Shown: piece after piece, positions 1 to 47,685 of the stretch
How the letters are laid out: every line of letters starts with the position of its first letter
How positions within the stretch are numbered: position 1 is the first letter of the stretch
Source of the DNA: Gemmatimonadota bacterium
GTDB lineage: Bacteria > Gemmatimonadota > Gemmatimonadetes > Gemmatimonadales > Gemmatimonadaceae
Assembly: GCA_031127085.1 (NCBI GenBank)
Contig: JARIEY010000004.1
Span: 1 to 47,685 of the forward strand
DNA: 47,685 nt
Direction: 5' to 3'
Position numbers and translations under genes: made by a program
Notes under the pieces: model-generated
Seen by the model: only the letters and a program-made list of their open reading frames with translations
Told to the model about the DNA's origin: nothing
Database searches by the model: none

Positions 1-2565
1 GTTCTCGGCGGTCGAGACGCGGAGCCGGGCGAGCCGCACATCGGTGGTGTCGCGTGACCAGCCAATGTCGGCGTGCGCCGCGGCAAACGGTCCATTCGCA
101 AACTCAGCCTTCACATCGCTCGACGCGCGGCGGGCCATCGGCGCGTCGACCGTTGCCGTCAGCGTGTTCAGCCGCACCGCGCCGGCCGTCAGTCCCTCGA
201 GGTGCAGCCGCACGGAACCGCGCAGCGAATCCACCGGCAGCGTCAGGCGTGCGCTCGCGTCCAGATCGCGCACCCGGGTCGTTCCCACCTGCAGATCGCT
301 GCCGCGCGCGTCCGCGTTGATGCGCAACGCCGGCAAGGCGCCGCCGACCGCTCCGTCGATGCGCAGCGTGCCATCGAGCGCGGCGGTGTCGGCCGCCAGG
401 GCGTCCGCGGTCCGTTGGATCGTGCTGTCCGCCGAGGTGAGGCGCCCCAGCGCACGGCGGAAGCCCCCCAGAGAGTCGAGCGACAAGCGGAACGTGACCG
501 AGTCGCCCGCACGCCCCGGCGCGAGCGCCAGCCGTCCGCGCGCCTGCGCGGTGAACGCCGCGCTCTCCAGCCGCAGACTGTCCACCGCCATCGTCCCCGA
601 CAGGAATCGCACGTGCGCGTCGCCGCCGAAGACGCGTATGCTGTCCACCAACGACCGGTCGATGCGCACCGACGCCGCGCCGCGCAGATCGGCGAGCGAG
701 TCGCCGCTGACGTCGGCCGACCAATGAAGCGCCAGGTTCGTCGCAGGCACGTCGTCGCGCCCGAGGAATCGTCCCAGGTGCAGCCCCGACGCACTCCCGC
801 GCGCTGCCGCACGGTAGCCGGGGAAAGAGATGTCGAACAGCCCATCCACTTCGAGCCGCCCGGCGTCGCCCACGAGATCGGTGACGACCGTGAGGTTTTC
901 CGTGGTCCCCTTCACGCGCAGCGGGCCGCGGTATTCCCCGCGCGCCGGCAGCGCCGGATACGACCGCGCCACGGCGGTGAGCGACAACGGCAAGGCGGCG
1001 AGCGCGACGTCGTACGTCATGAACTCCTCGCCCCACGTCACGCGCTCGGAGCCCGTGAAGTGCGAGAGCGGCGCGTCACCGTCGCGATGCGTGAAGTCGC
1101 CCTCTCGGAAGCGCACGTCCAGCCACGACGAGTCGAGCACCGTGCGGCCGGAGAGCAGCCCGTTCAGCCGAACGAACGCCGTGTCCAGCGCCTGCAACGT
1201 GCGCAGGTCGAGCTGCGCCAACTCCACCGTGACGCCGCGGAATACGGTGAAGGCGGGGAAGAGCACATCGAGCTCGCCACGCATCGTCCCGCGCGTGATC
1301 GCTCCGGGCACATTGGCGTCGGCGAAGGTGAAGCGTGCCTCGTCGAGCTTCCACCGGTTCACCGGACCGCCGCGGGCGCGCACCGTCCCGCGGATCGCGC
1401 CACGCCACGGCAGCGGCAGCGGTTCCTGGTTGAACGTCTCAATCAGGCGGAAATCGACCGGCAACGCCTCGAGCGCCACGTCCTTGACGATCAGCACCGG
1501 CGCTCCGACCCCGAACGTCATCCGCCCGCGCAAGCGCGAATTCATCGACTGGATGTCGACGTTTTGCAGCACGTAGTCGATCACGTGCAGGTTGCGTTCG
1601 TTCTTGATGTGCAGGTCCATCGAGCCGCCGCCGGTCTGCGGAAGCCCCTCCCACACCCAGGCGATGTCGCGCATAGCCACGGAGTCGCCGCGCACGCGCA
1701 CGTCGTAGCGCATCGGCAGACCGCTTCCCCACACCACCTTGCCGCGCATATGCCCGGTCGATCCGGGCAGGTCGAAGCGTGGGACGTCCACCCAGAGCGA
1801 GTCGCCGCGCCGCCAGATGGTGCCGCGCGCGTTGTGCACGTCGAACGGCGGGAAGCGCTCCAGCATATCGAGACGGGCGATCTCGAAGTGATGACCACTG
1901 GTGTCCGGATCGGCCACGTGCGCGTGCGCCAACTGGAGCGCGATGCGGCTCCACCGGTATTCCTTCTCGAACTCGTTTGGTCCCAGGCGGCGGATGGCCC
2001 GCGACGTGTCGCGCAGCGCTGCGGTGATCGCGCTGTCGCGGCGCACGCCGCGCAGCGAATCGTCCGGTGACCAGGGCAGGTTCACCCGCACGTCGCCGCC
2101 TCGAATGCGCACGTTCTGCAGTGAAATGCGGCTGCCGAACCCGCGGCGTTTCCTGGGCCGGTCGGGGCCTGACGGAAAGATGGAGCGGTAGTTCCACTCG
2201 TCGTGGCGCCGCTGCAGCCGCATGATCGGACGCTGGACGTCGAGCGAACGCAGGAAGATCACGCCATCCACGATGTCGCGTGGGTCGTAGGTGACGCGGA
2301 TTGGCCCGGTAGCGAGGAAGAGCGAATCGTTGGGCTCGCGAAGCTCCAGCGAGTCGATGGTCAGCCCGGTGAGAAAGCTCCCGCCGAGCGCGCCAACGTG
2401 AATCGTCCCTTGCGTCGCCCCCGCCAGCGCACGCTCCACCTGCGCGCGGATCCACTCCCGGCCGGCCGCCGACCGCGTCAGTCCGCCGAGCGCCGCCGCA
2501 AGCGCCGATCCCATCAGCAGGATGGCGATCGCACTCGCAAGTGCCACGTGACGGCGGCGGCCCAC
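1..2565 (-). CDS. tamB: TamB-like translocation and assembly module protein (3' end outside window)
   Basis: This frame is open without a stop from a GTG at 2565 to the window edge, giving 855 residues with the C-terminus missing. The N-terminus (VGRRRHVALASAIAILLMGS) is a single membrane anchor. It is followed by the periplasmic pattern of the AsmA/TamB family: an early stretch with REWIRAQVERAL and GTIHVGALGG, then long beta-rich repeats with many short D-S-L and VRGG-type segments. TamB spans the periplasm and works with an Omp85 partner in outer-membrane biogenesis and lipid transport. Only one base separates the tamA stop from this GTG, so the pair is co-transcribed and probably translationally coupled. 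The diagnostic C-terminal DUF490 region lies beyond the window, so a plain AsmA-like protein is not strictly excluded. Confidence 0.85.
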   Translation of the reverse strand, partial: MGRRRHVALASAIAILLMGSALAAALGGLTRSAAGREWIRAQVERALAGATQGTIHVGALGGSFLTGLTIDSLELREPNDSLFLATGPIRVTYDPRDIVDGVIFLRSLDVQRPIMRLQRRHDEWNYRSIFPSGPDRPRKRRGFGSRISLQNVRIRGGDVRVNLPWSPDDSLRGVRRDSAITAALRDTSRAIRRLGPNEFEKEYRWSRIALQLAHAHVADPDTSGHHFEIARLDMLERFPPFDVHNARGTIWRRGDSLWVDVPRFDLPGSTGHMRGKVVWGSGLPMRYDVRVRGDSVAMRDIAWVWEGLPQTGGGSMDLHIKNERNLHVIDYVLQNVDIQSMNSRLRGRMTFGVGAPVLIVKDVALEALPVDFRLIETFNQEPLPLPWRGAIRGTVRARGGPVNRWKLDEARFTFADANVPGAITRGTMRGELDVLFPAFTVFRGVTVELAQLDLRTLQALDTAFVRLNGLLSGRTVLDSSWLDVRFREGDFTHRDGDAPLSHFTGSERVTWGEEFMTYDVALAALPLSLTAVARSYPALPARGEYRGPLRVKGTTENLTVVTDLVGDAGRLEVDGLFDISFPGYRAAARGSASGLHLGRFLGRDDVPATNLALHWSADVSGDSLADLRGAASVRIDRSLVDSIRVFGGDAHVRFLSGTMAVDSLRLESAAFTAQARGRLALAPGRAGDSVTFRLSLDSLGGFRRALGRLTSADSTIQRTADALAADTAALDGTLRIDGAVGGALPALRINADARGSDLQVGTTRVRDLDASARLTLPVDSLRGSVRLHLEGLTAGAVRLNTLTATVDAPMARRASSDVKAEFANGPFAAAHADIGWSRDTTDVRLARLRVSTAEN

Positions 2566-2566
2566 G

Positions 2567-4813
2567 CTAGAAGGCCTGCCCGATGGAGAACTGGAAGGCG
2601 AGCTTCTTCACGAAGCTGCGCTCCCGTGGCGGAGTGAAATCCGCGGGGCAGCTTCCCGACGCCTGCGTCAGCACCGTCAGGCCAGAGCTCGTCGTGCCGG
2701 CCTTCGTGACCTGCAGCGAGTTGCCGGGGCTCACGCAGAACAGCTGCCCCCCCACCGAAATGGGCGTGTCGAAATACGCCGCACCGGCCGCTCGCTGGTA
2801 CGGGTTGTAGCCGATGTCGATGCGGATGAGGCCAACCAGCGAGTTCACGCGCGCCCCGAGCCCCGGCGTCCACTGTACCGACTTGAGGTTCAGCGACGTC
2901 GCGGTACCGCGGTTCCACACGCGGCCGGCATCGGCGAAGAACGCCAACTGCAGCAGGTCGGCGAAGATGGGGCTCCGCACGCGCGCTTCGAGATTGGCGA
3001 CCAGCATCGCGTTGCCGCCGGTGGGAATCGTCCGCTGGCTCGCTGATGCCGCGTCCGCCCGGAAGTAGACCACCTGCGATGGATCGGAGGGATCGCCACC
3101 CGGCGCGCCGTCGGCGCGCACGGTGTCGAACGCCGCGGTGTTGTAAACCACCGGGCCCAGCTCGTTCTGCCGGAACCCGCGCACCGTCGTGGCGCCGCCC
3201 GCGTACAACCGCTCCTGCACGGGCACATAGGCGTCGCCGATCGACTGGAAGCGCGGACCGAGCACCGCTCCCAGGCGCACGCGCGCGGCCAGCACCACGT
3301 CCGTGCCCAAGGGCAGGTACGCCGCGCCATCGAGCGTCATGCGCGTGAACTGCAGCCGATCGTCCGAGCCAACCGCGCGTGACGCGTGGCGCACCTCGCC
3401 GCGCAGCACCGTCCCCCGCGTCGGGCTCGTGGGATTGTCGGTCTTCTCCTCGGTAAACGATACGCCGACTACGGCCAGCCGCTGCCGGCGCAGGAGTGAT
3501 TCCTGATCCGCGTCGGCGCAGGCGTTGAAGACCGCGCAGAGAAAAGCCGGCGAGGATTCGGTGTCGCCGTATTCCAGCGTATACGACGCGTTCTGCGAAC
3601 GCCGCGGCCGGTTGCGCGATACCGCCAGCGCACCGCCGATCGGGGCCGTGCGCAGGTAGGCGTTGTACTCGGACCGCCGCTCACTGAAGAGCGTCAGCGA
3701 GGGCTGCAACGCCGACCGCGCCGACACCGGCGGGGTGATGGTGATGCCGGCCGAGTAGTTGAGGTCGCCGCCGAACGCGTCCGAGCGCGCATCCTGTGCG
3801 CAGAGCGATTCCATTCCGTCGAGCGGCGCGCCCACGCCAATCTTCGAGACGCGCGCCCGAAGGTCCACGCGCGTCGCCCGAGAACCGACGTTCAGGTCGG
3901 TGTAGTCCCCATACGCGCGGAAGCAGTCGAGCGTGCCCCATCCGCCGCCGACGCGCGCGTTGCGCATTGCCCCCTCGGCGACCTGCACCTGCACGCCGAT
4001 CGTCGAGTCGGCGCGCGCGCCCCCCGTGTCCGGCTCTACGCTCACCTGGTTGAAGAGCTGCGTCGCGTACAGCGTGCGCTTGGCACGCTCCAGGTCGAAC
4101 TGCCGGTACCAGTCGCCCACGGCAAGCCCCGTGAGCCGGCGCACGACCGCCGTATCCACTACGGCGCGGCCCGCGTCGGCACGCACCTGCACGTGCACCC
4201 CGCGCAGCCGCGTGCGCGGCCCTGCCACCGCGGCAAAGGTCACCGCCGCCTGACGCCGGTCGGCGTCCGTCTCGTAGTTCACGAGGACGTCGGCGTCCGG
4301 GTACCCCGCGTTGCGCAGCCGCAACGCCAGCGAGTCCCGTGTTGCGCCGAGCGCCGGGCGGTCAAACGCTCCGCCCACACGCAGTGGCAGCGCACGTTCG
4401 ATGGCCGCGCGCATTGGCACCGCATCGAGTCCCGTTATCGCCAGCGATCCCACGCGCGTCGGCTGCCCCTCGGAGATGGCAAACCGCACCGCCACTCGCG
4501 CCGGCCCCACCCGCGTGACCACGGTGTCGACCGACACATCGAGGTAGCCGTGATTGCGGTAGAAGACCACCAGGCGAATCACGTCACGCGGAAACTCCGC
4601 CGGGTCCAGGCAGTATCGCGTGCCGAAGACCTTGAACGTCCGCCGCGCCCACGTCGACGGCGTCGTGGCGATGCCGTTGGCGAGGAGCGCGGCGGGGAAG
4701 GCCTGATTGCCGGTGAACTCCAAGCGCGCGACTTCCGTATCGCCTTTGTCGCAGACGATATCCTGCCCCCACAGGGTTGCAGGGAGCAGCAAAGCGAGAA
4801 AGAGGCGGCGCAC
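2567..4813 (-). CDS. tamA: Omp85 family outer-membrane assembly protein (TamA/BamA-like)
   Basis: This 748-aa protein starts at a GTG and opens with a Sec signal peptide (VRRLFLALLLPATLWG, cleaved before QD). POTRA-like repeats follow at about residues 20-300, with motifs such as VARLEFTGNQAFPAALL and VGSLAITGLDAVPMRAAIERAL. The C-terminal half is a 16-strand-type beta-barrel with the Omp85 signature region (ERLYAGGATTVRGFR), and it ends in the barrel signal FQFSIGQAF with terminal Phe. It would sit in the outer membrane and insert or fold OMPs together with the downstream TamB-like protein. The frame stays open upstream to about 5278, but that extension covers intergenic repeats. The GTG at 4813 is chosen because the signal peptide starts there and a TTGACA promoter lies just upstream. 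Confidence 0.9.
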   Translation of the reverse strand: MRRLFLALLLPATLWGQDIVCDKGDTEVARLEFTGNQAFPAALLANGIATTPSTWARRTFKVFGTRYCLDPAEFPRDVIRLVVFYRNHGYLDVSVDTVVTRVGPARVAVRFAISEGQPTRVGSLAITGLDAVPMRAAIERALPLRVGGAFDRPALGATRDSLALRLRNAGYPDADVLVNYETDADRRQAAVTFAAVAGPRTRLRGVHVQVRADAGRAVVDTAVVRRLTGLAVGDWYRQFDLERAKRTLYATQLFNQVSVEPDTGGARADSTIGVQVQVAEGAMRNARVGGGWGTLDCFRAYGDYTDLNVGSRATRVDLRARVSKIGVGAPLDGMESLCAQDARSDAFGGDLNYSAGITITPPVSARSALQPSLTLFSERRSEYNAYLRTAPIGGALAVSRNRPRRSQNASYTLEYGDTESSPAFLCAVFNACADADQESLLRRQRLAVVGVSFTEEKTDNPTSPTRGTVLRGEVRHASRAVGSDDRLQFTRMTLDGAAYLPLGTDVVLAARVRLGAVLGPRFQSIGDAYVPVQERLYAGGATTVRGFRQNELGPVVYNTAAFDTVRADGAPGGDPSDPSQVVYFRADAASASQRTIPTGGNAMLVANLEARVRSPIFADLLQLAFFADAGRVWNRGTATSLNLKSVQWTPGLGARVNSLVGLIRIDIGYNPYQRAAGAAYFDTPISVGGQLFCVSPGNSLQVTKAGTTSSGLTVLTQASGSCPADFTPPRERSFVKKLAFQFSIGQAF

Positions 4814-4819
4814 TGCGGA

Positions 4820-4849
4820 AATTTCTGCTACTGCTCTAATAGTTGTCAA
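4820..4849 (-). promoter_or_regulatory. Promoter of tamA, leaderless layout
   Basis: On the minus strand, a perfect -35 TTGACA (4844-4849) is followed by an 18-base spacer and a weak -10 GAAATT (4820-4825). The GTG start of tamA lies only 6 bases further on. Transcription would begin at or next to the start codon, and no Shine-Dalgarno sequence is present. Confidence 0.55.
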
Positions 4850-4858
4850 CAACCGAAT

Positions 4859-4935
4859 TAGGATCGGGAATCCGGATATCGACTGAGAATCACGACTGGG
4901 GATCGCGATTTGCGATGATTTGCGATGAAATGCGC
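4859..4935. repeat. Dispersed intergenic repeat, copy A
   Basis: The segment contains GGAATCCGGATATCGACT and then GATTTGCGAT repeated in direct orientation, separated by a few bases. The first part closely matches the repeat at 23662 (GGAATTCGGATATCGACT, one difference). It lies between the divergent tamA and the four-helix-bundle gene. Confidence 0.6.
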
Positions 4936-4978
4936 CCTGGCGCGGGATTTTGGTGACGGCGCGCCGCGGGGGCGCGGC

Positions 4979-4984
4979 TATCGT
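4979..4984 (+). promoter_or_regulatory. TANNNT -10 box 5 bases before a start codon
   Basis: TATCGT ends 5 bases before the ATG of the four-helix-bundle gene, and no Shine-Dalgarno is visible. This is the same arrangement as at 7835, 10888, 21415 and 29759, so a leaderless transcript is likely. Confidence 0.4.
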
Positions 4985-4989
4985 CGCGC

Positions 4990-5439
4990 ATGACGCTCCC
5001 ACCACTCGATTTCGCCTCATATGAGGCCGCGCCGCCCGCCGCGTACGACGGCGACCCCATCTGGCGCACCAGGATGTTCCGGATGGCGACGTTCCTAAGT
5101 AGCCGCTGCAGCACCGATGCGGCGCGCCTCGGCACCCGTGTCTCGCTCGACACCGCGCACCAGTTCGTCCGAGCGGTTTCATCCGTCGCGGCGAACATCG
5201 CCGAAGGCTACTCGCGCGGCGGCACCGCCGATCGCTTGAGATTTTATACGTACGCCCTCGGTTCGGTCCGCGAAGCACTCGCCTGGATGGACGCCCTCGG
5301 CGATGCCCCGTGGGAGCCCCGCGAGGTCTACCGCGACCTGCTCGTCCAGATCCGCCGGCAACTGCTCACGGCAATCAAGTCGATGCGCCCCACACTCGGA
5401 GAAGCACGAAGGGGAGCGCCGAAGCGCTCCCCCCTATGA
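4990..5439 (+). CDS. Four-helix bundle protein (S23/IVP family)
   Basis: This 149-aa protein carries the family's core pattern: VRAVSSVAANIAEGYSRG at about residues 62-79, then R.RFYTYALGSVREALAW and a last helix DLLVQIRRQLLTAIKSM. These small proteins form a four-helix bundle and oligomerise; the family was first seen inside 23S rRNA intervening sequences but is mostly found as stand-alone genes. Function is not established, and a nucleic-acid or protein scaffold role is only a suggestion. It is flanked by repeat-rich intergenic DNA on both sides. A strong GC hairpin overlaps its last codons. The N-terminal about 35 residues are low complexity and could be an extension, so a later start cannot be excluded. 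Confidence 0.75.
   Translation: MTLPPLDFASYEAAPPAAYDGDPIWRTRMFRMATFLSSRCSTDAARLGTRVSLDTAHQFVRAVSSVAANIAEGYSRGGTADRLRFYTYALGSVREALAWMDALGDAPWEPREVYRDLLVQIRRQLLTAIKSMRPTLGEARRGAPKRSPL
5411..5432 (+). terminator. Hairpin at the end of the four-helix-bundle gene
   Basis: A perfect 9-bp stem (GGGGAGCGC / GCGCTCCCC) with a CGAA tetraloop lies within the last codons of the gene. No U-tract follows, so it is more likely a 3'-end stabiliser or part of a factor-dependent terminator. Confidence 0.4.
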
Positions 5440-5449
5440 AAGATCCACG

Positions 5450-5512
5450 ATCCTCAATCCTCAATCCTCAATCCTCGATCCTATATCTTCGATCTTAGAT
5501 CGAGAATCGCAA
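5450..5512. repeat. Degenerate heptanucleotide array (ATCCTCA type)
   Basis: Nine consecutive 7-base units each begin with ATC: ATCCTCA three times, then ATCCTCG, ATCCTAT, ATCTTCG, ATCTTAG, ATCGAGA, ATCGCAA. It fills most of the gap between two convergent genes. Confidence 0.75.
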
Positions 5513-5538
5513 TCATAAATCGCGATCATTGATCGCAA

Positions 5539-5558
5539 TCCGAATTCCCAATCCTCAA
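5539..5558 (-). repeat. Dispersed intergenic repeat, copy B
   Basis: The 20 bases here are the exact reverse complement of the 20 bases at 23662-23681 (core GGGAATTCGGAT). It sits just after the stop codon of the ferredoxin-NADP reductase gene. Confidence 0.7.
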
Positions 5559-6571
5559 TCGTCTTTCTGGCCGAATACCGCAAGGTTTGAGGAATGCCCC
5601 GGATTGACCTTCTTCTCCGGATACACGAAGTGGAAGGCCTGGTTCACCGCCACGGCCGCATCCGCAAAACCCGCAGCGATGAGCTTGAGCTTGCCCGGGT
5701 ACGTCACAATGTCGCCGGCCGCGTAGATACCGGCGCGGCCGGTTTCCATCTGGGAGTTCACGACGATCTCGTCTTTCTCGAGCGTCATTCCCCACTGCGC
5801 CAGCGCACCCAAATCGCTCACAAAGCCGAGCATTGGCAGCACCACGTCGCAACGCACGCGCGTGGTCGTCTTGGCCTTCACGTCGCGCAGTTCGATCTCG
5901 TGCATACGACCATCCACGTCGTGGATCTCGTGCAGCTCGTGGAAGGTGTAGAGCGCGGTGCGCCCCGCGGCGACGTCGGCCTGCACCGCCTCGACCGTCG
6001 CCTGATGCGCGCGGAACCGGTCGGTGCGGTGCACCAGCGCGACAGACGAGGCGCGCCCCTGCAGCTGGTGCGCCCAATCGAAGGCGCTGTCGCCGCCGCC
6101 GATGATCGTCACGTGCTGGCCCGCGAACCGCGACGGATCGAGCACGCGATCCTCGATCCCCTTGCCGTACCACGGCGCCGCGCACGCCTGCGGCAGACGC
6201 CGCGGCGAGAAGGCGCCGATGCCAGCCGCGATCACGAGGGCCCGGGTCGGAAACTCGTCGGTCGCCGTGCGCACGACGAAGTGCCCGTCGTGCTCCTCCA
6301 GCCCCGAGACAACTTGTCCCAGGTGAATCGGCTGGCCGAACCGTGCCGCCTGCCGTTCGAGTGACTTCACGAGGTCTTTCGCCAATATTTCGGGGAAGCC
6401 CGCGACGTCGAAGATCAGCTTCTCCGGATACAGCGCCGCCAGCTGGCCGCCGGGCTGGTCCAGGGCGTCCACGATTTGCGCCGTGGCGCCGCGCATGCCA
6501 GCGTAGAAGAGCGCGAACAGCCCCGTGGGGCCCGCGCCGATAATAGTGAGGTCCCGCATGTCGTGCCGCAT
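5555..6571 (-). CDS. Ferredoxin/flavodoxin-NADP(+) reductase, thioredoxin-reductase-like
   Basis: An FAD/NAD(P)-binding protein of about 338 aa. The N-terminal FAD Rossmann motif is LTIIGAGPTGLFALFYAGMR, followed by DQPGGQLAALYPEK. The central NADPH motif is VTIIGGGDSAFDWA, and the C-terminal FAD motif is GIYAAGDIVTYPGKLKLIAAGFADAAVAVN. There is no CxxC pair between the domains, which separates it from true thioredoxin reductase and matches the YumC/type 2 FNR family (about 330-350 aa). It would transfer electrons between NADPH and ferredoxin or flavodoxin in the cytoplasm. Possible starts are ATG at 6559, 6571 and 6598 and TTG at 6607; none has a clear Shine-Dalgarno. I chose 6571 because family members carry a few residues before the first strand. 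Confidence 0.85.
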   Translation of the reverse strand: MRHDMRDLTIIGAGPTGLFALFYAGMRGATAQIVDALDQPGGQLAALYPEKLIFDVAGFPEILAKDLVKSLERQAARFGQPIHLGQVVSGLEEHDGHFVVRTATDEFPTRALVIAAGIGAFSPRRLPQACAAPWYGKGIEDRVLDPSRFAGQHVTIIGGGDSAFDWAHQLQGRASSVALVHRTDRFRAHQATVEAVQADVAAGRTALYTFHELHEIHDVDGRMHEIELRDVKAKTTTRVRCDVVLPMLGFVSDLGALAQWGMTLEKDEIVVNSQMETGRAGIYAAGDIVTYPGKLKLIAAGFADAAVAVNQAFHFVYPEKKVNPGHSSNLAVFGQKDD

Positions 6572-6627
6572 TCGTGAAAGGTCGCGGAACGCGGTCATCG
6601 AAATCAACCCGCCGCACGGAAGAAACG

Positions 6628-7671
6628 ATGGATAACGATGGGCGCCTGTTTGAGTACGCCGGCCAGTTTCGCGTCATCCAAAAGGTGGCGCGCGGCGGCA
6701 TGGCCACGGTGTACGAAGCCGAACAGCTGGGGCCGTCCGGCTTCACCAAGCAGATCGCGCTGAAGATCATCCACGACCGCTACGCCCGGCAGCCGGAGTG
6801 GCTGCAGCTCTTCATCGACGAAGCCAAGCTCTCGGCCAACCTGGTGCACGGCAACATCGTGCAGATCTACCAGCTCGGGCAGATCGACAACGAGTATTTC
6901 ATCGCGATGGAGTTCATCAAGGGCGTGACGCTGCGTGCGCTCATCGACCGGCATCGCCAGCTCGGCACGCCCATGGGGCCGGCGCTGGCGGCGTACATCG
7001 CCAGCCGCGTCTGCCGCGCGCTCGACTTCGCGCACAACTTCGTCGACCGCTCCGGTCGCCGGCTCGACATCGTGCACCGCGACGTCTCCCCTGGCAATGT
7101 GTTGCTCACCTGGGACGGCCACGTGAAGCTCGGCGATTTCGGCATCGCCAAGGCGCGGTCGATGGCCGACCCCGCGGCCCAGCGTCCCCTGATGATGGGC
7201 AAGAAACACTACATGAGCCCCGAGCAGATCCTCGGCGGCCAGGTCGACTCGCGCAGCGATGTGTTTGCGATGGGGATCGTGCTCTTCGAGCTGCTCGCGC
7301 TGCAGCCGCTGTTCACGGAAGACGAGACGGAGGCCGCCATCGACGAAGTGGTGGTCGCCCCGGTCCCCGATGTGGCCCGCCACATTCCCGGCATCCACGC
7401 CTCGCTCGATGCGCTGCTGCGCGCCGCGCTCAACAAGGCCCCCGACCAGCGGCCAAGCGCGGCTGACTTTGGACGCGTGCTCGACCAGTTCTGTGTGCTG
7501 AACCGCGAGACCGGGTCGCCGGAGCGCTTGCAGGCGCACCTCGCTGGCCTGTTCCCCGACAGCTATCGCCCGCCCACGGAATCGGGCGCGACGGCAGCCG
7601 ACCCCAGCCGCCGGGCGCAGGGCGAACGCAGCCGCCCCTCCCTCGTCCGCCGCATTCTTGGCCTGAACTAA
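6628..7671 (+). CDS. Cytoplasmic serine/threonine protein kinase
   Basis: This 347-aa eukaryotic-like kinase has a glycine loop GGMATVYEA (residues 23-31), the VAIK-type lysine K46 (IALKII), the catalytic loop HRDVSPGN (150-157), DFG at 170-172, and a SPE motif in place of APE (KHYMSPEQ). The HRDVSPGN form is common in myxobacterial-type kinases. No transmembrane helix or sensor domain follows the kinase fold; the last 50 residues are charged and Pro-rich. The ATG at 6628 is preceded by GGAAG at good spacing. An upstream in-frame start at 6574 would overlap the divergent reductase gene and is less likely. It is monocistronic, and its substrate cannot be told from context. Confidence 0.9.
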   Translation: MDNDGRLFEYAGQFRVIQKVARGGMATVYEAEQLGPSGFTKQIALKIIHDRYARQPEWLQLFIDEAKLSANLVHGNIVQIYQLGQIDNEYFIAMEFIKGVTLRALIDRHRQLGTPMGPALAAYIASRVCRALDFAHNFVDRSGRRLDIVHRDVSPGNVLLTWDGHVKLGDFGIAKARSMADPAAQRPLMMGKKHYMSPEQILGGQVDSRSDVFAMGIVLFELLALQPLFTEDETEAAIDEVVVAPVPDVARHIPGIHASLDALLRAALNKAPDQRPSAADFGRVLDQFCVLNRETGSPERLQAHLAGLFPDSYRPPTESGATAADPSRRAQGERSRPSLVRRILGLN

Positions 7672-7707
7672 AGCACCGGCGGGCAATCCACTCCCGTCGT
7701 AGTCCGC

Positions 7708-7812
7708 CGTCTGCCATCTGCCATCTGCCTTCTGCCATCTGCCATCTGCCATCTGCCATCTGCCTTCTGCCATCTGCCATCTGCCATCTGCCATCTGCCC
7801 TCTGCCATCTGC
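7708..7812. repeat. Tandem heptanucleotide array (CATCTGC)15
   Basis: Fifteen uninterrupted 7-bp units run from 7708 to 7812. Units 4 and 9 are CTTCTGC, unit 14 is CCTCTGC and unit 1 is CGTCTGC; the rest are CATCTGC. The variants fall every fifth unit, so the array also has a 35-bp period. It ends 34 bases before the adenosyltransferase start. Confidence 0.95.
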
Positions 7813-7834
7813 CGTCATCCATCGGCTTTTCAAC

Positions 7835-7840
7835 TACCTT
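7835..7840 (+). promoter_or_regulatory. TANNNT -10 box 6 bases before a start codon
   Basis: TACCTT ends 6 bases before the ATG at 7847, and no Shine-Dalgarno is present. The -35 position falls at the edge of the heptanucleotide array. Confidence 0.4.
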
Positions 7841-7846
7841 TCCCCG

Positions 7847-8398
7847 ATGACTCTCAAGATCTACACGCGCACCGGCGACGAAGGCGACACGGGACTGTTC
7901 GGCGGCGGCCGCGTCGCCAAGGACCACCCGCGCGTCGAGGCGTACGGCGACATCGATGAGCTCAACGCCATCATTGGGCAGGCGCGCTCGGTGGAGATGA
8001 TGCCGCGCATCGACGAAGTACTGGCCCCGATCCAGCGCGACCTGTTCGCCATCGGCGCGCTGCTGGCGACGCCCGACCTGGTGAAGATGCAGGAGCAGCT
8101 GGAGAAGGCGCGCATCTCCGACGAGCGCATCGCCCAGATGGAGCAATCCATCGACGACGGCGAGCGCGAACTGGAGCCGCTGAAGTCGTTCATCATGCCC
8201 GGTGGCACCCCCAAGGCGGCCGGCCTCCACGTCGCGCGCACCGTCTGCCGCCGCGCCGAGCGCGCCGTCGTGCGGCTGCAGCGCGAAGTCGAGGTGCCGC
8301 AGGTCGTGATCGTCTACTTGAACCGGCTCTCCGACCTGCTCTTCGTGCTCGCGCGCGTGGCCAACCGGCGCGCCGGCGCGGGTGAAGTCACCTGGTGA
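7847..8398 (+). CDS. pduO: Cob(I)alamin adenosyltransferase, PduO type
   Basis: This 183-aa enzyme transfers the 5'-deoxyadenosyl group of ATP to cob(I)alamin to make adenosylcobalamin. The PduO-type signature is complete: the N-terminal ATP-binding [35 protein letters not shown], a central [25 protein letters not shown], and the C-terminal [19 protein letters not shown]. Length fits the family (about 180-190). The stop overlaps the GTG start of aroB by four bases (GTGA), so the two are cotranscribed although they belong to different pathways. The start follows a TANNNT box by 6 bases. A salvage role is likely, as no other cobalamin synthesis gene lies nearby. Confidence 0.93.
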
Positions 8399-9507
8399 CC
8401 GAGCGGGACGTAGCCACAGCCGAGCGCGGGCGGGAGTTCGCCTTGCACGGCGCGCGCGTCATCGTGCGCGCGGGGGCGCTTGCCGACGCCGCCGCGCTCA
8501 CGCGCGAGGTCGCACCGGGGTGTCGGCCCATCGTCATCGCCGACACCACCGTTGCCCCTCTGCACGCCGCGCCCATTGCGGCAGCACTCGGCGCGGAACT
8601 GCTCACCTTTGCCCCGGGTGAGGCAAGCAAGACGAGGCAGCAGTGGGCCGCGCTCACCGACGAACTGCTCGCGCGCCAGCTCGGACGCGACACCGTCGTG
8701 GTCGCGGTCGGCGGCGGCGTCTGCGGCGACCTCGCAGGATTCGTCGCCGCCACATACCTGCGCGGGGTGCCGGTGGTGCAGGTCCCCACCTCGCTGGTCG
8801 CAATGATCGACGCCGCCATCGGTGGAAAGACCGGCGTCGACACGCGGCACGGCAAGAACCTCGTCGGCGCTTTCCATCAGCCCGCCGCAGTACTCGTCGA
8901 TCCGCTCGCGCTGCGCACGCTCCCCGACGTGCACCGTCGCGCCGGGATGGCCGAGGCCATCAAGCACGGTGTCATCGCAGACGAGTCGTATTTCCATTGG
9001 ATGGCAGCGCATGGCGCGGCACTGCTCGCTCCCGCGCTGAGCGCCGAGATGGCGCAGCGACTCGTGCTCGACAGCGTGGCGGTGAAGGTGCAGGTCGTCG
9101 CCAGTGACGAGCGTGAGGGTGGCCGCCGCAAGATTCTCAACTTCGGTCACACCATCGGACACGCGGTCGAGCATCTGAGCAAATACGAGCTGCTGCACGG
9201 CGAGGCCGTGGCCATCGGTATGGTGGCCGAAGCACGACTCGGCGAACTCGCCGGCTACACGCTCCCTGGCCTCGCCGACGATGTGGCGGCGCTCTGCGGC
9301 GCACTCGGGCTGCCGGTCACGATCGACGCCGCCTTTGCCTCCGATGACATTGTGGCCCTGATGCGTGGCGACAAGAAAGCGCGCGGCGGCGTGGCCGCCT
9401 TCGCACTCCCCCTGCGACTCGGCGAGATGAATGACGCGGACGGCTGCTACGCGCTCTCGCTGGACGAGTCGCTACTGCGCGAGGCCATCGCCGCGGTCCG
9501 ATCGTAG
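8395..9507 (+). CDS. aroB: 3-dehydroquinate synthase
   Basis: This 370-aa enzyme catalyses the second step of the shikimate pathway, DAHP to 3-dehydroquinate, using NAD+ and a divalent metal. Diagnostic motifs are VVAVGGGVCGDLAGFVAATYLRG (NAD-binding), PTSLVAMIDAAIGGKTGVD, GKNLVGAFHQP, the metal ligand region GMAEAIKHGVI, and the metal-binding histidines in ILNFGHTIGHAVE. Length matches the family. The GTG start overlaps the upstream stop by four bases. An inverted repeat lies 58 bases after the stop. Confidence 0.95.
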   Translation: MTERDVATAERGREFALHGARVIVRAGALADAAALTREVAPGCRPIVIADTTVAPLHAAPIAAALGAELLTFAPGEASKTRQQWAALTDELLARQLGRDTVVVAVGGGVCGDLAGFVAATYLRGVPVVQVPTSLVAMIDAAIGGKTGVDTRHGKNLVGAFHQPAAVLVDPLALRTLPDVHRRAGMAEAIKHGVIADESYFHWMAAHGAALLAPALSAEMAQRLVLDSVAVKVQVVASDEREGGRRKILNFGHTIGHAVEHLSKYELLHGEAVAIGMVAEARLGELAGYTLPGLADDVAALCGALGLPVTIDAAFASDDIVALMRGDKKARGGVAAFALPLRLGEMNDADGCYALSLDESLLREAIAAVRS

Positions 9508-9564
9508 GCTGCCAGCCTGCACGATCCGGACACTCTGCCACAATTCGACCAGAAACTGGCCATC

Positions 9565-9589
9565 ATTACCGATAGTTACACTCGGTAAT
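9565..9589. promoter_or_regulatory. Perfect inverted repeat between aroB and the sigma factor gene
   Basis: ATTACCGA (9565-9572) and TCGGTAAT (9582-9589) form a perfect 8-bp inverted repeat with a 9-base spacer. No U-tract follows. It could be an operator or a hairpin at the 3' end of the aroB transcript. Confidence 0.5.
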
Positions 9590-9691
9590 CAGGTACGAAT
9601 CAATCCATCGCAATTTCACGCAACCCGTTGCCTTGCATAGGGATGCTGAGTTATTGAGTCGAACGGTCGGTATTGGCACGAATTTTGGCTG

Positions 9692-9721
9692 TTGACCGTT
9701 GCTTGTACCCAATTCTATGCT
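9692..9721 (+). promoter_or_regulatory. Sigma-70-type promoter of the sigma factor gene
   Basis: TTGACC (9692-9697), an 18-base spacer, and TATGCT (9716-9721) lie upstream of the gene at 9799. They predict a leader of about 70 bases. The same -35/spacer/-10 form occurs at 21391-21420. Confidence 0.55.
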
Positions 9722-9798
9722 GACCGTCCCTGCAAGCTGATTCCGGCGGACGTCGCGGCGGCGTCCGTTCCACGCCCAATGTCGTAACGGGGTGCGTA

Positions 9799-10692
9799 AT
9801 GCAGCAAACGGAAACAAAGGCCAAAGGTTTCTTCCGTTCCTCTCCCTCCACCGCGTTTGACCAGTACCTGCAGGACATCCAAAAGCTTCCCTTGATCTCC
9901 GACGCCGCCGAAGAGCGGCGTCTGGCGCGCTTGGCGCAGAAGGGGGACGAGGCCGCGGCAGAGCGGCTGGTGACGGCGAACCTGCGGTTCGTCATCTCGT
10001 ATGTGAAGAAGTATCAGGGACACGGCCTCGACCTGTCCGAACTCGTCGCCATCGGCAACGAGGGGCTGCTCAAGGCGGTGCGCAAGTTCGATCCCGACCA
10101 GGGCGTAAAGTTCATCTCGTACGCGGTGTGGTGGGTGCGCCAGGCGGTGCTTAAGGCGTTGGCCGAGCAGACGCGCTCAGTGCGCATTCCGCTCAACCAG
10201 AACTCGCAGCTCATTCGCCTGTCACGCGCCGAGACGGTGCTGGCGCAGGTGCTCCGCCGCGATCCGACCGACAACGAGATTGGCCGCCTGCTCGACGAGA
10301 CCCCTGATCAGGTGCGGGCCGCCAAGCAGATGTCGGCCACCGAGCTGTCGCTCGATGCGCCGGTCGATCGTAGTGACCGCGAGGCCTGCACACTGGGCGA
10401 GCGGTTCTCTGGCGCCGACGGCGCCGAGATCGAGGAAGTCACCGACTACAAGCTGATGCGCGAGACGATCGTGCGCGTGTTCGCGCGCTATCTGACGCCT
10501 CGCGAGCGCAAGATTCTCAATCTGTACTACGGCTTGGACGAAGGGGCCGAGGCGATGACGCTGGAAAAGATCGGCGCGCTCATGGGTGTCACCCGCGAGC
10601 GCATCCGGCAGATTCGTGAACGCGCCTTTGAGAAACTGCGGGCCTCGCCGGACGGGCGATCGCTGGCCGGCTTCTGGGCCAACGTGAGCTAA
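9799..10692 (+). CDS. RNA polymerase sigma factor, sigma-70 family (RpoD/group 2 like)
   Basis: This 297-aa sigma factor starts with region 1.2 (FDQYLQDIQKLPLIS, about residues 20-34). Region 2 follows with AERLVTANLRFVISYVKKYQG and FISYAVWWVRQAVLKALAEQ (the core-binding and -10 recognition helices), then region 3. Region 4 has LTPRERKILNLYYGL and the -35 recognition helix-turn-helix TLEKIGALMGVTRERIRQIRER. Region 1.1 and the non-conserved insert of a full RpoD are missing, so it is a compact primary-like or alternative group 2 factor. It is monocistronic, with its own promoter and a hairpin after the stop. Confidence 0.92.
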   Translation: MQQTETKAKGFFRSSPSTAFDQYLQDIQKLPLISDAAEERRLARLAQKGDEAAAERLVTANLRFVISYVKKYQGHGLDLSELVAIGNEGLLKAVRKFDPDQGVKFISYAVWWVRQAVLKALAEQTRSVRIPLNQNSQLIRLSRAETVLAQVLRRDPTDNEIGRLLDETPDQVRAAKQMSATELSLDAPVDRSDREACTLGERFSGADGAEIEEVTDYKLMRETIVRVFARYLTPRERKILNLYYGLDEGAEAMTLEKIGALMGVTRERIRQIRERAFEKLRASPDGRSLAGFWANVS

Positions 10693-10740
10693 CCATCACA
10701 CAGTGAGCGCCACACCCCCCCGGCAGGGGTCGGCGACGAC

Positions 10741-10776
10741 GAAGAGCCCGGGTCCCGCAAGGGATCTGGGCTCTTC
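10741..10776 (+). terminator. Hairpin after the sigma factor gene
   Basis: The 9-bp stem GAAGAGCCC / GGGCTCTTC encloses a second stem TCCC / GGGA with a GCAA tetraloop. It begins 49 bases after the stop codon. There is no clear U-tract, so efficiency is uncertain. Confidence 0.6.
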
Positions 10777-10786
10777 GGCCGTTGGG

Positions 10787-10870
10787 CCCCCTGCGATCCG
10801 CCCCCTGCGATCCGCCATCTGCGATCCGCCATCTGCGATCCGCCATCCGCCATCCGCCATCCGCCATCCG
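10787..10870. repeat. Tandem 14-bp (2 x 7) array upstream of glcD
   Basis: Six 14-bp units occur in three pairs: CCCCCTGCGATCCG twice, CCATCTGCGATCCG twice, CCATCCGCCATCCG twice. The 7-bp half-unit is related to the CATCTGC array at 7708. The array ends 17 bases before the -10-like box of glcD. Confidence 0.93.
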
Positions 10871-10887
10871 CTCGCCCCGTCCTTCGC

Positions 10888-10893
10888 TAGATT
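10888..10893 (+). promoter_or_regulatory. TANNNT -10 box 6 bases before the glcD start
   Basis: TAGATT ends 6 bases before the GTG at 10900, and no Shine-Dalgarno is visible. The -35 region would fall in or beside the last repeat unit. Confidence 0.45.
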
Positions 10894-10899
10894 ACCCTC

Positions 10900-12372
10900 G
10901 TGTCCCTCGCCGCTTCACTCCGCGCCATCGTCGGCCACACGCACGTGCTCGAGCGCGCGGCGGAGTTGCTCGTCTACGAGTCCGACGGCCTGCCGGGGTT
11001 GCACCGCACGCCGTCGCTGGCCGTCTTCCCGGCCACGGCCGATGAAGCCTTGGCCGTCGTGCGCGAACTCGCGCAGCACGGCGTCCCGTTCGTCCCGCGC
11101 GGCGCGGGGACGGGACTGAGCGGCGGTGCACTCGCGGACGGCGCGGTCCTTCTGGGGCTGCAGCGACTCAAGCGCATCATCGCCATCGATCCGGACCGCC
11201 GCGTCGCACGCGTTGAGCCTGGCGTCGTCAACGCCACGCTGACCAAGGCGGCCGCCCCGTTCGGACTGCACTACGCCCCCGATCCCTCCTCGCAGACGGC
11301 GTGCACCCTTGGCGGCAATCTCGCCGAGAATGCGGGGGGACCGCACTGCCTCAAGTACGGCGTCACGCTCAACCACGTCGTCGCTGCCAAGGTCGCGCTC
11401 CCCGATGGACGGGTGGTCGAGCTGGGCGACCACGACGGCGGCTATGATCTGCTCGGCGCATTCGTGGGCAGCGAGGGCTGCTTCGGCGTCGCCCTCGAGC
11501 TCACCGTCAAACTGACACCAAATCCCGAACGCATCGTCACGCTGCTCGCCGATTTCACGAGCATCGATGACGCGGCGCAAACCACCTCGGCCATCATCGC
11601 CGCCGGCATCCTGCCGGCCGCACTTGAGATGATGGATCAGGCGACCATCGGCGCGGTCGAGTCGAGCATCTACGCCGCGGGCTACCCCACCGACGCCGCC
11701 GCGGTGCTGCTGGTGGAAGTAGACGGCGCGGCAGCGGGACTCGATGAAGACGTGCAGGGCGTTGAGCGCATCTGCCGCGCGCACGGTGCTCGCGACGTTC
11801 GCATCGCCACTGAGCCGGCCGCGCGCGCCAAACTGTGGCAGGGACGGAAAAAGGCGTTCGGCGCGATGGGACGCCTCGCCCCGCATCTCGTGGTGCAGGA
11901 CGCTGTCGTGCCGCGCACCAAGCTCCCCGCCCTCTTGGCGCGCATCACCGAGATCGGCGCCGCCAATGGCGTGCGGGTATGCAACGTCTTTCACGCCGGC
12001 GACGGCAACCTGCATCCCAACATCCCCTACGACGCCTCCGACCACGACGAAGCCGCGCGCGTGCACGCCGCGATGAAGCAGATCATGCAGGCGTGCATCG
12101 ACGCCGGCGGAACGATCACCGGCGAGCACGGCGTGGGACTCGACAAGCTGTCCTATATGGACGCGCTCTTCACGCCGGAGACGCTCGACGGTATGTGCCG
12201 CCTGCGTGACGTCTTTGACCCCGCGCGGCGCGCCAACCCGGGCAAGGTGGTCCCCATCCGCTATTGCCGTGAACGGCGGCCAAACACCGTCGTGAACACG
12301 CGCTCCGCAACGACGTCGCTCGGCGCCACGGAGCCGGCGCCGGCGCCGGCCGGCCCAGGGAACGCCCCATAA
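10900..12372 (+). CDS. glcD: Glycolate oxidase subunit GlcD (FAD-linked)
   Basis: This 490-aa FAD-binding subunit of glycolate dehydrogenase oxidises glycolate to glyoxylate. The PCMH-type FAD domain (about residues 38-215) contains VPRGAGTGLSGGAL and PSSQTACTLGGNLAENAGG. The C-terminal FAD-oxidase domain has VFHAGDGNLHPNIPYD and the GTITGEHGVGLDK metal/substrate loop. GTG start; the stop overlaps the glcE start by one base (TAATG). The last about 40 residues are an Ala/Pro-rich tail. Close relatives include D-lactate dehydrogenases, but the glcE and glcF neighbours favour glycolate. Confidence 0.94.
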   Translation: MSLAASLRAIVGHTHVLERAAELLVYESDGLPGLHRTPSLAVFPATADEALAVVRELAQHGVPFVPRGAGTGLSGGALADGAVLLGLQRLKRIIAIDPDRRVARVEPGVVNATLTKAAAPFGLHYAPDPSSQTACTLGGNLAENAGGPHCLKYGVTLNHVVAAKVALPDGRVVELGDHDGGYDLLGAFVGSEGCFGVALELTVKLTPNPERIVTLLADFTSIDDAAQTTSAIIAAGILPAALEMMDQATIGAVESSIYAAGYPTDAAAVLLVEVDGAAAGLDEDVQGVERICRAHGARDVRIATEPAARAKLWQGRKKAFGAMGRLAPHLVVQDAVVPRTKLPALLARITEIGAANGVRVCNVFHAGDGNLHPNIPYDASDHDEAARVHAAMKQIMQACIDAGGTITGEHGVGLDKLSYMDALFTPETLDGMCRLRDVFDPARRANPGKVVPIRYCRERRPNTVVNTRSATTSLGATEPAPAPAGPGNAP

Positions 12373-13295
12373 TGGCCAGCGGCGCAACGCTTCGCCCGGC
12401 CTCCCTCGGGGAGCTCTGCGAACTCTTCGCCGGGGCGTCAGCGGCCCAGCGTCCGCTGCGCCTGATGTCGCAGAGCACGTGGCTCTCGGGCGGCGCCCCG
12501 GTGTCGGCGCAGGCAACCCCGGTGCAGTTGGGATCGTTCAGCGGCATCGTGGAGTACGAACCCGGTGACCTCACCATCACGGTGGGCGCGGCCACGACGA
12601 TCGCCGAACTCGACGCCGCGACCGCCGCGCACGCGCAGTGGTGCCCCCTGGCCCCGTGGGGCGGCGACGAGGGCACGGTGGGCGCCACCATCGCCACGGC
12701 CACCGCTGGCCCGTACGCGCACGCGCTCGGGCTGCCGCGCGACCTGGTGCTCGGGCTCGAATGCGTCGACGGCACGGGCGCCGTGCTGCGCCCTGGCGGC
12801 AAGGTCGTGAAGAACGTCGCCGGCTTCGACCTCGTGCGCCTGATCACGGGCTCCTGGGGATCGCTCGCCGCCATCACGCGCGTCAGCCTGCGACTGCGCG
12901 CACGACCGGCCGCCGATGAGTCCTGGCGGTTGGACGTTGCGCCCGGCACCGCGCCCGCCGTGCAGCGCGCGCTGCGGCAGTGCGCCACACCACCGGTGGC
13001 CTGCGAGCTTCTCATCCTGCCGGCCAATGAGGCGACGGGCCACGCGGAGGGTCCCACGTCGCGCCTGCTCGTGCGCATCGCCGGCAACACTGCCTACGTG
13101 AACGCGGCCCGCGACGCGGTTCAGCGCGCGGGGCGCGCCGAGCAGGTCGACCCCAGCGCCTGGCTCCAGCTACGGCGCGACGCGGTGGCACCCACGCCTC
13201 CCGCGCCGTCATCCGACGCCGTGCGTGCGCTCAATGCGGGCGTCAAGCAGGCCTTCGACCCGGCCAACATTCTCAACCCGGGGATCATGGGATGA
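12372..13295 (+). CDS. glcE: Glycolate oxidase subunit GlcE (FAD-binding)
   Basis: This 307-aa protein is a shortened FAD-linked oxidase related to GlcD. Its visible FAD-domain motifs are VEYEPGDLTITVGAATTIAELDA, LAPWGGDEGTVGATIATATAG and GGKVVKNVAGFDLVRLITGSWGSL, and the C-terminus ends in AFDPANILNPGIMG. It lacks the long C-terminal half of GlcD, as expected for GlcE. It overlaps glcF by four bases (ATGA) and would act in the same membrane-associated complex. Confidence 0.93.
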   Translation: MASGATLRPASLGELCELFAGASAAQRPLRLMSQSTWLSGGAPVSAQATPVQLGSFSGIVEYEPGDLTITVGAATTIAELDAATAAHAQWCPLAPWGGDEGTVGATIATATAGPYAHALGLPRDLVLGLECVDGTGAVLRPGGKVVKNVAGFDLVRLITGSWGSLAAITRVSLRLRARPAADESWRLDVAPGTAPAVQRALRQCATPPVACELLILPANEATGHAEGPTSRLLVRIAGNTAYVNAARDAVQRAGRAEQVDPSAWLQLRRDAVAPTPPAPSSDAVRALNAGVKQAFDPANILNPGIMG

Positions 13296-14590
13296 GCGCC
13301 GCCGCCACGGCTTCCGTGCACGGCGCCTCGGCGCCGCCCTGTGCCGCCGGCTCCACGCCGCTGGCGCTGGCGCGCGCAGGGCTCGACAGCTGCGTGCACT
13401 GTGGGTTTTGCCTGCAGGCCTGCCCCACCTATCTCGCGCTCGAGGACGAGAACGATTCACCACGCGGCCGTCTCGTCCTGATGCGCGCGGTGGTCGAGGG
13501 GCGCATCGCCATCGACGATCCCGATGTGGCCACCCACCTGAGCCGCTGCCTCGGCTGCCGCGGATGCGAGTCGGCCTGCCCGAGCGGCGTCCCGTACGGC
13601 CATCTGCTCGAAGCGGCGCGCGAACAGCTCGCCGCCGTGCGCCCGCTTCCGCTGGCGGCGCGTGCCATTCTTTGGGTCTTTGCTCGCCAAGCCGCGCTGC
13701 GCGTGGCGCTCTGGTTCGCGCGGATGGCGCGCGACACCGGTATCGCCGCCGAGCTGGCGCGTCTTCCCGGCGCGGCTGGCTTTCCCTTTGCGATGCTCGC
13801 GTCGACGGCGCGACCCGCCGCGCCGGCTTGGACGCCGCGCGCCGCGCCGACCCGTGGCACGGTGGCCACGCTCGACGGCTGCGTGATGGAAGGGCTCTTC
13901 ACCGAGGTGAACCGCGCCACCGAGCGAGTGCTCGCGCACAACGGCTACTCTGTCTGCGCCGCCCCCGGCCAGCAGTGCTGCGGCGCGCTGCACGTGCACG
14001 CCGGTGACGCCGATACGGCGCGCAACATGGCGCGCACCAACATCGCCGCGTTCGAGGCGAGCGGCGCCACCTTCGTCGCCGCCAACTCCGCAGGCTGCGG
14101 CGCGATGATGAAAGAATACGGCCAGTTGCTCGCCGCTGACCCGCACTGGCGCGACCGCGCCCGCGCCTTCAGCGCGCGCGTGCGCGACGCCAGCGAACTG
14201 CTCGCCGCCGCCGGGCCTCGTGAAGGCGCTCCGCTGCCGCTGCGCATCACGTGCGATGCGCCGTGCCATCTGGAGCACGCCCAGAAGCTCAGCGCGCCGC
14301 CGCTGCAGGTGCTCGACGCCATTCCGGAGTTGCAGCACACCCCGCTCGAGGATCGTGAGCAGTGCTGCGGCAGCGCCGGCATCTTCAATCTCATCGAGCC
14401 CGATGTCTCGGAGCGCGTGCTCGCCGCCAAGATGCGGTGCATCGCGGCCACCGACGCGCCGGTGGTGGCCACGGGCAATCCGGGCTGCCTCATGCAGATT
14501 GGCGCCGGACTCGTGCGCGACGGACGCGGCGCCGTGGCGCGCCATCCCGTGGAGCTGCTCGACGCGAGCTACGCGCAGCAGGACCGCTGA
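13292..14590 (+). CDS. glcF: Glycolate oxidase iron-sulfur subunit GlcF
   Basis: This 432-aa protein has two 4Fe-4S motifs near the N-terminus (CVHCGFCLQACPTY and CLGCRGCESACPSG). Two cysteine-rich CCG domains follow, with CCGALHVHAGD in the middle and CCGSAGIFN near the end. It carries electrons from the GlcD/GlcE flavins to the quinone pool. The stop overlaps the ATG of the HAD hydrolase (TGATG), placing that enzyme directly in the glycolate operon. Confidence 0.94.
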   Translation: MSAAATASVHGASAPPCAAGSTPLALARAGLDSCVHCGFCLQACPTYLALEDENDSPRGRLVLMRAVVEGRIAIDDPDVATHLSRCLGCRGCESACPSGVPYGHLLEAAREQLAAVRPLPLAARAILWVFARQAALRVALWFARMARDTGIAAELARLPGAAGFPFAMLASTARPAAPAWTPRAAPTRGTVATLDGCVMEGLFTEVNRATERVLAHNGYSVCAAPGQQCCGALHVHAGDADTARNMARTNIAAFEASGATFVAANSAGCGAMMKEYGQLLAADPHWRDRARAFSARVRDASELLAAAGPREGAPLPLRITCDAPCHLEHAQKLSAPPLQVLDAIPELQHTPLEDREQCCGSAGIFNLIEPDVSERVLAAKMRCIAATDAPVVATGNPGCLMQIGAGLVRDGRGAVARHPVELLDASYAQQDR

Positions 14591-15267
14591 TGCACGTCGT
14601 CCTGCTCGAGTTCGAGGGGATCCTCGCTGACACGACGCCGCACCGCCTCGCGGCGTTGCGCGAAGCGATGATGGCCGATGGGCTCGCGCTCGACGAAGAC
14701 ACGTGGACCGAACACTGCCTCGGCCTCGGGGTGGAAGCGGCGGCAGTTGCCGCGCGACGCGCACTCGGCGCCGCCAACGACCCGGTTGCGGCCGAGGTGA
14801 CGCGGTTGCGCGCCGACAAACTGTTCACGCAACGCATCAGCCGCGGCCTCCTGATGCATCCCGGGGGGCTGGCCCTCGTGCAGGCGCTGCGCACGCAGGC
14901 GCGTCTGGCACTCGTCACCCGTGCGTCGCGGCGCGACGTGGAGTTCGTGCTGACGCTGGCCAACTTGGCCGACGTGTTCACGTGCATCGTCACCGCCAAT
15001 GACAAGGTCGCCGGCAAGCCCGATCCGGCGCCGTATGCGCTCGCGCTCGAACGGCTCAATCGCACCGCCTCGGTGGCCGCAGCCGATGCGTTGACCTTTG
15101 AGGACGCGCGGCCGGGCATCCGCGCCGCGCGCGCGGCCGGGGTGCGCTCCGTCGCGGTGGGGCCGCTTCCGCTGCATCACGCGATGGAAGCCGATGCCTA
15201 CTTTCCAACGCTCACGGGACTCTCCTTTGACCAGATGCGCGCGCTCGCCCGCGGAGGACGCTTGTGA
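14590..15267 (+). CDS. HAD-superfamily hydrolase, phosphoglycolate-phosphatase-like, altered motif I
   Basis: This 225-aa protein has a HAD core. Motif II Thr is T110 (LALVTRAS), motif III Lys is K143 (GKPDPAPYALALERL), and the motif IV acids are E171-D172 (TFEDARPGIRAARAAG). Motif I, normally DxDG with the nucleophilic Asp, reads LLEFEGILADT, so both Asp are Glu (E7 and E9). Family knowledge says the first Asp is essential for phosphatase or beta-phosphoglucomutase chemistry. Position in the glcDEF operon suggests phosphoglycolate as the ancestral substrate, since hydrolysis would feed glycolate to GlcDEF. Activity is in doubt with Glu in the nucleophile position. It overlaps ygfZ by GTGA. 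Confidence 0.85.
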   Translation: MHVVLLEFEGILADTTPHRLAALREAMMADGLALDEDTWTEHCLGLGVEAAAVAARRALGAANDPVAAEVTRLRADKLFTQRISRGLLMHPGGLALVQALRTQARLALVTRASRRDVEFVLTLANLADVFTCIVTANDKVAGKPDPAPYALALERLNRTASVAAADALTFEDARPGIRAARAAGVRSVAVGPLPLHHAMEADAYFPTLTGLSFDQMRALARGGRL

Positions 15268-16268
15268 ACCCCGTCATCGCTCGTCCTGACGGCGCAGAGT
15301 ACGACCGGCTGCGCACCGATGCCGGCCTCGCCCTTCGCTCGGATCGCCTGCGCCTGCTCGTCACCGGCGCGCAGGCCGCCGCCACGCTCACGGGGCTCGT
15401 CACCAGCGACGTACTGGCCTTGCAGCCGGGCCACGGGCAATACGCCGCCGCGCTCACGGCCAAGGGCAAGGTCATCGCCGACGCGCGCATCTTTCACCGC
15501 ACCGCGGGCGGTTATCTGGTGGACGTCAGCGCCGCAGCGGCCCCCGGGTTTCAGGCGATGATGCGCAAGTACGTGAATCCGCGGCTCGCCAAGGTGGAAT
15601 CGGTGAGCGCCTCGCTCGACTGCCTTGGTGTCATCGGTCCGCACGCGCGGCAGGTCATCGCGCACGCGCTGGGCTGTCTTCCCGCGCAGTTCGACCTGCT
15701 CCCGCCGTATGCGAGCTGCGACGTCGCCTTCGGTGCCGACACCGTGACGGTGGCGCGCGCCGCGGACTACGGCGTCGATGGATTCGACTGCTTCGTGCCG
15801 GTGGAGGCCGCGGCGCGGCTCCGCGTGGCGTTCGAAGCGTCGGGCGCGGCGTTGGTCTCCACGGACGCTGTTGAAACGCTGCGCATCGAGGCCGGACGCG
15901 CTGCGTGGGGCGCCGACATGGACGACGAGACACTCACCCAGGAAGCGCGGCTCGACACGCTCGATGCCATCTCGTACACCAAGGGATGCTACACCGGGCA
16001 GGAGGTGGTGGCGCGCGTGCACTTCCGCGGCCACGTTAACCGGCTGCTCCGCGGACTGCGACTCGACGCGCTCCCCCTCGGCGAGGCGCGGGTCGTTTCC
16101 GGCGACACTGACGTGGGCGACGTGCGCTCGCGCGCCGCGTCGCCGCGCCTCGGCGCCATTGCGCTCGCGATGTTGCGTCGCGAAGTCGAGCCCGGCTCCG
16201 CCGTGTCGGTGCGTGCCGCGACCGGCGATATCGCCGCCACCGTCACCGACCTCCCCTTCCCGGCGTGA
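15264..16268 (+). CDS. ygfZ: Folate-binding protein YgfZ (GcvT-like)
   Basis: This 334-aa GcvT-fold protein has the YgfZ signature K-G-C-Y-T-G-Q-E (YTKGCYTGQEVVARVHFRGHVNR, about residues 238-260), whose Cys is needed for function. YgfZ uses tetrahydrofolate to support assembly or repair of 4Fe-4S enzymes. A plausible link to the operon is that GlcF carries two 4Fe-4S clusters. GTG start inside a GTGA overlap with the HAD gene. It overlaps the next gene in the same way. Confidence 0.92.
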   Translation: MNPVIARPDGAEYDRLRTDAGLALRSDRLRLLVTGAQAAATLTGLVTSDVLALQPGHGQYAAALTAKGKVIADARIFHRTAGGYLVDVSAAAAPGFQAMMRKYVNPRLAKVESVSASLDCLGVIGPHARQVIAHALGCLPAQFDLLPPYASCDVAFGADTVTVARAADYGVDGFDCFVPVEAAARLRVAFEASGAALVSTDAVETLRIEAGRAAWGADMDDETLTQEARLDTLDAISYTKGCYTGQEVVARVHFRGHVNRLLRGLRLDALPLGEARVVSGDTDVGDVRSRAASPRLGAIALAMLRREVEPGSAVSVRAATGDIAATVTDLPFPA

Positions 16269-17266
16269 CCGTCGCCCTCATCACCGGGGCGTCGGGCCTG
16301 GTGGGCTCGCATCTGGTCGAACTGCTGCGGCGTGACGGATGGACGTTGCGCGCCCTCGTGCGCGACCGCAGCCGCGCCGCCTGGCTATCGTCGCAGGGCG
16401 TCACGTTGCACGACGGCGACACGCTGGACCAAGACGCGTGTGTACGCGCCGCAGACGGAGCGGACTTCGTCTTCCACTGCGCGGCGGCCATTACACCGCG
16501 CGGCGGATGGGAGGCGTACCGGGCGCCGAACATCGATGGCACGCGCCACGCCATCGCCGCGGCCGCGCGCGCCGGTGCCCGCCTGCTGCACCTGAGCTCC
16601 GTGGCGGTCTACGGCCCCGAGGGGCGCTATGCGCTTGGTGCGGGCGCCCTGCAGGAAACCCAGCCGCTACACCCGATCCCGGCCGCGGCCTGGTATGCGC
16701 GGTCCAAGCGCGAGTCCGAGGAGCTGGTGATGGACGCGCACCGCGCGGGAACGGCATGGGCCACGGCGGTGCGTCCGTGCGTCATCTACGGCCCGCGCGA
16801 CCGCCAGTTCGTGCCGCGCATCGCGTCGGTGCTGCGCTGGCCGCTGGTCCCGCGCATTGGTGACGGCACCGCCACGCTGGCCATCGTACACGCGCGCAGT
16901 GTCGCCGAGGTCGCCGTGCGCGCCGTCACGAGCGAGTGCGCGGGCGGGCGCGCGTACAACGTGACCAACGACGCCCCTCTCAGCGTCGGCGACTTCTACG
17001 ACGCGGCGCTGGCTGGGCTGGGTGTTCACGCGCGGTGGCTGCCAATCTCCGGTGCGGTGGCGCAGGGGGCACTGAACGGCGCGGGCGCCGCGCTGCGCGC
17101 CCTGCGGTTCCCGGGCGCCGCGTTGCTCAACGCGCGATCCCTCGACTTCCTGCTGCAGGACAACCCGTTCTCGAGCGAGCGCGCACGCGCGGAACTCGGG
17201 TGGACAAGCCGCGTTGATCCGCGCGAAGCCGTCGCCGAAGCGTTCCGCGCCGCGCGCGGCGGCTGA
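16265..17266 (+). CDS. NAD-dependent epimerase/dehydratase (extended SDR)
   Basis: This 333-aa protein has the N-terminal nucleotide motif LITGASGLVGSHL (GxxGxxG), a conserved HCAA segment, LSSVAVYGP, and the active-site YxxxK in AWYARSKRESEEL. The C-terminal substrate domain includes the RPCVIYGPRDRQFVPR segment typical of 3-beta-hydroxysteroid dehydrogenase/isomerase-like and NAD-sugar epimerase subfamilies. The substrate cannot be fixed from sequence. It is the last gene of the glc operon (GTGA overlap). A 15-bp direct repeat covers its stop codon. Confidence 0.85.
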   Translation: MTVALITGASGLVGSHLVELLRRDGWTLRALVRDRSRAAWLSSQGVTLHDGDTLDQDACVRAADGADFVFHCAAAITPRGGWEAYRAPNIDGTRHAIAAAARAGARLLHLSSVAVYGPEGRYALGAGALQETQPLHPIPAAAWYARSKRESEELVMDAHRAGTAWATAVRPCVIYGPRDRQFVPRIASVLRWPLVPRIGDGTATLAIVHARSVAEVAVRAVTSECAGGRAYNVTNDAPLSVGDFYDAALAGLGVHARWLPISGAVAQGALNGAGAALRALRFPGAALLNARSLDFLLQDNPFSSERARAELGWTSRVDPREAVAEAFRAARGG

Positions 17267-17295
17267 TCGCGCGGCGGCTGATCGCGCGGCGGCTC
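17253..17295. repeat. 15-bp direct repeat across the epimerase stop codon
   Basis: CGCGCGGCGGCTGAT occurs at 17253-17267 and 17268-17282, with a third partial copy at 17283-17295. The TGA stop (17264-17266) lies inside the first copy. Confidence 0.85.
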
Positions 17296-17323
17296 TGCAG
17301 GCGAACTTCCGAACTTGCGAGGG

Positions 17324-17360
17324 GAAAAAGAAACGCGGGCGCGACTTTCGTCGCGCCCGC
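17324..17360 (-). terminator. Rho-independent terminator of the small lipoprotein gene
   Basis: A perfect 10-bp stem (17335-17344 with 17351-17360) and 6-base loop are followed on the minus strand by a T-rich run, TTTCTTTTTC (17324-17333). It starts 21 bases after the lipoprotein stop. The stem could also stop the opposite epimerase transcript. Confidence 0.85.
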
Positions 17361-17381
17361 GCCCTTCAACTGGAAAGCAGA

Positions 17382-17585
17382 TTACGGCTTCTTGGCTTCG
17401 GCCGGGGCGGCAGCCGGAGCGGCGGCCGGGGCGGCAGCAGCGGCCGAATCCGGCTTCACGGTCGTATCCGTGGCGGCGGCAGGAGCGGCGGCCGGAGCAG
17501 CGGCCTCAGCGGCCGGAGCGGCTTCTTCCTTCTTGGCGCAAGCGGCGAGAACGAGCACAGCGGCGACGAGGGCAATGCGCTTCAT
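17382..17585 (-). CDS. Small Ala/Pro-rich lipoprotein
   Basis: This 67-aa protein starts MKRIALVAAVLVLAAC, a textbook lipoprotein signal with lipobox LAAC (Cys16). It continues as AKKEEAAP followed by low-complexity Ala/Pro stretches, a short TDTTVKPDS linker, and a charged EAKKP end. The mature part has no fold that I recognise and may be a flexible spacer anchored to a membrane. GGAG lies 9 bases before the ATG. A promoter and a terminator of its own show a separate transcript. The frame is open further upstream to 17768, but the lipoprotein signal decides the start. Confidence 0.85.
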   Translation of the reverse strand: MKRIALVAAVLVLAACAKKEEAAPAAEAAAPAAAPAAATDTTVKPDSAAAAAPAAAPAAAPAEAKKP

Positions 17586-17662
17586 TGAGATAATCTCCAA
17601 AGGAGGGACACATAAGGCACAGCGCGAGACTGCGCCTTGGTACGCAGTGCTCGAACGCGCTG

Positions 17663-17690
17663 AATTTACGGAGAAAGAACCCAGCGTCAA
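17663..17690 (-). promoter_or_regulatory. Promoter of the lipoprotein gene
   Basis: On the minus strand, TTGACG (17685-17690), a 16-base spacer and TAAATT (17663-17668) predict a leader of about 70 bases before the ATG at 17585. Confidence 0.6.
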
Positions 17691-17831
17691 GACATCCGGC
17701 ATGCGCCAGAAGACGACGCACGTGCCGATGCAAACCGATGAGTGCTCACCCGCCTCCGTTCGCCACAATGCGCGGTCCCGTCACGCAGAATGACGACTCA
17801 GAGTCTAGCACCCTAAGATACGATCTAACTG

Positions 17832-17857
17832 CCGTCCGCGCAACTAGTTGCAGACGG
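17832..17857. promoter_or_regulatory. Operator-like palindrome upstream of the molybdopterin oxidoreductase
   Basis: The palindrome GCAACTAGTTGC (17840-17851) is flanked by a matching outer arm, CCGTC (17832-17836) and GACGG (17853-17857). It lies about 100 bases before the oxidoreductase start, in the divergent region shared with the lipoprotein gene. The bound regulator is unknown. Confidence 0.5.
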
Positions 17858-17955
17858 ATTGACTCGGCGGCCACCTCCCACGCCCCTTGGGGGCCCTGTA
17901 TCTTCAGGAATTCCCCCGCCGCCGGGGGCTGGAAACACCCTCGCAGGCGGGAACC

Positions 17956-20034
17956 GTGACCGAACCCGTTGTCCAGACCATCCGCGGGGCATGTCCACAC
18001 GACTGCCCCGACACCTGTGCCCTGATCACGACCGTCCAGGACGGCCGCGCAGTGCGTGTACAGGGGGATCCGGACCATCCGTTTACTTCGGGTTTCCTGT
18101 GCGCCAAGGTCAACCGGTACCTCGAACGCACCTATCACGCCGATCGGGTGCTGCGCCCGCTCAAGCGGATAGGGCGCAAGGGGCGCGGCGAGTTCGCCCC
18201 AGTAAGTTGGGATGAGGCGTTGCACGACATCGCCGGCCGACTGCGCGCCATCGCTGACAGCAGCGACGGACCGCAGGCGATTCTCCCATACTCCTATGCG
18301 GGAACGATGGGGATGCTTCAGGGGCAGTCGATGGATCGGCGGTTCTTCCACGCCCTCGGCGCCTCCAAGCTCGACCGGACGATCTGCTCCACCGCCGGCG
18401 CGTGGGGCATGCGCATGACCGTCGGGGCGAACGTCGGCGCCGACGCCGAGGGATTGCCTTCGAGCGACCTCGTGATCCTCTGGGGGACCAACACGCTCAC
18501 CGCCAATCCGCATCTCTGGCCGTTCGTGCGTCAGGCGCGCGAGCGAGGCGCCCGCGTGCTCTGTATCGATCCCATTCGCACACGCACCGCCGACCAGTGC
18601 GACGAGTGGATCGCCATCCGGCCGGGCACCGATGCAGCGCTCGCCCTGGCGATGATGCACGTCCTCTTCGCCGAGGGGCTGCAGGACGACGACTACCTGG
18701 CGGCGCACACCTTGGGCGCCGCGGAGTTGCGCGTGCGCGTGCAGGCGTACGCGCCGGCTGTGGTCGCCCCAATCGTTGGGCTCCCGGTTGAGCAGATCGT
18801 CGAGCTCGCGCGCGCGTACGGGCGCGCGCAGGCTGCCTTCATTCGCATCAACTACGGAATGCAGCGCCACGGTGGCGGCGCGATGGCCGTGCGCACGATC
18901 ACCTGCCTTCCGGCCGTCACCGGCCACTGGCGTCGCCCGGGCGGCGGCGTGCAGTTGTCGACGAGCGCCAACTTCAAGTACAACACGGCGGCGCTCGAAC
19001 GCCCCGAGCTGTCACCCGACGTGCGCACCATCAACATGATCCGGTTGGGTGATGCGCTGACGCACTCCGACGCTGGCGTGGGAGGGCCGCCGGTGCGCGC
19101 ACTGGTCGTGTACAACTCCAACCCGGCCGCGGTCGCCCCCGACCGCAATCGCGTGCTGGCCGGTTTGCGGCGTGAGGACCTGTTCACCGTGGTGCTCGAA
19201 CACTTCCAGACGGACACGGCCGACTTCGCGGACTACGTGCTGCCGGCAACGACGCAGCTCGAACACCTCGACGTGCACCTGTCGTACGGACACCACTACG
19301 CCACGCTCAACCGTCCGGCGATCGCTCCGATGGGCGAGTGCCGGCCCAACACGCAGATCTTCCGCAACCTCGCCGCGGCGATGGGACTGTCGCAGCCGTG
19401 CTTTGCCGATGACGACGACACGCTGGTGCGCCAGGCGCTGGAGACGACCGACCCGAAGATGGCGACGGTGACGTACGACGCGCTCCAGGCCCACGGTTGG
19501 GTGCGACTCAACGTCCCGACGCCGTATCTCCCGTATGCGGAGGGGGGCTTCAGCACGCCGAGCGGCAAGTGCGAGTTCTATTCCGCGCGAATGGCGGAGA
19601 TGGGGCTCGATCCGCTCCCTGCCTTCACGCCGCCGCACGAGTTCCCGGAGCACGTGCCCGAACTCGCGGCGCGCTTTCCGTTGACGCTTATCTCGTCGCC
19701 CCGCCACCAGTTCCTCAACTCGACCTTCGTGAACATCGCGTCGCTGCGCCGCGATGCCGAGCCCGAGCTCACGCTCCACCCCGATGATGCGGCGCCTCGC
19801 GGCATCGTCGACGGGGCGCCGGTTGTTGTGTTCAATGATCGCGGGGCCTTTACCGCGACGGCGCGCGTCGTGGACAGTGTGCGTCGCGGCGTGGCCTGGG
19901 CGCCGAGCATCTGGTGGGGCAAGCTCACGCGTGACGGGCACAACGCCAACGAGACCACGTCGCAGCGCATTACCGACATGGGCCACGGCCCCGTCTTCTA
20001 CGACAATCTGGTCGAGGTGGCTCCGGCGGGGTGA
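17956..20034 (+). CDS. Molybdopterin-dependent oxidoreductase (DMSO reductase family)
   Basis: This 692-aa enzyme starts with a 4Fe-4S motif, CPHDCPDTC, completed by GFLCAKV about 40 residues later. The Mo-bis-MGD domains follow: TICSTAGAWGM, SDLVILWGTNTLTANPH, VLCIDPIRTRTADQCDEWIAIRPGTDAALALAMMH, and the C-terminal molydopterin-dinucleotide-binding domain (LISSPRHQFLNSTF, LHPDDAAPRGIVDG). Family members oxidise or reduce varied small substrates, and the substrate is not predictable here. No Tat signal is visible, so it is probably cytoplasmic. No partner FeS or membrane subunit gene is adjacent. GTG at 17956 is chosen; the frame is open to 17887 but that extension is not family-like. Confidence 0.88.
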   Translation: MTEPVVQTIRGACPHDCPDTCALITTVQDGRAVRVQGDPDHPFTSGFLCAKVNRYLERTYHADRVLRPLKRIGRKGRGEFAPVSWDEALHDIAGRLRAIADSSDGPQAILPYSYAGTMGMLQGQSMDRRFFHALGASKLDRTICSTAGAWGMRMTVGANVGADAEGLPSSDLVILWGTNTLTANPHLWPFVRQARERGARVLCIDPIRTRTADQCDEWIAIRPGTDAALALAMMHVLFAEGLQDDDYLAAHTLGAAELRVRVQAYAPAVVAPIVGLPVEQIVELARAYGRAQAAFIRINYGMQRHGGGAMAVRTITCLPAVTGHWRRPGGGVQLSTSANFKYNTAALERPELSPDVRTINMIRLGDALTHSDAGVGGPPVRALVVYNSNPAAVAPDRNRVLAGLRREDLFTVVLEHFQTDTADFADYVLPATTQLEHLDVHLSYGHHYATLNRPAIAPMGECRPNTQIFRNLAAAMGLSQPCFADDDDTLVRQALETTDPKMATVTYDALQAHGWVRLNVPTPYLPYAEGGFSTPSGKCEFYSARMAEMGLDPLPAFTPPHEFPEHVPELAARFPLTLISSPRHQFLNSTFVNIASLRRDAEPELTLHPDDAAPRGIVDGAPVVVFNDRGAFTATARVVDSVRRGVAWAPSIWWGKLTRDGHNANETTSQRITDMGHGPVFYDNLVEVAPAG

Positions 20035-20067
20035 ACACCAGACACCTGCCGCGCGGCGCCGGCGGCG

Positions 20068-21294
20068 CTAGGTCGCGCGCCGCAGTTCCGGATAGCGACG
20101 GATGGCCCAGACCGCGTAGACGCCCATCAGCGCAGCCATCCCGCCGATCGCCCATGCGGTTCCCCACTGTCGCGCAATCGCACCGCTGATGAACGAGCCG
20201 ATGGGATTGGTGCCGATGTACACGGCCACGTAGATCGAGATGACGCGCCCGCGCAGCGCGTCGGGCGACGCGGACTGCAGGAGCGCGTTGACCACGGAGC
20301 TGTTGACGACCATCGTGGCGCCGACGGCGAAGAGCAGCGCCCCGGTAATCACCTCAAGACGTGACAGGCTCACGAGCACCAGCAGCACCGGGAAGGCCAG
20401 CGACGTCACCAGCAGCGCACGGTGGCGCTTGAGGCGCGTGCCGGCGGCGGCGATGCTGAGCGCGCCGATCATTGCCCCGACCCCGACGCACGTCATCAGC
20501 ACGCCGTACCCGCCGGCGCCCAGCCCCAGCACATCGCGCGCGAGCACCGGGAGCAGCGTCAGGACCGGAATGCCGAGGAACGAGTAGACGGCGACCACCT
20601 GCATCAGCACCGAGGTCTGCCGGTGCGTGCGCACATAGGTCAGCGCCTCGCCCAGCGCGTGGAGCGCGCGCGCCGGCGGGGCGCTGGGCGTGTGCGGCAG
20701 GCGAATGAGGGCCAGACTCAGCAGCACCGCGAAGTACGAGACTGCGTTGATGCCAAAGCACCAGGCCAGGCCGAAGCGCGCGATCACGATGGCGGCGAGC
20801 GACGGCCCGATGATGCGCGCGAAGTTGAACCCGCTCGAGTTGAGCGCAATCGCGTCCATCACGTGTTCTTTCCCGACCAGCTCAATGAACAGCGACTGCC
20901 GCGCCGGGATCTCGAACGATGAGATGATGCCGCCGAGCAGCGCGATGGCGATCAGCCAGCCGATCGTCATATGCCCCGACCACGTGAACCACCAGAGCAG
21001 CACCGCCTCGACGCAGAGCAGTGCCTGCGCGATGGTGACGATGCGCAGCCGGCGGTAGCGGTCGGCGACGATGCCGCCGGGCAGAGACAGGATCAGGATT
21101 GGCAGTGTGCCGGCAGCGGCGACGACGCCCACCAGAAAAGGGTCGTTGCTGAGCTGCAGCGCGAGCCACCCCTGCGCCACCTGCTGCATCCACGTGCCAA
21201 CGAGCGACGTCGTCTGACCGGCAAAGAAGAGCCGGAAGTTCGGCGCGTGCGACAGCACACGAAACGGATTGAGCGATGGCGAGCGCACGGACAT
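20068..21294 (-). CDS. MFS transporter (MFS_3 / enterobactin-exporter-like)
   Basis: This 408-aa membrane protein begins NPFRVLSHAPNFRLFFAGQTTSLVGTWMQQVAQGWLALQLS, the typical start of the MFS_3 (EntS-like) group. It has about 12 hydrophobic helices and the loop 2-3 motif GGIVADRYRRLRI. It would be an inner-membrane proton-coupled exporter; the substrate is unknown. The frame stays open to 21726 but upstream codons run over the divergent NiCoT gene, so the ATG at 21294 is used. It is convergent with the molybdopterin enzyme, with 33 bases between the stops. Confidence 0.88.
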   Translation of the reverse strand: MSVRSPSLNPFRVLSHAPNFRLFFAGQTTSLVGTWMQQVAQGWLALQLSNDPFLVGVVAAAGTLPILILSLPGGIVADRYRRLRIVTIAQALLCVEAVLLWWFTWSGHMTIGWLIAIALLGGIISSFEIPARQSLFIELVGKEHVMDAIALNSSGFNFARIIGPSLAAIVIARFGLAWCFGINAVSYFAVLLSLALIRLPHTPSAPPARALHALGEALTYVRTHRQTSVLMQVVAVYSFLGIPVLTLLPVLARDVLGLGAGGYGVLMTCVGVGAMIGALSIAAAGTRLKRHRALLVTSLAFPVLLVLVSLSRLEVITGALLFAVGATMVVNSSVVNALLQSASPDALRGRVISIYVAVYIGTNPIGSFISGAIARQWGTAWAIGGMAALMGVYAVWAIRRYPELRRAT

Positions 21295-21390
21295 CGGGGA
21301 AAGATCGCGGCGGCGTTGATCGAGCGACAGTCGCCGTGCGAGGCGCTGGCGCGCGACGCCACGTGGCACGGCGCGTCCAAGCAGCCCGGC

Positions 21391-21420
21391 TTGACCCTGG
21401 CTTCGCCTCGTCCGTAAGCT
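21391..21420 (+). promoter_or_regulatory. Promoter of the NiCoT-type gene, leaderless layout
   Basis: TTGACC (21391-21396), an 18-base spacer and TAAGCT (21415-21420) are followed by only 7 bases before the ATG at 21428. Transcription would start at or next to the ATG. This is the clearest leaderless promoter in the window. Confidence 0.6.
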
Positions 21421-21427
21421 TCGCCCC

Positions 21428-22084
21428 ATGATCTCTGCGCTCTCCGCTGCCCTGCTCGGCTTCCTGCTTGGGCTGCGGCACGCCACCGACGCCGACCACG
21501 TGGTGGCCGTGACCGCCATCGTGGCGCGCGAGCGCACCTTGCGGCGCGCGGCGTGGATCGGCACGCTGTGGGGGATTGGACACACGCTGACGGTCTTCGT
21601 GGTGGGCGGCGCGATCATTGCGTTCCGCCTGGTGATCCCGCCGCGCCTCGGCTTGGCCCTGGAGTTCGGGGTGGCGATCATGCTGATCTTCCTGGGCTTC
21701 AGCAACCTCCGAGGCGGCACGGCCACATCCGGTCACGGACACAGCCACGAGTTCGATGGGCGGCGACCGTTCCTGATCGGCACCGTGCACGGGCTCGCCG
21801 GGTCGGCGGCAGTCGCCATTCTCGTGCTCACCGCCATTCCGCAGACGGCGTGGGCGCTCGCCTACCTGCTCGTCTTCGGCGTGGGGACCATCGCCGGGAT
21901 GATGCTCGTGACGATGATACTCGCGGCGCCGGCGCTCTATGCCAGCGAGCGCGTGGCGCGGCTGCACGGCGGAATCCGGTTTGCCGCGGGGGCACTGAGC
22001 CTCGCGTTCGGTCTGCTGCTCGCGCGGGAGATCATTGTGGGCGGCGGACTGCTTTCGGCCACGCCGACGTGGAGCCCGAAGTAG
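21428..22084 (+). CDS. NiCoT/UreH-like nickel or cobalt permease
   Basis: This 218-aa membrane protein carries the NiCoT signature in its first helix pair, LGLRHATDADHVVAVTAIV (HxxxxDH), a WGIGHTLTVF segment, and about six hydrophobic helices. A His-rich loop, SGHGHSHEF, lies between helices 3 and 4. It is shorter than the classical HoxN type (about 340 aa) and resembles the compact UreH-type members. It would move Ni2+ or Co2+ across the inner membrane. No urease or hydrogenase gene is nearby, so the metal is uncertain. Confidence 0.82.
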   Translation: MISALSAALLGFLLGLRHATDADHVVAVTAIVARERTLRRAAWIGTLWGIGHTLTVFVVGGAIIAFRLVIPPRLGLALEFGVAIMLIFLGFSNLRGGTATSGHGHSHEFDGRRPFLIGTVHGLAGSAAVAILVLTAIPQTAWALAYLLVFGVGTIAGMMLVTMILAAPALYASERVARLHGGIRFAAGALSLAFGLLLAREIIVGGGLLSATPTWSPK

Positions 22085-22099
22085 CGGCGCGACGCGCCG
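22085..22099. terminator. Short hairpin between convergent stop codons
   Basis: CGGCGC and GCGCCG form a perfect 6-bp stem with a 3-base loop. It fills the 16-base gap between the NiCoT and TRIC genes. There is no U-tract. Confidence 0.35.
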
Positions 22100-22100
22100 T

Positions 22101-22820
22101 TCAGCGCCCGTCGCGGTCGCGGTCGTCGGGGACCGGCGCGGAACCTGCCTCCGTTGGATGCTCCGCCGTGGGGACGCGATAGCTCCCCGTGGCCATCCAC
22201 AGCGGGCGCGGCAGGCTCGTACCCTTCCAGACACTGTAGAGTCGCGACGCCACGGCGACGCTGACGGATGCGAACACAGCAAATGGGCTGTGGATCTTTT
22301 GCAGGGCGATAAAGACCACCGCGCCGGCGAACGCCGAGGTGGTGTAGAGCGTGGACCCGTGCCGGAAGACGACAGGAATCTCGTTGACCAGCAGGTCGCG
22401 AATGATGCCGCCGCCGGTGGCCGTGACGACGCCCATCAGCACCGCCACGGCGGCAGGGAGTTTGGCGTCGAGCGCCATCGTGACGCCGACGACCGAGAAG
22501 AAGCCGAGTCCGAGTGCGTCGACGAACTCACCACGCGCCACGAGTTGCCGTGACCAGTCGTGCACGCGCCGGCTGTATACGAACGGGATGCACAGCGCGA
22601 AGATGATGATCAGGTATTCCCAGCGCGACACCCAGAAGAACGGCCGCCGGTCGAGCAGGACGTCGCGGATGGTGCCGCCGCCAAACGACGTGACGACCGC
22701 GAGCGCATACGTTCCCACGAAGTCGAGGTTCTTCTTGGACGCCGTGATCATGGCCGAGAGCGCGCCGAGCACGACGGCGACAATCTCGAAGATCAGGAGT
22801 GGGGAAAGACCGCGAGTCAT
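22101..22820 (-). CDS. TRIC-type cation channel family protein (UPF0126/YicG-like)
   Basis: This 239-aa membrane protein is built from two homologous halves, each with a glycine-rich half-helix motif: SFGGGTIRDVLLDRRPFFWV at about residue 45 and ATGGGIIRDLLVNEIPVVFR at about residue 132. These GGGxxRD motifs and seven helices define the bacterial TRIC (formerly UPF0126) family, which forms trimeric monovalent cation channels. The physiological role in bacteria is unclear. The C-terminal about 30 residues are charged and soluble. Its stop faces that of the NiCoT gene. Confidence 0.9.
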   Translation of the reverse strand: MTRGLSPLLIFEIVAVVLGALSAMITASKKNLDFVGTYALAVVTSFGGGTIRDVLLDRRPFFWVSRWEYLIIIFALCIPFVYSRRVHDWSRQLVARGEFVDALGLGFFSVVGVTMALDAKLPAAVAVLMGVVTATGGGIIRDLLVNEIPVVFRHGSTLYTTSAFAGAVVFIALQKIHSPFAVFASVSVAVASRLYSVWKGTSLPRPLWMATGSYRVPTAEHPTEAGSAPVPDDRDRDGR

Positions 22821-22929
22821 GAAGCGTCTGGGAAGGGGAAGGGAGCAGGGTGTGGGATGGGGAAGGGTACGGGGGGACCGATCGTTGCCCGCTTCTGCAA
22901 CCTAACACGCTCCTGCGGAGGGGCGAGCG

Positions 22930-23664
22930 GTGATTAGGTTGTCCCAGATGAAGCTCCCCCGTCGAACGCGGGCCGGCGCGAAGCCGTTGGCGCTCCCGTC
23001 GCCTGTCGAGGCGCGCGACTTCTCGCGCCGGTTGCGCGCCTGGTACCGGCGTCACGCGCGCGACCTGCCGTGGCGCCGTACGCGCGACGCGTACCACATT
23101 CTGGTCTCTGAGCTGATGCTCCAGCAGACGCAGGTGTCGCGCGTGCTCGACTTCTACGCCCGGTTCCTTGCGCGTTTCCCCGACCTCGGCTCGCTGGCCG
23201 CGGCGCGCGAGCAGCAGGTGCTGGCGCAGTGGCGCGGGTTGGGCTACTACGCCCGGGCACGCAACCTGCACAAGCTGGCCCGCCGCGTGGTGCGCGAGGA
23301 AGCGCCGCGCTACGGCGGCGTCCTGCCGCAGGCACCCGAAGCGCTGCGCGCGCTCCCCGGCGTGGGCGCCTACACGGCCGGCGCCGTGGCGAGCTTCGCG
23401 TTCGAACAACGCGCGGCGCTCGTGGACACGAACGTCGCGCGCGTGCTGCAGCGTTTCTTCGCGCCGCACCTGCATCCGAAGCGCGCCCGCGACCTCACCA
23501 CACTGTGGTCGATCGCCGAGGCGGTGCTTCCCCGCACCGGGCGCGCGAGCTGGACGCACAACCAGGCCCTGATGGAACTGGGGGCGCTGGTCTGCACGGC
23601 GCGGGTGCGGCACTGCGGGCGGTGCCCGCTTCGTGGGGAGTGCCAGTCGGCCACGAACGACTGA
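22930..23664 (+). CDS. mutY: A/G-specific adenine glycosylase, short form
   Basis: This 244-aa DNA repair enzyme removes adenine opposite 8-oxoguanine. The catalytic Glu is E61 (ELMLQQTQV), the helix-hairpin-helix is ALPGVGAYTAGAVASFAF, the Schiff/stabilising Asp is D166 (LVDTNVARVLQRFF), and the 4Fe-4S ligands are C222-x6-C229-x2-C232-x5-C238. Classical MutY (about 350 aa) carries a C-terminal NUDIX-like domain that reads 8-oxoG; this protein stops six residues after the last Cys. The GTG start is supported by GGAGG about 8 bases upstream. Confidence 0.9.
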   Translation: MIRLSQMKLPRRTRAGAKPLALPSPVEARDFSRRLRAWYRRHARDLPWRRTRDAYHILVSELMLQQTQVSRVLDFYARFLARFPDLGSLAAAREQQVLAQWRGLGYYARARNLHKLARRVVREEAPRYGGVLPQAPEALRALPGVGAYTAGAVASFAFEQRAALVDTNVARVLQRFFAPHLHPKRARDLTTLWSIAEAVLPRTGRASWTHNQALMELGALVCTARVRHCGRCPLRGECQSATND

Positions 23665-23808
23665 GGATTGGGAATTCGGATATCGACTCACGATTGCGAT
23701 TCAGGATGCCGATAGACGATCGCGATAGACGATGGGGGGCGCCGAGTGATCGGCGCCCCCCATCATCCATCGAAATCCGAATACGATGTCCGGGATCGTG
23801 ATCCGGAT
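23662..23808. repeat. Dispersed intergenic repeat, copy C, with a central hairpin
   Basis: The left end is the 20-base element shared exactly (inverted) with 5539-5558. The right end carries its degenerate inverted form (ATCCGGATTCC, 23790-23800). Between them lie GATAGACGAT direct repeats and a 15-bp perfect hairpin. It fills the gap between convergent mutY and gltA. Confidence 0.65.
23731..23764. terminator. Very strong hairpin between mutY and gltA
   Basis: GATGGGGGGCGCCGA (23731-23745) pairs perfectly with 23750-23764 around a GTGA tetraloop of the GNRA class. It is bidirectional for the convergent mutY and gltA transcripts. No U-tract follows on either side. Confidence 0.7.
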
Positions 23809-23823
23809 TCCTACTCCTCCGTC

Positions 23824-25167
<1,344 letters not shown>

Positions 25168-25299
25168 GGTCGTCTTCCAGATCCTGATTCTGTGAGACCG
25201 CAGCGGAACACTCGTCCGGCACAGTCTCAGTCAGTGTGGAAGGGGCAGGCCTCGACGGCCGACCCCGGCGAACGAAATGCACGAGCAGTGCGCGTGGAA

Positions 25300-25319
25300 C
25301 ATTGCAAGCTACTGCAATG
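25300..25319. promoter_or_regulatory. Inverted repeat in the gltA/tauE divergent region
   Basis: CATTGCA (25300-25306) and TGCAATG (25313-25319) are perfect inverted arms with a 6-base spacer, 133 bases upstream of gltA. A good -10-like TATGAT (25333-25338) points toward the TauE gene. It may be a dimeric regulator site. Confidence 0.45.
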
Positions 25320-25403
25320 GCGCGTCATGCCCTATGATGAACGGCGCGCACGTAGAAAACGTTACGTGAATACACGGCGAAACGGAGCCGCAACTTACCC
25401 GAC

Positions 25404-26216
25404 ATGGCTATCCTGAATCCGGCTGACGTCCCGGAGCTCTCCGCGCTCCGTTTGGCCCTCGTCGCGCTCGCCGCGGCGGGCGGCGGCCTCGTCAATGCCA
25501 TCGCCGGCGGGGGCACGCTGCTGACCTTTCCGGCCCTGGTCGCGCTTGGCGTCCCCCCCCTGATTGCCAACGCCACGAGCACCGTTGCCCTCTGGCCAGG
25601 GACGCTGACGAGCTTCTGGAGCTACCGCGATGCGCTCCGCGGCGCACGCGCCTGGACGGTCCGCTGGGCCCTGCCAAGCGTGCTGGGCGGCATCTCCGGG
25701 GCTGTCCTCCTTCTCTGGACACCGGAGCGGAGATTCGCTGACAGCGTTCCCTGGCTGATTTGGGGGGCGACGGCGCTGTTTATGCTGCAGGGTCCCGTGA
25801 TGCGCTGGGTCGCCGGCCACGCGAAGCCCGCGCGGGACGGCGCAGAACTGGCGCCGCCGCGCACGGGATTTCTGTTCTACCAGTTCTTCGTGGCCGTCTA
25901 CGGCGGCTATTTCGGCGCAGGCGCGGGCATCCTGATGCTCGCCGCGCTCGGCATGATGGGGCTCACCAACATCCACACGATGAACGGCCTGAAGAACTGG
26001 GGCGGCCTCAACATCAATCTCGTCGCCGTGTTCATCTTCGCCATCAGCGGCATCGTGCACTGGCCCATCGCGCTGACGATGGCCATCGGCGCCGCCGCAG
26101 GCGGCATGCTCGGCGCGCGCCTCGCGCAGCGCGTCGGACAACGCTGGGTGCGCCGAGCCATCATCGCCATCGGGTTGGGGAGCGGAGCCTACACGCTGAT
26201 ACTGCAGATGAAATAG
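25404..26216 (+). CDS. TauE/SafE family sulfite/anion exporter-like permease
   Basis: This 270-aa inner-membrane protein has the two repeats of the TauE/SafE family: GGLVNAIAGGGTLLTFPALVALGVPPLIANATSTVALWPG near the start and VYGGYFGAGAGILMLAALGMMGLTNIHTMNGLKN in the second half. About eight hydrophobic segments are visible. Members export sulfite, sulfoacetate or other organic anions; the substrate here is unknown. Its stop codon is the first element of an 11-bp repeat array. Confidence 0.9.
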   Translation: MAILNPADVPELSALRLALVALAAAGGGLVNAIAGGGTLLTFPALVALGVPPLIANATSTVALWPGTLTSFWSYRDALRGARAWTVRWALPSVLGGISGAVLLLWTPERRFADSVPWLIWGATALFMLQGPVMRWVAGHAKPARDGAELAPPRTGFLFYQFFVAVYGGYFGAGAGILMLAALGMMGLTNIHTMNGLKNWGGLNINLVAVFIFAISGIVHWPIALTMAIGAAAGGMLGARLAQRVGQRWVRRAIIAIGLGSGAYTLILQMK

Positions 26217-26316
26217 AGAGACAACAGAGAGACTACAGAGAGACAACAGATGCTGCGTTCTCCTGTCTGTCTGTAGTCTCTCTGTATTCTCTCTGTATTT
26301 TCTCTGTATTCTCTCT
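26215..26316. repeat. Inverted array of 11-bp units between convergent genes
   Basis: The left arm has three units (AGAGAGACAAC, AGAGAGACTAC, AGAGAGACAAC; 26215-26247). The right arm has four (GTAGTCTCTCT, GTATTCTCTCT, GTATTTTCTCT, GTATTCTCTCT; 26273-26316). Left unit 2 is the exact reverse complement of right unit 1. The array begins inside the TauE stop codon and ends at the base before the Tricorn stop codon. Confidence 0.93.
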
Positions 26317-29300
26317 TTAGGGTTTTCTTCTCCGCCCCCAGACCGGCGCCGGCGGCTCTTTCATCGCCCGCTGCACCGGCTTGGCAGCCAGCAACCGCAG
26401 CGCTTCTTGCACGGCGCGCTCGAGCTGCGCGTCGCGCCCTGCCGCCATCTCCTTCGGCCAGTTCTCCACGTCAATGTCCGGTGGCGTGCCGACGTTCTCC
26501 ACGTCCCACTGATTGTCGCGACGGAAGAAGCCCCCGCGCGGCGCGATCATCGAGCCGCCATCGATGAAGCCTGGCGTATCCGCCGTGTGCACCAGCCCGC
26601 CCCACGTGCGCTTGCCGACCAGCGGTCCAATCTTGCGATAGCTGAACATCCACGGCATCAAGTCGCCGCCCGAGCCGGCCTGTTCGTTGATGATCATCAC
26701 CTTCGGACCCCAGATGCCGGCCGCAGGGCTGGTGAACGGCACGCGGTCGCCAGCGACGTTGTTGAAGTAGCCGTCAAAGTCGCGCTGCAGCACGTCGATG
26801 ATGTAGTCGGCCGCCGAGCCGCCGCCATTGAAGCGCTCGTCGATGACGGCGCCCAGCTTGTCCTGTTGCGCGAAGTAGTACCGGTTGAACGAGGTGTACC
26901 CGGGCTGCCCGGTGTTGGGCAGGTGCACGTACGCCAGCTTTCCCTGCGACAGCGAGTCGACCGTGCGGCGGTTGTGCTCCACCCAGGCGCGCGAACGGAG
27001 CCCCTGGTCGCTGGCCACAGGAATCACCGTGACACGACGCGCCCCCTCGGCGCTGGGCTTGTCGTTGACCGTCAGCACCGTCTGACGCCCGGCCGTGCCG
27101 TCGAGCAGGCGATACAGATTGTCCGGCGTGCGGAGCTCTTCGCCGTTCACGGCAATCACGAAGTCACCCACCCGCACGTCCACACCGGGCACCGCGAGCG
27201 GCGCGCGCAGCTCGGTGTTCCAGCTCTCGTTGTCGTAGATGCGCGTGATGCGGTAGCGCCCCTGCTCGATGGCAAAGTCCGCCCCCAGTTGCCCACCGGT
27301 GTTGGTGGGGACCGCGGGCATGTCGCCGCCACGCACGTAGGAGTGCCCGATGGCGATCTCCGCCCCCATTTGATCGAGCAGGTAGTTGAGATCGGCGCGA
27401 TGGTTCACGTACGGCAGCAACGCGCCGTACATGGTGCGCATCTTCGGCCAGTCGGCACCCTGCGCGTTGGTGACGTACAGATAGTCGCGCTGGTTGCGCC
27501 ATCCTTCGTTGAACATCTGCGCGAACTCGAGCCGGGGGTCGATCCAGGCGCGCAACGACGCATTCAATCGCCCCGTCCCGGCCTGCGGCGGCGCCGCCGC
27601 ATCCACGATGAACAGCGACGGGCCGGCCGCGGCGCCGCCACCACCGCCGAATCCGCCGCCGGTGCGATACAACAGCTTGCGACCGTCGCGGCTCACGTCA
27701 AAGTCCGCAACGCCGGTCAGGAAGACCGTCGCCCGGCGATCACGCAGTTGATAGCGATGCAATGTGTTGCCGCCGCCCGCCGCCCCGGTGCCCACGGCCG
27801 GCACCGCTTCACTCAGGAAGACCGTTCCCGCCGCCCCCGCCCGCAGCTTGGCGTAGCTTCGCGTGGCAATGCCCGGCACGCTAATAGTGCGTGACGCAAG
27901 CCCGTCGAAATCAATCGTCACCGTCACCGCGGGCTTTGCAACAACTGCCGCTGCCCCGTCCGGCGACGCGGCATCGACGCGCGCGGGGCGCGGCGCTGCC
28001 GGCGCGCCGATCTCGTCATCGCTCTCCGGCAGCAATGGCGTCGGCTCGCCCTTGGCCAGAATCGCGAAGTACAACCCGTACGTGGTCTCAAACGGATAGT
28101 TGGTCATGTCGAGCCACTGCGACTTGAGACCGAAGTCCGTAGAGGCGAGGAACCAGAGGTACTTGCCGCTGGCGTCCCACGCGGGCCACGAGGCGTCCGA
28201 GAGGCCATCGGTGACGGGCTTGGACACCCCCGTCTCGACGTTCACCGCCACCAGCTGCTTGTACAGCGAGTTGAGATGCCGCACATAGGCAATCCACTTG
28301 GAGTCTGGGCTCCACACCGGATTCATCGTACGCGTGGGCACCATCCATGGATCTTCACCCATCACCTTCGCCTGCCCCGTCGCGACGTCGAGCACCCAGA
28401 GCTTGAGGTCGGTGTCGGTATACAGGATGCGCTTGCCGTCGGGCGACCACGCGGGCGTGTAATAGTGCTTGTGATTGGGGAGCGCGATTTCACGGGGCGG
28501 TGCAAGACCGTCCGCAGACGCGATGTAGAGCCGGTATTCGCCGCTTCGGTCACTGAAATACGAGAGCGACTTGCCGTCCGGACTCCACGCGGGATCGCGC
28601 TCGGCGGAACCACTCGCCGGCGCGATGTTGCGCACATCGCCCTTTTCGGCGGGAATCGTAAAGATCTCGCCACGCGCCTCCACCGCGGCACGCTTGCCCG
28701 TGGGACTCAGCGCCAGGCCCGCAATGCGCACGCCGACGTCTTTCCACGCGGGCATCATCCACGGAAAGTCGCCGCTCGCAGTAATGGCGACGCGGTGCGA
28801 CTTGCCCGTCTTGGCATCGAGCTCGTGGATGTAACCGCCCTGCTCGAAAACCACCACGCCGGCCCCGGCATCAAGAGTCTTCACATCGAAGTCCGCAAAG
28901 TCGGTGGCCTGCGTGAGCTTCTTCGACTTGGTGTCGTACGCCCACACGTTGGCCACGCCGTCGCGGTCCGAAATGAAGTAGACGACATCGCCGAGCCAGG
29001 CGGGTTCCATATCCTTGGAGTCCGTCCACGGCGGCGTTTCCACCTCGAGCGTCTTCAGATCAGCGATCCAGATGGGACGGTTCTGGCCGCCACGATAGTT
29101 GCGGCGCTCCTCGTCCCAGCTGTTGTTCATGCGATACGCGATGCGCTTGCCGTCCGGGGCGATGCGTCCCTGAAAGCCACGATTGATTCGCAGATATGAC
29201 TCGGGGCCGCCGTCCACCGGTACGGTGAAGAACTTGGGCGCCGGCGACGGCCCAAAGGTCTCGCGCACCGAGGAGAAGAGGATCTCCTTGCCATCGGGCG

Positions 29301-29640
29301 TCCATCCTTGCACGAGGTCCGTCGCGGAATTCCACGTCAGCCGCCGCGGCGTGCCACCATCGACGCTCACCACATAGACGTCGGTGTTGCCGCCGTACTC
29401 GGCGCTGAAGGCGACCAGGGCGCCATCTGGCGAGAGCTTGGGATTCTGCGTTTCGCCCTGGAAGCTCGTCAGGCGGCGTGCGGCGCCGCCGGCGCGGTCC
29501 ACGACCCAGATGTTCTGGGCGTACGCAAACGCAATGTGCTTGGCGCTGACCGACGGCGAACGAAGCATCCGGGTCTGCGCGGGGAGCGCGGGGGCGACGC
29601 AGAGACTCGCGAGGAGGACCAGCGAACGGAAACGAGGCAT
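26317..29640 (-). CDS. Secreted Tricorn-type serine protease (PD40 propeller, PDZ, S41)
   Basis: This 1107-aa protein starts MPRFRSLVLLASLCVAPALPAQ, a Sec signal. Residues about 30-560 hold propeller repeats with SPDG motifs (LSPDGALVAFS, IAPDGKRIAYR, WSPDGKSLSYFS, WSPDGKRILYT, WSPDSKWIAYV). A PDZ domain follows at about 810-890 (VRVGDFVIAVNGEELRTPDNL), then the S41/tail-specific protease domain with nucleophile S990 in INEQAGSGGDLMPW. In the Tricorn family the propeller gates peptides into the protease; this homologue would work in the periplasm or outside. The Gly-rich GGGFGGGGGAAA stretch in mid-protein is a linker. The ATG at 29640 is chosen for the signal peptide over the open frame to 29697. 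Confidence 0.93.
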   Translation of the reverse strand: MPRFRSLVLLASLCVAPALPAQTRMLRSPSVSAKHIAFAYAQNIWVVDRAGGAARRLTSFQGETQNPKLSPDGALVAFSAEYGGNTDVYVVSVDGGTPRRLTWNSATDLVQGWTPDGKEILFSSVRETFGPSPAPKFFTVPVDGGPESYLRINRGFQGRIAPDGKRIAYRMNNSWDEERRNYRGGQNRPIWIADLKTLEVETPPWTDSKDMEPAWLGDVVYFISDRDGVANVWAYDTKSKKLTQATDFADFDVKTLDAGAGVVVFEQGGYIHELDAKTGKSHRVAITASGDFPWMMPAWKDVGVRIAGLALSPTGKRAAVEARGEIFTIPAEKGDVRNIAPASGSAERDPAWSPDGKSLSYFSDRSGEYRLYIASADGLAPPREIALPNHKHYYTPAWSPDGKRILYTDTDLKLWVLDVATGQAKVMGEDPWMVPTRTMNPVWSPDSKWIAYVRHLNSLYKQLVAVNVETGVSKPVTDGLSDASWPAWDASGKYLWFLASTDFGLKSQWLDMTNYPFETTYGLYFAILAKGEPTPLLPESDDEIGAPAAPRPARVDAASPDGAAAVVAKPAVTVTIDFDGLASRTISVPGIATRSYAKLRAGAAGTVFLSEAVPAVGTGAAGGGNTLHRYQLRDRRATVFLTGVADFDVSRDGRKLLYRTGGGFGGGGGAAAGPSLFIVDAAAPPQAGTGRLNASLRAWIDPRLEFAQMFNEGWRNQRDYLYVTNAQGADWPKMRTMYGALLPYVNHRADLNYLLDQMGAEIAIGHSYVRGGDMPAVPTNTGGQLGADFAIEQGRYRITRIYDNESWNTELRAPLAVPGVDVRVGDFVIAVNGEELRTPDNLYRLLDGTAGRQTVLTVNDKPSAEGARRVTVIPVASDQGLRSRAWVEHNRRTVDSLSQGKLAYVHLPNTGQPGYTSFNRYYFAQQDKLGAVIDERFNGGGSAADYIIDVLQRDFDGYFNNVAGDRVPFTSPAAGIWGPKVMIINEQAGSGGDLMPWMFSYRKIGPLVGKRTWGGLVHTADTPGFIDGGSMIAPRGGFFRRDNQWDVENVGTPPDIDVENWPKEMAAGRDAQLERAVQEALRLLAAKPVQRAMKEPPAPVWGRRRKP

Positions 29641-29758
29641 CGTCGAGAAGGCTGGGGTGAGGCGCCCTGCAACCGTGCGGCAGGGCGAACCCATCAAGCT
29701 TCGTGCGGACGCGGCGGGGTGGCTAGGGGGACGCCCTGCCGCCGCGGCGCCGGACTGT

Positions 29759-29764
29759 TAATCT
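29759..29764 (+). promoter_or_regulatory. TANNNT -10 box 6 bases before a start codon
   Basis: TAATCT ends 6 bases before the ATG of the PLP decarboxylase gene. No Shine-Dalgarno is present. Confidence 0.45.
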
Positions 29765-29770
29765 CCCCGC

Positions 29771-31258
29771 ATGCCGAACCCGCCCGCCTCCGCCCAAACC
29801 GACGCCACGCTCGACCCTGCAGACTGGGACGCGTTCCGCGCGCTCTCACATCGCATGGTCGATGACTCCATCGACTTCTTGCGTGCCCTGCGCGACCGCC
29901 CCGCTTGGGTACCGCTCCCCGGCGAGGTGCGCGCTGCACTCAGCGAGGAGGGCGTCCCGCACGCTGCGCAGGGCGAAGCAGCAGTCTACGACGAGTTCCT
30001 CGCGCGCGTCCTGCCCTACACCAACGGGTCACGCAGCCCCCGCTTCTTTGGGTGGGTCCAAGGCAACGGCACGCCGTACGGGATGATGGCCGATATGCTG
30101 GCCTCGGGTATGAATGCGCACATGGCGGGGTTCAACGACGCCCCACGACTCGTCGAGGAGCGCGTCATTGCGTGGCTCGCAGAACTGATGGGGCTGCCGG
30201 CAGGGAGCGGCGGGTTGCTGATGAGCGGCGGCACGATGGCGAACTACCTGGGCCTCGCCGTCGCTCGGCACGCGCGCGCTGGCTACGACGTGCGCCTCGA
30301 TGGAACTTCCGGCGGCCCGCGCCTGATGCTGTACGCTTCGGCCGAAGTGCACAGCTGGGCGCAGAAGTGCCTCGAGCTGCTTGGGATGGGCAGCGCGTCG
30401 TTGCGCAAAGTGCCGGTGGACGACGCCTTCCGCGTGAACGTCGACGCCATGCGCGCGCTGATTCACGCGGACCGCGCCGCGGGCCTGCGTCCCATCTGTG
30501 TGATTGGCACCGCCGGGACGGTGAACAGCGGCGCGACTGACGACCTCGAAGCGCTGGCCGATCTCGCGGCGGCGGAGCAGCTCTGGTTCCACGTGGATGG
30601 CGCGTTCGGCGCGCTCGCGCGGCTCTCCCCTGCCCTCGCCCCGCTCGCGCGCGGCATCGAACGCGCCGACTCGTTGGCGCTCGACCTGCACAAGTGGGGC
30701 TTTCTTCCCTTCGAGATCGCCTGCGTGCTGGTGCGCGATGCCGAGGCGCAGCGCGCGGCCTTCTCGCTGACCCCCAGCTACCTGCGGGACGAGGGGCGCG
30801 GGGTGATTGCCGGCGGGTTAACCTTTGCTGAACGCGGCCCGGAGCTCACGCGCGGCTTCAAGGCGCTGAAGGTGTGGATGTCGTTCAAGGCCCACGGCGT
30901 CGACGCCATTGGCGCCATCGTGGAACAGAACGTGATGCAGGCGCGCGCCTTCGCCGAGCGCATTGCGCAGGTGCCGGGGATCGAGCTGTGCGCGCCGGTC
31001 GCGCTGAATATTGCGGTGTGGCGCTGGGTGGCCGACGGCTTCACGGAGGAGCAGCACGATGCCCTGAACCGCGAACTGCTCCTGCGCATTCAGGAGAGCG
31101 GCCTGGCCGTCCCCAGCGGCTCACAGGTCCGCGGTCGATACGTGATTCGCACCTGCATCACGAACCATCGCACGCGGTGGGCCGATCTCGAGCGGTTTGC
31201 AGACGGGATTGCACCGCTGGCGCACGCCATCGAACAGGAGATGCGGGCAGCGCGCTGA
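29771..31258 (+). CDS. Pyridoxal-phosphate-dependent decarboxylase (group II amino acid decarboxylase family)
   Basis: This 495-aa fold-type I PLP enzyme has RFFGWVQGNGTPYGMMADMLASGMNAHM near the start, the cofactor-binding LLMSGGTMANYLGLAVAR, VIGTAGTVNSGATDDLEAL, the Asp-Ala pair HVDGAFGA, and the Schiff-base lysine in ALDLHKWGFLPFE. These define the glutamate/aromatic amino acid decarboxylase-like group (tyrosine/DOPA decarboxylase relatives). The substrate is unclear, and some members are not decarboxylases but aldehyde synthases or cysteine sulfinate enzymes. It is divergent from the Tricorn gene. A strong hairpin follows its stop. Confidence 0.9.
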   Translation: MPNPPASAQTDATLDPADWDAFRALSHRMVDDSIDFLRALRDRPAWVPLPGEVRAALSEEGVPHAAQGEAAVYDEFLARVLPYTNGSRSPRFFGWVQGNGTPYGMMADMLASGMNAHMAGFNDAPRLVEERVIAWLAELMGLPAGSGGLLMSGGTMANYLGLAVARHARAGYDVRLDGTSGGPRLMLYASAEVHSWAQKCLELLGMGSASLRKVPVDDAFRVNVDAMRALIHADRAAGLRPICVIGTAGTVNSGATDDLEALADLAAAEQLWFHVDGAFGALARLSPALAPLARGIERADSLALDLHKWGFLPFEIACVLVRDAEAQRAAFSLTPSYLRDEGRGVIAGGLTFAERGPELTRGFKALKVWMSFKAHGVDAIGAIVEQNVMQARAFAERIAQVPGIELCAPVALNIAVWRWVADGFTEEQHDALNRELLLRIQESGLAVPSGSQVRGRYVIRTCITNHRTRWADLERFADGIAPLAHAIEQEMRAAR

Positions 31259-31290
31259 TCGGTGGCGGCGCTTCCCACGATACAAACGGC

Positions 31291-31322
31291 GGGCGTGGCA
31301 CCGTGCCTCGGGTGCCACGCCC
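31291..31322. terminator. Bidirectional hairpin between convergent genes
   Basis: GGGCGTGGCACC (31291-31302) pairs perfectly with 31311-31322 around an 8-base loop. It sits 32 bases after the PLP decarboxylase stop and 52 bases after the M14 peptidase stop on the other strand. Confidence 0.7.
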
Positions 31323-31374
31323 TCTCGCTGTACGTCCGCCGTGCGCTCGGCCGCCATGCGCGGCCGCCTGTCGC

Positions 31375-33276
31375 CTACGGCGCGATCTGGTGCCCCATGT
31401 CCACAACGCCGCCACGCGTGCTGGTGTAGCGCACGTTGAGCTTGCGGTCGGCGGCCTCGGCGCCCGCCTTCACGCGAATGGTGATCACCTTCGTTTCCCC
31501 ACCGTTCAGCCAGAACTCCTCGGGCCGGCCAATCGTGCGCGTGTTCGCGGACTCCGCGCGCACGGTCACCATATCGGGCCGCACGATCTTTACTCGCTTC
31601 GCCATGTCGAGCGCCGTCGGGAGCCGCCCGGCATTGCGCAGCGTGACCTTTACTTCGTGCGTCGCCGAGTCGGCAACGACCTTGGCTCCCTTCGCCGGCT
31701 TGGAGGGCTTCACCAGCGACGACGTAACGCTGACGATCTCCACCGATGGCAGCGACTGCGCCATGTAGAGGTTGAACATCGCCTGGTTCTTGGCCCACTT
31801 CTCCAGCCATTCGGGCGGCGCATTCTGCTGCCAGAACTTGGGGTTGAATCCGCCGGCTTCCACCTCGCCCATCGTGCCGGGCCCCGTGAACTTCGTCCAC
31901 GGTTTGAAGCACTTGCCACCATAGTCTTCGTCGCAGAAGCGGAGCACTTCCCACTCCTCGATGCGCCCGTCGTTGTTGTAGTCCTTCTCGCGGCCGCCAT
32001 TCCACAGCTCGTCGCCGTACCAGATGGACCCATACTGGAAGTAGCCAAAGTCCGGGCCGTGCCCAAAGAGCGGCGAGGGACGCGCCGAGTCGCCGGTGAA
32101 GGGGTTCACCGCAATGCGGGTGTTGTACGTGCGATACACGTCGCCCGCCCACGGATAGCCCGTCTTGGCAATGCCCACCGAGTCAAAGTGCTGATACAGC
32201 TTGAGGTCGGCGGGATACATGCACTCCGTCTCCTCGCAGGTTGACGGCGGGCGCAGCATCATCGGCACCGCGGTGTCCATCGAGTTCACGACGCCGACGT
32301 TCGCGTGCGACATCAGGAAGAGCACCACGGCGCGCGTTTCGGGCTCCGAGAGCGGATATTCTCCGGCGCCGCCCTGCGTCCAGCCGCGTCCCGTGGCTTC
32401 GCGCATCGGACGCCAGTTCTCCGGGTAGTTGCGGTGCAGGTCGAGGCCGCCAATGCCGTCCTCGTTGACGCGCCCGTCGCCGTCGTTGTCGACGCCCTCG
32501 GGCATCATCAGGTAATCGCCCTTGCCGGGGCCGACGCGGCGCATCAGGCGTCCCTTCTTGTCCACCGTGTCGATGACCGCGTCACCCTTGCCCGGTCCGA
32601 CGTACTTGCGCAGCTGCGTGATGAAGCCATCGCCGTCGAGATCCTCGGGCGGATCCTCATCGAGCAGCCCGTCGCCGTCGTCGTCGTACGGACGGACCGT
32701 GCTGCGGTTCGCCTGCGCCGTGAGCCGGTACATATCCGACCCGTCCGGATTGTTCATCGGCTTGATGTAGACCGTCTTGGTCTTGAGCAGCTGCGTGACC
32801 GCGGCATCCTTGCCGTAGTTCTCCACGAGATACCAGGCGAGGTACAGCGCGCTCTCCGTGGCAGTGATTTCGCCCGAGTGCCGGCCTCCCTCAAAGAAGG
32901 CCGCGGGCTTGTCGGTATCCTTGCCGCTCTTCTTCTCGGTGAGCGTCAGTTGCCAGATGTCGCGCCCGCCGAAGCTCTTGCCGACCGACGTGAGTTCCAC
33001 GAAGTCGGGGTGCTCCTTGGCCCACTTGCGCATCCACTCTTCGATCTCGACGCTGGTGTGGTAGTGCTTGAAGTCCATCTGTCCGGCCACGAGCGGCTTC
33101 ACCTGCTCGTAGTTCACCAGCGGAAACGCGCTCGTGCCGGCGCGCTGGCCTGGGACGATGAGGACCTTCGGCGGACCGGAGGGTCCTTCGTTGCGAAAGC
33201 CGCCGCGCTGGGCGCCGGCAGTGGACGCCGCGGCTGCGCACAGGACCGCGAGCGCTCCAAGAGATCGAAGATTCAT
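31375..33276 (-). CDS. Secreted M14 family zinc carboxypeptidase with Ca-binding-like loops
   Basis: This 633-aa protein begins with a Sec signal (MNLRSLGALAVLCAAAAS, then TAGAQ). The M14 domain spans about residues 60-480, with zinc ligands H133 and E136 in GGRHSGEITATE and a likely third ligand H324 (FLMSHANVG). Inserted in the domain are several DxDxDG-type loops (DDDGDGLLDED, EDLDGDGFI, DNDGDGRVNEDG, DYNNDGRIEEWE), like EF-hand or dockerin calcium sites. The C-terminal about 130 residues form an Ig-like beta domain. It would trim peptides outside the cytoplasm. ATG at 33276 is chosen for the signal peptide. Confidence 0.92.
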   Translation of the reverse strand: MNLRSLGALAVLCAAAASTAGAQRGGFRNEGPSGPPKVLIVPGQRAGTSAFPLVNYEQVKPLVAGQMDFKHYHTSVEIEEWMRKWAKEHPDFVELTSVGKSFGGRDIWQLTLTEKKSGKDTDKPAAFFEGGRHSGEITATESALYLAWYLVENYGKDAAVTQLLKTKTVYIKPMNNPDGSDMYRLTAQANRSTVRPYDDDGDGLLDEDPPEDLDGDGFITQLRKYVGPGKGDAVIDTVDKKGRLMRRVGPGKGDYLMMPEGVDNDGDGRVNEDGIGGLDLHRNYPENWRPMREATGRGWTQGGAGEYPLSEPETRAVVLFLMSHANVGVVNSMDTAVPMMLRPPSTCEETECMYPADLKLYQHFDSVGIAKTGYPWAGDVYRTYNTRIAVNPFTGDSARPSPLFGHGPDFGYFQYGSIWYGDELWNGGREKDYNNDGRIEEWEVLRFCDEDYGGKCFKPWTKFTGPGTMGEVEAGGFNPKFWQQNAPPEWLEKWAKNQAMFNLYMAQSLPSVEIVSVTSSLVKPSKPAKGAKVVADSATHEVKVTLRNAGRLPTALDMAKRVKIVRPDMVTVRAESANTRTIGRPEEFWLNGGETKVITIRVKAGAEAADRKLNVRYTSTRGGVVDMGHQIAP

Positions 33277-33365
33277 GACGAGAACCCGGTTCGGGTGATT
33301 CCCGCGGCGCACGCGCGCGCGCGGACTACGGATGCTACGCGACAGGGGGCGGTGATGTTGTAACG

Positions 33366-34772
33366 CTAGGCACGCGCGGCAAAGAGCCGCATCTGAATGG
33401 TCGTGATCGTCTCGGCAAAATCATCGATGACAATCCGCAGCCGCGCCACCCGGCCGGACGTGGCGACTCGGTCGAGTTTGCAGTACCCAATGGTCTCGCC
33501 GCGCACGAGCGGCCGCCAGGCGCCGTCGCCCATATCGGCGTCGACACGATAGCGGGCGACCTGCTGCCCCTCGTCGATGCGCTCGGCGAGGCGCAAAACG
33601 CCCAGCGCCGTCGGCTGCGGGAGCGCGGCCATTCCCTCGATGCGCTTGCCGGGACCGATCTTCCATCCCCACCCCAGACGCGGCAGTTCCTTGGCAAACA
33701 GCCGGTCGCGCGCCTGCTTGAACCCGCGCAGCCGCGCAACATCGGCCGCCGCGAGCAGCCCGTCACGATTGGGCGGGACATTCAGCAGCAGCTTGCTGTT
33801 GCGCCCAACGGACGAGAACCAGATGCCCACCAGGTCATCGACCGACTTGACCTTGGCATCCTCGGCGGCGTGATAGAACCACCCCGGGCGGATCGACACA
33901 TCGGTTTCACCGGGGCGCCAGACCGACCCGTCGCGATCGCCGTGCTGCAGCGAGCGAATGATCTCCGGACCATCCACGCCAGGGGCGGTGACAATGGCCG
34001 GATTGACGGTCGACCAGTTGGGATCGCCCGCCGAGCCGCGCTCGTTGCCGATCCAGCGCACGTCCGGGCCGGCATCGGAGAACATCACCGCGTTGGGCTG
34101 CAGTCGACGCACCGTCCCCCAAATCCGAGGCCAGTCATAGGTCTGCTTGCGCCCGTTGGGGCCTTCACCATTGGCGCCGTCAAACCAGACCTCGGCGATG
34201 TCGCCGTACTGCGTGAGCAGTTCGGTCAGCTGGGCGATGTAGAGGTCGTTGTACTTGGGCGAATCGCCGTAGACCGGCGAGTTGCGGTCCCACGGCGAGC
34301 AGTAGAGCCCCACCCGCAGCTTCTCGGCGCGCGCAGCGTCCACGAACTCGCGCACGACATCGCCGCGGCCGTCGCGCCACGGGCTCGACGCCACGGAGTG
34401 TGTGGTGGTCCTGGTGGGCCACAGGCAGAAGCCGTCGTGATGCTTGGCGGTGAGTATGACCGCCTTCGCCCCCGCCTCGCGCGCGGTGCGGGCCCACTGT
34501 CTCGCATCGAGCGACTGCGGGTTGAATATGCGCGGATCTTCCGTGCCGTCGCCCCACTCGCGGTCGGTAAAGGTGTTGACGCCGAAGTGCAGAAAGAGCG
34601 CAAACTCGTCGCGCTGCCAGGCCAGCTGGGCGGCGGTGGGACGAGGGCGCGCGCGACGCGGCAGTCGCGCTGCGGTGGACGGCTCGCCGGCAGACGCCGC
34701 GGCGGCGGGAGACAACGCGGCGGCAGCCGACGCGGCGGCCGCGGCACGCAGGAAGTCGCGACGTGATGTCAT
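33366..34772 (-). CDS. Tat-exported alpha-L-fucosidase, GH29
   Basis: This 468-aa protein starts with a twin-arginine signal (MTSRRDFLRAAAAASAAAAL). The GH29 catalytic domain follows: FALFLHFGVNTFTDREWGDG, ILTAKHHDGFCLWPT, LRVGLYCSPWDRNSP, and the nucleophile Asp in AEVWFDGANGEGP. The C-terminal 120 residues form a galactose-binding-like beta domain. GH29 enzymes release alpha-L-fucose from glycans with retention. The ATG overlaps the upstream GH3 stop (ATGA), so both hydrolases are made together. A longer frame to 34904 exists, but the Tat signal decides the start. Confidence 0.93.
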   Translation of the reverse strand: MTSRRDFLRAAAAASAAAALSPAAAASAGEPSTAARLPRRARPRPTAAQLAWQRDEFALFLHFGVNTFTDREWGDGTEDPRIFNPQSLDARQWARTAREAGAKAVILTAKHHDGFCLWPTRTTTHSVASSPWRDGRGDVVREFVDAARAEKLRVGLYCSPWDRNSPVYGDSPKYNDLYIAQLTELLTQYGDIAEVWFDGANGEGPNGRKQTYDWPRIWGTVRRLQPNAVMFSDAGPDVRWIGNERGSAGDPNWSTVNPAIVTAPGVDGPEIIRSLQHGDRDGSVWRPGETDVSIRPGWFYHAAEDAKVKSVDDLVGIWFSSVGRNSKLLLNVPPNRDGLLAAADVARLRGFKQARDRLFAKELPRLGWGWKIGPGKRIEGMAALPQPTALGVLRLAERIDEGQQVARYRVDADMGDGAWRPLVRGETIGYCKLDRVATSGRVARLRIVIDDFAETITTIQMRLFAARA

Positions 34773-37432
34773 TTGAGCTGTAGGGTACCGCGCAGACGCA
34801 GGTCGCGCGAGGAGGCGCCAACGAAGAGCGTGAGCTGCTCGGGCAGCACGCGCCGGCGCCCATCGAGATCTCGCACCGCGAGCTCGGCCACGGGGAGTCG
34901 CCACACGATGTCGCGTGACTCGCCCGGCACCAGCGTCACGCGCGCCACGCCCCGAAGCGCCAGCACGGGTTGGGCCGTCGGAGCGCCGTCGTGTCGTATG
35001 TACAGTTGCGGCACCTCGTCCGACACCACGCGGCCGGTGTTGCGAAGCACGAAGCGCACCAGCACGGTATCGCGCGCCGACTGTGCCTGCTGCGGCAAGT
35101 GGAGCGCTGCGTACTCGAACGTCGAGTAGCCCAAGCCATAGCCGAAGGGAAAGAGCGGTTGCCCCGTGAGGTCCGCGTAATCATCGCCGCGCCCGGTGGG
35201 GAGATGATCGTACGTCAACGGCAGCTGCCCCTCGCTGCGCGGCACTGTGAACGGAAGCCGTCCGGCCGGCGACTCACCCAGCAGCGTGCGAGCGATCGCC
35301 GCCGCGCCATCGTCGCCCGGATACGGCGCCCAGAGAACGGCCGCGGTCTCGTGCATCCACGGCGTGGTAATGACGGCCCCGCCGGCGACCAGCACCACCA
35401 CGACCGGCGTTCCGGTTGCAGCCACGCGCGCGATGAGCGCCTCCTGTTCTCCCGGAAGGCGCAGCGACGAGCGATCGCGAAACTCCCCTTCGTCGATGGT
35501 CGCCACGATCACCGCGACCTCTGCTCCGCGCGCGGCGTCAGCCGCCTCGGCCATCTGCCGTTCCACCGTGGCCTCGCGCGCACGACGCCAGAGCAGGCGG
35601 ATGCGCCCCGGCCCCGCCGTTTGGCGGTATTCGAGCCGCAGCGCGTGCGACGCGCCGACGCGCAACGCTACGCGCGACGAACGCACCCCGTACGAGATCT
35701 TGTCCCACGCATCCACGGCCAGCGAGTCGTCTATCCACAGCCGGTATCCGTCGTCACCCTCAACCTCGAGTGAGACGCCGGGTTCCGACGGGCCCTGCAG
35801 CGCACCAGTCCAGCGCACCGAGTACCACGCGGTGCCCAGCCCTGGCGCTGGTGGCAGAAAGGTCCACGTGTAGTCCACGCGGTGCTCGCGGCGCACGTGC
35901 GCGGGAGCGCCCTCCAGCGACGGATTCGCGAAATACTCCGCGCGCATACCCGAACCGAACGCGGCGCTGTCGATCGCCCGCCACGCCGTCGTGCGAGCGT
36001 CGACACCGGACGCCAGGCGCAACTCGGCGCCCGCGGGGAGCCGCTCACGCAACGCGCCGACGAGCGAACTCGGCACCAGACGCCGCGCGCTGTAGCCGCC
36101 GGCGGGGAGCGCCGTCGCAGCGTCGCCGATGACGGCGACGCGCCGAGTGGTGGACGGGAGCGGGAGCACCCCACGCGGATTGTGCAGCAGCACGAGCGAG
36201 GCCTGCGCGACGCGGGCCGACAGCGACGCATCGGCCGCCGCGCGGCCGGCGTCAGTCGCGTACGGCGCCTCAAAGAGCCCCAACGCGAACTTGAGCCGAA
36301 GGACGCGCACCACGGCGGTGTCGATGACGGCGGCCGGGATCAAGCCGCGACGAAAGGCGTCCCAGAAGAGCGGCGCGCTGTCGAAGCCTCCCTGGAAGAT
36401 CACATCGAGTCCGGCACGCATCGCGCGCGCGGTCGACACCGCGTAATCGGCGGTTGTGCGGTGCAGCACGTTCGCGCCACCCACGGCCCCCGCATCGGCA
36501 ATCGCCACGCCGGCAAAGCCCCACTGCCGCCGCAGCACATCGCGCAGCAGCATCGGATTGGCCGTGGCGGGAAGCCCGTTGACGCTGTTGTATGACGCCA
36601 TCACGGCGCGCGCTCCGGCGTCGACGACGGTGGCGCGGAAGGGCGACAGGTGCAGGTCGTGCAACGTCGCGTCGTCCACGCCCACCGGCCAGGAATCGCG
36701 CCCCCCATCGCCGTGGTTGATGGCGAAGTGCTTGGGCGTGGCAATCACACCCGCCCCCTCGATGGCGCGCACGTATGCGCTTCCCATTGCCGCGCTGAGC
36801 CAGCTGTCCTCTCCGTACGTCTCTTCCACACGTCCCCAACGCGGGTCGCGCGCCAAGTTGACGACCGGCGAGAGCAACAGGCGAAGGCCGCGCGCACGCG
36901 CCTCCGCGCCAATCTCCCCTGCCGTACGGCGCATCAACGAGGTATCGAACGTGGCGGCCAGCCCGATCGCCTGCGGGTAAATGGGCGCGCCGTCCTGCAG
37001 CACACCGTGCAATCCTTCCTCGAACAGGATCGCGGGAATGCCCAGCCGCGTCTGCTCCACGAAGAACCGCTGCACGGTGTTCGACCGCTCCACGCCCCGC
37101 CTGGCCGCCTCCGCTCGCGACGCGCCACCGAGCGTATCGGTCAACTGTATGCCGAACGCGCCGTGCCGAAGCCGCGCGCCGTCGCGGGCCAGATCGCCGG
37201 GCGCCATATACAGCTGCCAGAACTTTTCCTCGAGCGTCATTCGCGCCAACAGCAGCTGCGCGCGCCGCTCCGCCGACAGCGCGGCGTTCATCCACGGCCG
37301 TGGATCCTGGCGAGGGGCCGGCCCGTGAGGGGCCGGCCCGTGAGGGGCCGGCCCGTGAGGGGCCGGCCCGTGAGGGGCCGGCCCGCCGAATCCCACGACC
37401 AACGCGAGCCCCGCCGCGAGAACGCTACGCAC
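34769..37432 (-). CDS. Secreted GH3 beta-glucosidase with inserted PA14 domain
   Basis: This 887-aa protein starts at a GTG with a signal peptide (VRSVLAAGLALVVGFG), then a Pro-rich stretch of PAPHG repeats. The GH3 N-domain holds ILFEEGLHGVLQDG, DPRWGRVEETYGEDSWL, TPKHFAINHGDGG and the nucleophile Asp in VAIADAGAVGGANVLH. A PA14 domain (about residues 480-620) interrupts the C-domain, which continues with EGEFRDRSSLRLPGEQEALI and the WAPYPGDDGAAAIA pattern. A fibronectin III-like domain ends the protein. It would act in the periplasm or outside on beta-linked glucosides or xylosides. The GTG overlaps the EVE gene stop by eight bases. Confidence 0.93.
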   Translation of the reverse strand: MRSVLAAGLALVVGFGGPAPHGPAPHGPAPHGPAPHGPAPRQDPRPWMNAALSAERRAQLLLARMTLEEKFWQLYMAPGDLARDGARLRHGAFGIQLTDTLGGASRAEAARRGVERSNTVQRFFVEQTRLGIPAILFEEGLHGVLQDGAPIYPQAIGLAATFDTSLMRRTAGEIGAEARARGLRLLLSPVVNLARDPRWGRVEETYGEDSWLSAAMGSAYVRAIEGAGVIATPKHFAINHGDGGRDSWPVGVDDATLHDLHLSPFRATVVDAGARAVMASYNSVNGLPATANPMLLRDVLRRQWGFAGVAIADAGAVGGANVLHRTTADYAVSTARAMRAGLDVIFQGGFDSAPLFWDAFRRGLIPAAVIDTAVVRVLRLKFALGLFEAPYATDAGRAAADASLSARVAQASLVLLHNPRGVLPLPSTTRRVAVIGDAATALPAGGYSARRLVPSSLVGALRERLPAGAELRLASGVDARTTAWRAIDSAAFGSGMRAEYFANPSLEGAPAHVRREHRVDYTWTFLPPAPGLGTAWYSVRWTGALQGPSEPGVSLEVEGDDGYRLWIDDSLAVDAWDKISYGVRSSRVALRVGASHALRLEYRQTAGPGRIRLLWRRAREATVERQMAEAADAARGAEVAVIVATIDEGEFRDRSSLRLPGEQEALIARVAATGTPVVVVLVAGGAVITTPWMHETAAVLWAPYPGDDGAAAIARTLLGESPAGRLPFTVPRSEGQLPLTYDHLPTGRGDDYADLTGQPLFPFGYGLGYSTFEYAALHLPQQAQSARDTVLVRFVLRNTGRVVSDEVPQLYIRHDGAPTAQPVLALRGVARVTLVPGESRDIVWRLPVAELAVRDLDGRRRVLPEQLTLFVGASSRDLRLRGTLQLK
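37312..37386. repeat. Five 15-bp tandem repeats within the GH3 gene
   Basis: GAGGGGCCGGCCCGT occurs five times in a row (the last ends in C). Each unit encodes one PAPHG block just after the signal peptide. Every unit contains the self-complementary core GGGCCGGCCC. Confidence 0.95.
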
Positions 37433-38000
37433 GTCCCATCGCCACGATGATGGCCCACTCGGCGGCCGTGACCGGCGTCACGGAGAGGCGGCCCACGCGG
37501 AGCAGCGCCATCTGCGCCAGCGGCTTGGCCGCCTTGATCATCGGCAGCGTGACGGCGCGCGGCAGCCGCTCCACGGCGCGCAGGTCGACCATGACCCACG
37601 CCGGCGCGTCAGGCGATGACTTCGCATCGTACCCGTCGTGCGAGCGGTCAAAGGCCGTGGCGTCGGGATACGCTTCGCGCACCACTTCGCAGATGCCCAC
37701 CACCGCCGATGGCTCGGCGTTGGAGTGGTAAAAGAAGACCAGATCGCCGGTGCGCATTCCGTCTCGCATGAAGTTGCGCGCCGCGTGGTTGCGCACGCCA
37801 TTCCAGTGCGTGGTGCGGCCACGCGCGGCCATCAGGTCGTCCCACGAGAACACATCAGGCTCCGACTTCACGAGCCAGAAGCGCCGCTCACCGCGCGCGC
37901 GCGGCGCAAAGACCGCCGCCCACGGGCCGGAGGTCGCGGGCGCGGCAGTCGTTGCGAACTCTTTCGCCGCCGTGGCGGCACGGGTCTTCTTGGCAGGCAT
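37425..38000 (-). CDS. EVE domain protein (thymocyte nuclear protein 1-like)
   Basis: This 191-aa protein has an N-terminal Ala/Lys-rich tail of about 35 residues. The EVE fold follows: RFWLVKSEPDVFSWDDLMAARGRTTHWNGVRNHAARNFMRDGMRTGDLVFFYHSNAEPSAVVGICEV, then AWVMVDLRAVERLPRAVTL and the C-terminal LSVTPVTAAEWAIIVAMG. EVE domains are PUA-like readers of modified bases in DNA or RNA. It is the first gene of an EVE-GH3-GH29 run although it is unrelated in function to the hydrolases. The upstream kinase operon terminator ends 8 bases before its start, so its promoter must lie in or very near that hairpin. Confidence 0.92.
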   Translation of the reverse strand: MPAKKTRAATAAKEFATTAAPATSGPWAAVFAPRARGERRFWLVKSEPDVFSWDDLMAARGRTTHWNGVRNHAARNFMRDGMRTGDLVFFYHSNAEPSAVVGICEVVREAYPDATAFDRSHDGYDAKSSPDAPAWVMVDLRAVERLPRAVTLPMIKAAKPLAQMALLRVGRLSVTPVTAAEWAIIVAMGRA

Positions 38001-38008
38001 GGCGGACT

Positions 38009-38057
38009 GAAAAATGAAAAGGGCCGTCGCGACAAGCTACTGTGCGCGGCGGCCCTT
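38009..38057 (-). terminator. Rho-independent terminator of the signalling operon
   Basis: A 13-bp stem (38019-38031 with 38045-38057, one G-U pair) is followed on the minus strand by a T-rich stretch, TTTTCATTTTTC. It begins 31 bases after the stop of the last kinase gene. Confidence 0.85.
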
Positions 38058-38087
38058 CGCCCCTCCAGCCGCGATCGTCGCCGGCTG

Positions 38088-39548
38088 CTACTTCTCGCCC
38101 AGCGGAAGATCGAGCCGCACGCAGACGCCCGGCTGATCCTGACGGTTCTCAATGCGGCAGCGCCCACCGACGCCACGCACGCGCAGCGCCACGAGCGAGA
38201 GACCCAGCCCCATTCCCGGCACCTCGCCGGTAAGCGCCGGGTCGCCCTGCACATACGGTTCTAGCGCACGCTGCAACTGGCGCGGCGTGAGGTGCAGCCC
38301 GTCATCCTCGACCTCAATGCGCACGCCGTCGCTCCCCGTCATGGCGAGCCGCACCGTCACCGACGGACGTCCCTTGGGGTGAAAACGCCGGGCGTTCTGC
38401 ATCAGCTCCCGCAGGATCACCTGCATCGAGACTTCCCCCAGCGGGATCTTCGTGTCGGGCATCCCGGGCGCCACCTGCATAGCAATGGCGTCCACGTTCT
38501 GCGCCGCCGCGGCGTCACGAACGAGGAGCACCAGCCGGCTGAGCGACATCGGCACCTCGCGCGACGCGCCATCCTCCACGAACCCAAGCACGTCCTGCAC
38601 CGCCTCGTTCAGCCGGTTCGTGGAGTTCACCACGATATCGAGCATTTGGCGTTCACGCTCTCCGGGCAGCTGCGCGCGCACGCTGGCGAGCCGGTCCACG
38701 GCGCCGACGATTCCCGTCAACGGCGTGCGCAGCTTGTGCGACACCAGTTCGTGGAACTCAAACTGCCGCATCTGCCGCTCCACCTCGTGCGTCACGTCGC
38801 GCAGACTCACGATCACCAGACCGTCGGGATCGTCGGGATGCTGGTGCGGCGTCACGAGCACCCACTCACGGAAGTGCCCTCCGGGCACCGTGCGGACCAG
38901 GTGGAATGGCAGTCCGCGCCCTTCGTTGCTGCCCCAACGTTCCCACGCATCGGACGGCTCCGGCACGCTCTCGCGCGCCAGGCGCTCGATGAACGGCCCG
39001 CCGATCGGGTCATCCCCGCCGAAACCGAGATACCGACGCGCCGCCGCATTGCAGTGGAGCACCCGGTCCATCCGGTCGAGCAGCACGAACCCATCGTTCG
39101 CGTGCTCCACGGCCCAGAAGAACCGGTCGTGCTCCGCGTTCGCCCGCTGCTGCACCCCGAGCCGCACCAGCGCCGACACCCGCGCGCGCAGTTCCCATTT
39201 GTTGAACGGCTTGCCAAGAAAGTCGTCCGCCCCTGCCTCCAGGCCGCGCACCATCGAGTCGGTGTCGGCCAGGGCGGTGACCATCACGATGGGAATGCTC
39301 CGCTGGCGCGGCTGCTCACGCAGCCGACGACAGACTTCGAAGCCGTCCATGCCCGGCATCATCACGTCCAGCAGAATCAGGTCCGGATCGAACGTCTGCA
39401 CCTTCTGCAGGCACTCGGGCCCCGACGCCGCCTGAGCGATCTCGTAGCCCTCCCTGGCGAGCGCCGCCTCCACCGTGGCGCGCCCAGAGGCGGTGTCGTC
39501 CACCACCAGCAGGCGGCTCTGTCGCGGTGCGGTCTTGTTGAGAATCAC
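38088..39548 (-). CDS. Response regulator/sensor kinase hybrid (REC-PAS-HisKA-HATPase)
   Basis: This 486-aa protein starts at a GTG. The REC domain (about residues 12-128) is complete: LLVVDDTASG, phospho-acceptor in LILLDVMMPGMDG, and signalling Lys in DDFLGKPF. A PAS domain spans about 140-255. HisKA has the phospho-His in FHELVSHKLRTPLTGI, with Lys where Glu is usual. The ATPase domain has ELMQNARRF (N box), DDGLHL as a weakened G1 box (His where the second Gly is usual), and GMGLGLSL (G2). It probably receives phosphate on its own REC from the neighbouring kinase. Its GTG overlaps the upstream kinase stop by four bases. Confidence 0.9.
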   Translation of the reverse strand: MILNKTAPRQSRLLVVDDTASGRATVEAALAREGYEIAQAASGPECLQKVQTFDPDLILLDVMMPGMDGFEVCRRLREQPRQRSIPIVMVTALADTDSMVRGLEAGADDFLGKPFNKWELRARVSALVRLGVQQRANAEHDRFFWAVEHANDGFVLLDRMDRVLHCNAAARRYLGFGGDDPIGGPFIERLARESVPEPSDAWERWGSNEGRGLPFHLVRTVPGGHFREWVLVTPHQHPDDPDGLVIVSLRDVTHEVERQMRQFEFHELVSHKLRTPLTGIVGAVDRLASVRAQLPGERERQMLDIVVNSTNRLNEAVQDVLGFVEDGASREVPMSLSRLVLLVRDAAAAQNVDAIAMQVAPGMPDTKIPLGEVSMQVILRELMQNARRFHPKGRPSVTVRLAMTGSDGVRIEVEDDGLHLTPRQLQRALEPYVQGDPALTGEVPGMGLGLSLVALRVRGVGGRCRIENRQDQPGVCVRLDLPLGEK

Positions 39549-41872
39549 GCGGGTACTCCCCCTTCTGGCATGCCGATGTAACCGGCAATCCGGTCGCGCA
39601 GCGCGCGCAGGGCGATCGGCTTGGTGACATAGTCCGTGGCACCTACCCGGAGGATCCGCTCGCGATCCCCGGACATGGCGTGCGCGGTGAGCGCAATAAT
39701 TGGAGTATCGGAAAACTGGGGCTCGGTTCGAAGTTGCCGGATCGCGGCCACCCCGTCGAGGCGCGGCATCTGAATGTCCATCAGGATCAGTGCCGGGTGC
39801 AGCGCGCGCGCCTTCTCCAAAGCCTCTTCGCCGTCGCGCGCCACTTCCACACGAAAACCCTTCGCCGTCAGGTAGGCGAGGAACGTCTTCACGTTGCCGC
39901 CATCGTCTTCGGCGAGCAGCACCGTCAGCGGGCTCCCGCCAGAGCGGCGCCCCATCATCGCCGGCGCGATGTCCGGCGCGCTGGAGGCGCCGGGCGACGC
40001 GATACGGCGCGGCAGGCGCACCGTGAAGGTGCTGCCCACGCCGCGCACACTTTCCACATCGACGGCGCCGCCCAGCACCTCGGCGAGTTTCGCGACAAGC
40101 GCAAGCCCGAGACCGGTTCCCCCGTATGGGCGCGCCAATCCCTGATGCACCTGCTCGAACGGGCGGAAGATGCGCGTCATCTCCTCGGCGGTCATTCCGA
40201 TGCCGGTATCGGAGACGCGGATCACCACCGCCTCGCGCGCGGTATCGACTCCCACCTCACATCGCACGCGCCCACCCGCGTCGGTGAACTTCACCGCGTT
40301 GTTCAGCAGGTTGAGCAGGATCTGACGGACCATACGTCCATCCGTCTCGATGGTCACGGCCTCGGCTGGAAGGTCGCGCTCGATCCGAATCGAGCGCTCA
40401 CGCGCCAGCTGCTCCACCAGGCGCAGCGCCGCCTCGGCCTGACCCACGACGTCTTGCGCCGCGAACTCCGGCTTGAGCTTGCCCGCGCCGATCTTGGCCA
40501 GATCCAGAATATCGTTGATCAGCGACAGCAGGTGCTGCCCGCTCTCCTCCACCAGGGCCAGCTTCTCGTCCTGGCTGTCGGTGAGTGGCCCCCACACCCC
40601 TTCGCGCGTCGCCTCGGTCATTCCGAGAATCGCGTTCAGCGGCGTGCGCAGTTCGTGGCTCATCGCGGCGAGGAACTCGTCCTTCGCACGGGCCGCCCGC
40701 TCGAGGTCCGCGTTCACGTCGGTCAGGTCGGCGGTGCGTTCCTCTACCAGATGCTCGAGCTGTGCGCGCTCGCCGGCGAGGATGCGCCGCGCCTCGACGA
40801 AGCCCGAGATGTCCTTCAGCGCGCCGGCGTGCATTGGAGGCTCCCCGTGGCCGCCGGGGTCAATCATCAACTGGTGGCGCACGTGGCGCCAGGTGCCACC
40901 CACCGTCACCACGCGGTATTCCGTGCCGCACGTCACGCCGGCGTTCGCCTGTGCCCTGGCAAGCTCGGCGCGCACCCGCGGCAGGTCCTCGGGATGCACC
41001 CGCGCGAGCCACCATTCCACCGGGTCAGCCGACGGCGGCATCTCGCCCACCGGCAGCTCCGTGCCGGTGCGCTCGGCGTCGAATCGCCCCGTGGAAAGGT
41101 CGATCGCATAGGCCACATCGCACGCGACGCTCGTGGAGAGGCGCAGCCGGCGCGCCAGCCGGTAGAGTTCGTGCTCTTTGCGCGCGACTTCCCGCATCTC
41201 ACGCATCCGGAGCAGGCGCAGCGCACGGTACTTCTCGGTCGCCGCCAGCGTCTCGGACAGCCGCGCCAGGCAGTAGGCCTCGGCGGCGCGCAGTTGAGCG
41301 CCGTCCCCGCAGCGCACCACGTGGCAGACGCCCAGCACCTCGCCACGCCACAGCACCGGCATCACCAGCGTGTAGCCGCGCGGCCGCGCCGGACAGGCCG
41401 CGCACGGTCCTTCCGGCACGGGGAGCATCAGCGCGTCGCTGGCCCCCATCGCCCACTCGTCGTGCGCCACCAGCGCCCGCGATTCCACGGCGCGCTGGAT
41501 CAGGGCATCGTTGCGCGCCGAGAGGGGCTGGCAGCGGCCATCTGGCGGACGTGTTTCATAAGCAGTGATCAGCCGTCCGTAGGGATCGGCGCGCAGAAAG
41601 GTGAACAGCAGGTCGGCGAACTCCGGCAGCGTGACCACCAGCACATCCGCATTCTCGATGCCCAGCTGGGCGTCTTCGATGGATCGTGCGATCGCATCGT
41701 ACTGCTCCCAGAGCGCCGCCAGCGGATCGCGCTCGGCGCGGAGCGGATCCGGCAGGGCATCCGCCGCGCTCGCCGCCAGTGCGTCGTCGAGCAACGCATC
41801 CGTCAACGCCTCGCGCGACGCCTGGCCGACCAGCGCGGCGAACGGCACGCCCGCACCGTTCATCGGTGCCAT
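39545..41872 (-). CDS. Hybrid histidine kinase (GAF-PAS-HisKA-HATPase-REC)
   Basis: This 775-aa soluble kinase has an N-terminal GAF-like domain (about residues 60-215, including RGYTLVMPVLWRGEVLGVCHVV and a PCAACPA cysteine cluster). A PAS/PAC domain covers about 245-365, ending in GALKDISGFVEA, and a short coiled coil follows. HisKA has the canonical AAMSHELRTPLNAILGMTE, the ATPase has LLNLLNNAVKFT, VSDTGIGMT and GTGLGLALV, and a C-terminal REC has AEDDGGN, LILMDIQMPRLDG and DYVTKPI. No membrane segment is present, so it senses a cytoplasmic signal. Its start overlaps the stop of the regulator gene by one base. Confidence 0.93.
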   Translation of the reverse strand: MAPMNGAGVPFAALVGQASREALTDALLDDALAASAADALPDPLRAERDPLAALWEQYDAIARSIEDAQLGIENADVLVVTLPEFADLLFTFLRADPYGRLITAYETRPPDGRCQPLSARNDALIQRAVESRALVAHDEWAMGASDALMLPVPEGPCAACPARPRGYTLVMPVLWRGEVLGVCHVVRCGDGAQLRAAEAYCLARLSETLAATEKYRALRLLRMREMREVARKEHELYRLARRLRLSTSVACDVAYAIDLSTGRFDAERTGTELPVGEMPPSADPVEWWLARVHPEDLPRVRAELARAQANAGVTCGTEYRVVTVGGTWRHVRHQLMIDPGGHGEPPMHAGALKDISGFVEARRILAGERAQLEHLVEERTADLTDVNADLERAARAKDEFLAAMSHELRTPLNAILGMTEATREGVWGPLTDSQDEKLALVEESGQHLLSLINDILDLAKIGAGKLKPEFAAQDVVGQAEAALRLVEQLARERSIRIERDLPAEAVTIETDGRMVRQILLNLLNNAVKFTDAGGRVRCEVGVDTAREAVVIRVSDTGIGMTAEEMTRIFRPFEQVHQGLARPYGGTGLGLALVAKLAEVLGGAVDVESVRGVGSTFTVRLPRRIASPGASSAPDIAPAMMGRRSGGSPLTVLLAEDDGGNVKTFLAYLTAKGFRVEVARDGEEALEKARALHPALILMDIQMPRLDGVAAIRQLRTEPQFSDTPIIALTAHAMSGDRERILRVGATDYVTKPIALRALRDRIAGYIGMPEGGVPA

Positions 41873-42540
41873 CAGGCCTCCACGAACGCCACCGTCGCGG
41901 CGGCCGACAGCGGCAGCCGCCCGCGCATTGCCTTGAGTTTGCGGCGCAGCGTGCGCACATGCATTCCCAGCATCGCCGCGGCCACCGTGCGATTATACCC
42001 CGTGCGCTCAAGCGCCACGGCGATGAGACGCTCTTCCGCCTGCGTCACATTCAGGTCCTCCAGCACAACGACGGCTGGCACCACCGGCGCGCTCCCACGA
42101 ACGTTGCCCGGCAGCGCCGTGACCGTCTCGTCGGCCGTCGCCCCACCCGCGTCGGCCATCACACGGTGGATCGCACTGCGCACCACGCGCGGATCGACGG
42201 GCTGCAGCAGGTACTGCCGCGGCGCCCCATCGGCCAGCGCCACCACGTCGGTGGTCCCGGCTGTTGTCGAGAGCACGAGCACCGGCGTCTCCAGCCCTTC
42301 GGCGCGCAGCAGGCCTGTGAGTTCGACGCCATGCTGCGTCGGCACCGGATGCCGCGTCACGACCACGTCGACCGTCTCGTGATACAGCACGGCGAGGGCA
42401 TCATGCACCGACGCCGCGCTGCAGGTGTCATAGCCGCTGTGACGCACGATGTTCTCAAGAACGGCGCGCATTTGCGGATCGGGTTCAACACATAGAATGC
42501 GGGCGTGGCGCACTTCGAGCGCCTGGGCAGCGACTGCCAT
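41872..42540 (-). CDS. Fis-type DNA-binding regulator with a pseudo-receiver domain
   Basis: This 222-aa protein has a receiver-like domain at residues 13-130, a linker, and a Fis-type HTH at about 172-212 (EERLIAVALERTGYNRTVAAAMLGMHVRTLRRKLKAM). The receiver keeps the acidic start (CVEPDP) and the Thr region (VLSTTAG). The phospho-acceptor position in DVVVTRHPVP is Arg63 instead of Asp, and the conserved Lys in YLLQPVDP is Gln113. It resembles RegA/ActR-type regulators but should not be phosphorylated in the usual way. It is the first gene of the operon, with GGGGAAG 7 bases before the ATG. It may respond by protein contact with the downstream kinases. Confidence 0.9.
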   Translation of the reverse strand: MAVAAQALEVRHARILCVEPDPQMRAVLENIVRHSGYDTCSAASVHDALAVLYHETVDVVVTRHPVPTQHGVELTGLLRAEGLETPVLVLSTTAGTTDVVALADGAPRQYLLQPVDPRVVRSAIHRVMADAGGATADETVTALPGNVRGSAPVVPAVVVLEDLNVTQAEERLIAVALERTGYNRTVAAAMLGMHVRTLRRKLKAMRGRLPLSAAATVAFVEA

Positions 42541-42914
42541 GATCGGCTTCCCCGTGGTGATGATGAGCCAGTGAGTCAGACCTGTGCTCACCCTGCATTG
42601 CACGTTGAGTGCCGTCCCGGCGGCAGCAGCGGCAACGGCGTGATGTGACGGCCGCTACTCCCACCGTGACGGCAACGCTCCCCGAAACCCCACGAAACGG
42701 GCGCGCGCGAAGGCCGCTGCGCCGTGCACGGGGCATTCCGTCTCCCTCCGCGCGGCCAGAATGCCCCGCCACCGGATGGACGAATTGTCCCTCCCCCGCG
42801 CACGCCGACGTGGCATCCCGCGCGCCCCGGGCCCCGACGTGGCAACCGCCGCCCCCCGCGCACGCGGAGGACGGCGGCAGAACTCACGCAGGCCGCGCAG
42901 CGGCGGCCAATGCG
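42541..42914. other. Non-coding gap between the regulator and the class V aminotransferase
   Basis: No open frame with coding character was found in these 374 bases. The region holds the Shine-Dalgarno and promoter area of the signalling operon. It also has two direct copies of CCGACGTGGCA (42805-42815 and 42834-42844, 29 bp apart), and a perfect 10-bp inverted repeat CGGGGCATTC/GAATGCCCCG (42729-42738 and 42759-42768) that may end the aminotransferase transcript. Confidence 0.6.
42729..42768. terminator. 10-bp inverted repeat downstream of the aminotransferase
   Basis: CGGGGCATTC pairs perfectly with GAATGCCCCG across a 20-base loop. It lies about 150 bases after the aminotransferase stop and 190 bases upstream of the regulator gene. 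A terminator or a regulatory site is possible. Confidence 0.4.
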
Positions 42915-44204
42915 CTACGCGATACCCTTGGCGATGGCCTTCAGCACGGCGTCGCCGAACGTGTCGATCTCGTCGACGCTCGTGTAGACGCTGGGGGTGA
43001 TGCGAATGCCGCTGAACTCCGGATGGCCAATCGGCGTGGTGACGATCTTGTGCTTGTCCAGCAGCCACCCGCCCAGCTTGCCGGGTTCGATGCCGTCGAC
43101 GCTGAACATGCAGATGGCGCCGGCGCGATCGTTGTCGAGCGGCGTCAGCACCTTCACCCTGTCACTCGCGGCAAGCAGGCGCTTGGCCCACCGGTCGCGC
43201 AGATAGCGGAGCCGCGCGATCTTGCGCTCGGGGCCGATGCCGCGACTGAACGCGAGCGCGGCGGAAACGGCGTTGAAGTTCGCCTGGGGGTGCGTGCCGA
43301 TCTCCTCGTACTTCCGGATGTTCGCGGCATTGCCCTCGGTGGAGCCCATCAGCGACCAGAGCTGCGGAATCTTGGCCTTGCGCACATACAGGAATCCGGT
43401 GCCGATGGGGGCGTGCGTCCACTTGTGGAGCGACGTGCCGTAATAGTCGCAGTCCAGCTGGTCGCGCGTGAACGGGAAATGGTTGAACGCGTGCGCGCCG
43501 TCGACAAAGACCTCGATGCCGAGCGGGCGGGCCATCTGCACGATCTGCCGCACGGGGAGGATCTGCCCCGTCAGGTTGGTGATGTGCGTGACCTCGATCA
43601 CCTTGGTGCGCGGCGTGATCGCCTTCCGGAACTGCTCCACGATGTACTCGTCCGACGGCGGCGGCACCTTGAAGGAGATCTGGTTCAGCACGATCCCCTC
43701 GCGCTTCACGCGCTGCTGCCACGACGTGATCATGCGCGGGTAGTTCTGGTTGGTCAGCAGCACCTCATCGCCGCGTTTGAGATCGATGCCGAAGATCATG
43801 ATCTCATTGGCTTCGGAGGCGTTGCGCACGACCGCCATTTCCTCCGGATCGCAGCCGAAGTCGCGGGCCAGGTCGCGCCGCGTGCTCTCCATCCGCGGCT
43901 CGAGCACGCGCCACATATGCTCGACCGGCAGTTCGTTGGTGAACTTGAGGTCGCGGATCATCTGCTCGAGCACGTGCGACGGCGTCGGCGAAATCCCCCC
44001 GTTATTGAGGTTGATCATCGTGCGATCGGCGTCGAAGGCGCGCTGGATCTGCGCCCAATACAGCTCGTCGTCGGCGAGCGCCGCCGGGGCGCGGTCGCCC
44101 GCGATCACGTTGGCCTTGAAGAGCTGTTCCATGGCATTGGCGCGAAACGCGGGAAGCGTGACGCCGGCAGCCGTGAGGCCCGCAAGGAAGTTGCGACGGT
44201 CCAT
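42915..44204 (-). CDS. Tat-exported class V aminotransferase (isopenicillin-N-epimerase-like)
   Basis: This 429-aa protein begins MDRRNFLAGLTAAGVTLPAF, a twin-arginine signal. The PLP fold-type I class V domain follows: INLNNGGISPTPSHVLEQM, VVRNASEANEIMIFGIDLKRGDEVLLTNQNYP, the cofactor Asp in VFVDGAHAFNHFPF, and the Schiff-base Lys in YYGTSLHKWTHAPIGTGFLYVR. Relatives are annotated as isopenicillin-N epimerases or cysteine desulfurase-like proteins; the substrate is unknown. PLP-enzyme export through Tat fits folding with cofactor in the cytoplasm. An open frame to 44264 exists, but the signal peptide fixes the start. It appears monocistronic. Confidence 0.9.
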   Translation of the reverse strand: MDRRNFLAGLTAAGVTLPAFRANAMEQLFKANVIAGDRAPAALADDELYWAQIQRAFDADRTMINLNNGGISPTPSHVLEQMIRDLKFTNELPVEHMWRVLEPRMESTRRDLARDFGCDPEEMAVVRNASEANEIMIFGIDLKRGDEVLLTNQNYPRMITSWQQRVKREGIVLNQISFKVPPPSDEYIVEQFRKAITPRTKVIEVTHITNLTGQILPVRQIVQMARPLGIEVFVDGAHAFNHFPFTRDQLDCDYYGTSLHKWTHAPIGTGFLYVRKAKIPQLWSLMGSTEGNAANIRKYEEIGTHPQANFNAVSAALAFSRGIGPERKIARLRYLRDRWAKRLLAASDRVKVLTPLDNDRAGAICMFSVDGIEPGKLGGWLLDKHKIVTTPIGHPEFSGIRITPSVYTSVDEIDTFGDAVLKAIAKGIA

Positions 44205-44367
44205 GGGAGTGAGAGACGGTGGACGGTGTACGAGCGAGGACGGACTCAGGGGGCGACGCTTCACACGCGTCAGCTGCGGCTAATATGCGGACTCACGGGC
44301 GATGCGCCAGCCGACGCCCCTTTCCCTTGCTCTCTTCTATCTCCCCTCTCCCATCTCCAGTCTGCCG

Positions 44368-45513
44368 TTACGGCACTACAACCAACCCGGCCTCGCCCCC
44401 AAATTCGTCCGTCACCTTGGTGAGGTTGGCCGGCGCACGCCACTCGCTGCCGTTGATGCGAACCGCCACACGCTGCGGGCCGGGGGGCACGTGGACCTGC
44501 AGTTCCCACGCATCGAGCACCCACTGCATGCGCACCGGCTGCCAGGCGCTGAAGCTCCCGTACGCCTCCACACGCGCCGACGCGTTGGCCAGCACGCGGA
44601 TGGTCATCGTCGCGCCGCCGTCGGGATCGCCCCGCATCAACACGATGGCGCCGTAGCGGTCGATTTGCAGCACGGCCGGATCGCGCCGCAGAAAGAGCAC
44701 GCGCACTGATGCCGAGAGGAACTTCGCGTCAGGCAACGCTCGCAGGGGATCGGCCAGCTGACGCCCCCCCGAAACCGTGAGCGCGATGACCGGCGACAGA
44801 TAGAAGGCCGCGGCAAGCATCATCGCGCGGTCGTTGACCTTGGTGGCCACCCCTTCGCCGCGACGCAGCGTACCGACGGCAGCCAGATCCAGGGCCGCAA
44901 AGCTCTGCTGCACCGTGACGGTGGCATCGCGCACGATATACGGCCCAACCGGGCGTCGTGACGGCAGACTGCTCGCGGCGAGCAGGTCGGTGTCGCGCGA
45001 GCGGGTGACAACACCGGCCACCGTGCCAGAGGTCCGCCCGTACTCACCCCACGCCCCAACATCGTAGGCCGACGACTGCAGGTTGGTCCCCGTGCGGTTG
45101 GTCACGCCCGCCGCGGTGCCAGCCCAGACGCCGCGCGGCCCGTAGGCGTGTTGTACCCGGAGAAACGTGGCGCCATTGCCGCCGCTCGACAGCGAGTTCA
45201 ATCCAAAGAGCGCGCCAGCGATGCCCGACTCCACACGCCAATGCGGCTGCCGCGCAAACTGATAACGGATCGCGAGCAGTCCCTGCGCCGTGTCGATAGA
45301 GTCGCGGGCGGCGGTCATTGACCCGCTCGCCGTGGTGACGACCCGTTCGTGCGTCCTGCGCCATGTCAGTCCCAACAGGGCGGCATTGCGCGACCGCGTA
45401 CCGGCCTGCCGAACCTCGGCGACGCCCGCTTCCACGCGAATCTCATCAGGGGCCTGCGCCGCCGCGGTGCGGAACGCGGCGATCAGCAAGCAGGCGGCAA
45501 CGGGACCCCTCAT
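44368..45513 (-). CDS. Secreted barrel-like protein with C-terminal glycogen-binding-like fold
   Basis: This 381-aa protein has a signal peptide (MRGPVAACLLIAAFRTAAAQ). About 270 residues of alternating beta-strand pattern follow (for example TWRRTHERVVTTASGSMTAARD, VWAGTAAGVTNRTGTNLQSS), as in outer-membrane barrels. Residues about 295-381 match the AMPK/isoamylase N-terminal (E-set) layout: IRVLANASARVEAYGSFSAWQPV, then VPPGPQRVAVRINGSEWRAP. A similar and better conserved fold occurs in the second gene of the same operon. It does not end in the aromatic residue typical of barrels, so membrane insertion is inference. It lies 10 bases after the previous gene. Confidence 0.7.
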   Translation of the reverse strand: MRGPVAACLLIAAFRTAAAQAPDEIRVEAGVAEVRQAGTRSRNAALLGLTWRRTHERVVTTASGSMTAARDSIDTAQGLLAIRYQFARQPHWRVESGIAGALFGLNSLSSGGNGATFLRVQHAYGPRGVWAGTAAGVTNRTGTNLQSSAYDVGAWGEYGRTSGTVAGVVTRSRDTDLLAASSLPSRRPVGPYIVRDATVTVQQSFAALDLAAVGTLRRGEGVATKVNDRAMMLAAAFYLSPVIALTVSGGRQLADPLRALPDAKFLSASVRVLFLRRDPAVLQIDRYGAIVLMRGDPDGGATMTIRVLANASARVEAYGSFSAWQPVRMQWVLDAWELQVHVPPGPQRVAVRINGSEWRAPANLTKVTDEFGGEAGLVVVP

Positions 45514-45523
45514 CGCATGGACG

Positions 45524-46162
45524 TCACGGCCTCCGCGGATTGGTGAACGCGGACGCAGCGGGGGCGGGTGGCAGGAGCGACATCACCCCGCGGGCGCGCA
45601 GATCGAGTGCAGCTTCCGGCGCCCAGCCGGCGGCGACGTCGCCTTGGACCGACTGCGCAAGAGCGTAGAGCTGCACGTTCGTGGCCCCGCGCGCCATCAG
45701 GTCAGTAACCGTCTGGGCAGCGCGTGCCGGCGGCAGCCCCTTCGCGACGAGCTCAGTGAGCACGCCGAGCGGAAGGGCCAGTGACCGGCTGGGCCAGGCC
45801 GCGCGCATCTTCTTCAGAATGGGCGCGGGAACGCCGACATAGAGCGCGTCGGCGCCGGCAGCAATCTCGTCCTCGCTTGGGTTGGGCGCGAGCTGATCGC
45901 GCGCAACCTGCAGCCGCTTTCCAAGGGCGGCGACGGCGTCCGTAATGCGCTTCGGCGTTGCCCGCTTGGCGATCCCCTCGTTGGCCTTGGCGATCAAGAG
46001 GCCCTCGGGAAGCCCAATCGCTCGCGCAGTCACGAGCTCACGCTCGACGGCACGTCGGACACCAGCGTCCGCCGTCGCATCGAGGCGCGCCGCTTGCGCC
46101 GACGCCGCGGAGACCGCGGTGAACGAGGCAAGCGAGAGAAGGGTCAGTCGACGAATTGTCAT
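45524..46162 (-). CDS. Secreted alpha-helical protein of unknown function
   Basis: This 212-aa protein starts with a signal peptide (MTIRRLTLLSLASFTAVSAASAQA). The rest is mainly helical, with segments such as RRAVERELVTARAIGLPEGLLIAKANEGIAKR and LGVLTELVAKGLPPARAAQTVTDLMARG. I do not recognise a family. The region GLPEGLL, GVPAPIL and GLPPARA recurs, hinting at an internal repeat. Its ATG overlaps the previous gene's stop by one base (TAATG). It is the third gene of the ECF operon, so a periplasmic role in the same response is inferred. Confidence 0.7.
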   Translation of the reverse strand: MTIRRLTLLSLASFTAVSAASAQAARLDATADAGVRRAVERELVTARAIGLPEGLLIAKANEGIAKRATPKRITDAVAALGKRLQVARDQLAPNPSEDEIAAGADALYVGVPAPILKKMRAAWPSRSLALPLGVLTELVAKGLPPARAAQTVTDLMARGATNVQLYALAQSVQGDVAAGWAPEAALDLRARGVMSLLPPAPAASAFTNPRRP

Positions 46163-46746
46163 TACGGTGCCTGCACGATAAGTACGGAGTTTTCACGCCC
46201 GAAGTCCAGATCACGCGAGCGCTGGGCGCGCGGATCGGTCATCCAGGTGGTGCCATCCACGACGAACGCATACACATGGCGCCCCGCCGACAGCGGGACC
46301 GTAACGCTCCACGTCCCCGCCTCGCGACCGGGCTCCAACAGCGTCGCGCTCTGGGACCAGCCGTTGAAGTCGCCTACCAGCGCCACCTGCGCCGCCCGTA
46401 CGTCACGCAGGGTGAACTGCACGGGGACGGGCATCGGCTCGCCATTGCGCGACGCTGGAACGACGGGGAGCGCCTGGGCCGCGGGCGCCCCGGCCAGCTG
46501 CGGCGCTCGCTCGTCGACCGTCGTGGCCTGCCGCGCCACGAAGCCGAGCAACAGTCCAGCGGCGGCCAGCGTCGCCGTGGCCGTCAGTGAGAACGGCGCG
46601 GAGGGCCACGTGACACCGCGCCACCACCGGCGCGGGCGCCCTTCAACCGTACTGAGAATGCGCGAGACGAGCCGCGGGTTGTTCCCCGCGCGCCGCCGCA
46701 GCGCGTCCGCCGCCCGCTCAATCAGTTCGTCATGTGCTTCAATCAC
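46162..46746 (-). CDS. Single-pass membrane protein with periplasmic glycogen-binding (AMPK/CBM48-like) domain
   Basis: This 194-aa protein has a short cytoplasmic N-terminus (residues 1-50, helical, with EAHDELIERAADALRRRAG), one transmembrane helix (about 52-71, FSLTATATLAAAGLLLGFVA), a linker, and a C-terminal E-set domain (about 108-190). That domain carries the AMPK-CBM pattern AQVALVGDFNGW, GTWSVTVPLSAGRHVYAFVVDGTTWMTDP. It stands where an anti-sigma factor is expected, one base after the ECF sigma gene and with AGGAG 7-8 bases before its GTG. The zinc anti-sigma HxxxCxxC motif is absent. A role as sensor and anti-sigma factor is inference; a simple carbohydrate-binding protein is the alternative. 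Confidence 0.8.
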   Translation of the reverse strand: MIEAHDELIERAADALRRRAGNNPRLVSRILSTVEGRPRRWWRGVTWPSAPFSLTATATLAAAGLLLGFVARQATTVDERAPQLAGAPAAQALPVVPASRNGEPMPVPVQFTLRDVRAAQVALVGDFNGWSQSATLLEPGREAGTWSVTVPLSAGRHVYAFVVDGTTWMTDPRAQRSRDLDFGRENSVLIVQAP

Positions 46747-46747
46747 G

Positions 46748-47377
46748 TCACATCTCCTGTTCCAGGCGGGTGCGCAGCGCATCACACGCGCGCTTGACCC
46801 GCATACGAAGTGCCGACAACCGCACTCCGGTGATGACCGCCATATCCTCGTACGACAAATCCTCCACGTGCCGCAGGAGGAACGCTTCTCGCTGCTCCGA
46901 CGGCAGCTCCTCGAGCGCCGCCTCGACCGCTTCCATAAAATCCCGCGAGGAGTCGGGCGACTCCGCCGCCACGGCGGGCAGCTCGCCCGTGACCACCAGC
47001 GATTCCCGCCGACGCCGACGCTCCCGCGCCGTGCGGCACCGATTCGCCAAAATGCGGAACAGCCAGGGTTCGAACCGCGCATCCGGCCGGAACTGCCCCA
47101 GGTGGTCGTAGACACGCACGAACGTGTCTTGCACCGCCTCCTCCGCATCCTCCTCCTCGCCCAGCATGTACCGCGCATACCGCAAACAGCGCCCGTGGAA
47201 GAACTCCACGAGTTCCGCAAACGCCGCAACGTCCCCGTTGCGCGCGCGCAACGGAATGGCGGGATCGATGTCGGTACTCGGTCGCACGGGAATCGGATCG
47301 GCGGGTTGGATAGCCCACAATACCCCGTGCGCCTCCTCCCTCGCTACCGTCCCCACCCGCCGTGCGCGCGATGCCAT
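46748..47377 (-). CDS. ECF-type RNA polymerase sigma factor
   Basis: This 209-aa ECF sigma factor has region 2 at about residues 46-115 (AFAELVEFFHGRCLRYARYMLGEEEDAEEAVQDTFVRVYDHLGQFRPDARFEPWLFRILANRCR) and region 4 at about 150-200 (ALEELPSEQREAFLLRHVEDLSYEDMAVITGVRLSALRMRVKRACDALR). No region 3 or extra C-terminal domain is present. The first about 40 residues are not conserved. The ATG at 47377 has GGAG four bases before it; a GTG at 47287 is a possible later start without a Shine-Dalgarno. It heads a four-gene operon with the glycogen-binding-domain proteins and may control that operon. Confidence 0.93.
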   Translation of the reverse strand: MASRARRVGTVAREEAHGVLWAIQPADPIPVRPSTDIDPAIPLRARNGDVAAFAELVEFFHGRCLRYARYMLGEEEDAEEAVQDTFVRVYDHLGQFRPDARFEPWLFRILANRCRTARERRRRRESLVVTGELPAVAAESPDSSRDFMEAVEAALEELPSEQREAFLLRHVEDLSYEDMAVITGVRLSALRMRVKRACDALRTRLEQEM

Positions 47378-47638
47378 CAGACTCCGCCGAGAGAGACCAC
47401 CCTACCCTTCCCTCCACGCCTCGGACTGCCACACCGACATGGCGATCCGCATCTACTTTCAAGCCATTGCCAATAAACACTTTAGACATCTGCCACTACC
47501 CCGGACACATCGTCCTCATCCGGATCGGCTACACTTGCACATACCCGCCGTGGCCGTCTGGCGTCACATTCATTATCGGCTGGCGCCCGCCAATCACCCG
47601 TGGCATTCTGTGGGACACTTCCCGATCAGGAATAGTTC

Positions 47639-47685
47639 GTGACCAGCTCCCTCGCCGACGCTCCAGCGACCGCCGCGCCTGCCGG
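47639..47685 (+). CDS. Possible start of a gene running off the right edge
   Basis: A GTG at 47639 is preceded by AGGA at 7 bases and opens a frame without stops to the window edge (VTSSLADAPATAAPA). Only 15 codons are visible, so the product cannot be named. It is divergent from the ECF sigma gene. The 260 bases between them contain no other frame that I can support. Confidence 0.35.
   Translation, partial: MTSSLADAPATAAPA

Follow-up and report, generated by a model that had tools for sequence, protein, structure and literature searches.

What could an extracytoplasmic function (ECF) sigma factor in a Gemmatimonadota genome be listening to, and through which proteins? The question is raised by four genes, SIG, CBM, HEL and BAR, on the minus strand at 44368-47377 of the window, the 47,685-nucleotide stretch of DNA that was analysed. 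A first-pass annotation had read this locus as four genes with gaps of at most 10 bases, encoding an ECF sigma factor, a membrane protein that crosses once, bears an AMPK/CBM48-type domain on its periplasmic side and lacks the usual zinc anti-sigma motif, a secreted helical protein, and a barrel-like secreted protein with a divergent second copy of that fold at its end. It had also proposed an HMM search of both domains and a survey of the gene order. The four-gene cassette is confirmed by a check of the open reading frames, and each protein proved to be of the kind described. The intergenic distances are 1, -1 and 10 nt: SIG and CBM are separated by 1 nt, CBM and HEL overlap by 1 nt, and 10 nt lie between HEL and BAR. 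Folds, topology, linkage and motif were established by computation. Immediately 3' of BAR is a class-V aminotransferase gene with a Tat-like signal (MDRRNFLAG; 42915-44264, minus strand); among 20 Gemmatimonadaceae loci checked it adjoins the cassette at 18, and it was not found at L049 and L050. Further along the same strand, two adjacent genes (39545-42603), read by eye, encode a hybrid histidine kinase and a protein that resembles a response regulator and ends in a Fis-type helix-turn-helix. A defence-system search returned no match.

SIG (209 aa; 46748-47377, minus strand, as are all features below) matches Sigma70_r2 (8e-15) and Sigma70_r4_2 (9e-15) in Pfam and TIGR02937 (1e-26, above its cut-off) in NCBIfam. 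Pfam finds regions 2 and 4 and no further sigma region in the 209 residues, as in ECF factors. CBM (194 aa, GTG start; 46162-46746), a putative membrane anti-sigma factor, begins with a cytoplasmic segment of residues 1-51 (46594-46746). Its one hydrophobic segment, at about residues 52-72 (46531-46593; hydropathy 1.79), has a K/R-rich stretch on its N-terminal side, the positive-inside charge of a single transmembrane helix, and is followed by a periplasmic E-set domain at residues 107-192 (46171-46428). That domain belongs to the CBM48 sequence family by its Pfam matches to AMPK1_CBM (1.3e-10) and CBM_48 (2e-7), both above cut-off. The protein has no cysteines and thus lacks the HxxxCxxC zinc anti-sigma motif. 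The cytoplasmic part, which the first-pass annotation took for a 50-residue helix, reads as two short helix motifs.

Does CBM hold SIG? Its cytoplasmic segment is short and carries no anti-sigma domain recognised by Pfam, which would suit a reading without an anti-sigma role for CBM: something else would control SIG, and the other three products would make up a complex in the envelope whose genes are simply transcribed along with SIG. We consider this very improbable, as CBM adjoins SIG across the phylum and beyond and relatives with a zf-HC2 anti-sigma domain lie beside ECF genes. In other phyla, CBM48-domain relatives next to ECF genes have an N-terminal zf-HC2 domain above the Pfam cut-off (L177, 7e-6; L178, 1.7e-5); zf-HC2 in the relatives L170 and L201 is below it. 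In these proteins zf-HC2 is followed by a PxxLxxRVMxxV helix, which is the second of the two cytoplasmic motifs of CBM, and then by the same transmembrane-CBM48 architecture. It is mainly because these relatives share its architecture beside ECF genes that we take CBM to be an anti-sigma factor, a role for which the sequence comparisons are supporting evidence. CBM also shows the general features of such factors, with a sigma gene as neighbour, a membrane anchor and a cytoplasmic N-terminus. Together with the phylum-wide adjacency to SIG, the zf-HC2 relatives support the earlier pairing of an ECF sigma factor with a membrane partner. Covariation between SIG and CBM (mean-field DCA and inverse-covariance, n=247 paired sequences) placed the top inter-protein pair in the cytoplasmic segment, but the segment showed no enrichment, with 24 of the 100 top pairs vs 30% of columns.

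The two remaining proteins were characterised by structure prediction. HEL (45524-46162), a secreted protein with a near-invariant KxxEGxxK motif, has no Pfam or NCBIfam family; AF2 with a small alignment gave an all-helical model, a chain of helices (pLDDT 89.7, pTM 0.80). A Foldseek search with this fold found nothing below 1e-3, and the best VIA-align match, to designed helical repeats (Z 10.5), was set aside as under the tool's meaningful level for helical models. BAR (44368-45513) likewise has no Pfam family at E up to 1 and no NCBIfam family. Its AF2 model, also from a small alignment (pLDDT 79.7), consists of 14 long strands and a C-terminal beta domain. The 14-stranded barrel, residues 24-276 (44686-45444), aligns with CymA over 237 residues (Z 21.0, rmsd 2.9 A) and with OmpG (Z 20.4), both of them monomeric 14-strand porins, CymA for cyclodextrin. 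BAR therefore models as an outer-membrane porin-like fold. The C-terminal domain, residues 289-381 (44371-44649), is below Pfam detection and was matched to the CBM domain profile-to-profile (hhalign 98.6%, E 6.8e-16, BAR 303-381), so that the proposed HMM search recovers the copy in CBM directly and the copy in BAR by profile-profile comparison only. At L201 the equivalent domain of BAR is itself a Pfam match (CBM_48, 9e-11). Outer-membrane barrels with an even number of strands have both termini in the periplasm. Since the modelled barrel is even-stranded, the E-set of BAR should be periplasmic and share that compartment with the E-set of CBM.

The four genes travel together well beyond this genome. 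Of the genomes sampled, 122 of 148 in the family and 160 of 249 in the phylum have relatives of CBM, often in several copies, and a sigma gene directly precedes CBM for 232 of the 254 phylum proteins with enough upstream sequence. Among 124 sigma/CBM pairs with long enough flanks, HEL is present in 120 and BAR in 105; the set is therefore not unique to this genome. These loci were found via CBM, so the counts describe its companions and not the frequency of the other genes without it, and some overlap between fetched regions was kept in the 124. The survey of gene order showed conserved linkage in several arrangements: SIG-CBM-HEL-BAR at 85 loci, SIG-CBM-BAR-HEL at 14, BAR upstream of SIG-CBM-HEL at 6, SIG-CBM-HEL with no BAR found within the flank at 15, and SIG-CBM alone at 4. 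The order CBM-BAR-SIG-HEL in families f4 and f5 accounts for several of the CBM genes that do not directly follow a sigma gene. A joint function best explains genes that stay together despite reordering. Two apparent fusions were left out of the counts: one of SIG and CBM (L101) seems to stem from a frameshift where the sigma gene ends, and one of HEL and BAR (L109) retains the BAR signal peptide. Outside Gemmatimonadota, the matches listed include a sigma gene paired with CBM, at some loci together with HEL, in Eisenbacteria, Desulfobacterota, Chitinispirillaceae, Desantisbacteria, a Clostridia MAG and others; the HEL matches listed there are weak (~1e-6 to 1e-12) except in Eisenbacteria, and several of the loci listed have no BAR. 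At a Desulforhabdus locus SIG is closely preceded by a separate gene for a lipoprotein-like CBM48 protein (L168:4651-5355), possibly a stand-in for the BAR E-set.

What SIG may transcribe was approached through the DNA upstream of its gene. There, the blocks GTGACG and GGGTAT, spaced by 15 nt (47541-47567), are conserved in 11 of 11 genomes of the genus while the surrounding DNA varies. Relaxed to GTGAC-N16/17-GGGTA, this promoter-like motif has exact copies upstream of SIG in 55 of 243 unique regions vs 0.25 in shuffles, and is present with at most one mismatch in 106 vs 6.7; it was derived from the alignment of the genus, whose 11 regions are among the 243. Genome-wide, the extended form has 21 exact sites in the 11 genus genomes vs 0 in a reversed control, and a housekeeping promoter is unlikely because the motif is so rare. 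Autoregulation is usual for ECF factors, and from this we infer that SIG, and not a paralogue, reads the motif, although the regulon could instead belong to a different ECF factor that recognises the same promoters.

Sites away from the operon point to surface proteins. Four of 10 such sites in the genus precede SusC-type genes, and with at most one mismatch the motif occurs upstream of 28 of 70 SusC genes on the coding strand vs 6 on the opposite strand (reversed sequence gave 2 and 5 hits); the 70 regions are not independent samples, since many of the genes are orthologous. In three genomes of a sister genus it stands 9 nt before the start of SIG and 8-11 nt before that of eight predicted lipoprotein genes, distances that suggest leaderless transcripts; the background is higher there, with 3 to 5 reversed-pattern hits per genome vs 7 to 14 sites. 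A divergent DUF4382 lipoprotein gene carries a motif copy in another family. These SusC-type receptor and lipoprotein genes are a candidate surface-protein regulon. At L153, L156, L167 and others, divergent genes for DUF4382 lipoproteins or outer-membrane proteins upstream of SIG face its promoter with their own motif copy. All three sister-genus genomes also have a conserved protein family of ~175 aa whose start lies 34-37 nt after the motif (L496, L507, L519; no Pfam hit in the one member scanned). In two genus genomes an FKBP-type PPIase lipoprotein gene begins ~100 nt after the motif (L478, L480).

The nature of these candidate targets bears on what is sensed. An envelope-quality sensor that monitors the assembly of outer-membrane proteins or lipoproteins, like sigma-E/RseA, with E-sets that bind protein and no sugar, would be in keeping with the many unrelated lipoproteins and outer-membrane proteins among them, with the FKBP-type PPIases, and with the absence in CBM of a conserved AMPK glycogen-site lysine. 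We regard this reading as rather unlikely: the cassette has no protease or chaperone gene, stress sensing needs no dedicated barrel, and SusC receptors suit uptake equally well.

Direct glycan sensing, in which, as in RsgI, the anti-sigma factor itself would use its CBM48 domain to bind a fragment of an alpha-glucan or similar polymer that came in through the barrel, can be judged from the residues of the domain. Across 247 relatives of CBM, W130 and W146 are invariant and position 168 is aromatic in 208. The domain has the FNxW and DGxxW tryptophans of the CBM48/AMPK beta domain. Tryptophans assigned by eye as equivalent to AMPK beta W100 and W133 are kept in 247 of 247 and 203 of 247 relatives. 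By the same assignment, the lysine corresponding to K126 is lost and the residue corresponding to N150 is kept in 60%. From its sequence the CBM E-set thus appears to keep only part of the glycogen contacts, the two stacking tryptophans and not the lysine. The CBM48 match, the invariant W130, the mostly aromatic position 168, the SusC-type transporters among candidate targets and the cyclodextrin porin as best fold match of BAR (with OmpG scoring equally) are consistent with a glycan ligand. The lost lysine and partly kept asparagine, the lack of a glycoside hydrolase within the cassette, and the second E-set on BAR, which this reading leaves unexplained, make it improbable. Carbohydrate sensing by the cassette is unproven and appears less plausible than the signalling model that follows.

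With moderate confidence, we propose that the cassette relays a signal across the envelope, with CBM as anti-sigma factor and BAR as transducer. The short cytoplasmic segment of CBM would hold SIG while its E-set reads the periplasm; BAR would expose its barrel at the surface, with the C-terminal E-set reaching into the periplasm. If ligand or envelope state changed at the barrel, the contact between the two E-sets, in which periplasmic HEL probably takes part, would be altered. We infer that this altered contact would release SIG, probably via proteolysis, and freed SIG would transcribe its own operon and the genes for SusC-type TonB receptors and lipoproteins from GTGAC-N16/17-GGGTA promoters. 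Counting against this model are the loci that lack BAR and the covariation, which did not single out the cytoplasmic segment. The signalling interpretation of the first-pass annotation is partly supported; the porin-like barrel with its periplasmic-side E-set, the distant relatives with zinc domains, the promoter-like motif and the candidate regulon are additions to it. More tentatively, such cassettes may be a widespread, non-TonB kind of cell-surface signalling: a porin-like transducer and an anti-sigma factor would meet through homologous periplasmic E-sets, with a helical adaptor, and control SusC receptors and lipoproteins. We found no description of the cassette in open-licence papers, subscription papers being beyond the scope of the search; as far as could be searched, it is widespread in Gemmatimonadota, which are soil and water bacteria, and undescribed.

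The cassette repeats the logic of cell-surface signalling (reviewed in PMC9249621) with E-set domains and a porin-like barrel. Similar to the Fec, Fox and Pup systems, it combines an outer-membrane barrel, an inner-membrane protein of putative anti-sigma function and an ECF sigma factor, and one fold is found on both the outer-membrane protein and the anti-sigma factor, the two copies facing each other in the periplasm, STN there and, as predicted, E-set here. In Fec-type signalling the signalling domain of the transducer binds the C-terminal subdomain of the anti-sigma factor, and both have the STN fold (PMC11637429). Unlike those systems, BAR is porin-like with no detected plug or STN domain, an E-set/CBM48 domain at the C-terminus of the barrel replaces STN, and HEL is an additional helical periplasmic protein. 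Because Pfam finds no TonB receptor or STN domain in BAR and no FecR domain in CBM, we regard the cassette as resembling cell-surface signalling and not as a member of it.

Resemblances to other systems are partial. With class I (ASDI) and zinc anti-sigma factors, CBM shares the PxxLxxRVMxxV helix before the transmembrane segment and has relatives in other phyla with zf-HC2, but has itself no cysteine and only ~50 cytoplasmic residues. The likeness to the CBM48/AMPK beta glycogen-binding domain lies in the Pfam match and the paired tryptophan motifs; the glycogen-site lysine is lost and the domain sits in an anti-sigma-like protein and an outer-membrane barrel. RsgI proteins have a short cytoplasmic segment, one transmembrane helix and an external carbohydrate-binding-type domain, and CBM is laid out in the same way. 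PMC12203970 presents RsgI proteins as polysaccharide-sensing anti-sigma factors of Clostridium thermocellum. Unlike RsgI, the cassette lies in a Gram-negative envelope, with an ECF and not a SigI-type sigma factor and with a partner barrel, and Pfam gives no match to the RsgI N-terminal anti-sigma domain in CBM. Most known routes from the surface to a sigma factor across both membranes rely on TonB receptors that carry STN domains. If the proposed model is true, the cassette would be a second, independently built route of the same logic, placing homologous domains at the inner and the outer membrane. It would be common in a phylum with little-studied regulation and would offer a testable regulon for surface uptake systems.
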